Positions 1-64,000 of a stretch of 64,000 bases of DNA are shown one piece after another. Positions within the stretch are counted from its first letter, which is position 1. Every line of letters begins with the position of its first letter. Source of the stretch: Amedibacillus dolichus DSM 3991 (GTDB lineage: Bacteria > Bacillota_I > Bacilli_A > Erysipelotrichales > Erysipelotrichaceae); contig NZ_DS483478.1 of the NCBI RefSeq assembly GCF_000154285.1, forward strand, positions 124,001-188,000, written 5' to 3'. The notes beneath the pieces were generated by a model. It searched no databases. It saw only the letters and a list, made by a program, of their open reading frames with translations, and was not told the origin of the DNA. A program made the translations under genes and the position numbers.

Positions 1-182
<182 letters not shown>

Positions 183-293
183 AGAGTAAAAAAATACGAT
201 AAATAAAAGGTATTTGATGTATAAATAGGTTTGAATTGTTTGTTTTTACGCCTGATTTACGCCCAAATATTAAAAAGTAGAAAATTGACTTGT

Positions 294-333
294 AAAATGG
301 TATGCAAAATTGTATGCCATTTTTACTTTTTTG
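294..333 (+). terminator. Hairpin, terminator-like
   Basis: A 14-bp stem with two G-T wobbles (294-307 pairing with 310-323) and a 2-nt loop, followed by a T-rich run. It may terminate transcription coming from lysS, or it may be a structural part of the element end. Confidence 0.5.
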
Positions 334-384
334 AAGAGTAACTAGTGAATATTTAGAATGTTTGCAATTAACGTTAGTAAATGG

Positions 385-413
385 TTGTCTACTTAATTTT
401 ATTGTGGTATCTT
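385..413 (+). promoter_or_regulatory. Promoter for the 435-917 gene
   Basis: TTGTCT (385-390), 17-bp spacer, TATCTT (408-413). An ACGT tetranucleotide ends 10 nt before the -35 box (371-374). The same ACGT-N10-TTG arrangement precedes the promoters at 987 and 2062. Confidence 0.55.
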
Positions 414-434
414 TAATAAGAAGGAGATGAAATT

Positions 435-917
435 ATGTATCAATATCGTTATTGTATTACTACTGCAAAAAAAATAAAAAATATGAATGAGTATTCTAAT
501 GAAATTGAAGAATGTGTAATTAAATTTAACGAAGCATCACATAGAGCAAGAAATTATAAAAATATAGTTCTTCCTATAATATATGATAAGGAGAATATGG
601 AATTTACTTTTGAATCAGAAAATGACTTAGGCGATTATCCTTCACTTAGACCACTTTGGCTATTTTCTAAATTATTATTGGAAGTAGATGGTCTAAATAA
701 CTATTGTGTAAATAAGAGATTTTTAAAACCTGTGTTCATTAAAAGAATAGGTATTGATAGCTCAGAAGTAGAATTAAGTGATAAAGAAATACTAAAAGTA
801 CTAATAGATATTTATATGAAGGAAGGAGTATCTAGTACTTATATGAATCGGCTAAATACAGAAATAAAACTAGAAATAAATAATGTTATAAAAAAATATA
901 TAGAAAAGAGAGAATAA
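435..917 (+). CDS. Uncharacterised 160-aa accessory protein
   Basis: I do not recognise this family. The ATG at 435 has a good ribosome-binding site (AAGGAGA at 421-427). The product is 160 residues, Lys/Glu/Asn-rich, with no signal peptide or membrane segment visible, so probably cytoplasmic. The C-terminal third is strongly charged and helical in character. The gene stands alone between its own promoter (385-413) and terminator (917-938). Codon use is extremely A/T-biased compared with the chromosomal genes to the right, which points to recent acquisition. It lies just inside the left edge of the proposed island. No function is offered. Confidence 0.75.
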   Translation: MYQYRYCITTAKKIKNMNEYSNEIEECVIKFNEASHRARNYKNIVLPIIYDKENMEFTFESENDLGDYPSLRPLWLFSKLLLEVDGLNNYCVNKRFLKPVFIKRIGIDSSEVELSDKEILKVLIDIYMKEGVSSTYMNRLNTEIKLEINNVIKKYIEKRE

Positions 918-938
918 AAAGTGCATTAGCACTTTTTT
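917..938 (+). terminator. Intrinsic terminator of the 435-917 gene
   Basis: Stem AAAAGTGC / GCACTTTT (917-924 with 929-936), 4-nt loop, T run to 938. It begins at the last base of the stop codon. The core is nearly the same as the terminator at 2006-2034. Confidence 0.8.
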
Positions 939-942
939 ATTT

Positions 943-956
943 ATATACAACAAACG
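943..956 (+). repeat. 14-bp repeat, copy 1 (second copy 2069-2082)
   Basis: ATATACAACAAACG occurs here, upstream of the 987 promoter, and again inside the spacer of the 2062 promoter. The repeat is exact over 14 bases in two otherwise different promoter regions, so it may be a binding site or a trace of duplicated regulatory DNA. Confidence 0.5.
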
Positions 957-986
957 CATAAAATAGTAACATACGTACATTAATAC

Positions 987-1015
987 TTGACAAAAGGATT
1001 AGTTGTTATTATAAT
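987..1015 (+). promoter_or_regulatory. Consensus promoter for the 1041-2006 gene
   Basis: TTGACA (987-992), 17-bp spacer, TATAAT (1010-1015): a full consensus sigma-A promoter. ACGT lies at 973-976, exactly 10 nt before the -35 box. Because the promoter covers 987-1015, a coding start at 987 is ruled out. Confidence 0.85.
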
Positions 1016-1040
1016 ATGTATGAAAACAGGAGGTAGTCTT

Positions 1041-2006
1041 ATGGAAGATTTAAAAAAATATGTATTAGTTGATAGTTCAAAACTAAAAAAAAGTTTAGAG
1101 GAAGGAAAACTAAAATATTTATCATTTATTTCAGATAATATAGAGTACTGGGAAGATTTATTTATCTACGATGAAGAAAAAAGTGAATTAGAAAAGTTTT
1201 TATTGTACAGAACGGCTGGAGCTTTTGATATTCATGGATATATTGATGACGGAGATATAGCACCTCCAGTTTTTGATTATTTAACAAATAAGCTTAAAAC
1301 AATAAAAAACGTTAAACAAATAGAATGTAAATCTAATTTAGAAAAAAAAGAATATTATAGTTCAAAACGTGTTGTAATAGTATTTTTGGATGATGGTACA
1401 AAATTATATTTAGAAACAGATACAGCAAATTCATTAATGTATGATTTAGGAGATTTTTTTAGAGAAGTGTTGGTAAAAAGATTTGGAAGAACATGGTATC
1501 AAAATTATATTAAATCATTTCAGTTGCCGGAAGACAAAGAGGATAGATGGTATAAACCTTTCAAATTTTATTATTTCTATACATTGGTATCTGATTCATT
1601 TAACGGTTTAGAACTAAGTGATGAAGAAATTGAATGCTTAAAAGCTTTAGAAGAAAGAGCAAAATACACTCACACATTAAAAAATATGATATTAGTTCCA
1701 TTTCGCTATAATATGTTTAGGGGAAAATTAAATAGTAAGACTTGTTCAGGAAAAAATATAAAGGATAGATTAGATTTAACTATTGTTGATTTAAAAGACA
1801 TGCTAGATAAAGTGAATAATGATTCTATATTTCAAAAAAGAATAAGGGATAAAAGAGGACTTAGTAGTTTGAAATCAGTTGAATTTTTATTAGATAATCA
1901 GAAAATATTATTTCCTGATATTCCTGAATATACGAAAGAAATGGAAGAAAATAGTATTAAAGCAATAACATTGAGAAGTAAATTAATTATAAAAACATTG
2001 AAATAA
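1041..2006 (+). CDS. Uncharacterised 321-aa accessory protein
   Basis: The start is ATG 1041, about 26 nt after a consensus -10 box and with an AGGAGG site at 1029-1034; a longer reading from 987 would overlap the promoter itself. The 321-residue product has no signal peptide or membrane span. A middle segment reads FRYNMFRG, then DRLDLTIVDL some 20 residues later. This is vaguely reminiscent of conserved Arg-Gly and Asp-Arg-x-Asp-Leu-Thr blocks in some DUF proteins of mobile elements, but I cannot name the family with confidence. The gene is monocistronic between a perfect promoter and a hairpin terminator and is very AT-rich. Cargo of the island is the most that can be inferred. Confidence 0.75.
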   Translation: MEDLKKYVLVDSSKLKKSLEEGKLKYLSFISDNIEYWEDLFIYDEEKSELEKFLLYRTAGAFDIHGYIDDGDIAPPVFDYLTNKLKTIKNVKQIECKSNLEKKEYYSSKRVVIVFLDDGTKLYLETDTANSLMYDLGDFFREVLVKRFGRTWYQNYIKSFQLPEDKEDRWYKPFKFYYFYTLVSDSFNGLELSDEEIECLKALEERAKYTHTLKNMILVPFRYNMFRGKLNSKTCSGKNIKDRLDLTIVDLKDMLDKVNNDSIFQKRIRDKRGLSSLKSVEFLLDNQKILFPDIPEYTKEMEENSIKAITLRSKLIIKTLK

Positions 2007-2034
2007 AAATAGTGCATTAAGCACTATTTTTTAA
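2006..2034 (+). terminator. Intrinsic terminator of the 1041-2006 gene
   Basis: Stem AAAATAGTGC / GCACTATTTT (2006-2015 with 2021-2030), 5-nt loop, T run. Confidence 0.82.
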
Positions 2035-2061
2035 TCGTTTGAAACTAACGTAAATTAATGC

Positions 2062-2090
2062 TTGACAAATATACAACAAACGTATATAAT
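2062..2090 (+). promoter_or_regulatory. Consensus promoter of the cREC/phosphatase operon
   Basis: TTGACA (2062-2067), 17-bp spacer, TATAAT (2085-2090). ACGT lies at 2048-2051, 10 nt before the -35 box, as at the two promoters to the left. The spacer contains the second copy of the 14-bp repeat (2069-2082). A leader of about 80 nt follows before the first gene. Confidence 0.85.
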
Positions 2091-2177
2091 TTGTTACGAA
2101 AAGAGGTGAGTGGTTGTTCTTTGAAAATTTAATATATAAGATAATTAAAGTAAAAGAAAGTATATAAGGAGGATATC

Positions 2178-2522
2178 ATGGATAAAAGAGATTATTTTGC
2201 TGTAGCAGTTAAAGATAAGTTTATAGATTATGACTTTAACTATATTAAGGAAAAAATAAATAGTGAATATAAAAATATAAATGAAGAAGATTTTAAAAAA
2301 ATAATACCTATCACAAGCGATAGAAGAAAATTAGATGAATTTTATCAACAAACTGGAATTACTGTGTTCTATAACTATGTTACAGAAGAAAAATCATTAT
2401 TCTTTAATCGCTGTGGTGCTTACCCTGAATATGATGAAGTATTTGAAATAGAAGAAGAAACCATGTGTGGAGTAGATTTATCATTAGAAAAATTTAATCG
2501 TTTCTATATCCAAATTAACTAA
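2178..2522 (+). CDS. Uncharacterised 114-aa protein, first gene of the cREC/phosphatase operon
   Basis: I do not recognise the family. ATG 2178 has a strong AAGGAGG site. The product is acidic, soluble and 114 residues long, with a Cys-Gly pair near residue 80 (NRCGAYPEY) and a second Cys near 97 (MCGVDL). No membrane segment is visible. It is followed after 16 nt by a cREC-like gene and then by a PPP-type phosphatase, all on the same strand behind one consensus promoter, so the three products probably work together. It might be a substrate-recognition partner or inhibitor, but nothing in the sequence proves this. Confidence 0.7.
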   Translation: MDKRDYFAVAVKDKFIDYDFNYIKEKINSEYKNINEEDFKKIIPITSDRRKLDEFYQQTGITVFYNYVTEEKSLFFNRCGAYPEYDEVFEIEEETMCGVDLSLEKFNRFYIQIN

Positions 2523-2538
2523 GAAAAGTGGTGAAATT

Positions 2539-2853
2539 ATGAAAAAAATATTTGTTGATGATAAGAGAACATTCAGTGCTGCAAAAAAATATGGGTATAA
2601 TTGTGTACGCACATATCAGCAATGTATAACGTTATTATCCGTGTTTAAAGATATTGATACAATTAATTTGGATTATGACTTAGGGGGTGAAGAAACAGGC
2701 TTAGATATTTTAATTTATATGAAGCAAAATAATATAAAGGTTCGAGAAATATATATACATAGTACTCATCTTGAAGGAGTTAAAGAAATGGAAAAATTTA
2801 TAAAATATAATTTTAAAGATGTTTATTATTTATATTGTCCTTATAGTGAATAA
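2539..2853 (+). CDS. cREC-like receiver-fold protein (cyclic-phosphate-processing receiver family)
   Basis: The 104-aa product fits the compact pattern of the cREC domain family, receiver-like proteins proposed to act on cyclic-phosphate or nucleotide-derived substrates in conflict systems. Visible motifs are DDKR at residues 7-10, LDYDLGG at 44-50, a Thr-Gly pair at 53-54, and HSTHLEG at 74-80 followed by a Met. Asp7/Asp8, Asp45/Asp47 and His74-Ser75 would form the pocket. A phosphorelay receiver would carry a conserved Lys near residue 100 and be larger; this one ends at 104 with an unusual C-terminal tail. It sits between an unknown protein and a phosphatase in one operon. The family call rests on motif memory; the enzymatic role is inferred. 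Confidence 0.62.
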   Translation: MKKIFVDDKRTFSAAKKYGYNCVRTYQQCITLLSVFKDIDTINLDYDLGGEETGLDILIYMKQNNIKVREIYIHSTHLEGVKEMEKFIKYNFKDVYYLYCPYSE

Positions 2854-2880
2854 TGGTTGGTAAAAAGGATGTGATTAACA

Positions 2881-3579
2881 ATGATTTATGTAATGAGCGA
2901 TATTCATGGTATGTATGATAAATATATTGAAATGATGGACTTAATTGACTTAAAAGAAAATGATTCTTTATATATATTAGGCGATATAGTTGATCGTGCT
3001 AATGGTTCTATGAAAATACTAAAAGATATGATGAAAAGACCTAATGTATTTGGTATTTTTGGTAATCATGAATTAATGATGGCAGATTGCTTTAATATTA
3101 TTACACAAGAAATTACAAATGAGTTATTAGATAATTTTGATGAAGAAGCACTTATGAAATTATCTGATTGGATGAATAATGGAGCATTCCAAACCATTCA
3201 AGAATTTAAAAAATTAAGTAAAGAAGAACAAAAAGACATCATTGAATATTTAATGGAGTTTACTGCATATGAAGAAGTAACAGTAAATGGTAAAGATTAT
3301 CTTTTGGTACATGCTGGATTAGGCGATTTTAGTGAGGAAAAATCACTAGATGAATATGATGTAAATGATTTTGTTTGGAAACGTCCTGATTGGGATATGC
3401 CATACTTTACAGACCCTAATAAATATGTAGTTGTAGGTCACACTCCAACATTAGGTATTAATGGAAAACCTGAAATATTTTATAAAAATAATTTCATAGC
3501 AATTGATTGTGGTGCTTGTTTTGAAAATGGTATGTTAGCATGTTTGTGCTTAGATACTATGGAAGAATTTTATGTTTAA
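2881..3579 (+). CDS. PPP-family metallophosphatase (Ser/Thr phosphatase / Ap4A hydrolase-like)
   Basis: This 232-aa protein has the full set of PPP metallophosphoesterase motifs: SDIHG at residues 6-10 (metal ligands Asp7, His9), GDIVDR at 34-39, GNHE at 61-64, a later HAG and GHTP. This architecture is shared by bacterial PrpE-type protein phosphatases and symmetrical diadenosine tetraphosphatases. Motif 2 is followed by Ala rather than the usual Gly after DR, a mild deviation. A soluble, dinuclear-metal enzyme is expected. It is the third gene of the operon starting at 2178; pairing with a cREC-like protein suggests a role in removing phosphates from a small-molecule or protein substrate. 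Which substrate cannot be told from sequence. Confidence 0.85.
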   Translation: MIYVMSDIHGMYDKYIEMMDLIDLKENDSLYILGDIVDRANGSMKILKDMMKRPNVFGIFGNHELMMADCFNIITQEITNELLDNFDEEALMKLSDWMNNGAFQTIQEFKKLSKEEQKDIIEYLMEFTAYEEVTVNGKDYLLVHAGLGDFSEEKSLDEYDVNDFVWKRPDWDMPYFTDPNKYVVVGHTPTLGINGKPEIFYKNNFIAIDCGACFENGMLACLCLDTMEEFYV

Positions 3580-3615
3580 GTTAACTTTTTAATAAATTGA
3601 AAGGATGAAATGAAT

Positions 3616-3765
3616 ATGTTAAGAATTACAGATTTGAAAATAGATAATAAAAGTTTAGGAGATAAGTTTTTACTTGTTGATATTTCTCCGGCATATGAGT
3701 ATAAAGACGGAGAACGTCAGGACACTGTATCAGGATATAAGTATAATTCCTCATATGAAAAATAA
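3616..3765 (+). pseudogene. Truncated 49-aa remnant resembling a conjugative-element accessory protein
   Basis: An ATG at 3616 opens a 49-codon frame ending at 3763-3765. Its sequence (LKIDNKSLGDKFLLVDISP, then YEYKDGERQD) resembles, from memory, the N-terminal part of roughly 100-aa proteins carried by integrative conjugative elements next to replication or relaxase genes. The expected C-terminal half is missing and the frame stops shortly before a terminator. I read it as a decayed mobile-element gene; a genuine short peptide is possible. Confidence in the family is limited. Confidence 0.4.
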
Positions 3766-3794
3766 ATAATAAAATTTGAATTCATTAAAGATTG

Positions 3795-3840
3795 AAAAAG
3801 CTCGTTATCAGTGATGTAAACATATAATAATGAGCTTTTT
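3795..3840 (+). terminator. Intrinsic terminator after the phosphatase operon
   Basis: Stem 3795-3808 with 3827-3840 (AAAAAGCTCGTTAT / ATAATGAGCTTTTT, one wobble), T-rich right arm. Confidence 0.75.
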
Positions 3841-3917
3841 ATTTAGTGAATAATAAATATAGAATGCATAGAATGATAATATTTAAATAACTTTTTTATA
3901 GACTTGCATATACTATA

Positions 3918-3946
3918 TTGACGTACAGGATATTGTACGCTATAAT
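3918..3946 (+). promoter_or_regulatory. Promoter with built-in operator for the toxin-antitoxin pair
   Basis: TTGACG (3918-3923), 17-bp spacer, TATAAT (3941-3946). The spacer is almost filled by a palindrome, CGTACA-N6-TGTACG (3922-3939). YefM-type antitoxins repress their own operon through such sites, and binding here would cover the space between -35 and -10. A coding start at 3918 would overlap the promoter, so the antitoxin starts at 3972. Confidence 0.8.
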
Positions 3947-3971
3947 CCGATTAGAGGAAAGGAAGGATATT

Positions 3972-4214
3972 ATGATTGCAATTAATTACAGTACCTTACG
4001 ACAAAATATGAAAAAATATTTTGACAGTGTTTCTGATGATTACGAAACAATGGTCATCACTAGAAAAGAAAACAAAAATGTAGTAGTTATTTCAGAAGAA
4101 ACTTATAATAATTTAATTGAAAATGCTTATCTGACATCTAACCAATCGAACTACAATTGGCTCATGGAATCAAAAAGACAGTTAGAAGAAGGTAAGACAG
4201 TCATCAAGGATTAA
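3972..4214 (+). CDS. yefM: Antitoxin of the YefM/Phd family
   Basis: The 80-aa product begins MIAINYSTLRQNMKKYFD and carries the MVITRKENKNVVVISEE stretch typical of Phd/YefM antitoxins, whose N-terminal half binds operator DNA and whose C-terminal tail neutralises the toxin. ATG 3972 follows GGAAAGGAAGG with proper spacing and lies 25 nt after the -10 box. The gene ends 3 nt before the toxin start, so the two are cotranscribed. Autoregulation through the palindrome at 3922-3939 is expected. Both partners appear intact. The pair lies at the right end of the island, a common place for modules that stabilise mobile DNA. Confidence 0.9.
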   Translation: MIAINYSTLRQNMKKYFDSVSDDYETMVITRKENKNVVVISEETYNNLIENAYLTSNQSNYNWLMESKRQLEEGKTVIKD

Positions 4215-4217
4215 GTT

Positions 4218-4481
4218 ATGAAAAAAGTTTTTACGGAAAACGGATGGCAGGATTATTTATTTTGGCAAAATGAAGATAAAAAAACATTAAAAAAAATAAA
4301 TAAGTTGATACAGGATATAGAAAGAAATGGAAATTCAGGGTTAGGAAAGCCTGAGCAGTTAAGAGGAGATTTGTCAGGTTTATGGAGTAGAAGAATAAAT
4401 GACAAAGATAGACTTGTTTATAAAATAGATGAAACCTCTGTTTATATCCTGGCATGCAGATTTCATTATGCAGATAAATAA
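4218..4481 (+). CDS. yoeB: Toxin of the YoeB/Txe family (ribosome-dependent mRNA interferase)
   Basis: The 87-aa product matches YoeB/Txe closely in length and motifs: KPEQLRG near 44-50, SGLWSRRIN, RLVY, and the terminal CRFHYADK. The catalytic residues of E. coli YoeB, Glu46, Arg65, His83 and Tyr84, all fall at the same numbers here. The toxin cleaves mRNA in the ribosomal A site and stops translation when free of antitoxin. It follows yefM by 3 nt and is followed by a strong terminator (4529-4557). The module looks complete and probably functional. Confidence 0.93.
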   Translation: MKKVFTENGWQDYLFWQNEDKKTLKKINKLIQDIERNGNSGLGKPEQLRGDLSGLWSRRINDKDRLVYKIDETSVYILACRFHYADK

Positions 4482-4528
4482 TCTGCATAGTTTTGTATCA
4501 TTTTTATAAAATGATACATTTACACTAG

Positions 4529-4557
4529 TACGACAAAATTTTGTCGTATTTTTTTTC
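4529..4557 (+). terminator. Intrinsic terminator of the toxin-antitoxin operon
   Basis: Perfect 10-bp stem TACGACAAAA / TTTTGTCGTA (4529-4548) followed by a run of T. Confidence 0.9.
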
Positions 4558-4599
4558 ATCAAAAATAGGATATAGTAATATCAATGAAACAGCTTAAAT

Positions 4600-4613
4600 A
4601 GTAAAAAATACGA
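4600..4613 (+). repeat. Right copy of the island-flanking repeat
   Basis: AGTAAAAAATACGA here matches 185-199 except for one fewer A. The two copies bracket the AT-rich accessory block. They may be attachment-site remnants; chance is possible because the sequence is A-rich. Confidence 0.35.
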
Positions 4614-4712
4614 ATATCAAAAAAACATAGGGGAGGTAGGTTAAATAGGTGGATTTTTATTAGAATTTAACGGAATCATCGAATTTGAAAAAACAAAGGA
4701 TATATCTCGGAT

Positions 4713-5045
4713 ATGAAAGATATTATGGATAGTTCTCAAAAGAGTGCATATCAAGCACTAAAAGTTGCTTTGGTATATGGTAACTAGCTGATTGGTTATC
4801 GTATTGTGAAAGAAGCTTTTAATGGAGAAGATCGTGTTAAGCTATATCACTTTTTAAAGTTTTAACAAACGTTTCCGCAAATTGTCGACAAAGTGTGTAG
4901 ACAATCCGATGTTTTACGAAATTGATCACATTATAGAGTTTTATTGCAAGCAAATGATAGAAGTGCTAGAGATTGCTATGAAAAAGAAACGCTTGAACAA
5001 ACTTGGAGTGTACGAGCTTTACAAAGAAATATATCTTCTCTATAG
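4713..5045 (+). pseudogene. Decayed DUF1016 (YhcG-type) nuclease gene, N-terminal part
   Basis: Reading from 4713 gives SAYQALKVALVYGN, an in-frame TAG at 4785-4787, then LIGYRIVKEAFNGEDR. After a frameshift near 4860 the other frame gives FPQIVD, another in-frame stop, then SHYRVLL, ARDCYEKETLEQTWSVR and ALQRNISS. This order matches the N-terminal domain of DUF1016 proteins, which are PD-(D/E)XK nuclease-type proteins often found near defence or restriction genes. At least two stops and one frameshift are present and the C-terminal nuclease domain is missing. It lies to the right of the island repeat, in the 740-base gap before groES. Confidence 0.75.
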
Positions 5046-5127
5046 TATTATCGTTTAATATTAAGGCGATGAAACTATCCTTCCTAGTCAAAGAAATCAT
5101 AAGTGAGAAAAAATAAATCAAAAAATA

Positions 5128-5154
5128 TTAGCAATCCTCTTGTTAAAGTGCTAA
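5128..5154 (+). promoter_or_regulatory. CIRCE element 1 (HrcA operator)
   Basis: TTAGCAATC-N9-AAGTGCTAA, one mismatch per arm from the TTAGCACTC-N9-GAGTGCTAA consensus. The -35 box of the groESL promoter (TTGTTA, 5140-5145) sits inside the 9-nt spacer, so HrcA binding would block RNA polymerase directly. Confidence 0.78.
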
Positions 5155-5167
5155 AAATGAGTATAAT
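5140..5167 (+). promoter_or_regulatory. groESL promoter
   Basis: TTGTTA (5140-5145), 16-bp spacer, TATAAT (5162-5167), placed between and across the two CIRCE elements. Confidence 0.8.
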
Positions 5168-5175
5168 AGTAGATG

Positions 5176-5202
5176 TTAGCAGTTAGGTAACATGAGTGCT
5201 AA
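5176..5202 (+). promoter_or_regulatory. CIRCE element 2 (HrcA operator)
   Basis: TTAGCAGTT-N9-GAGTGCTAA. The right arm is perfect and the left has two mismatches. It covers the likely transcription start and early leader, 21 nt upstream of groES. HrcA represses chaperone operons through this element under non-stress conditions. Confidence 0.88.
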
Positions 5203-5223
5203 ATATAAAGGAGGAGTTTCTAT

Positions 5224-5490
5224 ATGTTAAAACCATTACATGACAACGTTATTCTAAAAAAGGAAAAAGTAGAGAAGGAAACAACGACAGCAAGCGGAAT
5301 TATTTTAACGGATAATTCAAAAAATGTTCCAAGCTATGCAACAGTAGTAGCCATCGGACCGGATAGTAAAACCGATATCCACGTAAATGATAAGGTCGTA
5401 TATAAAGAATACTCTGGCACAAAGGTAAACCTAGAGGAAGAAGAATATATTATTATTGAAGATGAAGATATCTTAGCAGTATTGGATTAA
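5224..5490 (+). CDS. groES: Co-chaperonin GroES
   Basis: The 88-aa product is a typical GroES: LKPLHDNVILKKEK at the N-terminus, the mobile loop around TTTASGIILTD, and a C-terminal DEDILAVLD. It forms the heptameric lid of the GroEL folding chamber in the cytoplasm. ATG 5224 has the strong site AAAGGAGGAG. It is followed after 20 nt by groEL and shares the CIRCE-controlled promoter. Length is slightly shorter than the usual 94-97 residues, but the domain looks complete. Confidence 0.97.
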   Translation: MLKPLHDNVILKKEKVEKETTTASGIILTDNSKNVPSYATVVAIGPDSKTDIHVNDKVVYKEYSGTKVNLEEEEYIIIEDEDILAVLD

Positions 5491-5498
5491 AAAAATAG

Positions 5499-7130
<1,632 letters not shown>

Positions 7131-7154
7131 GATAAAGTAGAGAAATAGAAAATT

Positions 7155-7186
7155 GCTGATGGGTAATATGCCTATCGGCTTTTTTT
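7155..7186 (+). terminator. groESL terminator
   Basis: Stem GCTGATGGG / CCTATCGGC (7155-7163 with 7171-7179) with two wobbles, then seven T. Confidence 0.82.
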
Positions 7187-7351
7187 GTAAGAAAAATGCT
7201 ATATGTGCAATATGATAGGAGTTTTCTGATTTGCAAAGTAAGATCTATCCGACTTGGATAGAAACATACGATCGGATACAAAAAGCATAAATCATAGCGA
7301 ATAGTATGGTAGAATAGAAAAGAAGGTATAGAAATAGAGAGGTATGGTTTG

Positions 7352-8092
7352 ATGTATATTTTAATATCCCCGGCAAAGACAATGAAGGAGGAGCGCAGGC
7401 ATACACCACAAGGCTTGCCCGTCTTATTGGAAAAATCGAAGCTATTGCATAAGCATCTGATGCAGATGGATGTTTTACAAATGAAATCGCTAATGAAAAT
7501 CAACGATAAACTGGCTATTCAAAATGTAGAACGCTTTGCGAATATGCGATTTGATAAAGCAGGAATTTGTGCTTTAGATGCTTATGATGGCATTCAATTT
7601 AAAGCCATGCAAATAGAGCAGTTAGGTGAAGAAGAATGGCAGTATTTGAATCATCATTTGCGTATCTTATCCGGTTTTTATGGGATTGTTCGTCCAAGTG
7701 ATTCCATTTATCCATATCGCTTGGAAATGCAGAGCAGGTTCGTTACAGAGGATAGTAAAAATTTATATGACTTTTGGAAGGATACGATAGCAAAGGAGCT
7801 ACCACAAGAGGAATTTATTATCAATCTTGCCAGCAAGGAATATGATAAAAGCGTTCGCTCATATATATCGAAAGAAAGGTTTATAGATATTATTTTCTAT
7901 ATCAAAGAAAATGATAAGCTCATCACACGCTCCACACAGATAAAACAGGCAAGAGGACGTATGGTTAATTTTATGGCAAAGCATAAGGTAGAAAATTTAG
8001 AGGAGCTTACACAGTTTGCGTATGATGGTTATCAATATCATGCGGAATTATCAAATGATACGACCTTTGTGTTTGTAAAGGAGGAACTATGA
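7352..8092 (+). CDS. yaaA: Peroxide stress protein YaaA
   Basis: The 246-aa protein shows the UPF0246/YaaA pattern: ILISPAKTM at the N-terminus, GFYGIVRPSDSI in the middle, NLASKEY, and RGRMVNFMAK near the C-terminus. In E. coli YaaA lowers free intracellular iron during peroxide stress and has a DNA-binding fold; the exact reaction is unknown. ATG 7352 was chosen over the adjacent TTG at 7349 because AGAGAGGT lies 8 nt upstream. The stop overlaps the start of pcp by four bases (ATGA), so the two are translationally coupled. Confidence 0.93.
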   Translation: MYILISPAKTMKEERRHTPQGLPVLLEKSKLLHKHLMQMDVLQMKSLMKINDKLAIQNVERFANMRFDKAGICALDAYDGIQFKAMQIEQLGEEEWQYLNHHLRILSGFYGIVRPSDSIYPYRLEMQSRFVTEDSKNLYDFWKDTIAKELPQEEFIINLASKEYDKSVRSYISKERFIDIIFYIKENDKLITRSTQIKQARGRMVNFMAKHKVENLEELTQFAYDGYQYHAELSNDTTFVFVKEEL

Positions 8093-8721
8093 AAATTTTG
8101 GTTACCGGTTTTGAACCCTTTGGTAAGGATCACATCAATCCAAGTGAGGAAATCTTAAAACGACTTCCGCAAACTATTGCAGGGCATGAAATTGTTAAAA
8201 TCACCATTCCGGTTGTTGCTTATAAAAGCTTAGAATGTATCCGACAAGCTGTAAATCAATATTTACCGGATTCGATTGTTTGTTTGGGACAGGCAAGTGG
8301 CAGAGAAGGAATTACGGTTGAACGAGTCGCAATCAATGTGAATGATTTCAGCATTCCGGATAATGCGGGTATTCAGCTATGCAATACACCGATTGTTGAA
8401 GGAGCACCGGCTGCATATTTTTCTACTTTACCAATCTATCGTATGGTGGAGGCAATTCGCCAAAAAGGAATTCGAGCAGCGATTTCCAATACGGCAGGAA
8501 CGTATGTATGCAATCATGTAATGTATGGAGTTTTACATGCTTACAGTGCTTTGGGGATTCGTGCAGGATTTGTGCATGTACCGGCAATGGATACACAGGT
8601 TGATGATCCGCTAAAAGATGCGTGCATGACATTGGAGGAAATGGTAAATGGAATCGAAGCGATGTTAGTAGTTGTGCATGAAAAGGATATTGTTGGAAAG
8701 GAGGAAGGACGCATTGCCTGA
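8089..8721 (+). CDS. pcp: Pyroglutamyl-peptidase I (peptidase C15)
   Basis: The 210-aa product begins ILVTGFEPFG, the signature of pyrrolidone-carboxylate peptidases, which remove N-terminal pyroglutamate from peptides in the cytosol. The catalytic triad is visible as Glu78 (VERVAINVND), Cys141 (GTYVCNHVMYG) and His163 (FVHVPAM). Length is normal. The start overlaps yaaA by 4 nt, and the stop overlaps the DUF523 gene, forming a tight three-gene unit. Confidence 0.96.
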   Translation: MKILVTGFEPFGKDHINPSEEILKRLPQTIAGHEIVKITIPVVAYKSLECIRQAVNQYLPDSIVCLGQASGREGITVERVAINVNDFSIPDNAGIQLCNTPIVEGAPAAYFSTLPIYRMVEAIRQKGIRAAISNTAGTYVCNHVMYGVLHAYSALGIRAGFVHVPAMDTQVDDPLKDACMTLEEMVNGIEAMLVVVHEKDIVGKEEGRIA

Positions 8722-9166
8722 TAAGATGATGTATGCGGTTAGTGCCTGTTTAATAGGTGAAAATTGTAAGTATAGCGGAGGAAATAATTTGCATAAGGAG
8801 CTATGCTCATTTTTAAAGGATAAGCAATGGATTGCTGTTTGTCCGGAGGTATTGGGTGGTCTTTCGATTCCTCGTGAATGCTGTGAGATCGTTGAACAAA
8901 AAGTGATAAGTCAAAGCGGCAGGGATTGCACAAGGGAATATGTGGAAGGTGCGCATAAGGCGTTACAGCAAATCCAAGAGGCAAATGCTCAAGTAGTAAT
9001 TACACAACCACGTAGTCCGAGCTGTGGCTGTGGCAAGATTTATGATGGCAGCTTTCAAGGACGCTTGATTAACGACAATGGTGTTTTTGTGCAATTATGC
9101 CATCAAGCAGGGATTAAGGTTGTCAATGTCGATGATTTTCTTCGTAAGGAAGTAAAGCGGTTATAA
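8714..9166 (+). CDS. DUF523 family cysteine-rich protein
   Basis: The 150-aa product has the DUF523 pattern: VSACLIGENCKYSGGNN, VCPEVLGGL and PRSPSCGCG with conserved Cys residues that may bind metal or a cluster. Its function is not established. The best start is TTG 8714, 9 nt after AAAGGAGG (8697-8704) and overlapping the pcp stop by 8 nt. The ATG pair at 8726 is too far from any ribosome-binding site, and an upstream reading from 8672 would overlap pcp by 50 nt. It is the last gene of the yaaA-pcp unit. Confidence 0.85.
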   Translation: MPDKMMYAVSACLIGENCKYSGGNNLHKELCSFLKDKQWIAVCPEVLGGLSIPRECCEIVEQKVISQSGRDCTREYVEGAHKALQQIQEANAQVVITQPRSPSCGCGKIYDGSFQGRLINDNGVFVQLCHQAGIKVVNVDDFLRKEVKRL

Positions 9167-9238
9167 ACGCTATTTTTACAAAACCTCCTTTTTTGTATGC
9201 TTTAAGGCAAATTTTCTTTAAAAAATATGAAAATGAGA

Positions 9239-9267
9239 TTGTAAGTGTTATTAAAATGGGGTAAAAT
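9239..9267 (+). promoter_or_regulatory. ptsH promoter
   Basis: TTGTAA (9239-9244), 17-bp spacer, TAAAAT (9262-9267), about 38 nt before the HPr start. Confidence 0.7.
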
Positions 9268-9304
9268 AAGTATTGTAAAAAGTAAATTTCAGGAGGAATA
9301 GAAA

Positions 9305-9571
9305 ATGAAACAAATTACTGTATCTGTAATCGATCCAGTTGGATTACACGCACGTCCTGCTACTGTTGCAGTAAACGCAGCTAGCAAATTCAAATGTGAA
9401 GTTAACATTTCTTTTAAGGGACGCGAAGTTAACATGAAGTCTATCATGGGTGTTATGTCATTAGGTATCCCTACACAGTCAGAAATTACAATCACTTGTA
9501 ATGGAGATGATGAAGACTCAGCTATCGCTTCTATCGAAGAAGTACTACGCGCTCAGAAAATCATCGGTTAA
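9305..9571 (+). CDS. ptsH: HPr phosphocarrier protein
   Basis: The 88-aa protein has both regulatory sites of Gram-positive HPr: His15 in GLHARPA, phosphorylated by enzyme I during sugar uptake, and Ser46 in NMKSIMGVMSLG, phosphorylated by HPr kinase for catabolite control. It is cytoplasmic. ATG 9305 has an AGGAGG site. It is monocistronic here (promoter 9239, terminator 9591), with no ptsI next to it, unlike the usual ptsHI pair. The kinase for Ser46 is encoded at 48424 in this window. Confidence 0.97.
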   Translation: MKQITVSVIDPVGLHARPATVAVNAASKFKCEVNISFKGREVNMKSIMGVMSLGIPTQSEITITCNGDDEDSAIASIEEVLRAQKIIG

Positions 9572-9590
9572 TTTTTAAAAATGAGGGATA

Positions 9591-9616
9591 AGGGAGTCAT
9601 TAGACTCCTTTTTCTT
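9591..9616 (+). terminator. ptsH terminator
   Basis: Stem AGGGAGTC / GACTCCTT (9591-9598 with 9603-9610, one wobble), then T-rich. Confidence 0.8.
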
Positions 9617-9665
9617 TTACAAATCGAAGAAATGATAAAAATGTGAGGGAAAAATCAGATAAAAT

Positions 9666-9679
9666 AGAAATCGCTTACA
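9666..9679 (+). promoter_or_regulatory. Possible CcpA cre site upstream of pgcA
   Basis: AGAAATCGCTTACA matches the palindromic TGAAAGCGCTTTCA consensus at 11 of 14 bases, keeping the central CG. It lies about 37 bp upstream of the extended -10 box of the phosphoglucomutase gene. Control by CcpA with P-Ser-HPr is inferred. Confidence 0.4.
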
Positions 9680-9715
9680 TTTTTCTTGGAAGAAAGAGTA
9701 TTTTTGCTTTGGGTG

Positions 9716-9724
9716 TGCTATAAT
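9716..9724 (+). promoter_or_regulatory. Extended -10 promoter of pgcA
   Basis: TGC-TATAAT with no good -35 box; an extended -10 element that could work with an activator. Confidence 0.6.
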
Positions 9725-9761
9725 AAAGATACTATATATGGGAAAAGGAGTATGATTGAAT

Positions 9762-11456
9762 ATGGTAAATGAAGTGTATGAGAAATGGCTGCATCACCCG
9801 AATTTAGATCCTTCTTATAAAGAGGTTCTTGCCAATATGAGTGAGAAGGAGAAAAACGATGCGTTTTATACAACGATTGAATTTGGTACGGCAGGTATGC
9901 GAGGACTTTTAGGTCCGGGAACCAATCGTATCAATCTGCATACCATTCGAAAGGCAAATGCCGGCTTTGCACAATATATTTGTGCACATGGTGAGGAAGC
10001 AAAAAAGCGCGGTATTGCAATTGGTTATGATAATCGACACATGTCCTATGAATTTGCCATGGACAGTGCGAAGATGTTAGCAACCTTCGATATTACCTCT
10101 TATGTATTTGAAAGTCTGCGTCCGACGCCGGAACTAAGTTTTGCGGTTCGTTATTTTCATTGCTTCGGGGGAATTATGGTAACGGCATCGCATAATCCAA
10201 AGGAGTATAACGGATACAAGCTATATGATGAAAAGGGCTGTCAGTTGGTTCCTCATTTGGCTGAACAGGTTATTGAACGTGTCAATGCGGTGGAAGATGA
10301 ACTTGCGTTATGTGCCAATCCGACTGCTGAACAAGAACAGCTGATCCATGTGATTGGTAAGGAAGTAGATGAAGCCTATTATGAAAAGGTATTGGGTATT
10401 CAGTTAAATCCGCAAATCGCAAAAGACGATGTAAAGATTATTTTTACACCGGAGCATGGAACTGCGAACATTCCGGTAAAAGAGGTGTATACACGTGCCG
10501 GCTATCACTTTGTGGCAGTAGAGGAGCAATGCACTCCGGATCCGGATTTTTCAAATACACCAACGCCGAATCCGGAGGAAGCAGGAGCGTATGAATTGGC
10601 ATTAGAATATGCAAAGCGTGAAGCTGCGGATATTATCTTAGTATGTGATCCCGATGCCGATCGTATGGGTGTCGGAGTGAAACATCATGGAGAGTATAAG
10701 CTATTGACCGGTAATCAAAGCGGTGCGGTTTTGATTGAATATATTTTCTCTCAATTAAAGGCAAAGAATCAAATGCCTCCAAATCCGGTAATGTTTAATA
10801 CCGTTGTAACAAGTGATCTTGGTGAAAAGATTGCGGATAAATACGGAGTGGCAACGGAAAAAACGCTGACCGGCTTTAAATTTATCGGGGAAAAAGTTGC
10901 GAAATATGAAGCAACCAATGAAAAACAGTATGTCTTTGGCTATGAGGAAAGTTATGGTTCTTTGATTCAGCCGTTTGTACGTGATAAAGATGCTCCGCAG
11001 GCATGCTTGATGTTGGCAGAGGCAGCTTGTTACTACAAGGCACAAGGTAAGACCTTGGTTGATGTGCTGTATGATTTATATGCCGAATTGGGATATTATG
11101 AAGAAAGTCAAAAATCCTTGACGCTTGCCGGGCAGGAAGGTGCACAGCGTATTCAAGAGATTTTAGCAACCCTACGTAAAACACAGCTGCAAGATTTAGG
11201 TGGCAGTGCGGTTGTACGCTTTGAGGATTATAAGGAATGTCGTGTGGTGGAAAACGGAAAGGAATTTGAATTAACCGGCTTTACGAAATCCGATGTCTTG
11301 AAGTATTACTTGGCAGATGGCAGCTGGATTGCGATTCGACCAAGCGGTACCGAACCGAAGTGTAAATTCTACTATTGTATCAAGGGAAGCTCTTTAGAAG
11401 ATGCTCATGAAAAGACACTTTCTTATCAACAGGCAATTGATGATTTAATTAAGTAA
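9762..11456 (+). CDS. pgcA: Phosphoglucomutase / phosphohexomutase
   Basis: A 564-aa alpha-D-phosphohexomutase. It has the phosphoserine loop TASHNPKEYNGYK, the metal loop DPDADRMG, the sugar-binding GYEES and the phosphate-binding RPSGTEPK. It interconverts glucose-6-phosphate and glucose-1-phosphate, feeding nucleotide-sugar and glycogen synthesis. Length agrees with the PgcA type of Firmicutes. ATG 9762 lies 11 nt after AAAAGGAG; TTG 9756 is a possible alternative. A terminator (11464) separates it from glgB. Enzyme identity is clear; glucose rather than mannose preference is inferred from length and context. Confidence 0.93.
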   Translation: MVNEVYEKWLHHPNLDPSYKEVLANMSEKEKNDAFYTTIEFGTAGMRGLLGPGTNRINLHTIRKANAGFAQYICAHGEEAKKRGIAIGYDNRHMSYEFAMDSAKMLATFDITSYVFESLRPTPELSFAVRYFHCFGGIMVTASHNPKEYNGYKLYDEKGCQLVPHLAEQVIERVNAVEDELALCANPTAEQEQLIHVIGKEVDEAYYEKVLGIQLNPQIAKDDVKIIFTPEHGTANIPVKEVYTRAGYHFVAVEEQCTPDPDFSNTPTPNPEEAGAYELALEYAKREAADIILVCDPDADRMGVGVKHHGEYKLLTGNQSGAVLIEYIFSQLKAKNQMPPNPVMFNTVVTSDLGEKIADKYGVATEKTLTGFKFIGEKVAKYEATNEKQYVFGYEESYGSLIQPFVRDKDAPQACLMLAEAACYYKAQGKTLVDVLYDLYAELGYYEESQKSLTLAGQEGAQRIQEILATLRKTQLQDLGGSAVVRFEDYKECRVVENGKEFELTGFTKSDVLKYYLADGSWIAIRPSGTEPKCKFYYCIKGSSLEDAHEKTLSYQQAIDDLIK

Positions 11457-11463
11457 TTCGATG

Positions 11464-11493
11464 AGGTGGAACGTAAAGGTTTCACCTTTTTTC
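11464..11493 (+). terminator. pgcA terminator
   Basis: Stem AGGTGGAAC / GTTTCACCT (11464-11472 with 11479-11487, one wobble), T run. Confidence 0.85.
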
Positions 11494-11624
11494 GCTTGTA
11501 AGCTGCTAATATGAGGTAAATGATGTAACCCTTTACAAAAATTTATATAAGCGAGGAAAAACACTATTTTTTATCGTGCAAATGAGGTAAAATAAAAGAT
11601 AGAGATAGGACGGGAGGTCGTCAG

Positions 11625-13475
11625 ATGAAACAGTTGAAATTAACAGAATATTATCAAGGAAATGATATCCATGCGTATGAAATCTTTGGTGCTCATTTAT
11701 GTGTGGAAAGAAATAAAAAGGGCGTACGTTTTACAACCTATGCACCACATGCGCAAAGTGTACAGGTAATCGGTTCTTTTAATGATTGGAGCTGTGAAGG
11801 ACATGAAATGAAGCGTAAGGACGAGCGAGGAGTTTGGTCGATCTTTATTGCCGGTGTATGTGAGGGCGATATGTATAAATATCGTGTTACACAGGCAACC
11901 GGACGTGTAGTGGATAAAATGGATCCGTATGCCTTTTATTCGGAGCTTCGTCCCAATACCGCAAGTATTGTCGCCGATTTAGATGCGATGAAATGGAGCG
12001 ATCAAAAATGGCTTGATAAGCGTAGTATCAATATGGATAAGCCTTTGAATATTTATGAAATGCACCTTGGCTCTTGGAAGAAAAACAGTGATCAGGAATG
12101 GGTGAATTATGCGGAAATTGCCGATGAATTGATAGCCTATTTAAAAGCTCACTACTTTACTCATGTCGAGCTGATGCCGCTAAACGAATATCCATTTGAT
12201 GGTTCATGGGGATATCAGTGCAGTGGATATTTCAGTGCAACCAGTCGCTATGGCAGCGTACGTGATTTACAAACGCTGATCAATAAGCTGCATAAGGCGA
12301 ACATTGGAGTGATTATGGATTTTGTACCGGTACATTTTGTACGTGATGACTTTTCTTTATCTTATTTCGATGGAACACCCTTATATGAATATGAAAAGGC
12401 GGTAGATGCCGATTCACAATGGGGCACTGCAAACTTTAATTTATGGCGTGAGGAAGTTCGCTCCTTCTTAATGTCTGCCGCAAGTTTTTGGATTGATAAA
12501 TACCATGTCGATGGTTTGCGCATGGACGCCATCAGCAATGTTATTCATTGGCATGGCAATAAGGATTTAGGCGAGAATGAGGGTGCTTTACATTTCATCA
12601 AGCGTATGAATTACAATTTGCATCATAGCTATCCGGGTGTAATGCTGATTGCGGAGGATTCCAGCGATTTTCCAAAGGTAACAGCTCCGACAATCGATGG
12701 AGGATTGGGCTTTGATTATAAATGGGATCTAGGCTGGATGAACGATACCTTGAAATATTTAGAAAAGGATCCGGTTTATCGTAAATGGCATCATAATGAT
12801 ATAACCTTCTCCATGGCGTATTTCTATTCCGAAAAATTTATCATGGAATTTTCACATGATGAGGTTGTTCATGGCAAAAAGACGATCGTGGATAAAATTT
12901 GGGGAACGTATGAGGAAAAGTTTAAACAGCTGAGAACCTTGTATTTATATATGTTTACACACCCGGGAAAGAAGTTAAATTTCATGGGGAATGAATTGGC
13001 ACATTTTCGTGAATGGGACGAAACGAAGGAATGCGATTGGACACTTTTGAATTATCCGATCCATGATGCCTTTAATCGCTATTTTGCCAGATTAGGAAAG
13101 CTTTATACAAGTATCCCGGCATTGTATGAAAATGATTACGATTGGCAGTCCTTTGAGTGGATCGATGCGGATAATGCCGATCAAAATTTGTTTAGCTATA
13201 TGCGTAAGAGCGAGCAAGGTATTTATATCGTTATCTTGAATTTCTCACCAAATCGCTACGATGCGCATGCCTTCGGTGTTCCGATGAAGGGCGTTTATCA
13301 TGAAATACTGAATACCGAATCGGAAATGTATGGTGGTAATGTTCATGAATTGAAAAAGTATAAGAGTGTAAAAGAGGAATGCAATGCCAAGGAACAAAGC
13401 ATTCGTGTTGATGTCCCTGCCTTTGGCGGTGTTCTGTTGGAGCATAAGCTGCGAGCGAAAAAGGGCAAGGAATAA
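11625..13475 (+). CDS. glgB: 1,4-alpha-glucan branching enzyme
   Basis: The 616-aa protein has an N-terminal CBM48 domain (about 20-110, IGSFNDW) and a GH13 barrel. Catalytic residues are visible: nucleophile Asp301 in VDGLRMDA, acid/base Glu344 in LIAEDSS, and Asp412 in FSHDEVVHGKKT. It transfers glucan chains to create alpha-1,6 branches in glycogen. The very N-terminal extra domain of some GlgB proteins is absent. ATG 11625 has GGGAGG upstream. glgA and glgC are not nearby; glycogen phosphorylase (36823) and pullulanase (44683) are elsewhere in the window, so the pathway genes are dispersed. Confidence 0.96.
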   Translation: MKQLKLTEYYQGNDIHAYEIFGAHLCVERNKKGVRFTTYAPHAQSVQVIGSFNDWSCEGHEMKRKDERGVWSIFIAGVCEGDMYKYRVTQATGRVVDKMDPYAFYSELRPNTASIVADLDAMKWSDQKWLDKRSINMDKPLNIYEMHLGSWKKNSDQEWVNYAEIADELIAYLKAHYFTHVELMPLNEYPFDGSWGYQCSGYFSATSRYGSVRDLQTLINKLHKANIGVIMDFVPVHFVRDDFSLSYFDGTPLYEYEKAVDADSQWGTANFNLWREEVRSFLMSAASFWIDKYHVDGLRMDAISNVIHWHGNKDLGENEGALHFIKRMNYNLHHSYPGVMLIAEDSSDFPKVTAPTIDGGLGFDYKWDLGWMNDTLKYLEKDPVYRKWHHNDITFSMAYFYSEKFIMEFSHDEVVHGKKTIVDKIWGTYEEKFKQLRTLYLYMFTHPGKKLNFMGNELAHFREWDETKECDWTLLNYPIHDAFNRYFARLGKLYTSIPALYENDYDWQSFEWIDADNADQNLFSYMRKSEQGIYIVILNFSPNRYDAHAFGVPMKGVYHEILNTESEMYGGNVHELKKYKSVKEECNAKEQSIRVDVPAFGGVLLEHKLRAKKGKE

Positions 13476-13478
13476 GAT

Positions 13479-13507
13479 TTGCACAATAGCGCTAAGATGT
13501 GTATAAT
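13479..13507 (+). promoter_or_regulatory. gpsA promoter
   Basis: TTGCAC (13479-13484), 17-bp spacer, TATAAT (13502-13507), 29 nt before the start codon. Confidence 0.78.
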
Positions 13508-13536
13508 GTTGTCAATGCAAGAAAGGCAGTGATAAT

Positions 13537-14538
13537 ATGAAGGTCGTAGTAATTGGCAGTGGTTCATGGGGAACCGGATTGGCACAGGTTTTATGTGATA
13601 ATCAAGTCGATGTTACCATCTATGGAAACTGTGCGGAAGAAATCAGGGATATCAATGAGAATCATCGCAATTCAAAATATTTCGATGACGTGGAAATTCA
13701 TTCAAGCTTACGTGCAACAACAGATATCGAGGTTGTTCGAGGAGCGGATATCGTGTTGTTAAGCGTACCTACGATTGCGATAGAAAGTGTATGTAAACAA
13801 ATCGATCCTTTGTTGAATAAGAAAACGATTGTAGTGAATGCTTCCAAGGGATTTCACCCGGAAACCTTTGAACGTATGTCCTGTGTCATTCGTAAAAATA
13901 TCAGTGAAGAGCATTTAAGTAGCGTAGTTTCACTGATTGGACCAAGTCATGCAGAGGAAGTAGTTATTCGCATGCTGACAACGATTTGTGCGGTATCTTT
14001 AAATGAAGAAGATGCGAAAATCGTACAGGAAACCTTCTCCAATGAGTATTTGCGTGTATATACCGGCAATGATGAAATCGGCAGTGAGGTCGGTGTAGCG
14101 ATTAAAAATGCGATTGCGGTTGCCAGTGGAGTGTTATCCGGCTTAGGTTATGGAGATAATACAAGAGCAGCGCTTATCACACGTGGACTTATGGAAATGA
14201 CACGTTATGGAATGGCGATGGGCGGACGCAAAGAAACATTTATGGGATTGACCGGAATCGGCGATTTGATTGTTACCTGCACAAGCAAGCATTCAAGAAA
14301 CTTCCAAGCAGGTTATGAAATCGGAAAGCATAACAGTGCCAAATACTTCTGGGATAACAATACCAAGACGGTAGAGGGAGTACGAACAGCCAAGGCAGTG
14401 CATGAAACAGCGGAGAAGATGGGAATTGATATGCCGATCGTAAGTGAAATATATCGTGTATTATTTGAAGGTGCAGAACCAAGTGAATCGGCGAAAAGGC
14501 TGATGCTTCGTGATTTAAAAACCGAAATTGATTTATAA
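13537..14538 (+). CDS. gpsA: Glycerol-3-phosphate dehydrogenase (NAD(P)+)
   Basis: The 333-aa protein starts with the dinucleotide-binding motif GSGSWGTG (7-14), has a conserved VNASKGF segment, and has IKNAIAVASG containing the catalytic Lys. It reduces dihydroxyacetone phosphate to sn-glycerol-3-phosphate in the cytoplasm. In this organism the product would supply membrane lipids and the glycerol-phosphate polymer made by the locus at 21743-30494. The gene has its own promoter and terminator (14545-14576). Confidence 0.96.
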   Translation: MKVVVIGSGSWGTGLAQVLCDNQVDVTIYGNCAEEIRDINENHRNSKYFDDVEIHSSLRATTDIEVVRGADIVLLSVPTIAIESVCKQIDPLLNKKTIVVNASKGFHPETFERMSCVIRKNISEEHLSSVVSLIGPSHAEEVVIRMLTTICAVSLNEEDAKIVQETFSNEYLRVYTGNDEIGSEVGVAIKNAIAVASGVLSGLGYGDNTRAALITRGLMEMTRYGMAMGGRKETFMGLTGIGDLIVTCTSKHSRNFQAGYEIGKHNSAKYFWDNNTKTVEGVRTAKAVHETAEKMGIDMPIVSEIYRVLFEGAEPSESAKRLMLRDLKTEIDL

Positions 14539-14544
14539 AACAAG

Positions 14545-14576
14545 AAATCGTATGATACAACATCATGCGATTTTTT
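14545..14576 (+). terminator. gpsA terminator
   Basis: Stem AAATCGTATGAT / ATCATGCGATTT with one wobble, then T run. Confidence 0.85.
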
Positions 14577-14591
14577 AATATTATCGCAAAA

Positions 14592-14625
14592 GCTATTTCT
14601 TAAGAAATCGTAATTTGCTATTTCT
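14592..14625 (+). promoter_or_regulatory. Direct repeat and palindrome upstream of the LytTR regulator
   Basis: GCTATTTCT occurs at 14592-14600 and 14617-14625. The first copy overlaps a perfect 14-bp palindrome ATTTCTTAAGAAAT (14595-14608). LytTR regulators bind paired 9-bp direct repeats, usually about 21 bp apart; the 25-bp period here is off, so an autoregulatory site is only a possibility. Confidence 0.3.
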
Positions 14626-14690
14626 ACGGATATATCGTAAGGTGTAAGAGAGGTGGTTCTTTCGTTTATTTGAAAAGGGGGGACAAATTG

Positions 14691-15395
14691 ATGAAAATCA
14701 TAATTTACGATGATTGTATTGAAGATGTTAATCATCTAAAACGACTATTAGCGGATTTTTTTAATAAAATGTCTGTTGATTACAGTGTTGAAATATGTAA
14801 ATCAACAGAGTATCTCTTTACGCATATTGATGAATTTGATTTCTTATTTTTAGATATTGAAATCAATGATGAAAACGGAATAGAAATCGGAAAAAGATTA
14901 CTTAAGATACGTCATAACTGTCGTGTGATCATTACTTCACGTTATAAAAAATATTTGATTGACGGTTATAGGATACGTGCAGATCAATACTTTTTAAAAC
15001 CCATTCAAGAGGTGGTGTTTAATACCGAAATGGAAGATGAGCTCTATTTGTTTCAAATAAAGTATAGTGGGTTTTATGATGAAAATTTATCGAAAACAAA
15101 AATATTATATACCGATATTTTGTATGTTGATGTATATGACCGTAAAACCAGAATTCATTTTAAGAACGGGAAAATATTAGCTACACGCTATACTTTAAAA
15201 GAATGGGAAGAAAAGCTGGATCTTACGATTTTTGAGAAAGTACACAAAGCATACATCGTTAATTTGTTTTATATCAGCGCCTATTCCAATCAGGATATAT
15301 TACTGATGAATGGAGAAAATATTCCATTATCGAGAAATATGAAAAAGCATTTTGAAGAAAAATATATAGCATTATTACCGAGGATCGTATCATGA
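14691..15395 (+). CDS. LytTR-family response regulator (AgrA-like)
   Basis: The 234-aa protein has an N-terminal receiver domain (IIIYDDC at the start, phospho-acceptor Asp55 in FLFLDIEIND) and a C-terminal LytTR DNA-binding domain (about 130-230, with ILYVDVYDRKTRIHF). Such regulators control peptide-based quorum sensing, bacteriocin or surface functions. ATG 14691 follows AAAGGGGGG by 8 nt. The stop overlaps the next gene, an AgrC-like membrane protein, by 4 nt. No agrB or agrD homolog is seen. Likely targets are the secreted-protein genes at 16917-18366, by proximity only. Confidence 0.88.
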   Translation: MKIIIYDDCIEDVNHLKRLLADFFNKMSVDYSVEICKSTEYLFTHIDEFDFLFLDIEINDENGIEIGKRLLKIRHNCRVIITSRYKKYLIDGYRIRADQYFLKPIQEVVFNTEMEDELYLFQIKYSGFYDENLSKTKILYTDILYVDVYDRKTRIHFKNGKILATRYTLKEWEEKLDLTIFEKVHKAYIVNLFYISAYSNQDILLMNGENIPLSRNMKKHFEEKYIALLPRIVS

Positions 15396-16048
15396 GTATA
15401 TCGTTGATATTTTCGTTAATAGCTGAATTGTTAATTGTAGCATTTGTAGGCTTTTATCTATACACCCCAAGATTTCATAATAAGCTTATGAATGGCTTTA
15501 TACTTACAGGTATATTAGTATTTGCATTTTTAGCAAGCTTTTACAGACAGCCTCAGTATTTCGTAATTGCTACCTTGATGTGTTTTCTAGCACTGCTTCT
15601 TTTGTTATATAAAATGCCGCTGTTTTCGGGTATTTTGACTGCTTGTGTCCTGTTGCTTTTTACGGTAATCGGGGATTTTATATCTATGCTTATCATGAGC
15701 ATATCGTTACAATCCCAATATTTTTATGTATATGTTCCGCTTCAAAATTTCATATCATTATTGATATCCGATACCGTCTTTTTTCTTCTATCTGTTCTCT
15801 ATGTGAAATTTCAAAAAAAGATTTCCTTTCTTCAACCCATTAAATATTCATGGCTGATTTTGGTAGTGCTTGTGCCTACTGTGTTTTTATTGTTTTCGAT
15901 TCCGAATTACTTTTTTATGGTAGAAAATGACAAAGTGGTCATGTTTACTGTACTGTCGCTTATGCTATCGAATATAATTACTATTTTCATATTTTTTAAA
16001 TTTCAAATAAGTCAAAATATGAAATTGAAGCTTAAGGAAGAGGAATAA
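15392..16048 (+). CDS. AgrC-like sensor kinase, membrane half (gene split by in-frame stop)
   Basis: The 218-aa product has about six hydrophobic spans, as in AgrC-type peptide sensors, then a short basic/acidic linker ending KLKLKEEE at TAA 16046-16048. The same frame continues past the stop without interruption for another 199 codons, encoding the rest of a GHKL-type kinase. The stop is therefore a single-codon lesion, or possibly a site of readthrough or reinitiation. On its own this half could sense a ligand but not signal. It overlaps the response regulator gene by 4 nt. Confidence 0.75.
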   Translation: MSISLIFSLIAELLIVAFVGFYLYTPRFHNKLMNGFILTGILVFAFLASFYRQPQYFVIATLMCFLALLLLLYKMPLFSGILTACVLLLFTVIGDFISMLIMSISLQSQYFYVYVPLQNFISLLISDTVFFLLSVLYVKFQKKISFLQPIKYSWLILVVLVPTVFLLFSIPNYFFMVENDKVVMFTVLSLMLSNIITIFIFFKFQISQNMKLKLKEEE

Positions 16049-16123
16049 AAGAAAGAGGAGCTGAAAAAACAGATTTTACTTTATAAACAGTATTATCAAA
16101 ATCATTTCAATTTATTACATTCA

Positions 16124-16645
16124 TTGCTTCATCGTTATTCCGATATGAAGAAGAACATTATGAATCAACAATATGATGTATTGGAAGAAGCATTAGAGGA
16201 TCTGTCTACAAGTGTCTTTCATGAGTTTAATTCGATGTATTCGCAATCCTATACCTTGAATATGTTGATTACCGATAATCTTCAAACCTTAAAGGATTCC
16301 AATATACAGATAAGCACCAAATTAAAATGTATAGAGCTTCCGTTTGAAGAAGCAACCGATGAATATAATCTGTTTAAAGAGCTTCTGAATATAGGCATCA
16401 ACGCTTGTCAATCATTTTCTGAAAGTGTGATTTATATTTTGTCAGAAGATCATTACTCGCAAATCGTATTTCAATTCATATATCCTGCGATAGCTGATGA
16501 AACGGAAAAAATTGTCGGTAATAAGGTGTTGGAAAAGATTATCCATAACAATAATATTCATTCTGTGTATCGTTATAATGACAAAAATCAAGAGATGAGA
16601 ATTGCTCTTATTTTCCAAGCTAAAACAAACGAGCGAATCGAATAA
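16124..16645 (+). pseudogene. AgrC-like sensor kinase, cytoplasmic half (downstream of the internal stop)
   Basis: Same reading frame as 15392. Codons 16049-16645 are open and encode KKEELKKQILLYKQYYQNH, then a dimerisation-like segment with LLHRYSDMKKN and the remainder of about 175 residues. TTG 16124 is the first possible start, but no ribosome-binding site precedes it, so separate translation is doubtful. The C-terminal part lacks a clear G-box (Gly-x-Gly) of GHKL ATPases, so even the joined protein may be an atypical or inactive kinase. Most simply a pseudogene fragment of the 417-aa ancestor. Confidence 0.65.
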
Positions 16646-16719
16646 TGTGATTTTGAATAGCTTTTGTGTTTAAAATGTCGGATTTTTGTTTAAGGTGAAA
16701 TTTATCCATTGTGCTTACG

Positions 16720-16916
16720 TGATATACTGTGTATGTAGGATAAGTCCTAATGTTTATGAATAGCATACTCGTTTTGAGAGAATGCCATTCAAGTAAGGGA
16801 GGAGATACACATGGTTGTTTGAATGGGAAAGACTTAGATCTATTTGAATAACTTATCACACTCAGCCTACTTTACATACTATGTAAAATTCGATATGGAG
16901 AAAGGACGGTAATATT
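16720..16916 (+). promoter_or_regulatory. Promoter and long structured leader of the first secreted-protein gene
   Basis: Extended -10 TGA-TATACT (16720-16728) is followed by a leader of about 190 nt. CCATTCAA (16785-16792) pairs with TTGAATGG (16819-16826). The loop holds a strong ribosome-binding site (GGGAGGAG) and a mini-frame ATG GTT GTT TGA at 16811. The leader could regulate translation or encode a tiny peptide; no known riboswitch is recognised. Confidence 0.4.
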
Positions 16917-17300
16917 ATGAAAAAAGTATTTAGTGCAGTATTGATGTTCGCTCTTTTAGCTTTACCGATGACGATGCTTTCGGCAAAAGAAACGAGTGAA
17001 AACGAATTGTATTCAAAGGTGGGAAACCAATTTCCGAGTGCTATTAACAATGTCAGATTAGAAGCTTACTTGGAAGCTGTTGAACAACAGGTGTTTCCGG
17101 GACTTGAAGATGATGAGTTGTTAGTGCATGAAAAAGAAGACGGAGGTTTCTTAAGTAGTAGCATTGATGATATCGAATCTGTAAAAAAATACCATGAGGA
17201 AGTGAATGGTGTTGAATGCGAAATCGTAACCGGAAAGGAAGCAAAGGAAATTTATAAACAATCGTTACGACAAGCTTTGATAGAGGAGTATAATGAATAA
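16917..17300 (+). CDS. Small secreted protein, paralog 1 of 3
   Basis: The 127-aa precursor begins with a signal peptide (MKKVFSAVLMFALLALPM, likely cut after LSA) and is otherwise acidic and soluble. I do not recognise the family. It shares with the next two genes the blocks FPGL-Asp-Asp-Glu-Leu, GGFL and AKEIYK near the C-terminus. No Cys is found behind the signal peptide, so it is not a lipoprotein. ATG 16917 has AGAAAGGA upstream. It follows a LytTR two-component pair and may be its target or its signal, which is inference from position. Confidence 0.8.
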   Translation: MKKVFSAVLMFALLALPMTMLSAKETSENELYSKVGNQFPSAINNVRLEAYLEAVEQQVFPGLEDDELLVHEKEDGGFLSSSIDDIESVKKYHEEVNGVECEIVTGKEAKEIYKQSLRQALIEEYNE

Positions 17301-17439
17301 TTAAAGGGGAAATGATCCTGTTATGAAAATGGAAAAAAAGTGGAGGTTATGAACGTAAAAGTTCTGTTTCCTTCACTTTTTAGGTAAGCGAATATAGTAA
17401 GATTATGAACTTTTAGATTTAAAAATTTTTATAGTTATG

Positions 17440-17448
17440 TGATATACT
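17440..17448 (+). promoter_or_regulatory. Promoter of secreted paralog 2
   Basis: Extended -10 TGA-TATACT, identical in core to the element at 16720 and followed by similar TATG-AGG sequence; about 65 nt upstream of the gene. Confidence 0.55.
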
Positions 17449-17513
17449 ATTTATGAAGGTAGCGTTAAATAAGTTATGGAGAAATAAGAGTTTATGAAAA
17501 GGAAAAAGGATCT

Positions 17514-17963
17514 ATGAAAAAGGTATTAGGTTCGGTATTTATCTTAGGTTTGGCAGCTTTAGCAATCACTACGATTTCCGCCAAGCCAGTCGATCAACAG
17601 AACTTACACCAACTGGTTGGTGAACGATTTGACGGAGTCATTCGTAAGCTTAAGTCGGTAAATTTGGAAAAATGTGAACAGGTTGGGAAGCTTGGAAAGC
17701 TTGAATTAGAGGAATATGAAAAAATACTGTTTCCCGGATTGAAAGATAATGAATTTGTGGTACGCATAAATGATGGTGGCTTCTTATATGATGGAAACCC
17801 TAATCCTCAAATTACGAAAGAAGGATTTGAGGCGTTAAATGGAGATGTTAAGGGTGAAATTATGACTGTAAAAGAGGCAAAGGAAATTTATAAACGAGAA
17901 TTGGTGCAATGCTATAACGAGATGTTAAATGAGAAGAAAAAGCATCATGAGAATTGTTTTTAA
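17514..17963 (+). CDS. Small secreted protein, paralog 2 of 3
   Basis: The 149-aa precursor has a signal peptide (MKKVLGSVFILGLAALAI, likely cut after ISA). The mature part shares LFPGLKDNEFVV, GGFL and AKEIYKREL with its neighbours, plus an extra charged insertion (about 45-65, with CEQVGKLGKLELEE) and a Lys/His-rich tail. It contains two or three Cys, unlike paralog 1. Its own promoter resembles that of paralog 1, so the gene was probably duplicated with its control region. Function unknown. Confidence 0.8.
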   Translation: MKKVLGSVFILGLAALAITTISAKPVDQQNLHQLVGERFDGVIRKLKSVNLEKCEQVGKLGKLELEEYEKILFPGLKDNEFVVRINDGGFLYDGNPNPQITKEGFEALNGDVKGEIMTVKEAKEIYKRELVQCYNEMLNEKKKHHENCF

Positions 17964-18015
17964 ATTATAATTGTTTTCATAACGGTATGCTGTGTAAGTG
18001 AAGGAGATAAAGGTT

Positions 18016-18366
18016 ATGAAAAAGGAATTAAGTATGATATTCGTATTAGGTATCTCGGCTTTATTTATTACCGCAATGTTAACAGAGGCAGAGAGATTGC
18101 AAAAGCTTGAAGTGGAAAAGGAAATAAACACTACGTTAAAAGCATTGAATAAGAATCTGTTTCCCGGTTTGAAAGACGATGAGTTGGTAGTACGGGTCAA
18201 TGAGGGAGGCTTCTTACATAGTGATATTAACGATGCCGAAACTACGAAAAAAGAGTTTGAGGAATTAAATGAAGGTGTGAAATGCAAAATTATGACCGTA
18301 GCACAAGCAAAGGAAATTTATAAAAAAGAGCTCTTGGCTTCTTATGGCATATCATTGGATAAATAA
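18016..18366 (+). CDS. Small secreted protein, paralog 3 of 3
   Basis: The 116-aa product has an N-terminal hydrophobic segment (MKKELSMIFVLGISALFITAM) whose cleavage site is less clear than in the other two. The shared blocks LFPGLKDDELVV, GGFL, IMTVAQAKEIYKKEL are strong. ATG 18016 follows AAGGAGATAAAGG; the longer in-frame reading from 17998 would include the ribosome-binding site. The intergenic sequence (about 17985-18010) resembles the promoter region of paralog 1 (GCTGTGTA). The gene ends before a two-way terminator. Confidence 0.78.
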   Translation: MKKELSMIFVLGISALFITAMLTEAERLQKLEVEKEINTTLKALNKNLFPGLKDDELVVRVNEGGFLHSDINDAETTKKEFEELNEGVKCKIMTVAQAKEIYKKELLASYGISLDK

Positions 18367-18413
18367 AGAAAAGAGTATGATTTTATTATTACATATAAGC
18401 TTTAAACTAAATG

Positions 18414-18468
18414 AAAACGATGATTATAAGGCTGAAATCAATGTTTTAACCCGTAAGTCATCGTTTTT
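18414..18468. terminator. Two-way terminator between convergent genes
   Basis: AAAACGATGA (18414-18423) pairs with TCATCGTTTT (18458-18467). Both flanks are A/T-rich enough to end transcription from the secreted-protein genes (plus) and from the GtrA operon (minus). Confidence 0.6.
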
Positions 18469-18516
18469 AATATATGTAGATATTCTTTTGTGAATACATG
18501 GATATATCAAATAAAA

Positions 18517-18921
18517 CTATTTCTTGAAAATATAAAACTTACTGAAGATATAATTCAATATTATCACTACCACATTGGAAAGTATCTTCATCAGCATATT
18601 GTTGAAATGCAGGCAATCAACAAAAATTATCATGAAGCATAGATCTAAGATACCGGTTGCCAGACGACAACCGTAAAACGATATAATTTCTTTTATGATT
18701 GAACCCTTTGATACGGCATTGCTGTGAAAGACCCAAAGTTTATTTGTAAGATATGCGAAAATAACAGAGAGCAGCCAAGAGAGAATGGTGCTGATGGAAG
18801 TACCTAAGGAAAGGAAATAAAAGCTGATATAATATACGATAATATTTACCGCTGTGGTACATATTCCGAAGAATATATACAAAATCATTTCTTTATACTT
18901 ATGAAATATTTGCATCATCAT
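18517..18921 (-). CDS. GtrA-family membrane protein
   Basis: About 134 aa with four membrane spans. Features typical of GtrA are KYKEMILYIFFGICTT at the start of the first span, a conserved SWLLSVIFAYLTNKLWVF segment and FYIFKK at the end. GtrA-type proteins are thought to flip lipid-linked sugars across the membrane. The start is set at the run of three ATG codons (18921, 18918 or 18915), which overlap the end of the GT2 gene. It is the last gene of a three-gene minus-strand operon with a GT2 transferase that would charge the lipid carrier. Confidence 0.85.
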   Translation of the reverse strand: MMMQIFHKYKEMILYIFFGICTTAVNIIVYYISFYFLSLGTSISTILSWLLSVIFAYLTNKLWVFHSNAVSKGSIIKEIISFYGCRLATGILDLCFMIIFVDCLHFNNMLMKILSNVVVIILNYIFSKFYIFKK

Positions 18922-19864
18922 GTTCACCAACAAGCTTTTCAATCGCATAGCGAGGACGTCTTTTCACTTCCACATAGATTTTCCCGATGTATTCTCCGAT
19001 AAGACCGATGGAGAGCAGCTGTACGCCTCCTAAAAACCAAATGGAGAGCATGATGGAGGACCACCCGGGAATTGTCCAGCCGAAGAAATAGGAGGCTAGG
19101 ATATATATGAAAGCGAAGCAAGAGCATACAACGATGAATAAGCCTAAAAACAATACGAAGGTAATCGGCTTAACACTAAAGGAGGTAATGCCGTCAAAGG
19201 CAAAGCTGATCATTTTCTTTAGCGGATATTTGCTTTCTCCTGCCATGCGCTCTTTTCTTGCATAATACACACAATCGCTTTTAAATCCGATCAGGGAGGT
19301 CAAGCCGCGTAAAAACAAATTGCGCTCGTCATATTTCGCAAGTTCCTGCAATGCTCTTTTTCCCATCAAGCGATAATCGGCATGGTTATATATCAGCTTT
19401 ACACCCATGAAGCGAGTGAATTTATAAAAGCTCTGTGCGGTAAATCTTTTAAAGAAGGTATCGGTTTTTCTTTCACTGCGCACGCCATAGACGATTTCAC
19501 AGCCTTCCTCATATTTACGAACCATCTCCTCTATGACATTGATATCGTCCTGTAAATCGGCATCGATACTGATGGCGGCATCACATTGATCTTTTACATG
19601 ATGCAATCCTGCTAAGAGTGCATTTTGATGTCCGACATTTCTTGCCAGCTTGATACCTCTGCAAAGCGGATCGTTTGCACAGGCGGCTTCAATCAAATCC
19701 CAGGTTGTATCGCTGCTGCCGTCATTCACAAACAAAAGAAAGCTGTTTTGTGCAATGATTTTTCGGTCTATGAGGTCATGCATCAGTTCGCTTAACTGTG
19801 CAAGGGTATCCTTGAATACCGCTTCCTCGTTGTAACAAGGAATTACGATTCCTAATTGTGTCAT
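18899..19864 (-). CDS. GT2-family glycosyltransferase, polyprenyl-phosphate type (GtrB/DPM-like)
   Basis: The 321-aa protein begins with a GT-A domain (GIVIPCYNEEAVF at the N-terminus, FVNDGSSDTTW, SIDADLQD with the metal-binding Asp motif near 90-97) and ends with two membrane spans, as in GtrB/YfdH and dolichyl-phosphate mannose synthases. It would load a sugar from a nucleotide donor onto undecaprenyl phosphate at the inner face. The downstream GtrA-like protein may flip the product, and the upstream membrane transferase may use it outside. Its start lies 89 nt inside the preceding gene. Confidence 0.92.
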   Translation of the reverse strand: MTQLGIVIPCYNEEAVFKDTLAQLSELMHDLIDRKIIAQNSFLLFVNDGSSDTTWDLIEAACANDPLCRGIKLARNVGHQNALLAGLHHVKDQCDAAISIDADLQDDINVIEEMVRKYEEGCEIVYGVRSERKTDTFFKRFTAQSFYKFTRFMGVKLIYNHADYRLMGKRALQELAKYDERNLFLRGLTSLIGFKSDCVYYARKERMAGESKYPLKKMISFAFDGITSFSVKPITFVLFLGLFIVVCSCFAFIYILASYFFGWTIPGWSSIMLSIWFLGGVQLLSIGLIGEYIGKIYVEVKRRPRYAIEKLVGEHDDANIS

Positions 19865-21353
19865 ACTTTATTCCTTCTTTCCTATCGAATATAAATCGAA
19901 TACCGTCGATTGCCACAAAATAAATAAAAGGCAGGAAATTAACCAGATATTTGGACTTTGATTCCCAAATCAAAAGAAATACAAATAAGCCATATACGGA
20001 TAGCCTTATAAAGCTTATGAAGTCCATTTCCCCATCATGCTTTATTTTGTAAATGCCTGCCAATCCGGAAATGCTCAATAAAAGAATTATGGCATATTGG
20101 ATACCGTTTACGATGATTTGATAAACGGAAAAATAGGCTCCGTGCTCGGTGACGATTTCACGAACAACTCCTTGTGTCAATGGCTTTCGCTCCAACAGCT
20201 TCTGACTGAAAAACGCTCCGTCTCCCCAAGTATAATGAATCTTTTGACTCAAATGATCCAGCATTCCGCTAAATTCCATTTCCGCAATTCGACTTTTGAT
20301 CTGTGCAATGTTTGCATCTGTTTTTGCTTGGCGGGTAGGGAAGGACTTGGTAAATTTATAATCATGCACATTGTAGCCGCCCGGATTTCTCAGCCCCATC
20401 ATGACCCAATGCGTATAGGGATAGTTGTATGTATCGTAGAGTGAATCATCAAGCATCTTGGAGCTTTCAAAGGCATAGTCGTAAATTTTGATGCTGCCGA
20501 AAAAGGCAAGGCATGAAACAGCGATGACAGCAGTTTTTTTGATGCCGGAAACAAAGAATACATGAAGGATTGCGGCTATCAATACAATGACTACGGTTGC
20601 CTTTAGTTCAAAGCCGAGAAAAACAGAGAAACCGAGCAGAATGCCATAGCCCAGTAATTTCTTTCTGTCTGTTTCCTTTAAAATTACGATATACAGAAGC
20701 AGAATCGTATTCATCAAGGGCAAGGGGAAAGTATCGGTATAAAAGATCGGTAAATACGTTATATAGGCAGGGCATAGAAAGGATAGCAGCAAAGCGAATA
20801 CAGCGGTTTTTTTGCCCCAAAGCTTTTTTACGGCAAGACAGAGAATAACTAAGGAAATGTCGGTCAGTACAATGTTTGTCAGAATGCCGGCAGCGATATA
20901 ATTGCCGATGTGAAAGATTGACAGCAGTTTATATAAGAAGGTTAAGGTTAATAAGTAAAACTGATTGTTGGGATATCTTAAAAAATAACGGATATTTGAA
21001 ATTTCCCAGCTATTGTTTTTTGTTAAAGCTACGGCTTCATCAAAGACATGACCGAAATCCCAGCTCGGTTTGACCATCAGCAGCATTCCCAATCCAAGCT
21101 GAATGCAGAAAAATACAGCAAACAGGATACCGATTGTTTTTTTATTTATGGGGAAGCAGCAGCGGGATTTTACGATAAACCAATACAGGAAAAGTATGAG
21201 CAGCATAAAAAAGCCTGTGGAAAGTAACATCAAAATTCTATCTGTACTGCTTTCCTGATGCTTGATCACAATGAAGAATACACCTGTAAAGGTAATACTG
21301 AATAAAATATGAAATAGGATATACAGTATTTTTTTTATTTTATCAATTCCCAT
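19776..21353 (-). CDS. Multi-spanning membrane glycosyltransferase (GT39/PMT-like)
   Basis: The 525-aa protein has about a dozen hydrophobic spans. An acidic motif after the second or third span (KPSWDFGHVFDEA) is the arrangement seen in GT-C enzymes that take sugars from lipid carriers outside the membrane. It probably transfers the sugar delivered by the downstream GT2/GtrA pair onto a wall polymer; the acceptor is unknown. The last 30 residues overlap the GT2 gene by 89 nt, unusually long, and look non-conserved and hydrophilic, so a frameshift near the 3' end is possible. The operon is divergent from the TagGH-type exporter. Confidence 0.78.
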   Translation of the reverse strand: MGIDKIKKILYILFHILFSITFTGVFFIVIKHQESSTDRILMLLSTGFFMLLILFLYWFIVKSRCCFPINKKTIGILFAVFFCIQLGLGMLLMVKPSWDFGHVFDEAVALTKNNSWEISNIRYFLRYPNNQFYLLTLTFLYKLLSIFHIGNYIAAGILTNIVLTDISLVILCLAVKKLWGKKTAVFALLLSFLCPAYITYLPIFYTDTFPLPLMNTILLLYIVILKETDRKKLLGYGILLGFSVFLGFELKATVVIVLIAAILHVFFVSGIKKTAVIAVSCLAFFGSIKIYDYAFESSKMLDDSLYDTYNYPYTHWVMMGLRNPGGYNVHDYKFTKSFPTRQAKTDANIAQIKSRIAEMEFSGMLDHLSQKIHYTWGDGAFFSQKLLERKPLTQGVVREIVTEHGAYFSVYQIIVNGIQYAIILLLSISGLAGIYKIKHDGEMDFISFIRLSVYGLFVFLLIWESKSKYLVNFLPFIYFVAIDGIRFIFDRKEGIKYDTIRNRNSLLQRGSGIQGYPCTVKRTDA

Positions 21354-21742
21354 TTTATCCGTAATTCCTTTCTGTTTTGCAATCGTAAGATAATGAAAAG
21401 GATCGCAAATGACGTATGTTGCCTTTTCATTTTATCATTCCCTAAAACAAGAGGCATTACTTAATTTCTGACAATTTTGTAAAGAATTTATATATCGACA
21501 CCGTTTGATAAAAGGAAATCGGGCAGTATGGCTTTTTGTTTACGATCGGCTTTTACGCTCCTGATTTTGTTGTTTTGCTGCCTACACATAGGCTGTTTCT
21601 TTGTTCTGCTGTATTGTTTAAGATAATTTTAAGAGATGAAGCGCATAAATAAGTGGGCAAGGAGTATTTCATGATGTATAATAAAATAGGTTTATCCTGT
21701 TTTTTTATATATGTATGCTTATATGCAAAGGAGTTGAGCGGT
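21354..21742. other. Divergent intergenic region of the surface-polymer locus
   Basis: 389 bases without a gene. A perfect 10-bp inverted repeat, AATGAAAAGG / CCTTTTCATT (21392-21401 and 21422-21431), lies about 40 nt upstream of the minus-strand operon; it could be an operator or leader hairpin. A TATAAT at 21677-21682 may serve the plus-strand exporter genes, but no matching -35 box is seen. Confidence 0.45.
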
Positions 21743-22552
21743 ATGTTGAAAAGTATCCGTTATGTATTAAAGGAAAATATAACGAACCTATATCGAATTT
21801 TTTGTATTGCGAAATATGAACTGCTTGGTGAAATGCGAGATTCCAAATTTGGAATATTTTGGAATTTTGCATCTCCTGCCATTCAAATCATTACCTTCTA
21901 TTTGGTATTTGGTTTAGCCATGGGACGTGGAGATATGGAAGGAATCCCTTATCTGCCTTGGGTTGTTGTCGGCTTTTGTGCTTGGTGGTATATTCAGCCT
22001 TGTATCGTGCATGGGTGCAGTGCTATCTTTTCTAAGGTAAATGTAATTACTAAAATGAAATTTCCGATCAGTGTTTTGCCGATGACGGTGGTACTTAAGG
22101 AATTGTTTAATCATTTCTGTATGCTTGCGATTGCACTTGTTGTTTTGTTTTTATATGGTTATTTTCCCAAGCTTCATTGGTTGGGTATTCTTTATTATAT
22201 GATTGCGGCGATTGCTTTGGTGGAAGCGATTGCGTTGATTACCTCTGTATTGACGATGCTTTGGCGTGATGTCAAAAAGCTGATTACCTCCTTGATGCGC
22301 ATGCTGCTGTATTTATCCGGCGTGCTGTTTCCGGTATCCTATTGGGCAAAGGTTCCCTTAGTGGAATTTGTGATGAAGCTCAATCCGGTGTTTTACATCG
22401 TGCAGGGATATCGAGATTCTGTTTTCTTTGGCAAAGGCCCGCTTGCCCACCCACTATTAGGACTGTATTTTTGGATTGTGGTAATTGCGATGCTTGTTAT
22501 TGGAAGCATGCTGATGTATAAGTTTAAAAAGAAACTGATTGATTTGATCTAA
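21743..22552 (+). CDS. tagG: Teichoic acid exporter permease (TagG/TarG-like)
   Basis: A 269-aa ABC-2 type permease with six membrane spans. N-terminal KYELLGEMRDSKFGIFWNFA and C-terminal LNPVFYIVQGYRDSVFF are typical of the TagG/Wzm group. With TagH it exports completed polymer across the membrane. ATG 21743 was chosen because AAAGGAG precedes it; a longer in-frame reading from 21653 has no such site. It is first in a tightly spaced operon of exporter, precursor and polymerase genes. Confidence 0.9.
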   Translation: MLKSIRYVLKENITNLYRIFCIAKYELLGEMRDSKFGIFWNFASPAIQIITFYLVFGLAMGRGDMEGIPYLPWVVVGFCAWWYIQPCIVHGCSAIFSKVNVITKMKFPISVLPMTVVLKELFNHFCMLAIALVVLFLYGYFPKLHWLGILYYMIAAIALVEAIALITSVLTMLWRDVKKLITSLMRMLLYLSGVLFPVSYWAKVPLVEFVMKLNPVFYIVQGYRDSVFFGKGPLAHPLLGLYFWIVVIAMLVIGSMLMYKFKKKLIDLI

Positions 22553-22564
22553 GGAGGGTTTTTG

Positions 22565-23365
22565 ATGTTGAAGAATAAGAATGCGTATGATGAATATGCG
22601 GTAGTTATGAAAGATGTATCGAAAATCTATCGTTTGAAACAGAAGGGAAAGAAGCAGGGCAATCAACAGTTTTATGCCTTAAAGGGAATTGACTTTAAAA
22701 TTAAAAAAGGAGATTGTGTCGGTATCTTGGGAACAAATGGATCCGGTAAATCAACGCTTTCGATGATTTTGGCGGGTATCAGCGATCATGATGGCGGTGA
22801 AATGATCGTAAATGGTGAACAGGCGTTAATTGCGATCAATACCGGTTTGAATGCCCAATTAACCGGTGAGGAAAATATCGAATTAAAGGGAGCTCTTTTG
22901 GGTTTAAAGAAAAAAGAGGTAGAAAAAATCAAGCAAGGTGTTATTGAGTTTGCGGAGTTAGGGGATTTTTTGTATCAGCCGGTTAAGAAATATTCCAGTG
23001 GAATGAAATCAAGACTTGGATTTTCCATTTCGTTGGCGTTAAATCCGGACATCTTTATTGTCGATGAGGCATTGTCTGTCGGCGATAAGGGCTTTGCGCA
23101 AAAATGTATGAAGCGTATGCAAAAGCTGCGTGATGAAGAAGGAAAAACGATCTTCTTTATTTCGCATGCGCTTTCTCAGGTCAAAAGCTTCTGCCATACA
23201 GGCATGTGGATCGAAGGCGGAGAGCTGAAGGAGCTAGGCGATATTAATACCGTATGTGAGCATTACTCGGCTTATGTTGATGCTTATAATGCGTTGAGTG
23301 AGAAGGAAAAGAAGCAACAGCGAGATACGAAATTTGAAAAACGTATCATAAAGACAAAAAAATAG
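22565..23365 (+). CDS. tagH: Teichoic acid exporter ATPase (TagH/TarH-like)
   Basis: The 266-aa ABC ATPase has Walker A GTNGSGKST, a modified signature YSSGMKSRLGF, Walker B IFIVDEALSVGD, and H-loop FFISHA. These are hallmarks of the TagH/Wzt polysaccharide-export subfamily. It powers the TagG permease. The long C-terminal extension of B. subtilis TagH is absent. ATG 22565 lies 6 nt after AAGGAGGG, itself just behind the tagG stop. Confidence 0.93.
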   Translation: MLKNKNAYDEYAVVMKDVSKIYRLKQKGKKQGNQQFYALKGIDFKIKKGDCVGILGTNGSGKSTLSMILAGISDHDGGEMIVNGEQALIAINTGLNAQLTGEENIELKGALLGLKKKEVEKIKQGVIEFAELGDFLYQPVKKYSSGMKSRLGFSISLALNPDIFIVDEALSVGDKGFAQKCMKRMQKLRDEEGKTIFFISHALSQVKSFCHTGMWIEGGELKELGDINTVCEHYSAYVDAYNALSEKEKKQQRDTKFEKRIIKTKK

Positions 23366-23373
23366 GAGATGGA

Positions 23374-23772
23374 ATGATGGAAAAGAAAAAAACAGTAATT
23401 ACGTATGGAACCTTCGATTTGTTTCATATCGGACATTTGAATTTATTAAAGCGTGCCAAGGCATTAGGAGATGAGCTGATCGTAGCGGTATCCAGTGATG
23501 AATTTAATCTTGGTAAGGGGAAGGTATGCCAGATCAAAGATGTTGATCGCATGGCAATCGTAGAGGCAATTCGCTATGTGGATAAGGTGATCCCGGAAAC
23601 GTGTTGGGAACAAAAGGTGGAGGACGTACAGAAGTACAATGTCGATGTTTTTGTTATGGGCGATGATTGGAAAGGAAAATTTGATTTCTTAAAGGAGTAT
23701 TGCGAGGTCGTATATTTGCCACGTACCGAGGGAATCAGCACCACACAGCTAAAGGACGAATTGAAGAAATAG
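23374..23772 (+). CDS. tarD: Glycerol-3-phosphate cytidylyltransferase
   Basis: The 132-aa protein has the cytidylyltransferase motif YGTFDLFHIGHLNLLKRAK near the N-terminus and the RTEGISTT motif near the C-terminus. It makes CDP-glycerol from CTP and sn-glycerol-3-phosphate, the donor for the glycerophosphotransferases downstream. Length equals TagD/TarD of other Firmicutes. The ribosome-binding site AGGAG overlaps the stop of the upstream gene; ATG 23374 and 23377 are equally possible starts. Confidence 0.96.
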   Translation: MMEKKKTVITYGTFDLFHIGHLNLLKRAKALGDELIVAVSSDEFNLGKGKVCQIKDVDRMAIVEAIRYVDKVIPETCWEQKVEDVQKYNVDVFVMGDDWKGKFDFLKEYCEVVYLPRTEGISTTQLKDELKK

Positions 23773-23784
23773 CGAGGTTTTAAC

Positions 23785-26700
23785 ATGGGAATTAAGAAGG
23801 TATTGAAAAAGCTGAAGGCCAATGCTTATCAAAAATACTGTAAGCTTCCTCTTGATGAGAAGTGTATTTTGTTAGAGGCCGGACAGGGGAAAAATCTTAA
23901 TGGCAATATGCTTGCGATGGCTCGCGAGCTTTTTGAAAATAAAGCGTATGCGGGATATAAGATTGTCTATGTTGTAACAAAGGAAAACCTAGAGGAAGCC
24001 AAGAAGCGTTTTGCTTTTTATCAATATCCGCTGATTTTAACGATTCGAAACAGCGATGAATACAAGAAATATTTAGCCTGTGCAAAATATTTGATGACGG
24101 ATAATTCCTTCCCACCTTACTTTTTGAAGCGTGAACAGCAGGTTTATATGAATACGTGGCATGGAACACCGTTAAAGACCTTAGGTATTTCCGATCTGAA
24201 AAATGCTGCCAGTTTGGCGAATATTCAGAAAAACTATTTGATGTGCGACTATGCGCTTTTCCCCAATACATTTACCAAAGATGTATTCATGAAGGATTAT
24301 ATGTTGGAAAATCTTTATAAGGGAGAAATCGTATTAGCCGATTATCCACGCAATATGGCATTGTTAGATCAGGAAAAAAGCGATGCCTTGCGAAGCAAAC
24401 TAGGTTTATCGGATAAGAAGCTGATTGCTTACATGCCGACTTGGCGAGGGCTTGGAAGAAGTGCCAATGGCGCAAGTCAAAAGGAAATTTTAGAGGGAAT
24501 ATTCAAAAAACTTGATGCACAGCTAAGCGATGAGGAAATTTTCTACGTGAATTTACACTTTTTGATTGGCAATACGATGGATTTTTCTAACTATCAGCAT
24601 ATCAAGCCGTTTCCAAGTGAATATGAAACTTATGATTTTCTTGCGTTATGCGATATGCTTGTTACCGACTACTCCAGTGTATTCTTTGATTTTGCAATCA
24701 CAAAGAAAAAGATTGTTTTATTCACTTACGATTTAGAAGAATATATGCGCGATCGTGGTACGTATTTTCCAATCGAAAATCTGCCGTTTCCAATGGTTTG
24801 CAGTGTCGATGAGTTGATGAAGGAAATTCATACATCTGGTAAGACATGTGATTATCATGAATTTTTATCACAATACCATGCCTTTGCCGATAAGCAAACA
24901 CCGGCTATGTTATTGGACTTGCTGATTCATGGAAAACGTGATGGATTACATATTGAACAGGCTCCTTACAATGGAAAAGAAACTGTCCTAGTTTATGGTG
25001 GAAAGCTGCGTAATAAGCAGCTAAATGAGTTGTTGCTTGCATATTTGAAGCAGTTGAAAGAGGAAATGCCGGATAAAAATATCGTCGTTTCCTTTCATGG
25101 GAAAATGCATAAACAAAAGCGAGAACTGTTGGAACAGCTTGATCGCAGCGTTGGCTACTATGCAGTTGTTAATAAATTCGAATTTTCATTGCCTGTAAAA
25201 ATTATTGCTGCTATAAAAATGCGTTTTGGTTATTTTGATAAAAAGCTAAAGGGCAAGCTTCGTGCAAGCTTTGAACGCGAAAGAAAACGTATGTTTTATA
25301 GCTTAGAGCCACAAAAGGTGATTTATTTTGCCGGCAATCCACACTACATGTATCGAGTGCTGTCTACCTTTCATTGTGAAAAGGAAGCGCATATTCAGCA
25401 TAATAATGTTATGGGAATCGTTGCGCGCAGAGGAATCTATCATGTCATGTATCATTACTTTAAAGAAAACTATGATACGATCATCGACCATCGCTTTGAT
25501 GATGTGCATGCATTATGGAAAGAGGAAGATAAGCACATCTATTACAACAAATGCTTAAAAATGGGCATCTTATGGAAGCATTTTGCAAATAAAAAGCAAG
25601 GACTTCAGCTATCGGCAATATGCTTTGCCTATACGATTTTGCCGTTTTCGATTAAAAACTTAAAAGTTAAGATTGGTGAGCATGTATATGATGCGCATTT
25701 GACAAAGGGACTTCGTCTTGGCAAGGCAATTCGTATCACAACGATGAAGCTGTGTGTGCCACATGAGGATATGAAGTCCATGGAAATTCAAAATCGAGTA
25801 AATTTGTATTATGAGGACGCACAGGGTTATGGTTATTTACGTGGCATGAGCTATAAGCTGAGCAATTTGCGTAAGGGAAAAAATAAGCGTGGACCCATTC
25901 AAATTTATGAAGCAAGCGAAACCAGTGCGTATTTCCGCCAAAGTATCAACAATCGTTTGTTTTTAACGGTGCGTAAGCGCAATGTAAGCGACAGTGCCAA
26001 TCAACAGCTGAAAATGACATTTGCCTATTTCTTGGCAAAGCTTGTACCACTTCCTAAGCTGCTTGTACTCTATGAAAAGGAAAGCAGTCGTTATGAAGAA
26101 AGTGCATCGGTGCTGTATGAAAAGCTGATTGATCAAGGCTATAAGCATGCTTACTTTATATTGGATAAGGACTATCCACATCGTAGTGTAATTGCGGAAA
26201 AATATCAAAAAAATATTGTGGATAAGGCAAGCTTTAAGCATTATTTCTTGTTTTTTAAAGCCAAGACTTTCTTAGGCTCCGAGGCCTTGGTACATGCGAT
26301 TGATTTGCGTGTGGCAAACCGTTATGCCTTGAAAAAGCTGGCAAGTCGCAAGATCAATTATGTCTTTTTACAGCATGGAGTTATGTATATGGTTTCCTTG
26401 GATTCCGAATCCAGAAGATTTTTTAAGCCATTAAAAACCGATGGAAAGTATCGGGTAGTCGTTTCCAGTCAAAAGGAAGCACAGCATTTTATCGAGTTGG
26501 GACATTATGATCCGGACACGCTTTATGTATGCGGACTTCCGAAGTTTGATCGCAATACATGGAAGGAAGATGCCGATAAAATCGTTATTATGCCGACATG
26601 GCGTCCGTGGGAATACAATGAAGCACGCTATGATTTTCAAAGTACAAAATATTATCAAATGCTTTGTCGTATCTTCGATGCCATTCCTGAAGCATTACAG

Positions 26701-27135
26701 GATAAGGTGGTTATCCTACCGCACCCACTTTTCTATGATGCTTTAAAGGATACGGATTTTCCACTACGCAAATATTTAAATGCAGAGGATAAATACGATG
26801 ATATCCTCAAACAAACCAAGGTTTTGATTACCGATTATTCCTCTATTGCCTATGATGCGTATTATCGTGGCAGCAATGTTATCTTCTATTGGGAAGAAAA
26901 AGCGGAATGTATGGAAGCCTATGGACCTTCAACCAAGCTGATGCTGAATGAAGAAAACGCTTATGGCGATATTTGTTATTCACCAAAGCAGCTTGAAGCA
27001 GTTATTAAGCAAAATTATGAACAGCCGCAAAATCCGCTGTATCAAAAGCGTTATGAGCAGCTTGTTAGCTTCCATGACGGAAACAATACCGAGCGCTTGG
27101 TAAAGATGCTGAAGCAAGACAATATTATTTCGTGA
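23785..27135 (+). CDS. Tandem-domain CDP-glycerol glycerophosphotransferase
   Basis: A very large 1116-aa protein with two complete glycerophosphotransferase domains. The first (about 1-390) has NTWHGTPLKTLG, MPTWRG near 217 and VTDYSSVFFDF near 292. The second (about 745-1116) has LQHGVMYMVS near 862, MPTWRPW near 935 and ITDYSSIAYDAY near 1014. In between lie a Rossmann-like stretch (390-630) and a short segment of beta character. Usual TagB/TagF enzymes carry one such domain (380-750 aa). It probably primes and extends, or alternates, glycerol-phosphate units at the inner membrane face. It lacks membrane spans and would be peripheral. It starts 12 nt after tarD. Confidence 0.87.
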   Translation: MGIKKVLKKLKANAYQKYCKLPLDEKCILLEAGQGKNLNGNMLAMARELFENKAYAGYKIVYVVTKENLEEAKKRFAFYQYPLILTIRNSDEYKKYLACAKYLMTDNSFPPYFLKREQQVYMNTWHGTPLKTLGISDLKNAASLANIQKNYLMCDYALFPNTFTKDVFMKDYMLENLYKGEIVLADYPRNMALLDQEKSDALRSKLGLSDKKLIAYMPTWRGLGRSANGASQKEILEGIFKKLDAQLSDEEIFYVNLHFLIGNTMDFSNYQHIKPFPSEYETYDFLALCDMLVTDYSSVFFDFAITKKKIVLFTYDLEEYMRDRGTYFPIENLPFPMVCSVDELMKEIHTSGKTCDYHEFLSQYHAFADKQTPAMLLDLLIHGKRDGLHIEQAPYNGKETVLVYGGKLRNKQLNELLLAYLKQLKEEMPDKNIVVSFHGKMHKQKRELLEQLDRSVGYYAVVNKFEFSLPVKIIAAIKMRFGYFDKKLKGKLRASFERERKRMFYSLEPQKVIYFAGNPHYMYRVLSTFHCEKEAHIQHNNVMGIVARRGIYHVMYHYFKENYDTIIDHRFDDVHALWKEEDKHIYYNKCLKMGILWKHFANKKQGLQLSAICFAYTILPFSIKNLKVKIGEHVYDAHLTKGLRLGKAIRITTMKLCVPHEDMKSMEIQNRVNLYYEDAQGYGYLRGMSYKLSNLRKGKNKRGPIQIYEASETSAYFRQSINNRLFLTVRKRNVSDSANQQLKMTFAYFLAKLVPLPKLLVLYEKESSRYEESASVLYEKLIDQGYKHAYFILDKDYPHRSVIAEKYQKNIVDKASFKHYFLFFKAKTFLGSEALVHAIDLRVANRYALKKLASRKINYVFLQHGVMYMVSLDSESRRFFKPLKTDGKYRVVVSSQKEAQHFIELGHYDPDTLYVCGLPKFDRNTWKEDADKIVIMPTWRPWEYNEARYDFQSTKYYQMLCRIFDAIPEALQDKVVILPHPLFYDALKDTDFPLRKYLNAEDKYDDILKQTKVLITDYSSIAYDAYYRGSNVIFYWEEKAECMEAYGPSTKLMLNEENAYGDICYSPKQLEAVIKQNYEQPQNPLYQKRYEQLVSFHDGNNTERLVKMLKQDNIIS

Positions 27136-27142
27136 GGTGGCT

Positions 27143-28165
27143 ATGACGATCGTACTTTTTGCGTTTTTCCTGTTATGCCTAACAGGGATTCGACTGAGGT
27201 TTTGCAATGAAGCATATATTTCTAGAGATACGACCATACAAATCAACGGAATTTTCGTATTCTTGGTTTTGTTAAGTCATTTTATTAGTACACTTAATTC
27301 CTCTTTTCCATATAGTGATTTTTATATGGAATTTCGTGAGTTTATGAAACAGTTGGTCGTAACGACATTTCTGTTTTATTCGGGATACGGAGTCATGATC
27401 TCGATACGTAAAAAAGGATTGAATTATGTAAATAAGCTGCCGACAAAGATGATTGAACTGATTATCAATTTCTCTGTTGCGATTGTATTGTTTGCGATTC
27501 TTGGGTGGGTGCTTGACAAGGATTATTCGTTCGGACGTATCATAGCTTCCTGCATTGGTTGGAAAAGCATCGGAAACAGCAACTGGTATTTGTTTGATAT
27601 TTTGCTGTTGTATGGCTTAAGCTTCGTTGCTTATATCGTTACCAAAGGCAAGCAGCGTCGCTTTCTTGGTATGATGCTAGGATTATCCCTTATGGCGATG
27701 CTGTTTCTGGCAGAGTATCAAAATGGTACGCGTTGGTATAATACCTTCCTATGCTATTGGGTAGGTTTAACCTATGGTGCTTATAAGGAACGCTTTGATC
27801 AATGGCTGTTACATAAGCCATGGCAGGCACCAATCGGCTTATTGATCTTTGGAATGTGTTTTTTAATTTTTCACTATTTCCGAGGAAATATACTGTTTTA
27901 TATCTTACATGCCATTTGTTTTGTATTATGCGTAAATGTCGCCTCGATGTTTCTACATTTCCATAGTCCTATGCTTTTATGGCTAGGTAAGCATATTTTC
28001 AGTATTTATATTTTACAGCGTATTCCGATGATTGTCGGAAAAGCAATCGGACTGCATGAGGAATATACGATCATATATTTTTTCGGAACATTGGTTGTAT
28101 GCTTTCTTATGGCTGAGGTGTTTGATCGTTGTACGAAGATAATTGTTAAAAGATTGGTTTATTAA
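27143..28165 (+). CDS. Acyltransferase-3 family membrane protein
   Basis: The 340-aa protein has about ten membrane spans, with the Asn-x-Trp-Tyr-Leu type motif (GNSNWYLFDILLLYG) and other features of acyltransferase-3 proteins. The classical early RNxL-type motif is replaced by RDTTIQINGIFVFLVLLSH, with a plausible catalytic His in the first span. Such enzymes O-acylate surface glycans or wall polymers. Placed between glycerophosphotransferase genes, it may acetylate the teichoic polymer or its sugar decoration. ATG 27143 (GAGG upstream) is preferred to GTG 27137. The start is 7 nt after the preceding stop. Confidence 0.78.
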   Translation: MTIVLFAFFLLCLTGIRLRFCNEAYISRDTTIQINGIFVFLVLLSHFISTLNSSFPYSDFYMEFREFMKQLVVTTFLFYSGYGVMISIRKKGLNYVNKLPTKMIELIINFSVAIVLFAILGWVLDKDYSFGRIIASCIGWKSIGNSNWYLFDILLLYGLSFVAYIVTKGKQRRFLGMMLGLSLMAMLFLAEYQNGTRWYNTFLCYWVGLTYGAYKERFDQWLLHKPWQAPIGLLIFGMCFLIFHYFRGNILFYILHAICFVLCVNVASMFLHFHSPMLLWLGKHIFSIYILQRIPMIVGKAIGLHEEYTIIYFFGTLVVCFLMAEVFDRCTKIIVKRLVY

Positions 28166-28182
28166 CGAAAGGAAGAATGGAT

Positions 28183-29379
28183 ATGAGGCTTTTGCAAATC
28201 GTTAAAAAGTGGGTTGGTCGAGTAATCCGAATACTTTACAGGTGGACCTATAAGATGGTAAAGGTGGATCCTAAGCTTGTTATTTTTATTGCGTTCCATG
28301 GGCGTGGCTATTCGGACAATCCACGAGCCATTTATGAAGCAATGCGTCAAGATCCACGCTTTGAAGGATATCGTTTTATTTGGTTTATCAAAAAGCATAA
28401 GCAAAAGCAAATCACGATTCCGGGTGCCGAGGTCAAGGAATACTTTAGCTTTTCTTATTTCTATTACATGTCAAAGGCAAAGTATTGGATTATTAACTGT
28501 AAGATGCCCACTTACATTGCGAAAAAAGAAGAGCAGATATATTTACAAACCTGGCATGGAACTCCTTTAAAGCGCTTGGCACATGATATAGAAGCGGCTG
28601 AGGATATGACTTTTTATCGTTCGGCAGTCAGCTTTGCGCAAATGACACAGTCCTATGATATTGATGTGGCGCGCTATAACTACATGATATCACCAAATCG
28701 TTTTTGTACGGAGGTATTTCAAAGTGCCTTTCGTATCCAACGTGAACGTCTGATTGAAACCGGTTATCCACGCAATGATTTTATATGTAATACAACAAAG
28801 GAAGAAATGGAAAGGCTGAAAGAAAAATATCAGCTTCCTAAGGATAAAAAGATTGTTTTATATGCACCGACATGGCGTGATAATTCTTATGTGGCAAGTG
28901 GCTATACGTTTGAGCTGAAAGCAGATTTTCACAAGTGGAAGGAAATCTTAGGAGAAGAGTATATCGTTGTCTTTAAGCCGCATTATTTAATCATCAACAC
29001 CTATGAAAAAGATAGCTCCTTACAGGGATTCTTATATTCGATACCGGCAGAAGCGGATATTCGGGAGCTGTATGTCATAAGCGATATGCTGATTACCGAT
29101 TATTCCAGTGTTTTCTTTGATTATGCAATTTTAAAAAGACCAATTTATTTCTATATGTATGACATTGAGGAATATGCCAATGATTTGCGAGGCTTCTATT
29201 TGGATATTCATAAGGATTTACCGGGTGATATTTATACAAACGAAGATGAGCTGTTAGCCGCAGTGAAGCAAGATGCGTACGATGAAACAGCTTATCAAGC
29301 CTTTTATGAACGCTTTTGCAGCTGTGAAGATGGTAAGGCCGCAAAACGTGTTATTGATATCGTATTTCATAAGGAGTGA
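28183..29379 (+). CDS. CDP-glycerol glycerophosphotransferase (TagB/TagF type)
   Basis: The 398-aa enzyme has an amphipathic basic N-terminus and one glycerophosphotransferase domain: TWHGTPLKRLA near 122, YAPTWRD near 226 and TDYSSVFFDYA near 304. It transfers glycerol phosphate from CDP-glycerol to a lipid-linked acceptor at the inner membrane face; primase versus polymerase cannot be told apart here. ATG 28183 has GAAAGGA at 9 nt; ATG 28177 is closer to the site and less likely. The stop runs into the next ribosome-binding site. Confidence 0.92.
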   Translation: MRLLQIVKKWVGRVIRILYRWTYKMVKVDPKLVIFIAFHGRGYSDNPRAIYEAMRQDPRFEGYRFIWFIKKHKQKQITIPGAEVKEYFSFSYFYYMSKAKYWIINCKMPTYIAKKEEQIYLQTWHGTPLKRLAHDIEAAEDMTFYRSAVSFAQMTQSYDIDVARYNYMISPNRFCTEVFQSAFRIQRERLIETGYPRNDFICNTTKEEMERLKEKYQLPKDKKIVLYAPTWRDNSYVASGYTFELKADFHKWKEILGEEYIVVFKPHYLIINTYEKDSSLQGFLYSIPAEADIRELYVISDMLITDYSSVFFDYAILKRPIYFYMYDIEEYANDLRGFYLDIHKDLPGDIYTNEDELLAAVKQDAYDETAYQAFYERFCSCEDGKAAKRVIDIVFHKE

Positions 29380-29384
29380 GGACT

Positions 29385-30494
29385 ATGGGACTTGCGAAGA
29401 TGGTATTAACAGCAATGCTTTCGATATGCAATCTATTTCGCTTTCTTACACCGATCAAAGGAAATAAGATTACCTTTATTTCCATGACCGCCGATCATTT
29501 GGAACATGATTTTCTAGCTCTTGATCGCTGTTTGAAAAAACGGGGTGGCTATGATCTGCATTATAATCTGATCGTTTTTAAGAAAAGTCTGCTTGATGAT
29601 TTCCGCTATATGCTGAATTGCTTTCGACAGCTATATGAAATCAATACCTCTAAGCTTATCATCTTGAACGATAATAATTTCGTAGTAACAAAATTTAAAC
29701 GTAAAGGAACGTATGTATTGCAGACATGGCATGCGTGCGGAGCAATCAAAAAATTTGGAAATCAGCTTACGACACGTCAGTATCCGGTAAAAAACTATGA
29801 CGTTGTTTTAGCAAACAGCAGCTATTGGACACAGGCGTATAGTGAGGCCTTCGGTGTAAAGCAGGAACAAATCGCAATTACCGGAATGCCACGTGTTGAT
29901 GTATTGATGGATCAAGCGTATGTTCATCGCCAACAGGCTCTTTTTGATCAAAAGTATCCGCAATTAAAAAATCAATATAAAATTCTTTATGCCCCAACCT
30001 TTCGGGGAAATGTTATTGATGGCTTACGCTATGATACGATTGATTTTGAAAAGCTACTGGCACAATTACCTAAGGATACGGTTATTTTATATAAGATGCA
30101 CCCCTTATTAAAAAATATCAGCTTAGGAGAACAGGAGCGTTTCCTTAATGTCAGTGATGAGGAGTTATATATGCTGTTATGTAGCTGCGATTGCTTGGTA
30201 AGTGATTACTCTAGTATTTTGTTTGATTATAGCTTGTTGCATAAAAAGGCGGTATGTTATGCTTCGGATTATCAAGAGTATGCGCATACGATTGGTTTTA
30301 ATGTCAAATATAAGGAAGAAATGCCTATGGATATTTGCGAAAGTGAAAAGGAACTGCTTGCATGTTTACAAACACGTGATTTTGATGAAGAACGTTTGCG
30401 TAAGTTTCAACAGCGTTTTATGGAGCATACCGATGGAAAAAATACAGAGCGTGTGAGTGATCTTATAGAAAGGATAATGAAAGACGACCGATAG
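29385..30494 (+). CDS. CDP-glycerol glycerophosphotransferase family protein
   Basis: A 369-aa single-domain member with more divergent motifs: TWHACGAIKKFG near 113 (Ala-Cys replacing Gly-Thr), YAPTFRG near 201 and SDYSSILFDYS near 272. The N-terminus is hydrophobic (LAKMVLTAMLSICNLF) and may anchor it. The altered first motif suggests a different donor or acceptor, for example ribitol phosphate or a TagB-like priming step, but this is inference. AAGGAG sits 8 nt before ATG 29385, on the end of the previous gene. Last gene of the locus, ending at the terminator at 30487. Confidence 0.88.
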   Translation: MGLAKMVLTAMLSICNLFRFLTPIKGNKITFISMTADHLEHDFLALDRCLKKRGGYDLHYNLIVFKKSLLDDFRYMLNCFRQLYEINTSKLIILNDNNFVVTKFKRKGTYVLQTWHACGAIKKFGNQLTTRQYPVKNYDVVLANSSYWTQAYSEAFGVKQEQIAITGMPRVDVLMDQAYVHRQQALFDQKYPQLKNQYKILYAPTFRGNVIDGLRYDTIDFEKLLAQLPKDTVILYKMHPLLKNISLGEQERFLNVSDEELYMLLCSCDCLVSDYSSILFDYSLLHKKAVCYASDYQEYAHTIGFNVKYKEEMPMDICESEKELLACLQTRDFDEERLRKFQQRFMEHTDGKNTERVSDLIERIMKDDR

Positions 30495-30509
30495 AAATAT
30501 CGGTTTTTC
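30487..30509 (+). terminator. Terminator of the surface-polymer operon
   Basis: Stem ACCGATA / TATCGGT (30487-30493 with 30498-30504), short loop, T run. Confidence 0.85.
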
Positions 30510-30528
30510 TTTATATTGCTTGAGCCTA

Positions 30529-30557
30529 TTGACAAGTTTACTTATCATAAATATAAT
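30529..30557 (+). promoter_or_regulatory. Consensus promoter of the small regulator cluster
   Basis: TTGACA (30529-30534), 17-bp spacer, TATAAT (30552-30557). Confidence 0.87.
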
Positions 30558-30611
30558 AAAAGTGTAAAGAAAACTTAACATATTGAAGGATATTGTATAG
30601 GAGCTTTATTC

Positions 30612-30821
30612 ATGAAAAAGGAACTTATATTAAAAAATAATATTCGAAGTGTGCGAAAAGCGAAAGGCTTATCGCAGGCGGAGTTAGCTGCGATGAGTGG
30701 GGTATCAAGAATTACGATCAGCTCGATTGAAACAGGACAGTTTAATCCAACGGCGAAGCTGGCACTGCTGCTTTGCATTGCCTTGGAACAGAAGTTTGAA
30801 GATTTATTCTATTTTGATTAA
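30612..30821 (+). CDS. XRE-family helix-turn-helix regulator, 69 aa
   Basis: A minimal Cro/CI-type protein consisting only of the DNA-binding domain: NIRSVRKAKGLSQAELAAMSGVS-type helix pair, then ISSIETGQFNPT and a C-terminal LFYFD. Such short regulators often control an adjacent membrane protein gene. ATG 30612 has TAGGAGC upstream. It is followed by a 41-aa and a 115-aa membrane protein on the same strand, and the three form one transcription unit from the promoter at 30529. Confidence 0.92.
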   Translation: MKKELILKNNIRSVRKAKGLSQAELAAMSGVSRITISSIETGQFNPTAKLALLLCIALEQKFEDLFYFD

Positions 30822-30840
30822 GGCGAAAGGAGGAAAGGGT

Positions 30841-30966
30841 ATGAGTGGAAGAAAGCCTTGGGAGGAATTGAATAAAAAGGAAAAGCTGATACGAGCAGTT
30901 TTGATGATTTGTGCGGTTCTTTTGGGAATCGTATTAGCGAAGCTTTCTGCTGATTTCTTACGTTAA
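30841..30966 (+). CDS. 41-aa single-span membrane protein
   Basis: The start ATG 30841 follows AAAGGAGGAAAGG, one of the best ribosome-binding sites in the region. The product has a charged N-terminus (MSGRKPWEELNKKEKLIR) and one membrane span (VLMICAVLLGIVLA). It lies between an XRE regulator and a 115-aa membrane protein. Function unknown; perhaps a subunit or modulator of its neighbour. Confidence 0.75.
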   Translation: MSGRKPWEELNKKEKLIRAVLMICAVLLGIVLAKLSADFLR

Positions 30967-30998
30967 GCTGAAATTTGATGAAGAAGGGAGGGGAAACG

Positions 30999-31346
30999 AT
31001 GAATCGTAAAGAAATTTTAGAAAAGGCCCAAACGCAATATGATGATGAATTTGTTGAGGGTTTGCGTTCAAAGGCATTGCGAAATGCGCTGATTGTCGCT
31101 GCGCTTGTTGTGTTGGTGCTTTATGGGTATTTTAGTTATCCGGGGGATACTGCCATGGTAGAGGTGTTAGGTGAGAAGGTAAAGGTTTCGCATATTCTGA
31201 TTCAACCTTTGCTTATCGGTTTTTCGGCATATCTGATTAGTAAGGGAAAGTATTTTCAGAGAATGTCGTATTTGTTTGTAGGGATCACGCTGTTAGCTCT
31301 TTCTGTTTTAAAGGTTTTGTTTTTTGTAATCATGCAGCTTGTGTGA
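30999..31346 (+). CDS. 115-aa membrane protein (DUF6442-like)
   Basis: ATG 30999 follows GGGAGGGG by 5 nt; an in-frame reading from 30975 would include that site. The product starts MNRKEILEKAQTQYDDEF, then has a span near 30-48 and two or three more. An N-terminal (N)xxEILEKSR-type start with three spans is the pattern I associate with DUF6442 proteins that accompany XRE regulators in Firmicutes; this naming is tentative. Function unknown. Confidence 0.75.
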   Translation: MNRKEILEKAQTQYDDEFVEGLRSKALRNALIVAALVVLVLYGYFSYPGDTAMVEVLGEKVKVSHILIQPLLIGFSAYLISKGKYFQRMSYLFVGITLLALSVLKVLFFVIMQLV

Positions 31347-32038
31347 GTGTAAAAGTAATTGTAGGAATGTGGCAATTATACGAGCAAATAATTGATCTGA
31401 TTTTGGTATTATGAAGCTATGATGAATAGCTTTCGTGCGGAAATTGGAGGTTTGGACCATTTTTCTATTGCGGAAATTGGATATCATATATTTATTGGAT
31501 TATTTGTTCCTTTCTAAAAATGATAATTTATTACTAAGTTAATGAAAAAATTTGTGGTTTGGGAAACGTAGACAAATAGGTTGTTGAAGGCTTCTTGAAC
31601 CATTTTTTAGTACAATATAAAACTATACGATACAAGCTTTAAAAAATTATAAAATGACCAAATCCTAATAATCATAAGTGTTTATAGCGTATTGACGGAA
31701 AATATGTGAGAGGAGTATAATGAAATCAAATAGTACAGATACCACGCATATATATAAAATTAAGATATTTGAATAAAATCATTGATTATATAAATACAAT
31801 GCAGTAAAGCCATAAAAACATATCAATGCGATAATATTCTTTAAAAGTCGTATTGAAATGTACAGCAGTTATATCGACAAGCTTAAAAGAATAAAAGGAG
31901 GGGAGAGTTAAATTCTTTTAGGATTCTTAAGAAGTTAGGGATACGTGAAAAAAGGAGGAATGAAAGAGAGATAAAGATTGATTTTTATTATTACATGAGT
32001 TTTTAAAATAGATGTCAAGAAAGGAAATATTATTAAAA
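31347..32038. other. 692-base region without a recognisable gene
   Basis: AT-rich. It contains a small hairpin (AGCTAT-N5-ATAGCT, 31415-31431) and a 13-bp direct repeat TGCGGAAATTGGA (31436-31448 and 31469-31481, 33-bp period). A promoter-like pair, TTGACG (31692-31697) and TATAAT (31716-31721) with an 18-bp spacer, would give the downstream glycosidase gene a leader of about 310 nt. An 18-codon frame at 31720 overlaps that -10 box and is not called. Confidence 0.4.
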
Positions 32039-34891
32039 ATGAAAAAGGTTAATAGAAGAAAAATTGTAGCAACAGCAAGTGCGTTCTTTTTAGCTGTATC
32101 TAGTATTTTCGGAAATGGAATGACACATGCTAATGCATCAACAAATGCTGCAAAAGCAAAAGAAATTGTAAGCAAGATGACATTAGAAGAAAAAATCGGA
32201 CAAAAACTGATGTTGTCCTTTAGAAGTGGTTGGACAATGGAAGATGGGACTCATTATAAATCAGTACAAAATATCAATGATGAAATCTATCAAATTATAG
32301 GGAACTATGATATCGGAAGTGTCATATTATTTGCAGCTAATTTTGATCCCGATGCTACTGTCAATGTAGAGTTGATAGATGGTTTGCAAAGAGCTGCAAT
32401 GGATAAAAGCTTAGGGAAAAATGCGATTCCGTTGTTAATCGGTACGGATCAAGAAGGAGGAATTGTTTACCGATTGACAGGAGGTACGGCACTGCCCGGA
32501 AATATGGCTTTAGGTGCTAGCGGGAATGTAGAAAATGCTTTTAAAGCGGGAGAAATAATCGGTAGTGAATTGAGTGCTATTGGTGTGAATATGAACTTCG
32601 GACCGGTTACCGATGTAAATAATAATCCTAATAATCCGGTAATCGGTTTGCGTTCATTTAGTAGTGATCCTCAGATTGTTTCTAAGTTTGCTAATGCTTA
32701 TATTGAAGGAGTGCAAAGCAAAAATGTAGCTACCAGTGCTAAACATTTCCCAGGACATGGAAATGTCGCAACAGATTCACATACAGGACTTCCTTCCATT
32801 GATTCAACAAAGGAAGAATTATATGCAACAGAATTGGTGCCATTTAAGTCTGCAATTGAACAAGGAACGGATATGGTTATGACTGCTCATATTCAATTTC
32901 CGAATGTTGTAACTGAGAAAATTTATTCTGATAAGAAACAGGAATATTTAAGTCCGCCGGCAACCTTATCACGCGAGATTTTAACTGATTTATTGCGTGG
33001 TGAAATGGGATTTGATGGTGTTATCGTAACGGATTCTATGACTATGGACGGTGTTGCAAATTATTTTGATGTTAATGAGAGAAATCTATTAGCTGTTAAG
33101 GCAGGGGTAGATATCTTGGATATCCCATTTAATGATATGGCATCTATGGCAGATGTAGAATCCAAGCTAGTGCCTTTGATTGATGCGTTTGTGGAAGCTT
33201 ATACTTCTGAAAACGGTTATAACGGAATTAAATTATCACAAGAAGAATTAAATGCCTCTGTGGAGAGAATTATAACTTTGAAGTTGAATCGAGGTGTCAT
33301 GGATTTAGCAAATGATACACAAAGCTTAGAAGAAAAGAAGGCTGTTGCTAAAGAAGTTGTAGGCTCAGTGAAAAATCGCGAAACGGAACGTTTGATATCC
33401 GCAAATGCAGTAACCGTTGTAAAAAACGAAAATAATACACTACCACTAAAGCTAACGAAGAATTCTAAAATCTTATTTGCTTCTACATACTCAAGAAACA
33501 ACAATCGTTTTGTTTTAGCTTGGGAAAGAGCGAAAAAAGCCGGTATTATACCGGAGGGTGCAGACTATAAAATCTTACAGCACTATAACCTGACCGGTTT
33601 GGACGATAAGGTAAACAGTGCCATCAATTCCGATGGCAGCGCGTTTAACGGTACGAATCGAGATTTGCTTGATTGGTGTGATACGTTAGTACATGCTTCG
33701 GAAATTTCCAGTGCCGCTGATATTAGCGGATATAAAGTTGCCTGTCCACAATTATTTATTGATTATTGTGAAGGACTTGGTAAACAAACGGTTGCTATTT
33801 CTTTAAACCACCCGTATGATGTTCAAGCATTTACAAAGGCAGATGCTGTTGTAGCGGTATTTGGGACGAATGGATTAGGTCTTGATATTACAGAATCCTT
33901 TGGTGGCGGTACTGTTGGCGCAACAGCGGCATTTAGTCCGAATTTAACAGGAGGGGTCGAAGTTATTTTAGGAACTTTTGGAGCTTCTGGAAAGCTACCT
34001 GTTGATATTCCGAAATATGATCCTAGCAGTAAGTCATACACAGATGAAATTGTGTATCAGTTAGGATATGGACTAACCTATGATTCTATCGTGAAAGATG
34101 TGGATAAAACAGAATTACAAGCGATAATTGAAAAAGTGAATACATTGGATTTTACTAAATTTACTGCTGATTCACTAAATAAGGCACAAGTCTTGATTGA
34201 TAAAATGACAGAGAAATTGAGGATAGCGGAAAATGTAAATATTACTCATAAACTATCTCAAAAGAATGTTGATGAAACAGCTCAAGAGCTGCAAAAAGCT
34301 TATGATGAGGTTTTAAAGAATCTGATTTATGCAACCGATAAATCCCAGCTTCAAGCATTGGTGGACGCATTGCTTGAGGAAAATCTTCAGAAAGATAAAT
34401 TTACTTCAAGTACATGGAAAGCTTATGAAGCTGCTTTACTGCTTGCACAAGAGGTATTAGCTTCTAATGTAGACCAGAATACCATCAATGATGCTTTGTC
34501 TCAATTAAAGCGTGCAAGAGAAGGATTAGTCACAATTACAGAAGAGGATAAAAAAGCGGATAAGCAAGAATTACAAGCATTATTGGAGAAATACAATACA
34601 TATAAAGCGAAAGATTATACCACTGAAAGTTGGAATGTATTTAAAGGTGTATTAGATCGAGCTAATCAAATCTATCAAGATGATCAAGTCAATCAGGAAA
34701 CGGTAGATGCGGTAGTAGAGGAATTGAAATCAGCAGCATCTAAGCTTATAAAAGTAGATGAAAAGCAAGACAATACCTCTGATATTCCTGGAACCGGACA
34801 ACAAGACTATATGCTAGCATTCACCTTTATGCTGTTATTAAGTGGTGCGGTAATTGCTTATATTCGAAGAAAGGGATACACTAAACATTAG
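32039..34891 (+). CDS. Wall-anchored family-3 glycosidase (beta-N-acetylhexosaminidase-like) with FIVAR repeats
   Basis: A 950-aa secreted protein. A signal peptide (about 1-35, ending THANAS) is followed by a GH3 catalytic domain with KHFPGHG at 235-241, including the His of NagZ-type enzymes, and the nucleophile Asp332 in VTDSMTMDGV. A GH3 C-terminal domain runs from about 450 to 680, then three FIVAR-type helical repeats (about 685-760, 765-835, 840-908). The end is a sortase signal: IPGTG (916-920, an LPxTG variant), a hydrophobic span and RRKG. It probably removes N-acetylglucosamine from peptidoglycan or host glycans at the cell surface. ATG 32039 is preferred to 32012, which has no ribosome-binding site. 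Confidence 0.88.
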   Translation: MKKVNRRKIVATASAFFLAVSSIFGNGMTHANASTNAAKAKEIVSKMTLEEKIGQKLMLSFRSGWTMEDGTHYKSVQNINDEIYQIIGNYDIGSVILFAANFDPDATVNVELIDGLQRAAMDKSLGKNAIPLLIGTDQEGGIVYRLTGGTALPGNMALGASGNVENAFKAGEIIGSELSAIGVNMNFGPVTDVNNNPNNPVIGLRSFSSDPQIVSKFANAYIEGVQSKNVATSAKHFPGHGNVATDSHTGLPSIDSTKEELYATELVPFKSAIEQGTDMVMTAHIQFPNVVTEKIYSDKKQEYLSPPATLSREILTDLLRGEMGFDGVIVTDSMTMDGVANYFDVNERNLLAVKAGVDILDIPFNDMASMADVESKLVPLIDAFVEAYTSENGYNGIKLSQEELNASVERIITLKLNRGVMDLANDTQSLEEKKAVAKEVVGSVKNRETERLISANAVTVVKNENNTLPLKLTKNSKILFASTYSRNNNRFVLAWERAKKAGIIPEGADYKILQHYNLTGLDDKVNSAINSDGSAFNGTNRDLLDWCDTLVHASEISSAADISGYKVACPQLFIDYCEGLGKQTVAISLNHPYDVQAFTKADAVVAVFGTNGLGLDITESFGGGTVGATAAFSPNLTGGVEVILGTFGASGKLPVDIPKYDPSSKSYTDEIVYQLGYGLTYDSIVKDVDKTELQAIIEKVNTLDFTKFTADSLNKAQVLIDKMTEKLRIAENVNITHKLSQKNVDETAQELQKAYDEVLKNLIYATDKSQLQALVDALLEENLQKDKFTSSTWKAYEAALLLAQEVLASNVDQNTINDALSQLKRAREGLVTITEEDKKADKQELQALLEKYNTYKAKDYTTESWNVFKGVLDRANQIYQDDQVNQETVDAVVEELKSAASKLIKVDEKQDNTSDIPGTGQQDYMLAFTFMLLLSGAVIAYIRRKGYTKH

Positions 34892-34932
34892 TTAAATAAA
34901 TAGTAAAACTAATATATCTGAGTATAAATATG

Positions 34933-34986
34933 AAACAGATGACAGATTCTTTGTGATATAAAGGGTTATGTCATCTGTTTTTGATA
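34933..34986. terminator. Two-way terminator between the glycosidase and merR-type genes
   Basis: 12-bp stem AAACAGATGACA / TGTCATCTGTTT (34933-34944 with 34969-34980), T run on the plus side. Confidence 0.82.
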
Positions 34987-35046
34987 ATTATAAAAGAGTA
35001 GGAATTTTATGCTCTTGCAGTAAAAAATGACATAACACAGATTGAT

Positions 35047-35850
35047 TTACTCCTTTATCCTAATTGCAATTTTCGTAATATAATCATCAGGCTGTGCAAT
35101 AAGAAATTCATTAAGACCTATTTCATAAGCATAACCGCTTAATTGCAAATGCTGCTTTTTGGCATATTCTAACAATTTGATATACATACTAGGAAGCCGA
35201 TCCCAGCTTCCTTTTATATATCCACATAAATAATGTCCACTGGGTTTATATGTACTATGAGATTGTTTAGAAAAAGCAGGAGAAAAAATACCATCATAGA
35301 TAGAAAAATCGTTTGCATAAAGTTTATCTAAAGAGATGTAGCTGCCAATTCCCATTCGTATCTGTTCCATGCTCCAATGCTCCTTGATGTAAACAAACAG
35401 CTGCGAAATATCTTCTTGAGCAAAGTCATACGGAAGGCATAAAATATCCTCTTGTGAACAATGTTCGATACGTATTTCCTGATCTCGTAAATTTTGACAG
35501 AATATTGCTTGTTCACGTTTTGCCTGTAAAACCTTCTTTGTACGCTTTAAGGACTCTATTGTATGCTCCAATTCCTCAATCTTGCAATCGGCAAGCTGTA
35601 AAAAAGACTTAGTATTCGGTTGTTTACGATAGGCAATGATTTCCTCAATGCTCATTGAAAGCTCCTTCAGCATGCGGATATATTCGAAATCAAGCCTTTG
35701 GGATAAATCATAATAGCGATACCCTGCTTCACTTTTGGTTTTAGGTGAAAAAAGCTTAATTTCATCGTAATAATGAAGTGTGCGTTTGTTTACCTCATGC
35801 AGCTTGGCAAATTGCGCAGTAGTTAGTGTCTTGATTTTCTTTGTTTTCAT
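35047..35850 (-). CDS. MerR-family transcriptional regulator with effector-binding domain
   Basis: The 267-aa protein has an N-terminal winged helix (LTTAQFAKLHEVNKRTLHYY, YRYYDLSQ), a coiled-coil linker (about 85-125) and a C-terminal domain of about 140 residues resembling GyrI/BltR-type ligand-binding domains. Such regulators sense toxic compounds and activate export or modification genes. ATG 35850 has AGAGGT upstream; an earlier in-frame start at 35892 would cover the operator. It is divergent from an acetyltransferase gene and probably controls both through the site at 35869. Confidence 0.88.
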   Translation of the reverse strand: MKTKKIKTLTTAQFAKLHEVNKRTLHYYDEIKLFSPKTKSEAGYRYYDLSQRLDFEYIRMLKELSMSIEEIIAYRKQPNTKSFLQLADCKIEELEHTIESLKRTKKVLQAKREQAIFCQNLRDQEIRIEHCSQEDILCLPYDFAQEDISQLFVYIKEHWSMEQIRMGIGSYISLDKLYANDFSIYDGIFSPAFSKQSHSTYKPSGHYLCGYIKGSWDRLPSMYIKLLEYAKKQHLQLSGYAYEIGLNEFLIAQPDDYITKIAIRIKE

Positions 35851-35868
35851 TGAAATACCTCTTGATCT

Positions 35869-35881
35869 TACAGTTACTGTA
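35869..35881. promoter_or_regulatory. Palindromic operator between merR-type and acetyltransferase genes
   Basis: TACAGT-T-ACTGTA, a perfect 6-bp inverted repeat, 18 nt upstream of the regulator start and 46 nt upstream of the acetyltransferase. A likely binding site for the MerR-type dimer. Confidence 0.55.
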
Positions 35882-35927
35882 TAGTTTATCATAGCTTACG
35901 ATAATAGAAAAGATAAGGAGTGAAACG

Positions 35928-36566
35928 ATGAAAATGCAATTTCGAGAATATAGGAAACAGGATTATCGAGATTTGGTGGAAATTATCAGAAAGACATGGC
36001 ATTACGATGAATTTTGCAGTCCGAAAACCGCCAATAAGCTTGCGAATGTATTTTTAAGCAGCTGTTTAACCAACTATACCTATTCAAGAGTAGTGCTTGC
36101 AGATGGCAAGGCTGCGGGTATTATTTTGGTGAATAATATCGCAAAGCATACTTGTTCAGCTATGGCTAGATTACGACAGCTGAAGGCATTAGCCACTTTG
36201 TATTGTTGTAAGGAAGGACGACAAGCAGCAAGAATCTTTGGTAGCGTCCATGGAATCGATCAGCATTTATTGGAAAAGAATCATAAACACTATCCGGCTG
36301 AGTTAGCACTTTTTGCGCTAAGTGATGCTTATCGGGGAAAAGGAATCGGTAAGCAATTGTTTCAAGCTGCCCTTGATTATATGAAGCAGGAAGGCTTAGA
36401 TAGCTTTTATTTGTTTACAGATACCAGTTGTAACTATGGTTTTTATGAACATCAGGGAATGAAACGCTGCTGTGAGCATGAGCATAGCTTTCATATGCAA
36501 GGGAAAGAGGCTGCTATGCGGTTTTTTATCTATGAATATCAATTAGAAAAGCAAACATTCACTTGA
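35928..36566 (+). CDS. GNAT-family N-acetyltransferase
   Basis: The 212-aa protein has an N-terminal MQFREYRKQDYRDL strand-helix and the acetyl-CoA loop YRGKGIGKQLF (about 140-150), followed by a Tyr/Phe-Tyr-x-x-x-Gly pattern (NYGFYEHQGM). It would acetylate a small molecule or protein in the cytosol. AAGGAG lies before ATG 35928. Divergent pairing with a MerR-type regulator suggests an inducible resistance or detoxification role; the substrate is unknown. Confidence 0.88.
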   Translation: MKMQFREYRKQDYRDLVEIIRKTWHYDEFCSPKTANKLANVFLSSCLTNYTYSRVVLADGKAAGIILVNNIAKHTCSAMARLRQLKALATLYCCKEGRQAARIFGSVHGIDQHLLEKNHKHYPAELALFALSDAYRGKGIGKQLFQAALDYMKQEGLDSFYLFTDTSCNYGFYEHQGMKRCCEHEHSFHMQGKEAAMRFFIYEYQLEKQTFT

Positions 36567-36670
36567 TAATACATGCGATATTGGAATATTTTTTTTGCTG
36601 CGAGTTGTATAGGATTTTTAAAATCAGCACAATATAAAGAAAGAATACTCACCACAAAATGATGAAAAAA

Positions 36671-36708
36671 TTTACAACCTATTTCACTGAGTGAATCATT
36701 TTTGTAAA
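36671..36708. repeat. Nested inverted repeat upstream of glgP
   Basis: Outer arms TTTACAA / TTGTAAA (36671-36677, 36702-36708) enclose a perfect palindrome TTCACT-G-AGTGAA (36683-36695). It could be an operator for glgP, or a terminator for the acetyltransferase gene. Confidence 0.45.
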
Positions 36709-36764
36709 TATCAAGTCATTTTGATTAAAACAATAGGATATGAGCTATCTGAAAATAAAAGGTG

Positions 36765-36793
36765 TTTACTCAAACATACAGATATTGTAAAAT
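36765..36793 (+). promoter_or_regulatory. glgP promoter
   Basis: TTTACT (36765-36770), 17-bp spacer, TAAAAT (36788-36793), 29 nt before the start codon. Confidence 0.6.
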
Positions 36794-36822
36794 GATAATT
36801 GCAGTGAAAGGGGTTTTTGATC

Positions 36823-39237
36823 ATGGCAAACGAATTCAAAAACAAAGATGAATTTATAAAAGAATTTAAAAAAAGAATCATTCGCCACTTTGGGTGTTCC
36901 ATTGAACGTGCTCATATTACAGAAAAATATATGATTTTAGGAGAAATGGTACGCGACCATGCAAGTGAAAACTGGAATTTGACAAAAGATGTCATTAGTG
37001 AAAAGCAGGAAAAACAAATGTATTACTTCTCAATGGAATTTTTGATGGGAAGATTGCTTACTAACAATTTAATGAATTTAGGTATTTACGATATCGTTAA
37101 AGAGGGCTTAGATGAACTTGGAATTGATATCAATGAGTTGGAGGAAATGGAAAGTGATGCCGGTTTAGGAAACGGCGGTTTAGGTAGACTTGCGGCATGC
37201 TTCTTAGATTCTCTTGCGTCCTTAAATCTTGCCGGACATGGGAATTGTATTCGTTATGAATACGGTTTGTTTAAACAGAAGATTGAACATAATGAACAGG
37301 TCGAAGTACCAGATAAATGGCTATCTCTAGGAAATGTTTGGGAAGTGCGTAAGCCAAAGCATTCCGTTGATGTGAAATTCGGCGGGCGTGTTGAAATGTG
37401 GATGGGAGAAGATGGAAAAGCAGTTGTTAATCATATTCCTAGCCTTGTTGTACGTGCAGTACCGTACGATATGCCGATCATCGGACAAAATACCGCAACT
37501 ACCAACACCCTTCGTTTATGGAGTGCCGAGGTTGCCGATGATGCTTGTGATGCATCTAGCTTAAATGAATATGTGAATGAGGTTCGTGAAATCTGTCGCA
37601 ATGTATATCCAGATGATTCTACGGAACATGGAAAGCTGTTGCGTTTAAAACAGCAGTATTTCTTTGTCAGTGCCGGTATTTATAACATTATCGAATCTCA
37701 TCTTCGTACGTATGGAAGCTTAGATAACTTTGCGGATAAGGTTGCGATTCAATTAAATGATACACACCCGGTATTATGTATTCCGGAGTTAATGCGTATT
37801 TTACTTGATGAATATCGTTTTGAGTGGGACGATGCATGGGAAATGACAAAGAAAACGATGGCATACACCAATCATACGGTATTAAGTGAGGCTCTTGAAA
37901 AATGGCCGGTGCAGTACGTAAGAGAATTGTTGCCACGTATTTATATGATTATCGAAGAAATCGACAACCGTTTTAAATATCATTTATCACATGATTTCGG
38001 ACGTCCGGATTTGATCGACAGCTGTGCGATTATCAAAGAAGGACAGGTACACATGGCGCATTTGGCAATTGTCGGTTCACATAGTGTGAATGGTGTTGCT
38101 GCTTTGCATACACGAATTTTAAAGGAAGATGTTATGAAAAGCTTTTATGAGCTATATCCGGAAAAATTCAATAATAAAACCAATGGTATTACCCATCGTC
38201 GTTGGCTGTTGCATTCCAATCCACAGCTAACGGATTTATTGGAAAAAACCATCGGTCCGCAGTTTAAAACCAATCCTGATAAATTAACGGATTTAATGCA
38301 GTATGTCGATGATGAAAAGCTGCAAACGCAATTTATGGAAGTAAAATTGGAGCGTAAAAAGATTTTAGCGGATTATATTAAAAAGACATTGAATATCGAA
38401 GTTGATATTCATTCGATTTTCGATGTGCAAGCGAAGCGTTTGCATGCCTATAAACGTCAGCTATTGAATATCTTGAATATTATGGATTTATATTTCCGTA
38501 TGAAAAATGATTCGAATTATCGCATTTATCCACGTACCTTTATTTTCGCAGCCAAAGCAGCTCCTTCTTATACCTTTGCGAAAGAGGTCATTAAGCTGAT
38601 TCATTGTGTTGCGGATAAAGTAAATAACGATCCGGAAATTTCTAAATATATGAAAGTTGTATTTATTCCGAACTACGGAGTCAGCATTGCGGAAATTTTA
38701 ATGAATGCCGCAGATGTTTCCGAACAGATTTCAACAGCCGGTAAAGAAGCAAGCGGTACCGGGAATATGAAGTTTATGATGAACGGAGCGATTACGTTAG
38801 GAACTATGGACGGTGCAAATGTGGAAATTGTCGAACGTGTCGGCTTTGAAAATGCAGAAATCTTTGGCTTACGTGCTGATGATGTCGCGTTGATTCGCAG
38901 AGAAAACTCTTATGATGTATGGCGTAAATATCATGAGAATGCCAATATTCATCGCATCATTGATGCTTTGACAGACGGTACTTTCTCATCAAATCCAAAT
39001 GATTTTAAGCTGATTTATAATGAATTGATGTTTAAAAATGATGAATATTTGTTGTTAGCTGATTATGATGCGTATGCACATGCACGTACAAATATCGAAC
39101 GGCGATATCAGGATAAGCGTGGTTGGGCTAAGATGTGTTTGATTAACATTGCCCAATCAGCATTCTTCTCAAGCGATCGCACAATTCGTCAATATGCAGA
39201 AGAAATCTGGAATTTGAAAGCAGTAGAACTAGATTAA
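36823..39237 (+). CDS. glgP: Glycogen/starch phosphorylase
   Basis: The 804-aa enzyme is full length for the family. It has GLGNGGLGRLAACFLDS early, the pyridoxal-phosphate-binding motif EASGTGNMKFMMNG with Lys650, and NGITHRRWL. It releases glucose-1-phosphate from glycogen or maltodextrins in the cytoplasm, which the phosphoglucomutase at 9762 can convert. ATG 36823 has GAAAGGGG at 10 nt. It is monocistronic, between its own promoter and the terminator at 39277. Confidence 0.97.
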   Translation: MANEFKNKDEFIKEFKKRIIRHFGCSIERAHITEKYMILGEMVRDHASENWNLTKDVISEKQEKQMYYFSMEFLMGRLLTNNLMNLGIYDIVKEGLDELGIDINELEEMESDAGLGNGGLGRLAACFLDSLASLNLAGHGNCIRYEYGLFKQKIEHNEQVEVPDKWLSLGNVWEVRKPKHSVDVKFGGRVEMWMGEDGKAVVNHIPSLVVRAVPYDMPIIGQNTATTNTLRLWSAEVADDACDASSLNEYVNEVREICRNVYPDDSTEHGKLLRLKQQYFFVSAGIYNIIESHLRTYGSLDNFADKVAIQLNDTHPVLCIPELMRILLDEYRFEWDDAWEMTKKTMAYTNHTVLSEALEKWPVQYVRELLPRIYMIIEEIDNRFKYHLSHDFGRPDLIDSCAIIKEGQVHMAHLAIVGSHSVNGVAALHTRILKEDVMKSFYELYPEKFNNKTNGITHRRWLLHSNPQLTDLLEKTIGPQFKTNPDKLTDLMQYVDDEKLQTQFMEVKLERKKILADYIKKTLNIEVDIHSIFDVQAKRLHAYKRQLLNILNIMDLYFRMKNDSNYRIYPRTFIFAAKAAPSYTFAKEVIKLIHCVADKVNNDPEISKYMKVVFIPNYGVSIAEILMNAADVSEQISTAGKEASGTGNMKFMMNGAITLGTMDGANVEIVERVGFENAEIFGLRADDVALIRRENSYDVWRKYHENANIHRIIDALTDGTFSSNPNDFKLIYNELMFKNDEYLLLADYDAYAHARTNIERRYQDKRGWAKMCLINIAQSAFFSSDRTIRQYAEEIWNLKAVELD

Positions 39238-39276
39238 ATTAAAAATAAGCTTGTTTTATTATGATGTAGTTAAAGC

Positions 39277-39310
39277 CTCCTTACTGAGTGAATCGGTAAG
39301 GAGTTTTTTT
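39277..39310 (+). terminator. glgP terminator
   Basis: Stem CTCCTTAC / GTAAGGAG (39277-39284 with 39296-39303), then seven T. The loop contains a 12-mer (ACTGAGTGAATC) also present in the palindrome upstream of glgP. Confidence 0.88.
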
Positions 39311-39602
39311 AGCTTATGGAATAACAAGGGAAGAATTTTGTTAAAAGGGAAAGTAAAATGTACTGAATAGAGGAAGCTATGGATTTTCTGTACAGTGATA
39401 TGGAATTTAAGAAAAAACATTTTTTTCAAATATTTTCCTTATTTTTACGTATTAGATATAGTGAAGGGAACTTCAAAGCAAAAGAAAGACCTAGAAAGGA
39501 GGAAAAAATATATGATATATCGAATTGAGAATGCTAGAAGGGTATGCTAAGCTTTACATAAAGTAAGATATTAAAAACACATAAAAAACGAGGAGGTGTG
39601 TG
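39311..39602 (+). other. Non-coding stretch before the Rpn-type pseudogene, with a possible 12-codon leader
   Basis: Mostly AT-rich with no clear gene. A 12-codon frame (39512-39550, MIYRIENARRVC) has a strong AAAGGAGG site and lies about 50 nt upstream of the nuclease start; it might be a leader peptide, but chance is not excluded. Confidence 0.3.
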
Positions 39603-40527
39603 ATGAAAAGTAAAGAAGTTTTAGCATCAGTGATTCATCATCAGGATAAACAAAAAGCATACGATCGTTATTGTAAAAGAATATTCAGCAATAAACAAAT
39701 CCTAGCAAGATTATTGAAGGAATATATTGCAGAGTATAAGACACTTTCGTTAAAAGAAATCATGAAATGCTTAGGGAATGAAAAAGAAGAGTATATCAGT
39801 AATCTCAACTTGGAGGACGAAAGCGTATTAGGCTCTTTGGTACGCTATGATATATTGTTTGTAGCGGATATTCCCAAGAGTGATAAGCAACAGATGATCA
39901 ATATCGAAATACAGATGAATGATCGACCCCGGATACCCGTTGCTAAAGCGAGCGGAATACTATTGCAGTCGATTGATCGTACGCCAGAAAGAATATAAGA
40001 AGATACAAAGGGTACATTCGATATGGCTGATGCAGGAATATGCAAATAGGAAAGAAGGAGTAGCGAATCATTACAGCATGAAAGAAGAATGCTTGGGAAA
40101 TAGAAGGAAGGAGAAAGCAGAGAATTATGGTATGATGCATATCTTCATGTTGTATCCGAAAGGAAAATATGATGCAAAGGATACAAGCTTTCAAAATTTG
40201 ATGAATGTATTGTTTAAGAATGAGCATAGTGTAGAGGAGAAGTTGGAGATATTGAGGAAGCAGTTTGGAATAAAGGTAACAGAAACGATGGAAGAGGAGG
40301 TAGAAGAAATGAGTCATATATGTATGTATTATGAGCAGGTAGGAGAAAAGCGAGGTATGCAGATCGGAAAAATTTTGACACAAACAGCAAATGTAGAAAG
40401 ATTGATGAAAAAGCAATTAAGCATGCAGGAAGCTTTTGAATTGCTTGGAATAGAGAAAGATATGCAAGAAAAGATCATAAAAAGAATTACGAATGATGAG
40501 AAAGCAACAAATGAAATAAAGCATTAG
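39603..40527 (+). pseudogene. Rpn-type PD-(D/E)XK nuclease (transposase-like), frameshifted
   Basis: The first frame (39603-39998, ATG after AGGAGG) encodes a PDDEXK-family transposase/Rpn N-terminus with YDILFVAD (Asp83) and INIEIQM (Glu102, Gln104), the expected active site. Just after QMND the frame is lost in a run of four C (39927-39930). Removing one C restores RPGYPLLKRAEYYCSRL and a continuous frame to 40527, giving about 308 aa. The C-terminal part has the usual charged helical tail. Rpn proteins promote recombination and some act in phage defence. A single-base insertion, real or a sequencing error, breaks this copy. Confidence 0.85.
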
Positions 40528-40713
40528 CTATTTTCGTAAGTGTAAATTGAATTGTGAGATGAAAGTGTATTGGATAATGAGAAGATATTGCCAATACACT
40601 TTTTAAGTATTTTAAAGCTATAACAATCCTATACATTATCTATTCTTTTCCTATGGTAATCCACCCTCAATATGTTAGAATAAAAAAGAGAAATAGAAAT
40701 TGAGGACAGTATA

Positions 40714-41595
40714 ATGAGGGAAAAAGTTAAACAATTAAAACATAATTACACACTGCGGTGTCTGTATTCATTTGTGATGGTAATACTCAGTGCCATGTTG
40801 CAGGCCTATGTTATTCAAGTTTTTATCACATCGAGTGGATTGTTATCCAGCGGATTTACAGGTTTAGCAATTCTAATCAATCGAATTACAGGACTATTTG
40901 GCTTTGAGCTTGATGTTTCCATGTTGATTATTCTATTAAATGTACCAGTGGCTTTGATGTGCTGTCGCAGCATATCCGTTAAATTCACTGTTTTTTCCAG
41001 TATTCAATTTATCAGTGCCTCTATCTTTTTAAAGCTATTTCAATTTCCCCCGCTCTTTGAAGACATCTTGTTAAACTGTATTATCGGTGGTGTATTATAC
41101 GGATTTTCGATTTTAATTGCTCTTGTCGGTAATGCAAGTACTGGCGGTACGGATTTTGTAGCACTTTATGTTTCTAATAAAATCAATAAATCTATATGGA
41201 GCTGGGTATTTGCCTTTAATTGTATCATGTTGATTATCTTCGGTGCAATGTTTAGCTGGGAAATGGCTGCTTATTCCATTGTATTTCAATATATATCCAC
41301 AAAAACAATTGATAGCTTCCATCACCGCTATGATCGTGTAACCCTGCAAATTACGACCGAAAAAGCAGAAGAGGTAGTTGATGCATATGTCGAAAATTAT
41401 CGTCATGGAATAACCGTTACCCCAAGCTATGGCGGATTTTCACGTAAAAAATATTATCTTTTACATACGGTGGTATCCTCTTATGAGGTGCGAGATATTA
41501 TTCAGCTATTGCGTGAAGCTGATCCGCAGGTCATAGTGAATATGACTAAGACCGAGAACTTCGTAGGTGGATTTTACAGTAAGAAAATCGAGTAA
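40714..41595 (+). CDS. YitT-family membrane protein with DUF2179 domain
   Basis: The 293-aa protein has five or six membrane spans, with the YitT signature (SSGLLSSGFTGLAILINR and GNASTGGTDFVALYVS), and a cytoplasmic C-terminal DUF2179 domain (about 205-290, ending FVGGFYSKK). The molecular role of YitT proteins is unclear; a transport role is often proposed. ATG 40714 has GAGGA upstream. It converges with degV across a shared terminator. Confidence 0.92.
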   Translation: MREKVKQLKHNYTLRCLYSFVMVILSAMLQAYVIQVFITSSGLLSSGFTGLAILINRITGLFGFELDVSMLIILLNVPVALMCCRSISVKFTVFSSIQFISASIFLKLFQFPPLFEDILLNCIIGGVLYGFSILIALVGNASTGGTDFVALYVSNKINKSIWSWVFAFNCIMLIIFGAMFSWEMAAYSIVFQYISTKTIDSFHHRYDRVTLQITTEKAEEVVDAYVENYRHGITVTPSYGGFSRKKYYLLHTVVSSYEVRDIIQLLREADPQVIVNMTKTENFVGGFYSKKIE

Positions 41596-41597
41596 AG

Positions 41598-41630
41598 AAA
41601 AAGATAGGCATATTAAACACCTATCTTTTT
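41598..41630. terminator. Two-way terminator between yitT-type gene and degV
   Basis: Perfect 11-bp stem AAAAAGATAGG / CCTATCTTTTT (41598-41608 with 41620-41630); the flanks work in both directions. Confidence 0.88.
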
Positions 41631-41643
41631 AAATGATTGCAAT

Positions 41644-42495
41644 TTAAGGAAGCGTTTTAAAATATTGAATTGCCTGGCAGCCTCTGCCGGTATGTACTCC
41701 GACAACACTGACCAATTTAATGATCTGATGTGTAGCATTTGGAAATGCTGCTTTTACCTTGTCCATATAATAATTCGCTTCCTCAAGGTCATCGGCATGA
41801 GCAACGGTAATCATATAATGATCGTCTTTTATTTCATTTTTCATATTGTTAATGACAACGTCCATAGCTTTATGCATCGTACGCACCTTATCCATGACAT
41901 CAATACGCCCGTTTGTTTCCTTGTTGATTTTTAAGATCGGTTTGATTTTCAACAAGCCGCCCAAGGTTGCGGCTAATGGGGTTAAACGACCACCGCGTTT
42001 CAAGTGCTGTAAATCGTTAGGTAAAAGAACCGTATTTGTGGAAGCGGCAATATCGTTTAATATTACCTTGATTTCGTCAATGCTCTTTCTTTCCTCAAAC
42101 AAGCGTTTAGCTTGTTTGATCATATATTCTTGCACGACTGCCGTTACGTAGCAATCTACATAATCAAATGCAATACCGATCGTTTCGGCACTTAGCTGCA
42201 TTGCATTGATCGTACCGCTTAAGCCACTGCAAATCGGAACAGCAAAAATCATATCATAGCCCTGTTCCTTTAAAGCGGTAAACAATTCTTCGATCTTGCC
42301 TAAGGAAGGCAAAGAGGTAGAAAGCATCTTTCCTTCTTCCATAAGCTTATATACATCATCAATACTTAAATCGACTAAATCCTGAAAGTTTTTATTATCA
42401 TAGCTGACTTGCAAAGGGACAGAATAAATCCCGTCTTGTTGCAATTCCTCGATTGTCTTTCCACAACCACTATCTGTTACAAAAGCAATTTTCAT
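41644..42495 (-). CDS. DegV-family fatty-acid-binding protein
   Basis: The 283-aa protein begins with the DegV motif AFVTDSGC and has TSLPSLG near 65, GLSGTINA near 95 and RGGRLTP in the lid region. DegV/FakB proteins bind fatty acids and present them to the kinase FakA for phosphorylation; no fakA gene is seen here. ATG 42495 is preceded by GGAGGA; an in-frame ATG at 42510 would contain that site. The pullulanase gene lies 76 nt upstream on the same strand. Confidence 0.93.
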   Translation of the reverse strand: MKIAFVTDSGCGKTIEELQQDGIYSVPLQVSYDNKNFQDLVDLSIDDVYKLMEEGKMLSTSLPSLGKIEELFTALKEQGYDMIFAVPICSGLSGTINAMQLSAETIGIAFDYVDCYVTAVVQEYMIKQAKRLFEERKSIDEIKVILNDIAASTNTVLLPNDLQHLKRGGRLTPLAATLGGLLKIKPILKINKETNGRIDVMDKVRTMHKAMDVVINNMKNEIKDDHYMITVAHADDLEEANYYMDKVKAAFPNATHQIIKLVSVVGVHTGRGCQAIQYFKTLP

Positions 42496-42571
42496 AGTTT
42501 GTTCCTCCATTAGATATTATAGCGTATTTCTTATAAAAAGTAATCTGCTTTATCATCTTTCTTCCTTGCTG

Positions 42572-44683
42572 TCATCGATGCAATATGATGGTACTGTATG
42601 GTTTGATGGTTAGCTTTTGAATGAGAATGTCCTCACTTTGTTCATTGTAAAATAAAAGTTGATAAGGAATATGGAAATCATATTCTAATGTATTGCCGGT
42701 TGGATTGAAAACAACGACCATATCATCAACCGTATCATATATATGATACAACAGTACCTGTCCTTCCAGGTTTACAAAAGAAACATACTTTTCGATTTCC
42801 TGCTTCGATGCATAGCGGAAGCATTTGTATTTACGTCGCAGTCGAATCAAAGCCTTGGTGCTTTCCACTAGCTGTCGATAGCGATCCTTACGCTCATAAT
42901 CAATATGATTGATTTCATCACTGGCATTATACGTATTCGCATGTCCGTGTTTTGTTCTAGCAAACTCTTGTCCACTGTGTAGGAAAGGCACACCTTGGGC
43001 GAGAAGCACTGCGGCATTTAGCATGATCTGGCGTTGAATCCGTATTTCACGCACATCTTCTTTGCAGCATTCATGCATCTTATCCCATGCGGTCATATTA
43101 TCATGGCACTCAACATAATTGATGGTATTGCTTGGATTGGAAAACAAAGGTTCGATTCCCTGTCCTAAGCAGCTTGCGGATAAGCAATCACGCATGATAT
43201 CGATTAAATACGTATCACCGGTACAATAGCCCTTGATATTTGCCTCATGTGTAGAGGTACGCCCCTTTACAACATCACGAAAGCGATCGGAAAATTGTGC
43301 TATATGTGGCATTTGGTATTGATTGTTTAAGCTTGCCCGGCGCTCCATATCTAAGAAGCTAGGCATATTCCAACCCTCACCATAGACCATAAAATTGGAA
43401 TTGATTGCACGACATTTTTCATATACCGCATTGATCGTAGCATAATCTAAGATTCCCATTAAATCGAAACGCAACCCGTCAATATGATAAGTTTTGGTAA
43501 GGTAGACACACGTATCAATAATGAATTTCGAGCACATTTTACGCGTGGAGTCGATATCATTTCCACAGAACGTGCCGTTTGAAAATTCGCCGTTGTCATT
43601 CATTTGAAAGTAATAATCGGGAACGACACAATCAAGGGAAGATGTATTTTTATCATATACATGGTTGAAAACCACATCTAAATTGATTCGAATGCCCTCT
43701 TTATGACAGCGTTCGATCAAAGATGTAAATTCCAACAGACGCTCGTAAGGGTTGTAAGGATCAGCGCAAAGACTGCCTTCGGGGGTACGATATTGTACGG
43801 GATCATATCCCCAATTATAATGGCGTTGAGGATACATCTCATCAACACTGCCAAAGTCCATGACCGGTAACAGTTGAACGTGGGTAATACCTAGGCTTTT
43901 TAAATATGAAAAACCGGTTTGCTTTGCCTTTGTTGTTTCATTTTCTTCTACAAATCCTAAAAAACGGCCGGCATTGGTTACTCCGCAGCCACGCTGTATG
44001 GTAAAATCACGGACACTGGCTTCATAGATGATGGCATCACAATAGGAATGCATTGTAGGAAGCGGATAGTCTTTTACCTTGATCTTTGCCAAATTTACGA
44101 TTGCACTGTAACGTGAATTTTCACATGATGCATAGCCATAAGGATCAATCGTTTCTGTCCATCTGCCATTTACCCTTACAAAAAACTTATACAGTGCATT
44201 TTCCAGATCCTCATGAACGCAATAGCGAAATACACCACGTTCCCTGCGCTGCATGTCATACGTATGGGTTATTTCATTCTTCGTTATTTCAAGTTTTACA
44301 CGATAAGCTGTCGGCGCCCATAAAGCAAAGCTAGTTTCTTCGATGTTGTACGTATAGCCGAGATCATTTCCATCATAGTAAAATTCGTCATCAAAACGCA
44401 TGGTTTTTACAATACCGCTGTATTGTAAAACCGTTGCGCGTGCATGTTCGTGAACAACCTCGTATTCATTTCCCATGATAATCTCGTCTTGTAGCTTTAG
44501 GGTATATTTATTATAGTTGTTCGGTAGTGTTTCGATGGTTTGAATAGGAAGATCAATGATGGTTCCTTTCGCATCTCGCATATAGAAATATTTGCTGTTG
44601 CCCTCATAGCTTAAACGATTCATATAGACTACAACTCGATGGTAGTCCTCTAAATATGCTTCATAATAGTCCTTTAATCGCAT
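42572..44683 (-). CDS. pulA: Type I pullulanase (debranching enzyme)
   Basis: A 703-aa GH13 enzyme with the type I pullulanase motif YNWGYDP. Catalytic residues are in DGLRFDLMGI (nucleophile Asp), VYGEGW (acid/base Glu) and VECHDN (Asp). N-terminal N-/CBM48-like domains precede the barrel. There is no signal peptide, so it probably debranches glycogen or imported maltodextrins inside the cell, complementing glgB and glgP. An extended -10 (TGA-TATAAT, plus-strand 44701-44709) lies so close that the leader would be only about 10 nt. It is followed by degV on the same strand. Confidence 0.95.
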   Translation of the reverse strand: MRLKDYYEAYLEDYHRVVVYMNRLSYEGNSKYFYMRDAKGTIIDLPIQTIETLPNNYNKYTLKLQDEIIMGNEYEVVHEHARATVLQYSGIVKTMRFDDEFYYDGNDLGYTYNIEETSFALWAPTAYRVKLEITKNEITHTYDMQRRERGVFRYCVHEDLENALYKFFVRVNGRWTETIDPYGYASCENSRYSAIVNLAKIKVKDYPLPTMHSYCDAIIYEASVRDFTIQRGCGVTNAGRFLGFVEENETTKAKQTGFSYLKSLGITHVQLLPVMDFGSVDEMYPQRHYNWGYDPVQYRTPEGSLCADPYNPYERLLEFTSLIERCHKEGIRINLDVVFNHVYDKNTSSLDCVVPDYYFQMNDNGEFSNGTFCGNDIDSTRKMCSKFIIDTCVYLTKTYHIDGLRFDLMGILDYATINAVYEKCRAINSNFMVYGEGWNMPSFLDMERRASLNNQYQMPHIAQFSDRFRDVVKGRTSTHEANIKGYCTGDTYLIDIMRDCLSASCLGQGIEPLFSNPSNTINYVECHDNMTAWDKMHECCKEDVREIRIQRQIMLNAAVLLAQGVPFLHSGQEFARTKHGHANTYNASDEINHIDYERKDRYRQLVESTKALIRLRRKYKCFRYASKQEIEKYVSFVNLEGQVLLYHIYDTVDDMVVVFNPTGNTLEYDFHIPYQLLFYNEQSEDILIQKLTIKPYSTIILHR

Positions 44684-44700
44684 GTTCTATCACCATTCTT

Positions 44701-44709
44701 ATTATATCA
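44701..44709 (-). promoter_or_regulatory. Extended -10 promoter of pulA
   Basis: Read on the minus strand, TGA-TATAAT, 17 nt upstream of the ATG. No -35 box is seen. Confidence 0.45.
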
Positions 44710-44833
44710 AATTTTTGCCGTTGAGCGTGGGTATTTTTATTTTGCATGACTTGAAGATCAAATATGAGAAGTGGCTTTGCGGAAGCAGTGATGATGATGA
44801 ATGGGAAAATGCTTGTCAAAGCAATCAAGTCTT

Positions 44834-44879
44834 AAAGAAAAAGTCTTGAATGACCTATTCATGAGGAAATGCAAGACTT
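44834..44879 (-). terminator. Terminator of the DUF2871 gene
   Basis: On the minus strand, stem AAGTCTTG / CAAGACTT (plus-strand 44872-44879 with 44841-44848), followed by TTTTTC. Confidence 0.7.
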
Positions 44880-44888
44880 ATGTTAAAC

Positions 44889-45314
44889 TTAGGATTGTTT
44901 TTTGGATACAGCGTTTCGCACATTCCATAGGATTATAAGCAGACTAATACCGAGAATAATATGTCCGATACCGGAAATTCCGGATATAGAAGCATTGAAT
45001 GCACTTGATAATTCACTGCCTAAAACCTGTGGAATGCCACGAAGCAGAAATCCGACAACGGTAATATTTAATCCGACTTGATAAGCAATGATGGCTTTGG
45101 TTGTTTTGGTGTTTGAAAAAGCATATAGCCTTTGTAAGATCATTAACACAAGGAAAAATACCATACCCAGCATAAAGTAATGTGTGTGAATAAAGGAAAG
45201 GGTAGTTTCTCCGCTATAAAGGTTGAACTTTGTAAATTCACGATAAAAAACACCGAACAGCATTGCTAAAACAGCATACGTAATGGCTAAACTCATATAT
45301 CGTTTTTCTTTCAT
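44889..45314 (-). CDS. DUF2871 membrane protein
   Basis: The 141-aa protein has four membrane spans and the HTHYFMLGMVFFL segment (two His flanking a Thr) that marks DUF2871. This family is distantly like heme-copper or cytochrome-type helices, but its function is unknown. It is monocistronic, between the consensus promoter at 45354-45382 and a terminator. ATG 45314 is preceded by GAGGAGG. Confidence 0.88.
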   Translation of the reverse strand: MKEKRYMSLAITYAVLAMLFGVFYREFTKFNLYSGETTLSFIHTHYFMLGMVFFLVLMILQRLYAFSNTKTTKAIIAYQVGLNITVVGFLLRGIPQVLGSELSSAFNASISGISGIGHIILGISLLIILWNVRNAVSKKQS

Positions 45315-45353
45315 AATATATCCTCCTCATAGGTAATATAAACAATGCAGTAT

Positions 45354-45382
45354 ATTATAAATAGCTTTTTATGTAATCGCAA
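45354..45382 (-). promoter_or_regulatory. Promoter of the DUF2871 gene
   Basis: On the minus strand, TTGCGA (45382-45377), 17-bp spacer, TATAAT (45359-45354), 39 nt before the start codon. Confidence 0.7.
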
Positions 45383-45598
45383 GTCAAATGCTTATCGCTT
45401 TTGTAAGAAATATATAGTGTGGGTGTAAGGCGATGGGAGATGAAAATAGGTTGTCAAAGACAGGATACATAAGCAAGGGAATCGGTGGTACACTATGTAG
45501 GTAGGAAGTCTTTGATGGCTTTTGTGATTTTTGCAGTTGAAATATTCGTCTTTTTTTTCATGATAAGGTATAATATATAGATAGTTTGGAGGGATTTT

Positions 45599-48418
45599 AT
45601 GAGTCATGATTTTATTGATATAAAAGGTGCCAGAGAAAATAACTTAAAAAATATAGATATTAAAATTCCAAGAGATAAGTTTGTCATTATGACCGGTGTT
45701 TCCGGCTCCGGGAAAACCTCTCTTGCCTTCGATACGATTTATGCGGAGGGGCAAAGACGTTATGTGGAATCTTTAAGTGCGTATGCACGCCAATTTTTAG
45801 GAAATAGCGAGAAGCCCGATGTGGATTCAATCGAAGGACTTTCGCCGTCAATTTCGATCGATCAGAAAACTACCAGCAACAACCCGCGCTCTACGGTAGG
45901 AACCGTTACGGAAATTTATGATTATTTGCGCTTGCTGTTCGCACGTATCGGTGTACCTTATTGTCCGACGCATCAAGAACCGATTACTTCACAGACGATC
46001 AAGCAAATGGTCGATAAGGTGATGGAACTCGAGGATAAGACACGTTTGATGATTTTATCACCGGTTGTGCATGGCGCAAAGGGAACACATAAAGAATTGT
46101 TGGAGAAGTTACAAAAGGACGGATTTATTCGTGCTCGTATTGACGGTGAGCTAATGCTTTTGGAAAGTGTGCAGCCATTAGAAAAAAATAAGAAGCATAG
46201 CATTGATGTCGTGGTGGATCGCATCGTAAAAGGCAATGATCGCTCACGTCTGCATGATTCCTTGGAAACAGCATTAAAAATGAGTGATGGTTTGGCAGTA
46301 GTTGCTTATGGTGAAGAGGAGATTTTATTTTCCAGTAATTATTCCTGCAAATATTGTGGCTTTTCGATTCCAAAGCTAGAACCACGCCTATTTTCCTTTA
46401 ATGCCCCTTTTGGTTCTTGCGATACATGTAAGGGTTTGGGGATTACGCAAAAGGTTGATGTGGATTATTTGATTCCCGATCGTAGTAAAAGCATTGCGCA
46501 AGGCGGTATCGTTTATTATAAAAATATCGTTGGCAGTGAGAACTTGGAGTGGCAGCGATTTAAAGCATTGTTAGATTATTATGAAATACCGATTGATGTG
46601 CCGATCGAACAGCTTAGTAAGCAACAAATGGATATTGTTTTATATGGCTCTAAGGATGTCATCAGCTATCAGCTTTACTCACGCAGTGGCAACATTATGA
46701 AGAAAAGCGAGATGATTGAAGGTGTTTGCACATTGATCGAACGTCGTTATATGGAAACCAGCTCACAAATGTCAAGAGAGTGGTATGCGACCTTTTTGGC
46801 AGAAGCACCATGTCCTTCCTGTGGTGGAAAACGTTTGAATCCACAGGCTCTTTCCGTACGTGTCGGAGGCTTGAACATTTATGAGTGGACAACCATGTCG
46901 GTGAAGCAGGCACTTGCCTTTATGGAAGATTTAAAGCTAACCAAGCAGGAGGCGGATATTGCTCGTTTGGTTGTTAAGGAAATCAAGGATCGTTTAGGCT
47001 TTTTACATAATGTCGGTTTGGGCTATTTAACCTTGGATCGTTTGGCAGGAACTTTGTCCGGTGGAGAAGCACAACGAATCCGTTTGGCGACTCAAATTGG
47101 TTCCCATTTATCCGGTGTGCTGTATGTTTTGGATGAGCCAAGCATCGGTTTGCATCAGCGTGATAATGATCGTTTGATTGATACATTGAAAAATATGCGT
47201 GATTTAGGTAATTCTTTGATTGTCGTAGAACATGATGAGGATACGATGCGAGCAAGTGATTACATCATCGACATCGGACCGGGAGCCGGTGTTCATGGCG
47301 GTAATGTTGTGGCAATGGGCACACCAAAGGAGGTTATGCGCCACCCCGATTCCATTACCGGTAAATACTTAAGCGGACGCTTGAAGATCGAAGTGCCTGA
47401 AAAGCGGCGCAAAGGAAATAAGAAAAAGCTTGAAATCGTAGGTGCAAAAGAGAATAATTTAAAAAATGTCAGTGTAAAAATTCCATTAGGTACACTATGT
47501 GTGGTAACCGGAGTAAGCGGCAGTGGGAAATCCAGCTTGGTCAATGAGGTCTTAAGCAAGGGTATCATGCATGCGCTTGGACGTACGAGAATCAAACCGG
47601 GAGCACATAAAACGATCAAGGGCTTGGAGCATATTGATAAAATCATTGATATATCTCAAGATCCGATCGGACGTACTCCACGCAGTAATCCGGCAACTTA
47701 TACCGGGGTATTTGATGATATTCGTGATTTGTATGCACAAACTCCGGACGCCAAAATGCGTGGCTATGAAAAGGGTAGATTTTCCTTCAATGTTAAAGGC
47801 GGTCGCTGCGAGGCATGTCAGGGAGATGGGATTTTGCGTATCTCCATGCATTTTTTGCCTGATGTGTATGTGCCTTGTGAAGAATGTGGTGGAAAACGCT
47901 ATAATGAAGAAACTTTACAAGTTACCTATAAAGGAAAAAATATTTATGATGTCTTGGAAATGACCGTTGAGGAAGCCATTGACTTTTTCGCAAATGTCTC
48001 TAAAATAAAGCATAAGCTGCAAACTCTAAAAGATGTCGGCTTAGGTTATATCAAGCTGGGACAAAGCGCAACCAGCTTGTCCGGTGGAGAGGCACAGCGT
48101 GTGAAGCTAGCCAGTGAGCTGCAACGCAAGGCAACCGGAAAAACGTTGTTTGTGTTAGATGAGCCGACTACGGGATTACATACCCATGATGTGAAAAAAC
48201 TGTTGGAAGTTTTACAGCGCATTGTGGATAATGGCGATAGTGTGGTTGTTATTGAGCATAATTTAGATGTTATTAAATGTGCGGATTATATTATTGATTT
48301 AGGACCGGAAGGCGGCGATGAGGGCGGAGAACTGATTGCCTGTGGAACTCCGGAGGATATCGTAAAGGCTGAGCGAAGCTATACAGGAAAATATCTCAAA
48401 AAGGTATTGGAGGGGTGA
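45599..48418 (+). CDS. uvrA: Excinuclease ABC subunit A
   Basis: The 939-aa protein is full length. It has two ABC modules with Walker A VSGSGKTS near 35 and VSGSGKSS near 640, and signatures LSGGEAQRIRLA and LSGGEAQRVKLA. Two zinc fingers are visible, CKYCGF...CDTCKG and CEACQG...CEECGG. UvrA finds bulky DNA lesions and loads UvrB in nucleotide excision repair. uvrB, often adjacent, is not in the window. ATG 45599 follows GGAGGG; a TATAAT lies at 45569-45574. The stop abuts hprK, so repair and catabolite-control genes share a transcript. Confidence 0.98.
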   Translation: MSHDFIDIKGARENNLKNIDIKIPRDKFVIMTGVSGSGKTSLAFDTIYAEGQRRYVESLSAYARQFLGNSEKPDVDSIEGLSPSISIDQKTTSNNPRSTVGTVTEIYDYLRLLFARIGVPYCPTHQEPITSQTIKQMVDKVMELEDKTRLMILSPVVHGAKGTHKELLEKLQKDGFIRARIDGELMLLESVQPLEKNKKHSIDVVVDRIVKGNDRSRLHDSLETALKMSDGLAVVAYGEEEILFSSNYSCKYCGFSIPKLEPRLFSFNAPFGSCDTCKGLGITQKVDVDYLIPDRSKSIAQGGIVYYKNIVGSENLEWQRFKALLDYYEIPIDVPIEQLSKQQMDIVLYGSKDVISYQLYSRSGNIMKKSEMIEGVCTLIERRYMETSSQMSREWYATFLAEAPCPSCGGKRLNPQALSVRVGGLNIYEWTTMSVKQALAFMEDLKLTKQEADIARLVVKEIKDRLGFLHNVGLGYLTLDRLAGTLSGGEAQRIRLATQIGSHLSGVLYVLDEPSIGLHQRDNDRLIDTLKNMRDLGNSLIVVEHDEDTMRASDYIIDIGPGAGVHGGNVVAMGTPKEVMRHPDSITGKYLSGRLKIEVPEKRRKGNKKKLEIVGAKENNLKNVSVKIPLGTLCVVTGVSGSGKSSLVNEVLSKGIMHALGRTRIKPGAHKTIKGLEHIDKIIDISQDPIGRTPRSNPATYTGVFDDIRDLYAQTPDAKMRGYEKGRFSFNVKGGRCEACQGDGILRISMHFLPDVYVPCEECGGKRYNEETLQVTYKGKNIYDVLEMTVEEAIDFFANVSKIKHKLQTLKDVGLGYIKLGQSATSLSGGEAQRVKLASELQRKATGKTLFVLDEPTTGLHTHDVKKLLEVLQRIVDNGDSVVVIEHNLDVIKCADYIIDLGPEGGDEGGELIACGTPEDIVKAERSYTGKYLKKVLEG

Positions 48419-48423
48419 TGAGC

Positions 48424-49383
48424 ATGGGAGAAACAGTTTATACCAGTGTACGACGTGTATCGGATAATTTTTCCTTTGAACAATATACGGGAAATGATGA
48501 ATCCTTAAATCGTCTGATTTATATTGCGGATACGAATCGTCCGGGATTGGAATTAACCGGTTATTTTGATAAGACGCAGCTAAAGCGTATTGTTATTCTC
48601 GGAGAAAAGGAAACGGCGTATATTCGTACCATGAGTGTCGAAGCACAGCGACGTTCCTTTGAATTTTTGACGAGCGAGGAAACACCGGCAATCATTATCA
48701 CAAAAGGAAATGATTGTCCGAAGGTGTTAAAGGAAATTGCTCAGCGTAAGAATTTTCCGGTATTTTTATCAAAGGTTCCGACCACCCGTATGATTGTCAA
48801 TCTATCGGCTTTTTTAGATGAAGAATTGGCAGAAAGCAAATCCTTGCATGGCTGTTTATTGTCGATTTACGGCAAGGGTGTGCTATTAACCGGTGAAAGC
48901 GGTATGGGGAAAAGTGAAATTGCCTTGGAATTGATTAAGCGCGGACATTTATTGGTAGCGGACGATCGGGTGGATTGTTATCGTGTGCATAATAAGATTT
49001 TCGGGAAATCACCGGATCTGTTAAAGGAAATGTTGGAAATACGTGGAATCGGAATTATCAATGTATCCCGTATGTTTGGTGTAAGCTCTGTCTTGCCGAA
49101 AACAGAGGTTGATTTTGAGATTCGCTTGGAAACTTGGCATAGTGATGAAAACTATGATCGAGTTGGCATTGAAGAAAAGATCCATGAAAATATCTTAGGT
49201 ATTGATATTCCGAAGATTGTTGTTCCGGTACGTGAGGGGCGTTCGATGGCTGTTATTATCGAATCAGCTGTTACCAACTTCCTACTTGGGGAAAGAGGAC
49301 TTGACAGTGCCAAGGAATTTGAACGCCGCGTATTGGATTATATTGAATCCAATCGTATTACAATGGAAGGACAGAAAGGGTAG
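48424..49383 (+). CDS. hprK: HPr kinase/phosphorylase
   Basis: The 319-aa protein has an N-terminal domain (1-125) and a kinase domain with P-loop GESGMGKS (157-164), VADDRVD with the catalytic Asp, and the HprK signature EIRGIGIINV (about 204-213). It phosphorylates Ser46 of HPr using ATP or pyrophosphate. It also dephosphorylates P-Ser-HPr by phosphorolysis, releasing pyrophosphate. ATG 48424 is 8 nt after GGAGGGG; ATG 48418 is too close. The next gene carries a PpaX-type pyrophosphatase domain, a functional link. Confidence 0.97.
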   Translation: MGETVYTSVRRVSDNFSFEQYTGNDESLNRLIYIADTNRPGLELTGYFDKTQLKRIVILGEKETAYIRTMSVEAQRRSFEFLTSEETPAIIITKGNDCPKVLKEIAQRKNFPVFLSKVPTTRMIVNLSAFLDEELAESKSLHGCLLSIYGKGVLLTGESGMGKSEIALELIKRGHLLVADDRVDCYRVHNKIFGKSPDLLKEMLEIRGIGIINVSRMFGVSSVLPKTEVDFEIRLETWHSDENYDRVGIEEKIHENILGIDIPKIVVPVREGRSMAVIIESAVTNFLLGERGLDSAKEFERRVLDYIESNRITMEGQKG

Positions 49384-49392
49384 GTGAAGGTT

Positions 49393-50865
49393 ATGGAATT
49401 TTTCCCAGATGCAAAAACGCTATTATCCATCGGTTCCCTGCATGTAACATGGTATGCGGTATTATTCTTAGGTGGAGCCTTTCTTGCGTATGGCTTGTCT
49501 TTGCGACAGCTGAAAAAATGGGGCTATAAGGAAGAATTGATTGAAAACTTCTTTTTGATGATGTTTCCGATTGCGATTATCGGAGCACGCTTGTATTATG
49601 TTATTTTTGAGTGGAACAATATTTATATTTATGATCCGATTCGTATTTTCTATATATGGGAGGGTGGCTTAGCCATTCATGGTGGTATCATTGCCGGTGT
49701 TTTATTCGGTATCTACTATTTTCGAAAACATCGCTGTGATGGTCTGCGTATTGCCGATGCCATCTTTCCTAACGTATTGCTTGCACAGGTGATCGGACGT
49801 TGGGGAAACTTTATGAATCAGGAGGCTTATGGTGGTATTGTAGATGCTTCTTATTTTGAGCATTGGCCGGAGTTTATTCGTGATAAGATGTATATTCACG
49901 GAGAATATCATCAGCCTACCTTTTTATATGAAAGTGTCGGAAATCTCGTCGGTTTTTTCCTCATTACTTTTGTCTATAAAAAATACGGGCGCAAGAAACG
50001 AGGAGATCTGGCATGGGCTTATCTTACATGGTATGGTATGGTTCGCTTCTTTGTCGAAGGCTTACGTACCGATTCACTGATGCTTGGTCCACTTCGTGTA
50101 GCGCAGTTAGTTTCCCTTGTCTTTGTGGCAATCGGAATTTTGGGGATTTTCGGACTGTGGGATTCTTTGTTTAAAAAGCTTTGGCCGTTTCGCAAGGAAA
50201 AGCCGGTCGTATTGTTTGATTTAGATGGTACGTTGGTAGATACCAATGAGCTGATTCGTGCTTCTTTTATTCATACCTTTAAAAAGTATAAGCCGGGCTA
50301 TAAATTGCGTGAAGAGGAGTTGCAAAGCTTCTTAGGTCCAACGCTGAAGGAAAGCTTTTTACGCTATTTTCCGGCAGAACAGGTCGATGAGATATGTGAT
50401 TACTACCGCAGCTTCAATCATACGCATCACGATGAATATGTAAGAGAAATTCCACATGTAAGAGAGAGTGTTATGACCTTGAAAAACGAAGGCTACACTT
50501 TGGGTGTTGTCAGCAATAAAATTGAAAATACCGTACGTATGGGGCTTTCCTATGTCGGTATCGAAAATGCCTTTGATGTCGTGCTTGGTGCTGAGGATCT
50601 GGAAAAGCCAAAGCCTGATCCAAGCGGACTTTTGCGGGCATGTGAATTGTTAAATCGCGGACATGATGATATCGTGTATGTCGGAGATAGTGTTGGTGAT
50701 ATCAAGGCTTGTAAGAATATGGGAGCTTATAGTGTTGCCTTTATTTTGGATAAGCAGCGAGCAAGTGAAATGATTGCGCAAAAGCCTTGTGCTTATATCA
50801 CCGATATGAAAGAACTGATTACACTCTTGAAGGAGGATAAGGAATGGAGCGACGTTACGATTTAG
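49393..50865 (+). CDS. lgt-ppaX: Fusion of prolipoprotein diacylglyceryl transferase (Lgt) and PpaX-like HAD pyrophosphatase
   Basis: A 490-aa protein. Residues 1-265 are Lgt: seven or so membrane spans, AIHGG with His96, and GRWGNFMNQEAYG with Arg136. Lgt attaches diacylglycerol to the lipobox Cys of lipoprotein precursors. Residues about 271-488 are a HAD phosphatase with DLDGTLVDT (Asp276, Asp278), VVSNK and VYVGDSVGDI, closely like PpaX, which hydrolyses the pyrophosphate made by HprK. In Bacillus the order hprK-lgt-ppaX is separate genes; here the last two share one frame with no internal stop or start site. The linker (DSLFKKLWPFRKEKPV) is cytoplasmic by charge. The stop overlaps trxB by 22 nt. 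Confidence 0.93.
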   Translation: MEFFPDAKTLLSIGSLHVTWYAVLFLGGAFLAYGLSLRQLKKWGYKEELIENFFLMMFPIAIIGARLYYVIFEWNNIYIYDPIRIFYIWEGGLAIHGGIIAGVLFGIYYFRKHRCDGLRIADAIFPNVLLAQVIGRWGNFMNQEAYGGIVDASYFEHWPEFIRDKMYIHGEYHQPTFLYESVGNLVGFFLITFVYKKYGRKKRGDLAWAYLTWYGMVRFFVEGLRTDSLMLGPLRVAQLVSLVFVAIGILGIFGLWDSLFKKLWPFRKEKPVVLFDLDGTLVDTNELIRASFIHTFKKYKPGYKLREEELQSFLGPTLKESFLRYFPAEQVDEICDYYRSFNHTHHDEYVREIPHVRESVMTLKNEGYTLGVVSNKIENTVRMGLSYVGIENAFDVVLGAEDLEKPKPDPSGLLRACELLNRGHDDIVYVGDSVGDIKACKNMGAYSVAFILDKQRASEMIAQKPCAYITDMKELITLLKEDKEWSDVTI

Positions 50866-51764
50866 TTATTATTGGTGCAGGACCGGCGGGTATGAGTGCC
50901 GCCATTTACGGAAGCCGTGCCGGATTACGTGTGGTTATGCTGGAGGCAGGAGCACCGGGAGGAAAGCTGATCAAGACAGCGGAAATCAGTAATTGGCCGG
51001 GGATTGTCGGCACTAATGGAGCACAGTTAGCAAGCAATATGTTTGAGCATTCTACATCGTTTGGAGCGGAATATGCCTATGGAAATGTTGTGAAGGTAGA
51101 AGATGGAGAATACAAAAGAGTCATTTGCGAGGACGGAAGTGTCTTTGAAGGGAAAGCGGTCATTGTAGCTACCGGTACAAAGGAGCGCATGATGCATATT
51201 CCCGGTGAAGAGGAAAATGTCGGACGCGGAGTGTCCTATTGTGCGATTTGTGATGGAGCCTTTTTTAAGGATCAGGAAATTTGCGTGATTGGCGGTGGAA
51301 ATTCGGCTCTTGAGGAAGCAAACTATTTAACGCAGTTTGCCAGCAAGGTCAATATCATCATTCGTCGTGATGTATTCCGTGCCGATCGCATTGTACAAGA
51401 GGCAATTAAGGATAATCCTAAGATTCATGTAATTACCAAAAGCATTCCGGTACGTGTAAAGGACGATGGGAATCGCGTAAGCGGCTTGGTAATTCGTAAT
51501 GTGGAAAGTCAAGAGGAAAGCGAGATTGCGACACATGGAATTTTCCCATATATCGGCTTGGATCCGGCAACTCATTTCTTAGAGGGACTTGATATCATGG
51601 ACGAGCATGGCTATATGCTGGTAGATGAAAACTGTGAAACCAAGATCAAAGGAATTTACGGTGCCGGTGATGTTATTCGCAAACCGCTTCGTCAGGTCGT
51701 TACGGCAACCAATGACGGTGCAATCGCAGCACAGCATGCCTTTCATGAAATTAAAAATATCTAA
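50844..51764 (+). CDS. trxB: Thioredoxin reductase
   Basis: The 306-aa flavoprotein has the FAD motif GAGPAGMSAAIYG, the redox pair in CAICDG (about residue 134), the NADPH motif GGGNSALEEA, and GIYGAGDV near the C-terminus. It reduces thioredoxin with NADPH in the cytoplasm. AAGGAGG (50830-50836) and ATG 50844 lie inside the end of the preceding fusion gene, so translation is coupled. It is the last gene of the uvrA operon, ending at a strong terminator. Confidence 0.97.
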   Translation: MERRYDLVIIGAGPAGMSAAIYGSRAGLRVVMLEAGAPGGKLIKTAEISNWPGIVGTNGAQLASNMFEHSTSFGAEYAYGNVVKVEDGEYKRVICEDGSVFEGKAVIVATGTKERMMHIPGEEENVGRGVSYCAICDGAFFKDQEICVIGGGNSALEEANYLTQFASKVNIIIRRDVFRADRIVQEAIKDNPKIHVITKSIPVRVKDDGNRVSGLVIRNVESQEESEIATHGIFPYIGLDPATHFLEGLDIMDEHGYMLVDENCETKIKGIYGAGDVIRKPLRQVVTATNDGAIAAQHAFHEIKNI

Positions 51765-51784
51765 TATATTGATTATGTATATAG

Positions 51785-51826
51785 AAAAAGCCTTACATCA
51801 GTTTGTTATGATGCAAGGCTTTTTTA
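51785..51826. terminator. Two-way terminator after trxB
   Basis: Long stem AAAAAGCCTTACATCA / TGATGCAAGGCTTTTT with one wobble; also suits the convergent minus-strand gene. Confidence 0.9.
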
Positions 51827-51833
51827 GAAGAAA

Positions 51834-52331
51834 TTATGAAATCTTTTTTTGTTGAAGAATGCCTTTGTAATCCCCTTCTTTGCATGTACCGACAGCTTGA
51901 AAACCAAGCTTTTCATAATAAGAAGCAAGTTTGGAATTATGTATTGCACAGTCAAGACGTAAAAATTGCTTCTGCTTTTGTTTGGCAAGAAGCTCTGCGT
52001 ACTTTAAAAAGTTTGCACCGGCATTGCTGCTGAGCTTGCTGACGAAATTATGAAGATAAAGCGATGGGGAAGAATCGCTCCAACGCTCATCTTGTTCAAG
52101 TAAGACACCGGCAGAAACGATTTCCTGATGACATGTATCCCAAAGAACAAATAACTCACCTGCTTCTCTTTTGGCTTCATAGTAAGATAGCGGATAGATT
52201 TGATCGTAATGTGCGCTGTTCCATTGGGTAATAGCTTTTTTATCCATCCATTGCATACGCTCGAGAATGAGCTGAAATACATTTTTTACATCAATCTTTT
52301 CTGCTTCGCGAAATAGGTAGCGATTTTCCAT
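51834..52331 (-). CDS. GNAT-family N-acetyltransferase
   Basis: The 165-aa protein has the overall GNAT pattern: YLFREAEKIDVKNVFQLI start, central LYLHNFVSKLSSNAGANFLKY (acetyl-CoA strand and loop in degenerate form) and C-terminal ASYYEKLGFQAVGTC. The usual Arg/Gln-x-x-Gly-x-Gly loop is altered to SNAGANFL, seen in several uncharacterised members. Substrate unknown. It converges with trxB. Confidence 0.82.
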   Translation of the reverse strand: MENRYLFREAEKIDVKNVFQLILERMQWMDKKAITQWNSAHYDQIYPLSYYEAKREAGELFVLWDTCHQEIVSAGVLLEQDERWSDSSPSLYLHNFVSKLSSNAGANFLKYAELLAKQKQKQFLRLDCAIHNSKLASYYEKLGFQAVGTCKEGDYKGILQQKKIS

Positions 52332-52479
52332 ACTATAAGCCTCACTTTCTCATGTAAGCAATATGATACCATAGCTTTTCCATGCTGTCATGGGTAAAAA
52401 GGGAACAAGGTATAGATTTTGCGCTTAAACTGGCACTTGCTTTCTTCCTGTGGTAAACTATTGGAGTGAGGTGATAATC

Positions 52480-53334
52480 ATGAATCAACAAAATGTTGTT
52501 TTGATTACCGGAATGTCCGGTGCGGGAAAAACAACGGCTATGGGTATCCTAGAAGATATGGGCTACCATTGTATTGATAATTTTCCTGTGCAGCTGATCG
52601 AATCCTTGGGAAAGATCATCAATTCGACACCGGACGAACGATATAAAAATATAGCTTTAGCAACAACAGCCATTGACTATCCTAAGTTTTTACAGTATTT
52701 TGCGAATATTGATGTCAATGTGCGTGTGGTGTTTTTAGATGCCAGCAACGAAAAGCTTTTGTTGCGTTATAAGTTTACCAGAAGACATCACCCGATGATG
52801 ATTTTTGCGAATGCCAATACCTTGGAGGAAGCTATTGAAATCGAACGGGATATGTTCAATGCTTTGCAAGAGCGAGCAGTTTTGCATATTGACACAACAA
52901 AGCTGGATCAGCAGGGCTTAAAGAGTACCCTGATGGAAAAATTAGCTTTAAACAGTCGTTCGGTCTTTTCGATTTCCTTTGTATCCTTTGGCTTTAAGCA
53001 TGGCGTTCCGATGGACGTAGACTTGGTATTCGATGCACGTTTTTTGCCAAATCCTTATTACATTGAAGAATTAAAGGACAAAACGGGTGATGACAGTGAG
53101 GTTTACGATTATGTGATGAGCTTTGATCAAACAAAAGAATTTATTCGTCATTTAAAGAGTTTTTTAGACTTTGTTTTCATACAATATAAGAATGAGAAGA
53201 AGAATCATATTACGGTGGGGATCGGCTGTACCGGTGGGCATCATCGCAGTGTGTCCATTACGAATTGGCTGTATTCCCATTACAAAGATCAATATCACTG
53301 TTATAAATCACATCGAGATAAGAAAGTGGGATAG
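52480..53334 (+). CDS. rapZ: RNase adapter protein RapZ / nucleotide-binding YvcJ
   Basis: The 284-aa protein has P-loop GMSGAGKTT at the N-terminus and the C-terminal signature GIGCTGGHHRSVSI. In E. coli RapZ controls glucosamine-6-phosphate synthase through small RNAs; in Bacillus YvcJ hydrolyses GTP and influences competence. ATG 52480 has GTGAGGTG upstream; the longer reading from 52450 has none. It is the first gene of the conserved rapZ-yvcK-whiA cluster, with 2 nt before yvcK. Confidence 0.96.
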   Translation: MNQQNVVLITGMSGAGKTTAMGILEDMGYHCIDNFPVQLIESLGKIINSTPDERYKNIALATTAIDYPKFLQYFANIDVNVRVVFLDASNEKLLLRYKFTRRHHPMMIFANANTLEEAIEIERDMFNALQERAVLHIDTTKLDQQGLKSTLMEKLALNSRSVFSISFVSFGFKHGVPMDVDLVFDARFLPNPYYIEELKDKTGDDSEVYDYVMSFDQTKEFIRHLKSFLDFVFIQYKNEKKNHITVGIGCTGGHHRSVSITNWLYSHYKDQYHCYKSHRDKKVG

Positions 53335-53336
53335 CT

Positions 53337-54284
53337 ATGAAAAATGTTGTAGTTATTGGAGGCGGAACCGGTTTATCCGTTATGCTTCGCGGTTTGAAGC
53401 GAATCGAAAATATCAATCTAACGGCGATTGTTACAGTTGCCGATGATGGTGGAAGCACCGGACGTATTCGTCGCCAATTTCACATTCCTGCCATGGGTGA
53501 TGTACGCAATGTCATGTGTGCTATGGCTGAGGAGGAAACCATCTTTACATCGCTGATGAATTTTCGCTTTGATGGAGAAGAAAAGGATATCGGCGGGCAT
53601 AACTTAGGCAATTTGATTTTAACGGCTTTGACGCAAACAACCGGAAGCTTTATGGAAGCCATTTCCACCTTCTCCAAGTTTTTAAATGTACGTGGAAATA
53701 TTGTTCCCTGTTCCAGTGAGGTGGTAACCTTATATGCTATGATGGAGGACGGTACGATCGTACGTGGAGAAAGCAATATTCCCTCCTTCAACAACCGCAT
53801 TGATAAGGTGTTTTATCAAGAAAAGGTAACACCGACTGCGGAAGCGTTGCAGGCAATTCATGAAGCTGATGTCATTGTATATGGTATCGGAAGCTTATAT
53901 ACCAGTATTTTATCAAATGTTATCGTTGATGGAATTGCGGAGCGTTTGAAGTCCAATCCGGCAAAGAAGATTTATTTCTGCAATGCCATGACACAGCCCG
54001 GAGAAACCGATGATTTTTCCCTTGAAGATCATGTGCGTGCCATTGAGCAGCATGTCGGTGCGCATGCGGTGGATATTGTCATTACGCATAACAATGTGGT
54101 AAGTGAGGAATTGTTATGCAAATATCGTGATATGGGAAGTGAGCCGGTAAGAATCGTAGAGGACAGCCATACGTATCAAATTCTAAAGCGAGATGTTTTA
54201 AGCTTTGAGGATCATTTGATTCGTCATGATTCCAATAAGATCAAGGCTGTATTGGAAGAACTAATCAATAGTGAGGAAGGATAG
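53337..54284 (+). CDS. yvcK: Gluconeogenesis/cell-shape factor YvcK (CofD-like)
   Basis: The 315-aa protein has GGGTGLSVMLRG at the N-terminus and TVADDGGSTGRIRR, both typical of the YvcK branch of the CofD/UPF0052 family, plus GIGSLYTSI. YvcK binds UDP-sugars and is required for growth on gluconeogenic carbon sources and for correct wall synthesis in Bacillus. It lies between rapZ and whiA with 2-3 nt gaps. Confidence 0.96.
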   Translation: MKNVVVIGGGTGLSVMLRGLKRIENINLTAIVTVADDGGSTGRIRRQFHIPAMGDVRNVMCAMAEEETIFTSLMNFRFDGEEKDIGGHNLGNLILTALTQTTGSFMEAISTFSKFLNVRGNIVPCSSEVVTLYAMMEDGTIVRGESNIPSFNNRIDKVFYQEKVTPTAEALQAIHEADVIVYGIGSLYTSILSNVIVDGIAERLKSNPAKKIYFCNAMTQPGETDDFSLEDHVRAIEQHVGAHAVDIVITHNNVVSEELLCKYRDMGSEPVRIVEDSHTYQILKRDVLSFEDHLIRHDSNKIKAVLEELINSEEG

Positions 54285-54287
54285 AGA

Positions 54288-55226
54288 ATGTCATTTACAA
54301 CCGATGTGAAGGCGCAGATTGCGGCGAATGAGCTAAGACCTTGCTGTATGAAAGCAGAGCTGACGGCAATTATTCAAATGTGCTCAACCTTAAATTTTAC
54401 TTCGCAGGGAATCAGCCTGACGATGAAAACGGAAAATGCCACAACAGCGAAGCGGGTTTATAAATATGTGAAGGAGCTGTATCATGTAGAAGCACAGCTT
54501 TCGGTTATTCGAAAAATGAAGCTGAAGAAAAACAATGTGTATGTACTGCGTATCACTGGCAAGGCGATGGAAATCTTAAAGGATTTAGAAATTTTTACCG
54601 AGCAAGGGCTGCAATCGCACCCAAGCAGTAAAATGGTACGCAAGGAATGCTGTGCAAGAGCCTATTTAGCGGGGGCTTTTTTATCCGGAGGTTCGGTCAA
54701 TTCTCCCAACAAGACCAACTATCATTTGGAAATCAGTACTACCAATTTGGATTTAGCTTTGTTTATTGAAAAGCTGATGCATCGTTTTGATTTACCGGCG
54801 AAGCATATCAAACGCCGTAATCAAGAGGTTGTTTATATTAAAGCAAGTGATAAGATCAGTGATTTTTTGCGCTGTGTAGGTGCCAGTGAAGCGGTGTTTA
54901 CCTTTGAGGACAGCCGTATTCAAAGAGATTTTATGAATTCCTTAACCCGTCTTGATAACTGTGAACTGGCAAATGAAATGAAAAGTATCAGTGCCGGAAA
55001 GCGACAGTTGGAGGATATCGAATGGATTGAGAACTATCGCAGCTTGGAAACCTTGCCGATCAAGCTTCAGCATGCGGCAATGGCACGAAAACAGCTGCCG
55101 GAGGCAAGCTTTGTGGAGCTTTGTGAATATTGTGAGGAGGAATTTCAAGAGGAAATATCCAAAAGCGGTATGAAGCATCGCTTTGCAAAACTAAAGGAAT
55201 TAGCGGATCAATATCGCGGAGTATAA
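54288..55226 (+). CDS. whiA: DNA-binding protein WhiA
   Basis: The 312-aa protein has a degenerate LAGLIDADG-type domain (RAYLAGAFLSGGSVNSP near 125-140) and a C-terminal helix-turn-helix (about 220-310, RLDNCELANEMKS and LPEASFVELCEY). WhiA is a transcription or chromosome-associated factor that affects cell division in Gram-positives. It is the third gene of the conserved cluster. A stem-loop with a T tract follows (55240-55300) and overlaps the next start codon. Confidence 0.95.
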   Translation: MSFTTDVKAQIAANELRPCCMKAELTAIIQMCSTLNFTSQGISLTMKTENATTAKRVYKYVKELYHVEAQLSVIRKMKLKKNNVYVLRITGKAMEILKDLEIFTEQGLQSHPSSKMVRKECCARAYLAGAFLSGGSVNSPNKTNYHLEISTTNLDLALFIEKLMHRFDLPAKHIKRRNQEVVYIKASDKISDFLRCVGASEAVFTFEDSRIQRDFMNSLTRLDNCELANEMKSISAGKRQLEDIEWIENYRSLETLPIKLQHAAMARKQLPEASFVELCEYCEEEFQEEISKSGMKHRFAKLKELADQYRGV

Positions 55227-55239
55227 AAGAAGAAAGAAT

Positions 55240-55300
55240 GCACAAACTGTTAAGGGTGATAACATGATTAAGCTCTTATGGCTGTTTGTGCTTTTTTCTT
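55240..55300 (+). terminator. Hairpin spanning the next gene's start, possible attenuator
   Basis: GCACAAAC (55240-55247) pairs with GTTTGTGC (55284-55291), followed by TTTTTTCTTTT. The 36-nt loop contains the ribosome-binding site and ATG 55264 of the next gene. It may end the whiA transcript or limit expression of that gene. Confidence 0.5.
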
Positions 55301-55791
55301 TTCAGCATGGCATTTCCTATGATGTTCATTACGTGCATTGTGATATTGATGAAATCGCAGTTCGTTATGAAGAAGAAGTCGTGGACGTAGAGCTGTTTAA
55401 TATTGAAATCAAGGAGAAGGCAGGTTGGAAAAAGACCTGTCATCGCTTGCAGGAGGCAAAGAAGCTGCGCATCGAGGTCGACCCCTCCAGTAAGCTTGAT
55501 GATCCCTTGCCGGTGTATCTGTTTTATGATGATGAGCTTTTACAGGAAAGCTTGTTGCGGGAGGATTTAGCCTATATCAAAATCAAGAATCCGGAATATA
55601 CGTATGCAAAGCAAATGGAAAAGGCAGCTCAAAAGCATACAAGTGTTATGGCGCAGGAAAAAAAGAAGGAAAATGAAGAAACTGCAATCGTAGCTCCCTT
55701 ATATTTGTTAGCTGCTTTTGGGTTGTGGTGCTTGTTGCTGTTGTATGTATTGCGTTGCAAATACAAACAAAAAAGCATCGGGAAATCGTAA
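55264..55791 (+). CDS. Uncharacterised membrane-anchored protein, SNase-fold-like
   Basis: The 175-aa product has an N-terminal signal or anchor (KLLWLFVLFSFQHGISYDV), an extracytoplasmic domain and a C-terminal span (about 143-163). The domain order resembles staphylococcal nuclease: a DIDEIAVRYEEEVVDVELFN strand pair where the nuclease has DGDT, then YFxDDELLQESLLREDLAYI and NPEYTYAKQMEKAA. The catalytic Asp/Arg/Glu set is not convincingly retained, so it is probably non-enzymatic. Family name not certain. The gene starts inside a hairpin after whiA. Confidence 0.6.
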   Translation: MIKLLWLFVLFSFQHGISYDVHYVHCDIDEIAVRYEEEVVDVELFNIEIKEKAGWKKTCHRLQEAKKLRIEVDPSSKLDDPLPVYLFYDDELLQESLLREDLAYIKIKNPEYTYAKQMEKAAQKHTSVMAQEKKKENEETAIVAPLYLLAAFGLWCLLLLYVLRCKYKQKSIGKS

Positions 55792-55831
55792 AGTATGATA
55801 CAATACAGATATTGATAAGGAGGGTGCATAC

Positions 55832-56116
55832 ATGGCAAGTAAGCTTGTACATGATGCCCAGTCTATGCGAAGGGAGATGGATAATCAGGAACAGACAAAT
55901 AACTTATCAGATATGCGTATTGAAACCCGTTTTGGGCGGAATGTTCAAATGTATCGGAAACAGCGTCATTATACGCAATTTCAATTGGCAGAATTGTGCG
56001 GATTGAATCAAAATTATATTTCGGAGATTGAAAACGGAAAACGAAATGTGACGTTACGGGTTTTGAATGATCTTGCAGAGGCACTGGGTGTTGAAGTAAA
56101 AGAATTAGTTGATTAG
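55832..56116 (+). CDS. XRE-family helix-turn-helix protein, 94 aa
   Basis: About 30 hydrophilic N-terminal residues are followed by one Cro/CI-type domain (RFGRNVQMYRKQRHYTQFQL, LNQNYISEIENGKRNVTL). ATG 55832 has AAGGAGGG upstream. It stands just before an ABC exporter operon but is separated from it by a terminator. The target is unknown. Confidence 0.9.
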   Translation: MASKLVHDAQSMRREMDNQEQTNNLSDMRIETRFGRNVQMYRKQRHYTQFQLAELCGLNQNYISEIENGKRNVTLRVLNDLAEALGVEVKELVD

Positions 56117-56140
56117 GAGAGGGCAAGAACCTCTCTTTTA
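56115..56140 (+). terminator. Terminator after the XRE-type gene
   Basis: Stem AGGAGAGG / CCTCTCTT (with wobble), short loop, T run. Confidence 0.75.
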
Positions 56141-56225
56141 TTTTCATAAAATTTTCAGAAAATATATGCTATAATTTATAAAACATTTTCATTGTGATTT
56201 ATAAGTCGAAAGGGAGGGAATATTG

Positions 56226-57116
56226 ATGAATGTAGTAGAAGTGAAGGGATTGTGTAAAAGCTTAGGAAAAAAGGAAATTTTAAAGAATGTCAGCTTTACG
56301 ATCGGGGAGCATGAAATCGTTGGCTTCATCGGACCAAATGGATCGGGAAAATCGACCACGATGAAATGCCTGACCTCTTTGTTGCGTCCGGATAAGGGAA
56401 GTATTGTAATTTGCGGACATGATTTGTTGAAGGAGAGAGAAGAAGCCTTGCGCTATACCTCGGCATTGATTGAAAATCCCGGCTTGTTTCCGACCTTAAG
56501 TGGTTTTGAGAATCTAATGTATTTTGCCAAGCTAAGAGGAGTAGATAATACACGTGTTGAAGAAATCATTGCCTTTACCAAGCTAGGCAAGCATATTCAT
56601 AAGCGCTCTGCACATTATTCCTTAGGTATGAAGCAGCGCTTAGGTCTTGGGATTGCCTTATTAGCAAAGCCTAAGTTTTTGATTCTCGATGAACCGACCA
56701 ATGGGTTAGATCCAAGTGGGATCATGGAGTTAAGAGAGGAACTTCGAGAACTGGTCAATAAAGAGGGTATGTCTATTTTAGTATCCTCACATCAATTAGG
56801 TGAGATGGATAAGATTGCCGATCGTTTGATCTGTATAAATAACGGGGTTATTATTGAACCGCCTCAGCATATACAGGAGCAGCATGCTTATACCTTCTTG
56901 TTTCATGGCGAAGATCAAATGCGAGCAAAACAATGTGCAAAGGGATTGCGAGTTGAAGAAAAAAAGAAAGGGCTTTGTGTGTATTTTCATAATGAGGAGG
57001 AAATGCAGGTATATTTAGGTAAACTTTTGAAGGAACAAATAATAATACGTGATATTGTGAAGGAAGTTATTGATATCGAACAGCTGTATCGTGAGATGTA
57101 TCAAGAGGAAGGGTAG
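56226..57116 (+). CDS. ABC transporter ATP-binding protein (BcrA/lantibiotic-immunity type)
   Basis: The 296-aa ATPase has Walker A GPNGSGKST, signature YSLGMKQRLGLG and Walker B FLILDEPTNGLDP. The C-terminal extension (from about 220) is typical of BcrA-like exporters for peptide antibiotics. An extended -10 (TGC-TATAAT, 56167-56175) precedes it and GGGAGGG lies 7 nt before ATG 56226. Two ABC-2 permease genes follow, so the complete exporter is a three-gene operon; substrate unknown. Confidence 0.92.
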   Translation: MNVVEVKGLCKSLGKKEILKNVSFTIGEHEIVGFIGPNGSGKSTTMKCLTSLLRPDKGSIVICGHDLLKEREEALRYTSALIENPGLFPTLSGFENLMYFAKLRGVDNTRVEEIIAFTKLGKHIHKRSAHYSLGMKQRLGLGIALLAKPKFLILDEPTNGLDPSGIMELREELRELVNKEGMSILVSSHQLGEMDKIADRLICINNGVIIEPPQHIQEQHAYTFLFHGEDQMRAKQCAKGLRVEEKKKGLCVYFHNEEEMQVYLGKLLKEQIIIRDIVKEVIDIEQLYREMYQEEG

Positions 57117-57145
57117 AATGTATAAAAATTGAGGGAGGAAACGCT

Positions 57146-58303
57146 ATGGTAAAATTGATACAAGCCGAGCTGCGAAAGAGTTGGAAAATGCATCGCTTTC
57201 TTATGGCTGTCTTATGCTTTTTATGCTTTATGGGCTGTGCGTATGCTTTTGATATTCATAAAGGATTGGCATATCATTATCAGGAAACACCGAATGTTCG
57301 TTTGAATTACGATGTCGCAAGAAACAGATTTGTAGAGTTGAATACGATTGTCAAATTTTCGCCTGCGGATCAGATAACCCCGGAAATACGGGAAAAACGT
57401 GATCTATGGGAGGATACTTATAATAAAATCTATCGCTATTTGTTGCTGCGACAGGAATATGAGGGCTATACGGATCGCATTACACAGGTAGCGTATGATT
57501 CTGCGGCAAGCATTTATGATATGCGTACACATGCGTATTATGAAGGGGAATTTGAAGAAACAGGTATTACGCTAAAGCAGGCAAAGCTGGAAAAAGAGTA
57601 TTATCAATATATGTTAGAGCATGATATCGTAATGTATGAAAACGGAAATGAACCAACGGTATGCAATTTTTTGATTTATATGTTTCAAAACGAAACGATG
57701 ATTTTATTTGTGATTATTGCGGCATTCTTTTTGGTAGATGCAATATGCTCGGATTTTGATGGAAATTGTTACACTTTGGTTTATACGCAGCCACATTCCC
57801 GCATACGTATGATGTGTGCGAAGGTAATAAGTATTTTGATAATGCTGACACTATCCTTTGTGGCAGCCTTTGTGTTGTTCTCACCTTGGTTATTATTTCA
57901 ACATGGATTTGGATATTTGGATTATCCTTATATTGTTGGAAATGAGATTTTAAGCTATGGACAATTCTTGGGACGCATCGCCTTGCTGGTTATTATGACG
58001 TTGTTGTTTTTTGCCGCTGTTTGCGTAATTGCGGCAAATGTATTTAAAAATACGACAAATACACTGCTGCTAATAGCGGCTTTACTGATCGTACAATATT
58101 TAGTAAATATGTTTTTCAAAGTACATTTGTGGTATGGGTGGCTGCCAATCTTCTATTTAGAGCCATTTGAAATTGTGATGGGCAATTATCCTTTATCATC
58201 ATTTGCTTGTATGGGGATTTGTCTGGCATTTATCATTGTATTATGGCTGCTGTTTGTTAAGGTGATTAAGTGGCTGGATCTGAAAGGGAGTGAAGCTTTA
58301 TGA
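57146..58303 (+). CDS. ABC-2 type permease, first subunit
   Basis: The 385-aa protein has one N-terminal span (about 17-35), a large outside loop (about 36-185) and five further spans. FDGNCYTLVYTQPHSRIRMM in the cytoplasmic loop is typical of ABC-2 permeases of the bacitracin/lantibiotic group. ATG 57146 follows GGGAGGAA. It overlaps the next permease by 4 nt. Confidence 0.88.
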   Translation: MVKLIQAELRKSWKMHRFLMAVLCFLCFMGCAYAFDIHKGLAYHYQETPNVRLNYDVARNRFVELNTIVKFSPADQITPEIREKRDLWEDTYNKIYRYLLLRQEYEGYTDRITQVAYDSAASIYDMRTHAYYEGEFEETGITLKQAKLEKEYYQYMLEHDIVMYENGNEPTVCNFLIYMFQNETMILFVIIAAFFLVDAICSDFDGNCYTLVYTQPHSRIRMMCAKVISILIMLTLSFVAAFVLFSPWLLFQHGFGYLDYPYIVGNEILSYGQFLGRIALLVIMTLLFFAAVCVIAANVFKNTTNTLLLIAALLIVQYLVNMFFKVHLWYGWLPIFYLEPFEIVMGNYPLSSFACMGICLAFIIVLWLLFVKVIKWLDLKGSEAL

Positions 58304-59655
58304 TTTCACTTGATACCAAACGCTTTTTGCGTAAAAAGAAGTTTTGGATTGCGATTGTATCCGTTATTGTTGTGGCACTAGTAAACTTCGGTTATAGCGG
58401 GCGTGGCGGTGGTAATCACTTTGATAATCTTTATCAGCAAGCACAAGCAAATAATGAGAAGCTGTTTATGCGCTATGACAGCAGCTATTGCATAGATGAA
58501 GACACCTATGTGCAGGTTCAAAGGACGCTGAATGGCTTTGTGCAAGATATGGAAGAGGCATATAAAGCAAAGGATTGGAAACAGTTGAATACGGTATTGA
58601 AGAAACAAAATCTGATGTTAGCCAATGCAGTGTATCAAGTAAATAAAGATAGTGATCAATCTAAGCTCTATCATGCTTACTTTAAGCAAAGTGATGCAAT
58701 CATGGAAATGGTGAAACAAAACGATTTGGATTTTCCGTTGAATCTCGATGTTGTCGGTAATTATCAATTTTTATATTCCGACTTATTTGCACCGGAGGAT
58801 TTTGTGGATTATCAATTCAGTGCTCGCTTTTATGATCAATTAGAAAAACAGGATATCGGGCGTATGGATTATACGACATTGGATTCGACAACAGTCTTTA
58901 TTCATTTCTTACGCAATATGTTTCCCTTGTTGCCGATTATCTTAGTCGGCATCTTATGCTACGATGCTTTGCAGGAGGATCGTGATAGCGGTGTAGCACG
59001 GATATTGTTAAGTTTGCCAATCAAGCGTGTTACGTATATTCGCAAGAAGTTGGCAACCAATATGAAATCGGTATTCATGGTCTTTTTGATGCCGATGCTG
59101 ATCATCTCATTAGGACTTGGCTTATTTGATCACTTCCATACCCTGAAAGCTCCGATTCTAGCAAATGTAGAAGGCATTACCTCTTTCCAAACCTTGGAAA
59201 ACTCTTTGGACGGTTTAGCGAAGCGCAACTTTGAAAAAGAAGAATTTTTAGGTCTGACAAAATATTATCCGATGCCGGAATATGCAAAGTCGCCCAATCC
59301 GGAATTTGATTTCATGGAGTTGTGGCAGTTTGTTGTCTTGGTTCTGTTTATGGCAGTCTTAGTACTTATGTTTATGGTTTTATTTCATACATTATGTACG
59401 GTTATATTTCGTAATAAAATGCTGGCACTTGTTGTATCGCTGTTGGTTTTATTGATCGCAAGCTTTCTTGCACAGCCTTCCAATGTCGGCTTACTGTATG
59501 CGTTAGTGCCATTTACCTTTTTCAATCCGGTCGATATATTGTCCGGCTATACGAGTTATAGTTATCTGAATGGTATTTTGATCTTAAGCATGTATAATAT
59601 CATCTTATATCTTTTGATTGTATGGCTCTATAATAAGAAGGATATTGTCAGCTGA
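58300..59655 (+). CDS. ABC-2 type permease, second subunit
   Basis: The 451-aa protein has the same plan as its neighbour: a basic N-terminus, span, large outside loop (about 35-195), then five spans, with DALQEDRDSGVARILLSLP in the coupling region. Together with the ATPase at 56226 it forms an exporter, probably for peptide or lipid toxins. It starts at ATGA overlap with the first permease and ends before a terminator. Confidence 0.88.
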   Translation: MISLDTKRFLRKKKFWIAIVSVIVVALVNFGYSGRGGGNHFDNLYQQAQANNEKLFMRYDSSYCIDEDTYVQVQRTLNGFVQDMEEAYKAKDWKQLNTVLKKQNLMLANAVYQVNKDSDQSKLYHAYFKQSDAIMEMVKQNDLDFPLNLDVVGNYQFLYSDLFAPEDFVDYQFSARFYDQLEKQDIGRMDYTTLDSTTVFIHFLRNMFPLLPIILVGILCYDALQEDRDSGVARILLSLPIKRVTYIRKKLATNMKSVFMVFLMPMLIISLGLGLFDHFHTLKAPILANVEGITSFQTLENSLDGLAKRNFEKEEFLGLTKYYPMPEYAKSPNPEFDFMELWQFVVLVLFMAVLVLMFMVLFHTLCTVIFRNKMLALVVSLLVLLIASFLAQPSNVGLLYALVPFTFFNPVDILSGYTSYSYLNGILILSMYNIILYLLIVWLYNKKDIVS

Positions 59656-59677
59656 AAAAGCAAATTTCAGATATTTC

Positions 59678-59702
59678 AAGAGAGGAGTGCCTCTCTTTTC
59701 TT
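59678..59702 (+). terminator. Terminator of the ABC exporter operon
   Basis: Perfect 8-bp stem AAGAGAGG / CCTCTCTT (59678-59685 with 59690-59697), then T-rich. Confidence 0.85.
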
Positions 59703-59729
59703 TCCATTCTGATGAATTTGTATTATAAT
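59701..59729 (+). promoter_or_regulatory. Promoter of the 59755 gene
   Basis: TTTCCA (59701-59706), 17-bp spacer, TATAAT (59724-59729). A coding start at 59728 would overlap the -10 box, so 59755 is used. Confidence 0.6.
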
Positions 59730-59754
59730 GAAAAAAAGAAAGTGGGTTATATTT

Positions 59755-60006
59755 ATGGAAACCATCATATCAATACTTATATTGTTGTGTATTATCGGAA
59801 TAATCGCCTTTTTGTTGCCGATCATTTTGCCGCTTGTGCTGATTATCGTTGCAGCAGTGGGTATTTATATTTGGTATTTACGTAGAAAGATGATGAAGCA
59901 TTTAGAGGAAGATGAGGAAATCATTTATACCTTTGAACAGGATAATACCAATCCAAGTGAGGATATTATTGATGTAGAATATAGCGAGCGAGAGGAAGAG
60001 GAGTAA
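59755..60006 (+). CDS. 83-aa membrane protein with acidic tail
   Basis: The product has two tightly spaced N-terminal hydrophobic spans (about 3-42), a basic WYLRRKMMKH stop and a strongly acidic C-terminal tail ending EREEEE. No family is recognised. The ribosome-binding site is weak. Six nt separate it from the acetyltransferase gene, so the two are cotranscribed. Confidence 0.7.
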   Translation: METIISILILLCIIGIIAFLLPIILPLVLIIVAAVGIYIWYLRRKMMKHLEEDEEIIYTFEQDNTNPSEDIIDVEYSEREEEE

Positions 60007-60012
60007 GTAGCT

Positions 60013-60927
60013 ATGATCAAGGACGCAGAAAGGCAGGAAAAGGACGAAATTTTGCATTTGTGGAAGCTGTGCTATCCGACACAGGACGAGGCATATTTGC
60101 GGTTTTACTTTGATCATATTTACGATGATGGAATTACCGTTGTGAAAAAGCAAGATGATTTGATCATCAGCTCCCTGCACATGAATTATCATGTAATGAA
60201 CTTTCATGGGAAATTGTTGAAATGCAGCTATTTATTAGGAGCTTCGACCTTACCGGATTATCGCCGCCGAGGACATTTTAATGCTTTGATGGAGTCGATG
60301 CTAGATGAGGCAGAGCATAATTGTCTGATTAGCTTTATGAAGGCATTTAATCCTAAGGCGTATGCACGTTATGGCTTTGAGGTTGTGTATGAACGCAAAG
60401 CCTATACGATTGGCAAAGCGTATTTGCATGGGATTAAGCCGTTACGTGTATTTGATCATGCGACAGCCGAGGAGTTGTTGTATATTTATAAGCAGTTTAC
60501 CAAGCGTTTTGATGGTTATCATGTACGCGATATAAAGTATTATGAGCTGTTGTTGGAGGAACTGCGTCTTGGAGGAAAGCAGTTGAGTGTTTATCGTAAT
60601 GAGCATCGTGAGGTCAAAGGCTATGTGATTTCAACACTTCGCAAAAACGAGGTGATCGTACACGAAGCGGTGTATATGGACTCGGCAATCCTAAAACGAC
60701 TTTTGAAAAAAGCTTTGGGAGTACACGAGGAAATCACATTGGTTGTTTCCAAGCATGAGCATATTGAAAAGGTTTTTCCTTTGGCAATTCCGAAAAAGCA
60801 GCCGTATCTTATGGCTCGTATCAATAATTATCAGCTGTTTAACAAGCTGTATAATGGAAAAGCAAGAAATGTAAAAGAGGCATTTGCAATCGTGAGAAAG
60901 CCCTTGTGGAATCACGAGTATTATTAG
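60013..60927 (+). CDS. Eis-like GNAT N-acetyltransferase
   Basis: The 304-aa protein has the two-GNAT plan of Eis-type enzymes: an N-terminal domain with ASTLPDYRRRGHFNALM (acetyl-CoA loop, about 78-94) and AFNPKAYARYGFEVVYER, then a second degenerate domain. The SCP2-like C-terminal domain of full Eis (about 400 aa) is missing. It may acetylate amines or an antibiotic; substrate unknown. GAGGAG lies before ATG 60013. Confidence 0.86.
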   Translation: MIKDAERQEKDEILHLWKLCYPTQDEAYLRFYFDHIYDDGITVVKKQDDLIISSLHMNYHVMNFHGKLLKCSYLLGASTLPDYRRRGHFNALMESMLDEAEHNCLISFMKAFNPKAYARYGFEVVYERKAYTIGKAYLHGIKPLRVFDHATAEELLYIYKQFTKRFDGYHVRDIKYYELLLEELRLGGKQLSVYRNEHREVKGYVISTLRKNEVIVHEAVYMDSAILKRLLKKALGVHEEITLVVSKHEHIEKVFPLAIPKKQPYLMARINNYQLFNKLYNGKARNVKEAFAIVRKPLWNHEYY

Positions 60928-60943
60928 GCAAAATGCCTTTTTT
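60926..60943 (+). terminator. Terminator of the Eis-like gene
   Basis: Stem AGGCA / TGCCT with AAA loop, then six T, starting at the stop codon. Confidence 0.75.
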
Positions 60944-60952
60944 ATTAAAAAA

Positions 60953-60970
60953 GATCGCTTAGTAGCGATC
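60953..60970 (-). terminator. Terminator of the minus-strand 196-aa gene
   Basis: GATCGCT / AGCGATC stem overlapping the stop codon, followed on the minus strand by TTTTTT. Confidence 0.75.
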
Positions 60971-61549
60971 CTCAATGTTGTGTTTCTTTTTATAGCTTAA
61001 GGCATATCCCTGATAGCAAGCCATACCTAAAGCGATGATACCGATTGCCACGCAAATAACAACTCGTGTTGTATCGGTATTCGATTTATCCGCAAACGGA
61101 AGAGCGATGATCAAGCCGGCAAACACGATGTATAGGACAATTTTCAAAACGATTTTCTTGCCCTCTGAGCTTGCGGCAGTAAGAATTCTCGGCGGACGTT
61201 CCTTTGGCTGAAAATTCATAATCAATGTTTGGTGTCTTAGGAAGGAACGGAATTTATATTCCATAACTGCCCAAACAAGCAGGGCGGCACCAAGAGCGAA
61301 TGGCAGTGTCCATTTTCCGAAATCAAAGGTATATACCAAAATACCGACAACTGCTGCTAGTATGAAACGGTTTGCATAGTTTCGATAAGATGGAACATTG
61401 GAAATTACATATCCGTTTTTTGTGAAAATGTCATAATATACATAGCGATTATGATTATCCTTATATATATGCATTCCGGAAAGTTCTTCCGCCAGTTTTT
61501 TACGATTTTGTTTCAGCTGTTCTTTTTTGCTTAGTTCTTTTTTAGCCAT
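60959..61549 (-). CDS. Uncharacterised 196-aa membrane protein
   Basis: The protein has a very basic N-terminus (AKKELSKKEQLKQNRKKL), then four spans in two pairs (about 60-95 and 130-185). No family is recognised. ATG 61549 follows AGAGGTG. It is monocistronic, convergent with the Eis-like gene and divergent from the sugar isomerase gene. Confidence 0.75.
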   Translation of the reverse strand: MAKKELSKKEQLKQNRKKLAEELSGMHIYKDNHNRYVYYDIFTKNGYVISNVPSYRNYANRFILAAVVGILVYTFDFGKWTLPFALGAALLVWAVMEYKFRSFLRHQTLIMNFQPKERPPRILTAASSEGKKIVLKIVLYIVFAGLIIALPFADKSNTDTTRVVICVAIGIIALGMACYQGYALSYKKKHNIEDRY

Positions 61550-61660
61550 GATTTTCACCTCTAGGTTACATTATATATGGTATTGTTTTTTTCGTAAAGT
61601 AAAACAGGATATTAAATTAGCGAACATTTTGCACAAATTAACAATATTGATTTTAACTCG

Positions 61661-61689
61661 TTGTTTTTTTACAAACCATATTATATAAT
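61661..61689 (+). promoter_or_regulatory. Promoter of the sugar isomerase/EIIA operon
   Basis: TTGTTT (61661-61666), 17-bp spacer, TATAAT (61684-61689), 53 nt before the start codon. Confidence 0.72.
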
Positions 61690-61742
61690 GAGAGCGTAAA
61701 TGAAAGAGATTTCGTAGGTAAATCTAGAAAAGGAGTGAAAAC

Positions 61743-62921
61743 ATGATTTTCGGAAAATCAACAAATGAATGGGAAGCTCTAAAGGCCATCTTTACAGCTA
61801 CCGAAATCAATCAGCAGCCAGCTACTTGGAGAAAAACAATTAAGCAGGTAGAAGATGCAAAGGAAGAAATTGCGGCATTTATTGCAAATGTTACAAAGCA
61901 TGATGATTATGATATCATCTTGACAGGTGCGGGAACAAGTGAATTTGTCGGAAATGCGATCTATTCTTTCTTGGCAGCAAAGACAAATTTCAAAATTAAA
62001 TCTTATGGTACAACAGATATCGTAGCGACTCCGGAAAACTACTTATCTCAAAACAAGCCAACATTATTGGTATCTTACGGACGCAGCGGAAACTCTCCGG
62101 AATCCGTTGGTGCAGTAGAGGTTGCAGATGAAGTTTGTGGAGACAACATCTATCACTTATTCATTACTTGTAATCATGAGGGTGCATTATCAAAAGCAGC
62201 TGCTTCAAGAAATAATGCTTATGCAATCAACTTAACTCCGGAAACACATGATCAAAGCTTTGCGATGACTTCAAGCTATTCTAACATGATGCTTGCGACA
62301 TTGTTATGCTTCAATTTAGATGAGCTTGATGCTGTGAAGGCAGAATTGGAAGATGTAATCACAGCTACTGAAAAGCTATTGGCAAACAAATGGGACGAAA
62401 TGAAGAATGTTGTGGATACATACAACTTCGATCGTATCGTTTATCTAGGCGCTAACTGCTTGAAGGGTGTAGCTCAGGAAAGCCAGTTAAAGATGCTGGA
62501 GCTTACTGCCGGTAAAGTAGCTACTATGTTTGATACACCTATGGGCTTCCGTCATGGACCTAAGTCTATCGTTAATGACAACACATTGACAGTTGTTTAT
62601 GTAAGTGATGATGCTTACACTCGTCAGTATGAATTAGATCTTATCAAGGAAATGAGCGGACAGCGTAAAGGCAACAAGCTGATGGCTGTTATGAATAAGA
62701 TGGACGATGAAATTGCAGGCTTGGTTGATTATGCGGTTTCTTGTGATCTTGAAAAAGAACACAACAATGCATATCTAGGATTCTGCTATATCACAGTTGC
62801 GCAAATTTTAGCATTGTTTAAATCTCTATCTTATGACATCACAAGTGATAATCCATGTCCAAGTGGAGAAGTCAATCGTGTAGTTAAAGGTGTAATTCTT
62901 CACCCATACACAAAGAAATAA
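61743..62921 (+). CDS. agaS: SIS-domain sugar isomerase/deaminase (AgaS-like)
   Basis: The 392-aa protein has two SIS domains: TGAGTSEFVGNA (about 61-72), SYGRSGNSPESVGA (about 111-124), and later FDTPMGFRHGPKSIV. This is the AgaS pattern, proposed galactosamine-6-phosphate deaminase/isomerase of the N-acetylgalactosamine pathway. It acts in the cytoplasm on PTS-imported amino sugars. AAAGGAG precedes ATG 61743. A mannose-family EIIA gene follows after 25 nt, which fits amino-sugar uptake by an AgaPTS; EIIBCD would lie beyond the window or elsewhere. Confidence 0.9.
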   Translation: MIFGKSTNEWEALKAIFTATEINQQPATWRKTIKQVEDAKEEIAAFIANVTKHDDYDIILTGAGTSEFVGNAIYSFLAAKTNFKIKSYGTTDIVATPENYLSQNKPTLLVSYGRSGNSPESVGAVEVADEVCGDNIYHLFITCNHEGALSKAAASRNNAYAINLTPETHDQSFAMTSSYSNMMLATLLCFNLDELDAVKAELEDVITATEKLLANKWDEMKNVVDTYNFDRIVYLGANCLKGVAQESQLKMLELTAGKVATMFDTPMGFRHGPKSIVNDNTLTVVYVSDDAYTRQYELDLIKEMSGQRKGNKLMAVMNKMDDEIAGLVDYAVSCDLEKEHNNAYLGFCYITVAQILALFKSLSYDITSDNPCPSGEVNRVVKGVILHPYTKK

Positions 62922-62946
62922 GAAAATTACAGGAGGAAATAAAAGA

Positions 62947-63375
62947 ATGATCGGTTTAATCGTAACAGGACACGGAAATTTTGCTTCCGGTCTAACTAGC
63001 TCTTTAAAGCTAATCGCCGGAGATCCGGAAAACTATGTAGCAGTAGATTTCTTGCCGGAATATTCCGTAGAAGATTTGGAAAGAGAATTAACAAAGGCAT
63101 TTGATGAATTGAAGGACTGCGAAGGTATCCTTGTACTTTCTGACTTAGGTGGAGGTTCTCCATTCAAAACTGCAGTAACCATCGGTTATCCAAAAGGAAA
63201 CGTTGAAGTTCTTGCGGGAACAAACCTTCCAATGATGATCGAAGTTAATATGGCACGTAAATTCATTGAAGATTTAGGTGCACTTACAGATATGGCAATG
63301 AACACAGGTAAGGATCAGGTTGTTCGCTATGAATTTGTACCTGTTAAACAGGAAATTCCTGAAGACGGTATTTAA
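62947..63375 (+). CDS. agaF: PTS EIIA component, mannose/N-acetylgalactosamine family
   Basis: The 142-aa protein starts IGLIVTGHGNFASG, with phospho-acceptor His9, and contains LSDLGGGSPFKTA, as in EIIA of the mannose (Man/Aga) PTS family. It receives phosphate from HPr and passes it to EIIB. AGGAGG precedes ATG 62947. It is second in the operon after agaS and ends before a terminator. Assignment to galactosamine rather than mannose rests on the neighbour. Confidence 0.92.
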   Translation: MIGLIVTGHGNFASGLTSSLKLIAGDPENYVAVDFLPEYSVEDLERELTKAFDELKDCEGILVLSDLGGGSPFKTAVTIGYPKGNVEVLAGTNLPMMIEVNMARKFIEDLGALTDMAMNTGKDQVVRYEFVPVKQEIPEDGI

Positions 63376-63382
63376 GCATAAG

Positions 63383-63408
63383 AAAAGCGAGGAAATCTCG
63401 CTTTTTAT
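63383..63408 (+). terminator. Terminator of the agaS-EIIA operon
   Basis: Stem AAAAGCGAG / CTCGCTTTT (63383-63391 with 63397-63405), T-rich right arm. Confidence 0.88.
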
Positions 63409-63432
63409 TTGTTTGTAAAAAGGAGAGCAAAG

Positions 63433-63461
63433 AAAAAGCATTCATAAGGCGAATGCTTTTT
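63433..63461 (-). terminator. Terminator of the AraC-type gene
   Basis: Stem AAAAAGCATTC / GAATGCTTTTT (63433-63443 with 63451-63461) directly after the minus-strand stop. Confidence 0.8.
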
Positions 63462-64000
63462 CTAATTATAAAGTGTTTTGGCATAATCGCTGGGAGTGAT
63501 GCCGAAGTGCTGTTTAAATTTTCTGGAAAAATAATGAATCGAGGTAAAGCCCAGCATACTGGAAATCTCACTAATCGTATAAACACTTTCTTTGATTAAA
63601 AGCTTGCTTTTTTTCAGTTTGATATCGCTGATATAATGTTTCGGTGCTACTCCTAGATTATTTTTAAATAGAGTTTGCAAGCTAGAGCGGGAAATGGAGA
63701 ACTTCATACATATTTCTTCAATCGTTAGCTGTTCGTATATATTATCATTAATATAAATAATAATTTCATTTAATAATTCATTCTCAAAGCGTTGCTGCGT
63801 AGGGGTAGAAGCAATCGGAGAGCTTTCTAAAAAATCGTATTGCAGAATGCGAATGATCAGTTCCTTGAGGTAACAAAGCATAAGTTCACCATCATACAGC
63901 ATTTCGTTGTTGCTGATTTTGATAAGATTGTTCATTGCCGAATGAATATCACGATGAGAATGGTAAACACGATTCGTTAGTAAATAGGGATCAGGCGTAT
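63462..64000 (-). CDS. AraC-family transcriptional regulator (partial, C-terminal part)
   Basis: The minus-strand frame is open to the window edge; at least 178 residues are present. The C-terminus is an AraC-type double helix-turn-helix: LTIEEICMKFSISRSSLQ-type first motif, then ISEISSMLGFTSIHYFSRKF and FGITPSDYAKTLYN at the end. The N-terminal ligand-binding part lies outside. Its convergent position next to agaS-EIIA suggests control of sugar uptake genes, perhaps those beyond the window. Confidence 0.9.
   Translation of the reverse strand, partial: TPDPYLLTNRVYHSHRDIHSAMNNLIKISNNEMLYDGELMLCYLKELIIRILQYDFLESSPIASTPTQQRFENELLNEIIIYINDNIYEQLTIEEICMKFSISRSSLQTLFKNNLGVAPKHYISDIKLKKSKLLIKESVYTISEISSMLGFTSIHYFSRKFKQHFGITPSDYAKTLYN

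Follow-up and report, generated by a model that had tools for sequence, protein, structure and literature searches.

A predicted secreted-protein domain shared by a tandem gene triplet of Amedibacillus dolichus, an M56 sensor and an Enterococcus plasmid cassette

The window analysed here, a 64,000-nucleotide stretch of the genome of Amedibacillus dolichus DSM 3991, carries three small genes in tandem, which we named P1, P2 and P3. P1 (16917..17300, + strand) encodes a protein of 127 aa, P2 (17514..17963, +) one of 149 aa and P3 (18016..18366, +) one of 116 aa. The start of P3 is most likely ATG 18016, preferred over the GTG 17998 of the ORF list because a ribosome-binding site lies between the two. 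Each protein has a Sec-like N-terminus, read by eye as MKK and a hydrophobic stretch, consistent with the signal peptides that a first-pass annotation of this DNA had assigned to all three and that we treat as putative. We found that the mature parts are homologous (pairwise BLASTP E values of 2e-15, 4e-22 and 6e-25, each calculated for one single comparison), in agreement with the earlier description of three small paralogous reading frames at 16917-18366. The sequence blocks named there (FPGL-Asp-x-Glu, GGFL and AKEIYK) are likewise common to P1, P2 and P3, the first in the form FPGL-[EK]-D-[DN]-E, with FPGL, GGFL and AKEIYK invariant in the alignment. The N-terminal parts and tails are variable, and P2 has additional residues N-terminal to the core. 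The three proteins are paralogues with a common core of ~65 residues, which we named the P domain (17067-17270 in P1, 17703-17906 in P2 and 18133-18336 in P3). A core profile, of which the window rows are themselves part, matched them with E values of 8.1e-17, 4.6e-21 and 2.6e-22, and no fourth P copy was found in this genome by homology and profile searches.

The triplet adjoins a LytTR-family response regulator gene (14691..15395, +; PF04397, E 3.1e-16, and PF00072, E 9e-10, in Pfam), for which ATG 14691 was preferred over the TTG 14670 of the ORF list, and an AgrC-like sensor gene (15392..16645, +). An in-frame TAA at 16046-16048 breaks the sensor frame, with the membrane part upstream and the cytoplasmic part downstream of the stop, and a sensor homologue from another P locus, L065, aligns across it (22% identity, E 1.6e-13). 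The TAA may be real, strain-specific or an assembly error. Pfam matched no ATPase domain in either piece of the window sensor or in the sensor homologues of L065 and L068, and these three proteins may form a sensor class without kinase activity. The LytTR system previously noted beside the triplet is borne out for the regulator and less well for the sensor, with its TAA and its missing ATPase match. Because the sensor gene is interrupted, control of P1-P3 by this system appears doubtful.

The first-pass annotation had also held that the promoters share TGA-TATACT and that gene and control region were duplicated together. A pattern search and pairwise shuffles identified an element with an extended -10, TGATATACT, upstream of P1 (16715..16739, +), and its counterpart upstream of P2 (17435..17459, +) is identical to it at 21 of 25 positions, a score reached by 6 of 2000 shuffled pairs over this 25-bp stretch. 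TGATATACT precedes P1 and P2 only (two of the three genes), ~190 bp from the first and ~65 bp from the second, and occurs once more elsewhere in the window, a count that 3 of 100 shuffles reach; the looser TGNTATACT is at chance level there (27 of 100 shuffles). Ahead of P3 lies TATGCT (17986..17991, +) without the TGA, which can be read from the sequence as a possible weak -10 with no TG ahead. The region upstream of P3 resembles that of P1 weakly (82 of 2000 shuffled pairs do as well) and shows no similarity to that of P2 (681 of 2000). Both claims are supported for P1 and P2 only, and P3 has no clear copy of the element.

Genome-wide, the 17-bp core of the P1/P2 element, a pattern derived from these two sites themselves, has one other site with at most one mismatch. 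With at most two mismatches there were nine sites against seven in the control, which is no excess, and there is therefore no sign of a regulon beyond P1 and P2. A consensus promoter scan returned six promoter-like sites, fewer than in shuffles (8.4), and the stretch 16600-18560 yielded no terminator. Upstream of the P1 promoter, two 12-bp direct repeats, alike at 10 of 12 positions and 20 bp apart (16663..16694, +), are equalled by 14 of 659 window stretches and have nothing comparable at P2, P3 or the regulator; they are a possible, weak candidate for a LytTR site.

In searches of the family libraries we took a curated cut-off, or E 0.01 or better where none exists, as the mark of membership. 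P1-P3 gave sub-threshold matches only in Pfam and NCBIfam and none in PHROGs and PADLOC, which agrees with the earlier statement that they belong to no described family. Names suggested by weak matches, among them telomerase CTE, AHL lactonase and the MiiA motif, were all sub-threshold and were not adopted. Neither the P domain nor the W domain described below matched anything above cut-off in Pfam, NCBIfam, PHROGs, PADLOC or PDB sequences, confident family matches were confined to neighbour genes, and a bacteriocin model did not match any of the proteins searched. The P domain and its plasmid cassette have no family entry in these libraries. Searches of open-access literature, a scope that leaves subscription journals mostly outside, gave nothing that could be tied to the P family or the cassette and no mention of the four protein accessions tried.

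A single-protein search revealed a distant tandem P pair, and a five-row profile gave matches in 15 of 315 genomes of the order at E 0.01. With the core profile, 12 of the 315 genomes were matched and 10 were convincing, the window's included; the matches in G121 and G070 were dropped as chance. The profile search with the aligned core that had been proposed as a check has in this way found the P family beyond the window. Among 392 genomes of the phylum seven were matched, the convincing ones being the window genome and one relative only, and matches in five genomes outside the family were dropped as chance. Members occur in Holdemanella sp., Faecalitalea cylindroides ATCC 27803 (two loci), uncultured Faecalicoccus and Erysipelotrichaceae assemblies. 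A profile of the window trio matched a profile of 11 non-window members with a probability of 96.2 and an E value of 2.4e-9. The core consensus is roughly F-x-G-L-x(3)-[DE]-K-V-L-x-[LM]-P-[DN]-G-G-[FY]-L-x-G-E-A ... Y-N-S-x-T-D-P-N-[AS]-I-T-V-x-E-A-K-E. The P-core tree is poorly resolved, with 2 of 14 inner branches well supported, and the window trio groups together in it (support 94/93). The genome samples had suggested that the family is confined to Erysipelotrichaceae, a view overturned by the plasmid matches given below.

We found that at four loci of the order (L063, L067, L068 and L073) a P domain leads into a junction, often with PR, behind which lies a domain of ~105 aa, which we named W. 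These P-W proteins also occur on plasmids (L150, L152, L153 and L154). In seven of the eight proteins P and W are separated by an xPR junction, the call for L073 depending on the frame read past a frame change. The W profile matched 7 of the 315 genomes, five convincingly and all in or beside a P gene; the matches in G170 and G261 were dropped as chance. P-W is intact in L063 and L068, and the W gene is interrupted at three of the five loci, by stops in L067, by a stop and a frame change in L073 and by a stop in L069. Since all three are metagenome assemblies, these breaks are possibly sequence errors. A separate intact free P gene is present at four of the five W loci (L063, L067, L068 and L073); at the fifth, L069, what looks like a free P gene may instead belong to the broken P-W gene as its P half. 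In L068 the best score of the free P is with the P-W of that locus but the reverse does not hold, and in L063 the free P and the P of the fusion are not each other's closest relatives; the case for locus-specific pairing of free P with P-W is weak. The W profile found no match in the window's genome.

Structure prediction, which had likewise been proposed as a check, gave a model of P2 with a mean pLDDT of 79.7 and values of 84-95 in the core blocks. The modelled core consists of a helix, a strand, a helix, a strand and a long helix. Foldseek found no match to this model at E 0.001 or less in the PDB and BFVD, and the best VIA-align result had a Z of 3.3 and an rmsd of 4.7 over 84 aligned residues, so that the check yielded a confident core but no credible fold match. 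In a model of the Faecalicoccus P-W protein, strands stand in the P half where the P2 model has its middle helix, and no credible fold match was found in the PDB. This model is dependable in the P half only (residues 84-170 and 172-196 have pLDDT below 50), and for this reason it offers no fold for W and no readable P-W contact.

The P-W protein of L063, a locus from a Faecalicoccus assembly, matched 247 of 72,556 plasmids, 239 from Enterococcus, five from Lactococcus and three from Staphylococcus, at best with ~42% identity over 98% of its length. On plasmid 3 of the E. faecium isolate E8202 the gene order is a 150-aa protein, P-W, an Rv2525c-like hydrolase-like protein and a 131-aa protein, a four-gene cassette at L150:8535-12641 (NZ_LR135346.1). 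The 150-aa protein is a free P, matched with E 1e-7 for 1000 sequences by a core profile built without it; it also has a weak PHROGs match, to phrog_8881 (E 0.005), at residues 29-75, outside the core. The third gene encodes an Rv2525c-like glycoside-hydrolase-like domain with a peptidoglycan-binding domain, and the 131-aa protein has a hydrophobic segment. At least 80% of the cassette DNA was found in 232 of 292 records with a match. The free P was matched in 238 plasmids, a count made separately from the 247 for P-W. Judged by coverage only (at least 80%), free P is near full length in 229 of the 238 and P-W in 244 of the 247. Among the matches listed, the cassette genes are annotated as hypothetical or as glycoside hydrolase domain protein.

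An 8.5-kb plasmid of L. garvieae carries P-W, a 162-aa protein, a similar hydrolase-like protein and a 180-aa protein. Two smaller plasmids of Lactococcus (3.8 kb) hold P-W, a secreted-looking 151-aa protein, a protein of ~190 aa, a replication gene (annotated in one of the two) and few other genes. Neither the 151-aa nor the 162-aa partner resembles P significantly (E 1.2 to 10 for 1000 sequences). P2 itself had no match on plasmids, and neither P-W nor P had relatives in phages and viral contigs.

Twelve chromosomal P loci were read, the window and L063-L073. A LytTR or M56 regulator lies within 3 kb of P at seven of them: a LytTR pair in the window, L065 and L068, and an M56 membrane protease (Pfam) with an HExxH motif in L063, L064, L071 and L073. 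Each of these four M56 loci also has a BlaI-like gene, identified by a PF03965 match in L064 and by eye in the other three. The loci without a regulator at this distance are L066, L067, which is near a contig end, L069, L070, where a sortase-like gene (read by eye) adjoins P, and L072, where a LytTR-type pair is ~7 kb away. The ten P-carrying genomes have 16 M56 and 52 LytTR matches in total. Four of the 16 M56 matches are at P loci against ~0.05 expected, and 3 of the 52 LytTR matches against ~0.17; the loci are not fully independent, and these expectations, set on 11 stretches of 7 kb against 12 loci counted, rise by about a tenth. The link of P to membrane-sensing regulators exceeds chance, and it is not specific to LytTR, because M56 systems are equally common at P loci. 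L065 has, in addition, an ABC pair 3-4 kb upstream and a member of the Rv2525c-like Pfam family ~3 kb from P on the other strand. We also observed a secreted-looking 289-aa protein with NLPC_P60 above cut-off ~300 bp downstream of the P pair of L071 (L071:7442-8311), and a lipoprotein-like protein whose single chain contains two P-domain matches, both weak (domain E 3.4e-5 and 1e-7), at L072:8086-8877.

At L064:8211-9308 the M56 sensor itself ends in a P domain (domain E 1.2e-19). The M56 protein of L071 ends in a different motif, around 'RLYN', which corresponds to a free, secreted-looking ORF of ~70 aa behind M56 in 6 of the 16 M56 matches (L110-L114 and L117) and, in L073, to the N-terminal region of a P protein. 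The free ~70-aa protein has the motif G-x-[LE]-[YW]-[KR]-R ... W ... W. A BlaI-like gene accompanies three of the six M56/~70-aa pairs (L110, on contig C3 of the window's genome, L113 and L117), and two of the pairs also stand beside other secreted-looking cargo, of 135 aa in the window's genome and 205 aa in L117. Near the 135-aa protein and its BlaI-M56 pair, on contig C3 of the window genome (L087:6576-9804), are a LytTR regulator and ABC-transporter-like genes.

The earlier reading of the triplet had allowed for signals, bacteriocin-like factors or immunity proteins. Fusions and plasmid cassettes favour the bacteriocin-like option, with P as a putative antidote or pro-domain. The secreted look, the P-W fusion with PR, the free P, the small plasmids and the wall-binding hydrolase-like protein together give these genes the look of a competition system, and the fusion of P to an M56 sensor suggests that P detects W. 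Our tentative proposal, which we favour while granting that it may well be wrong, is that P serves a bacteriocin-like protein as its recognition domain or pro-domain and that the window copies are orphan and antidote-like. From the homology, fusions, co-location and plasmid cassette of P and P-W we infer the processing, binding, killing, neutralisation, sensing, immunity and regulation that this proposal would require. P1-P3 would be free copies of a secreted recognition module. P-W would be exported by Sec with its P half folding or masking the W half, and a cut at the frequent xPR junction would release W, whose targets would be neighbouring cells or the wall around them. It is possible, as speculation, that host trypsin makes this cut after arginine in the gut; ruminococcin A is a precedent for cleavage by host trypsin there. 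Free P, from the producer or from immune relatives, might then bind and neutralise W. A P domain on an M56 sensor could report external W and turn the locus on via the BlaI-type repressor, and the LytTR pair may take the role of the M56 sensor at other loci. With its three free P genes and its lack of W, the window would represent an array of orphan antidotes whose members diverged so that several W variants are covered.

Several observations count against the antidote proposal. The window's copies are without a visible W partner in the genome, the P gene of L069 may be no separate free P, the Lactococcus partners lack significant similarity to P, the pairing within loci is weak, the P2 and P-W models differ mid-core, and no bacteriocin model matched. 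Bacteriocin immunity is, moreover, usually membrane-bound or intracellular and not secreted.

If P were instead the extracellular ligand of the neighbouring sensor, AgrC-like or M56, the loci would form a cell-density or kin-recognition circuit with W as an optional output. The presence of membrane-sensor regulators at 7 of 12 P loci fits such a circuit, the P domain of the L064 sensor could be a tethered ligand, and a tandem of diverging secreted genes next to a receptor is typical of signals that change specificity. Mature P proteins of ~90-125 aa are nevertheless large for peptide pheromones, and inspection of the gene lists by eye revealed no processing gene. Five of the 12 loci are without a regulator within 3 kb (one of them, L067, is cut by its contig and another, L072, has the more distant LytTR pair), the annotation, with incomplete gene tables for these plasmids, shows none near the Enterococcus cassette or in the 3.8-kb plasmids of Lactococcus, and the sensor frame in the window is interrupted. 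We regard a signalling role as rather unlikely.

It is unlikely, too, that free P genes are remnants of P-W after loss of W, passively kept or duplicated. The P protein of Faecalitalea (L065) does end directly past a PR junction (EPRHGGYY), the P frame of L069 stops just ahead of a W-like stretch in another frame, and interruption of three of the five W genes of the order would fit such decay. Against this, the core is kept in all three window copies, their frames are open and two of them have a promoter element in common; a six-frame scan of the window found no W relic; and plasmids carry free P next to P-W, both close to full length in most records.

BlaI/M56 and LytTR systems often respond to envelope stress, and P could accordingly be an ordinary envelope or stress protein under cell-wall sensors with no role in competition. 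Patchy presence (10 of 315 genomes convincing) and spread on plasmids are unlike housekeeping, and we consider this improbable. That P proteins are secreted effectors, antibacterial or host-directed, with W as an accessory binding domain is very unlikely: P1-P3 are small, tandem, divergent and secreted-looking, with variable N-terminal parts and tails, but fused P is the N-terminal half ahead of a frequent PR junction, as a pro-domain would be, and P as the end of a sensor (L064) would be odd for a toxin.

The bacteriocin-like proposal can be set beside known systems. As in the LytTR-controlled bacteriocin cassettes of Gram-positive bacteria (blp, pln and Agr-like), tandem small secreted-looking proteins lie beside a LytTR regulator and an AgrC-like sensor, related P cargo is found on small plasmids, and an accessory gene has a peptidoglycan-binding domain. 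Unlike these cassettes, the P loci have no double-glycine leader (by eye) and no common exporter gene, and the P partner is secreted-looking whereas their immunity protein is in the membrane or cytoplasm. The secreted-looking P-W proteins end in a Trp/Tyr-rich domain of ~100 aa, in which they resemble the lactococcin 972 family (PF09683). However, a scan of the W-bearing proteins of L063, L067, L068, L073, L150 and L153 (hmmscan, Pfam, to E 0.1) gave no PF09683 match, nor did the window genome (G000). The M56 protease and BlaI-like gene at four P loci recall BlaR1/MecR1 and BlaI/MecI (PF05569 and PF03965), but Pfam reported no penicillin-binding domain in the M56 proteins of P loci, whose outer end is a P domain in L064 and the 'RLYN' motif in L071. 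By analogy with RsiV, a dual sensor and inhibitor of lysozyme, a single extracellular fold may serve to sense a foreign wall-active protein as well as to bind it.

More doubtful than the proposal itself is a broader reading, in which one extracellular fold would have three uses: the pro-domain of P-W, a free secreted antidote and the ligand-binding end of a BlaR1-like M56 sensor. Were it true, a single exchangeable module, common to Erysipelotrichaceae chromosomes and to Enterococcus and Lactococcus plasmids, would underlie attack, protection and detection alike. If the bacteriocin-like proposal is correct, it would put a name to a so far uncharacterised secreted system, found in its fused form on 247 of 72,556 public plasmids, most of them from Enterococcus and with the listed genes annotated as hypothetical, and would provide a testable logic for how one domain may serve as antidote and sensor. 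Whatever its function, the P domain ties together a gene array of a gut commensal, an unusual M56 sensor end and a widespread plasmid cassette.
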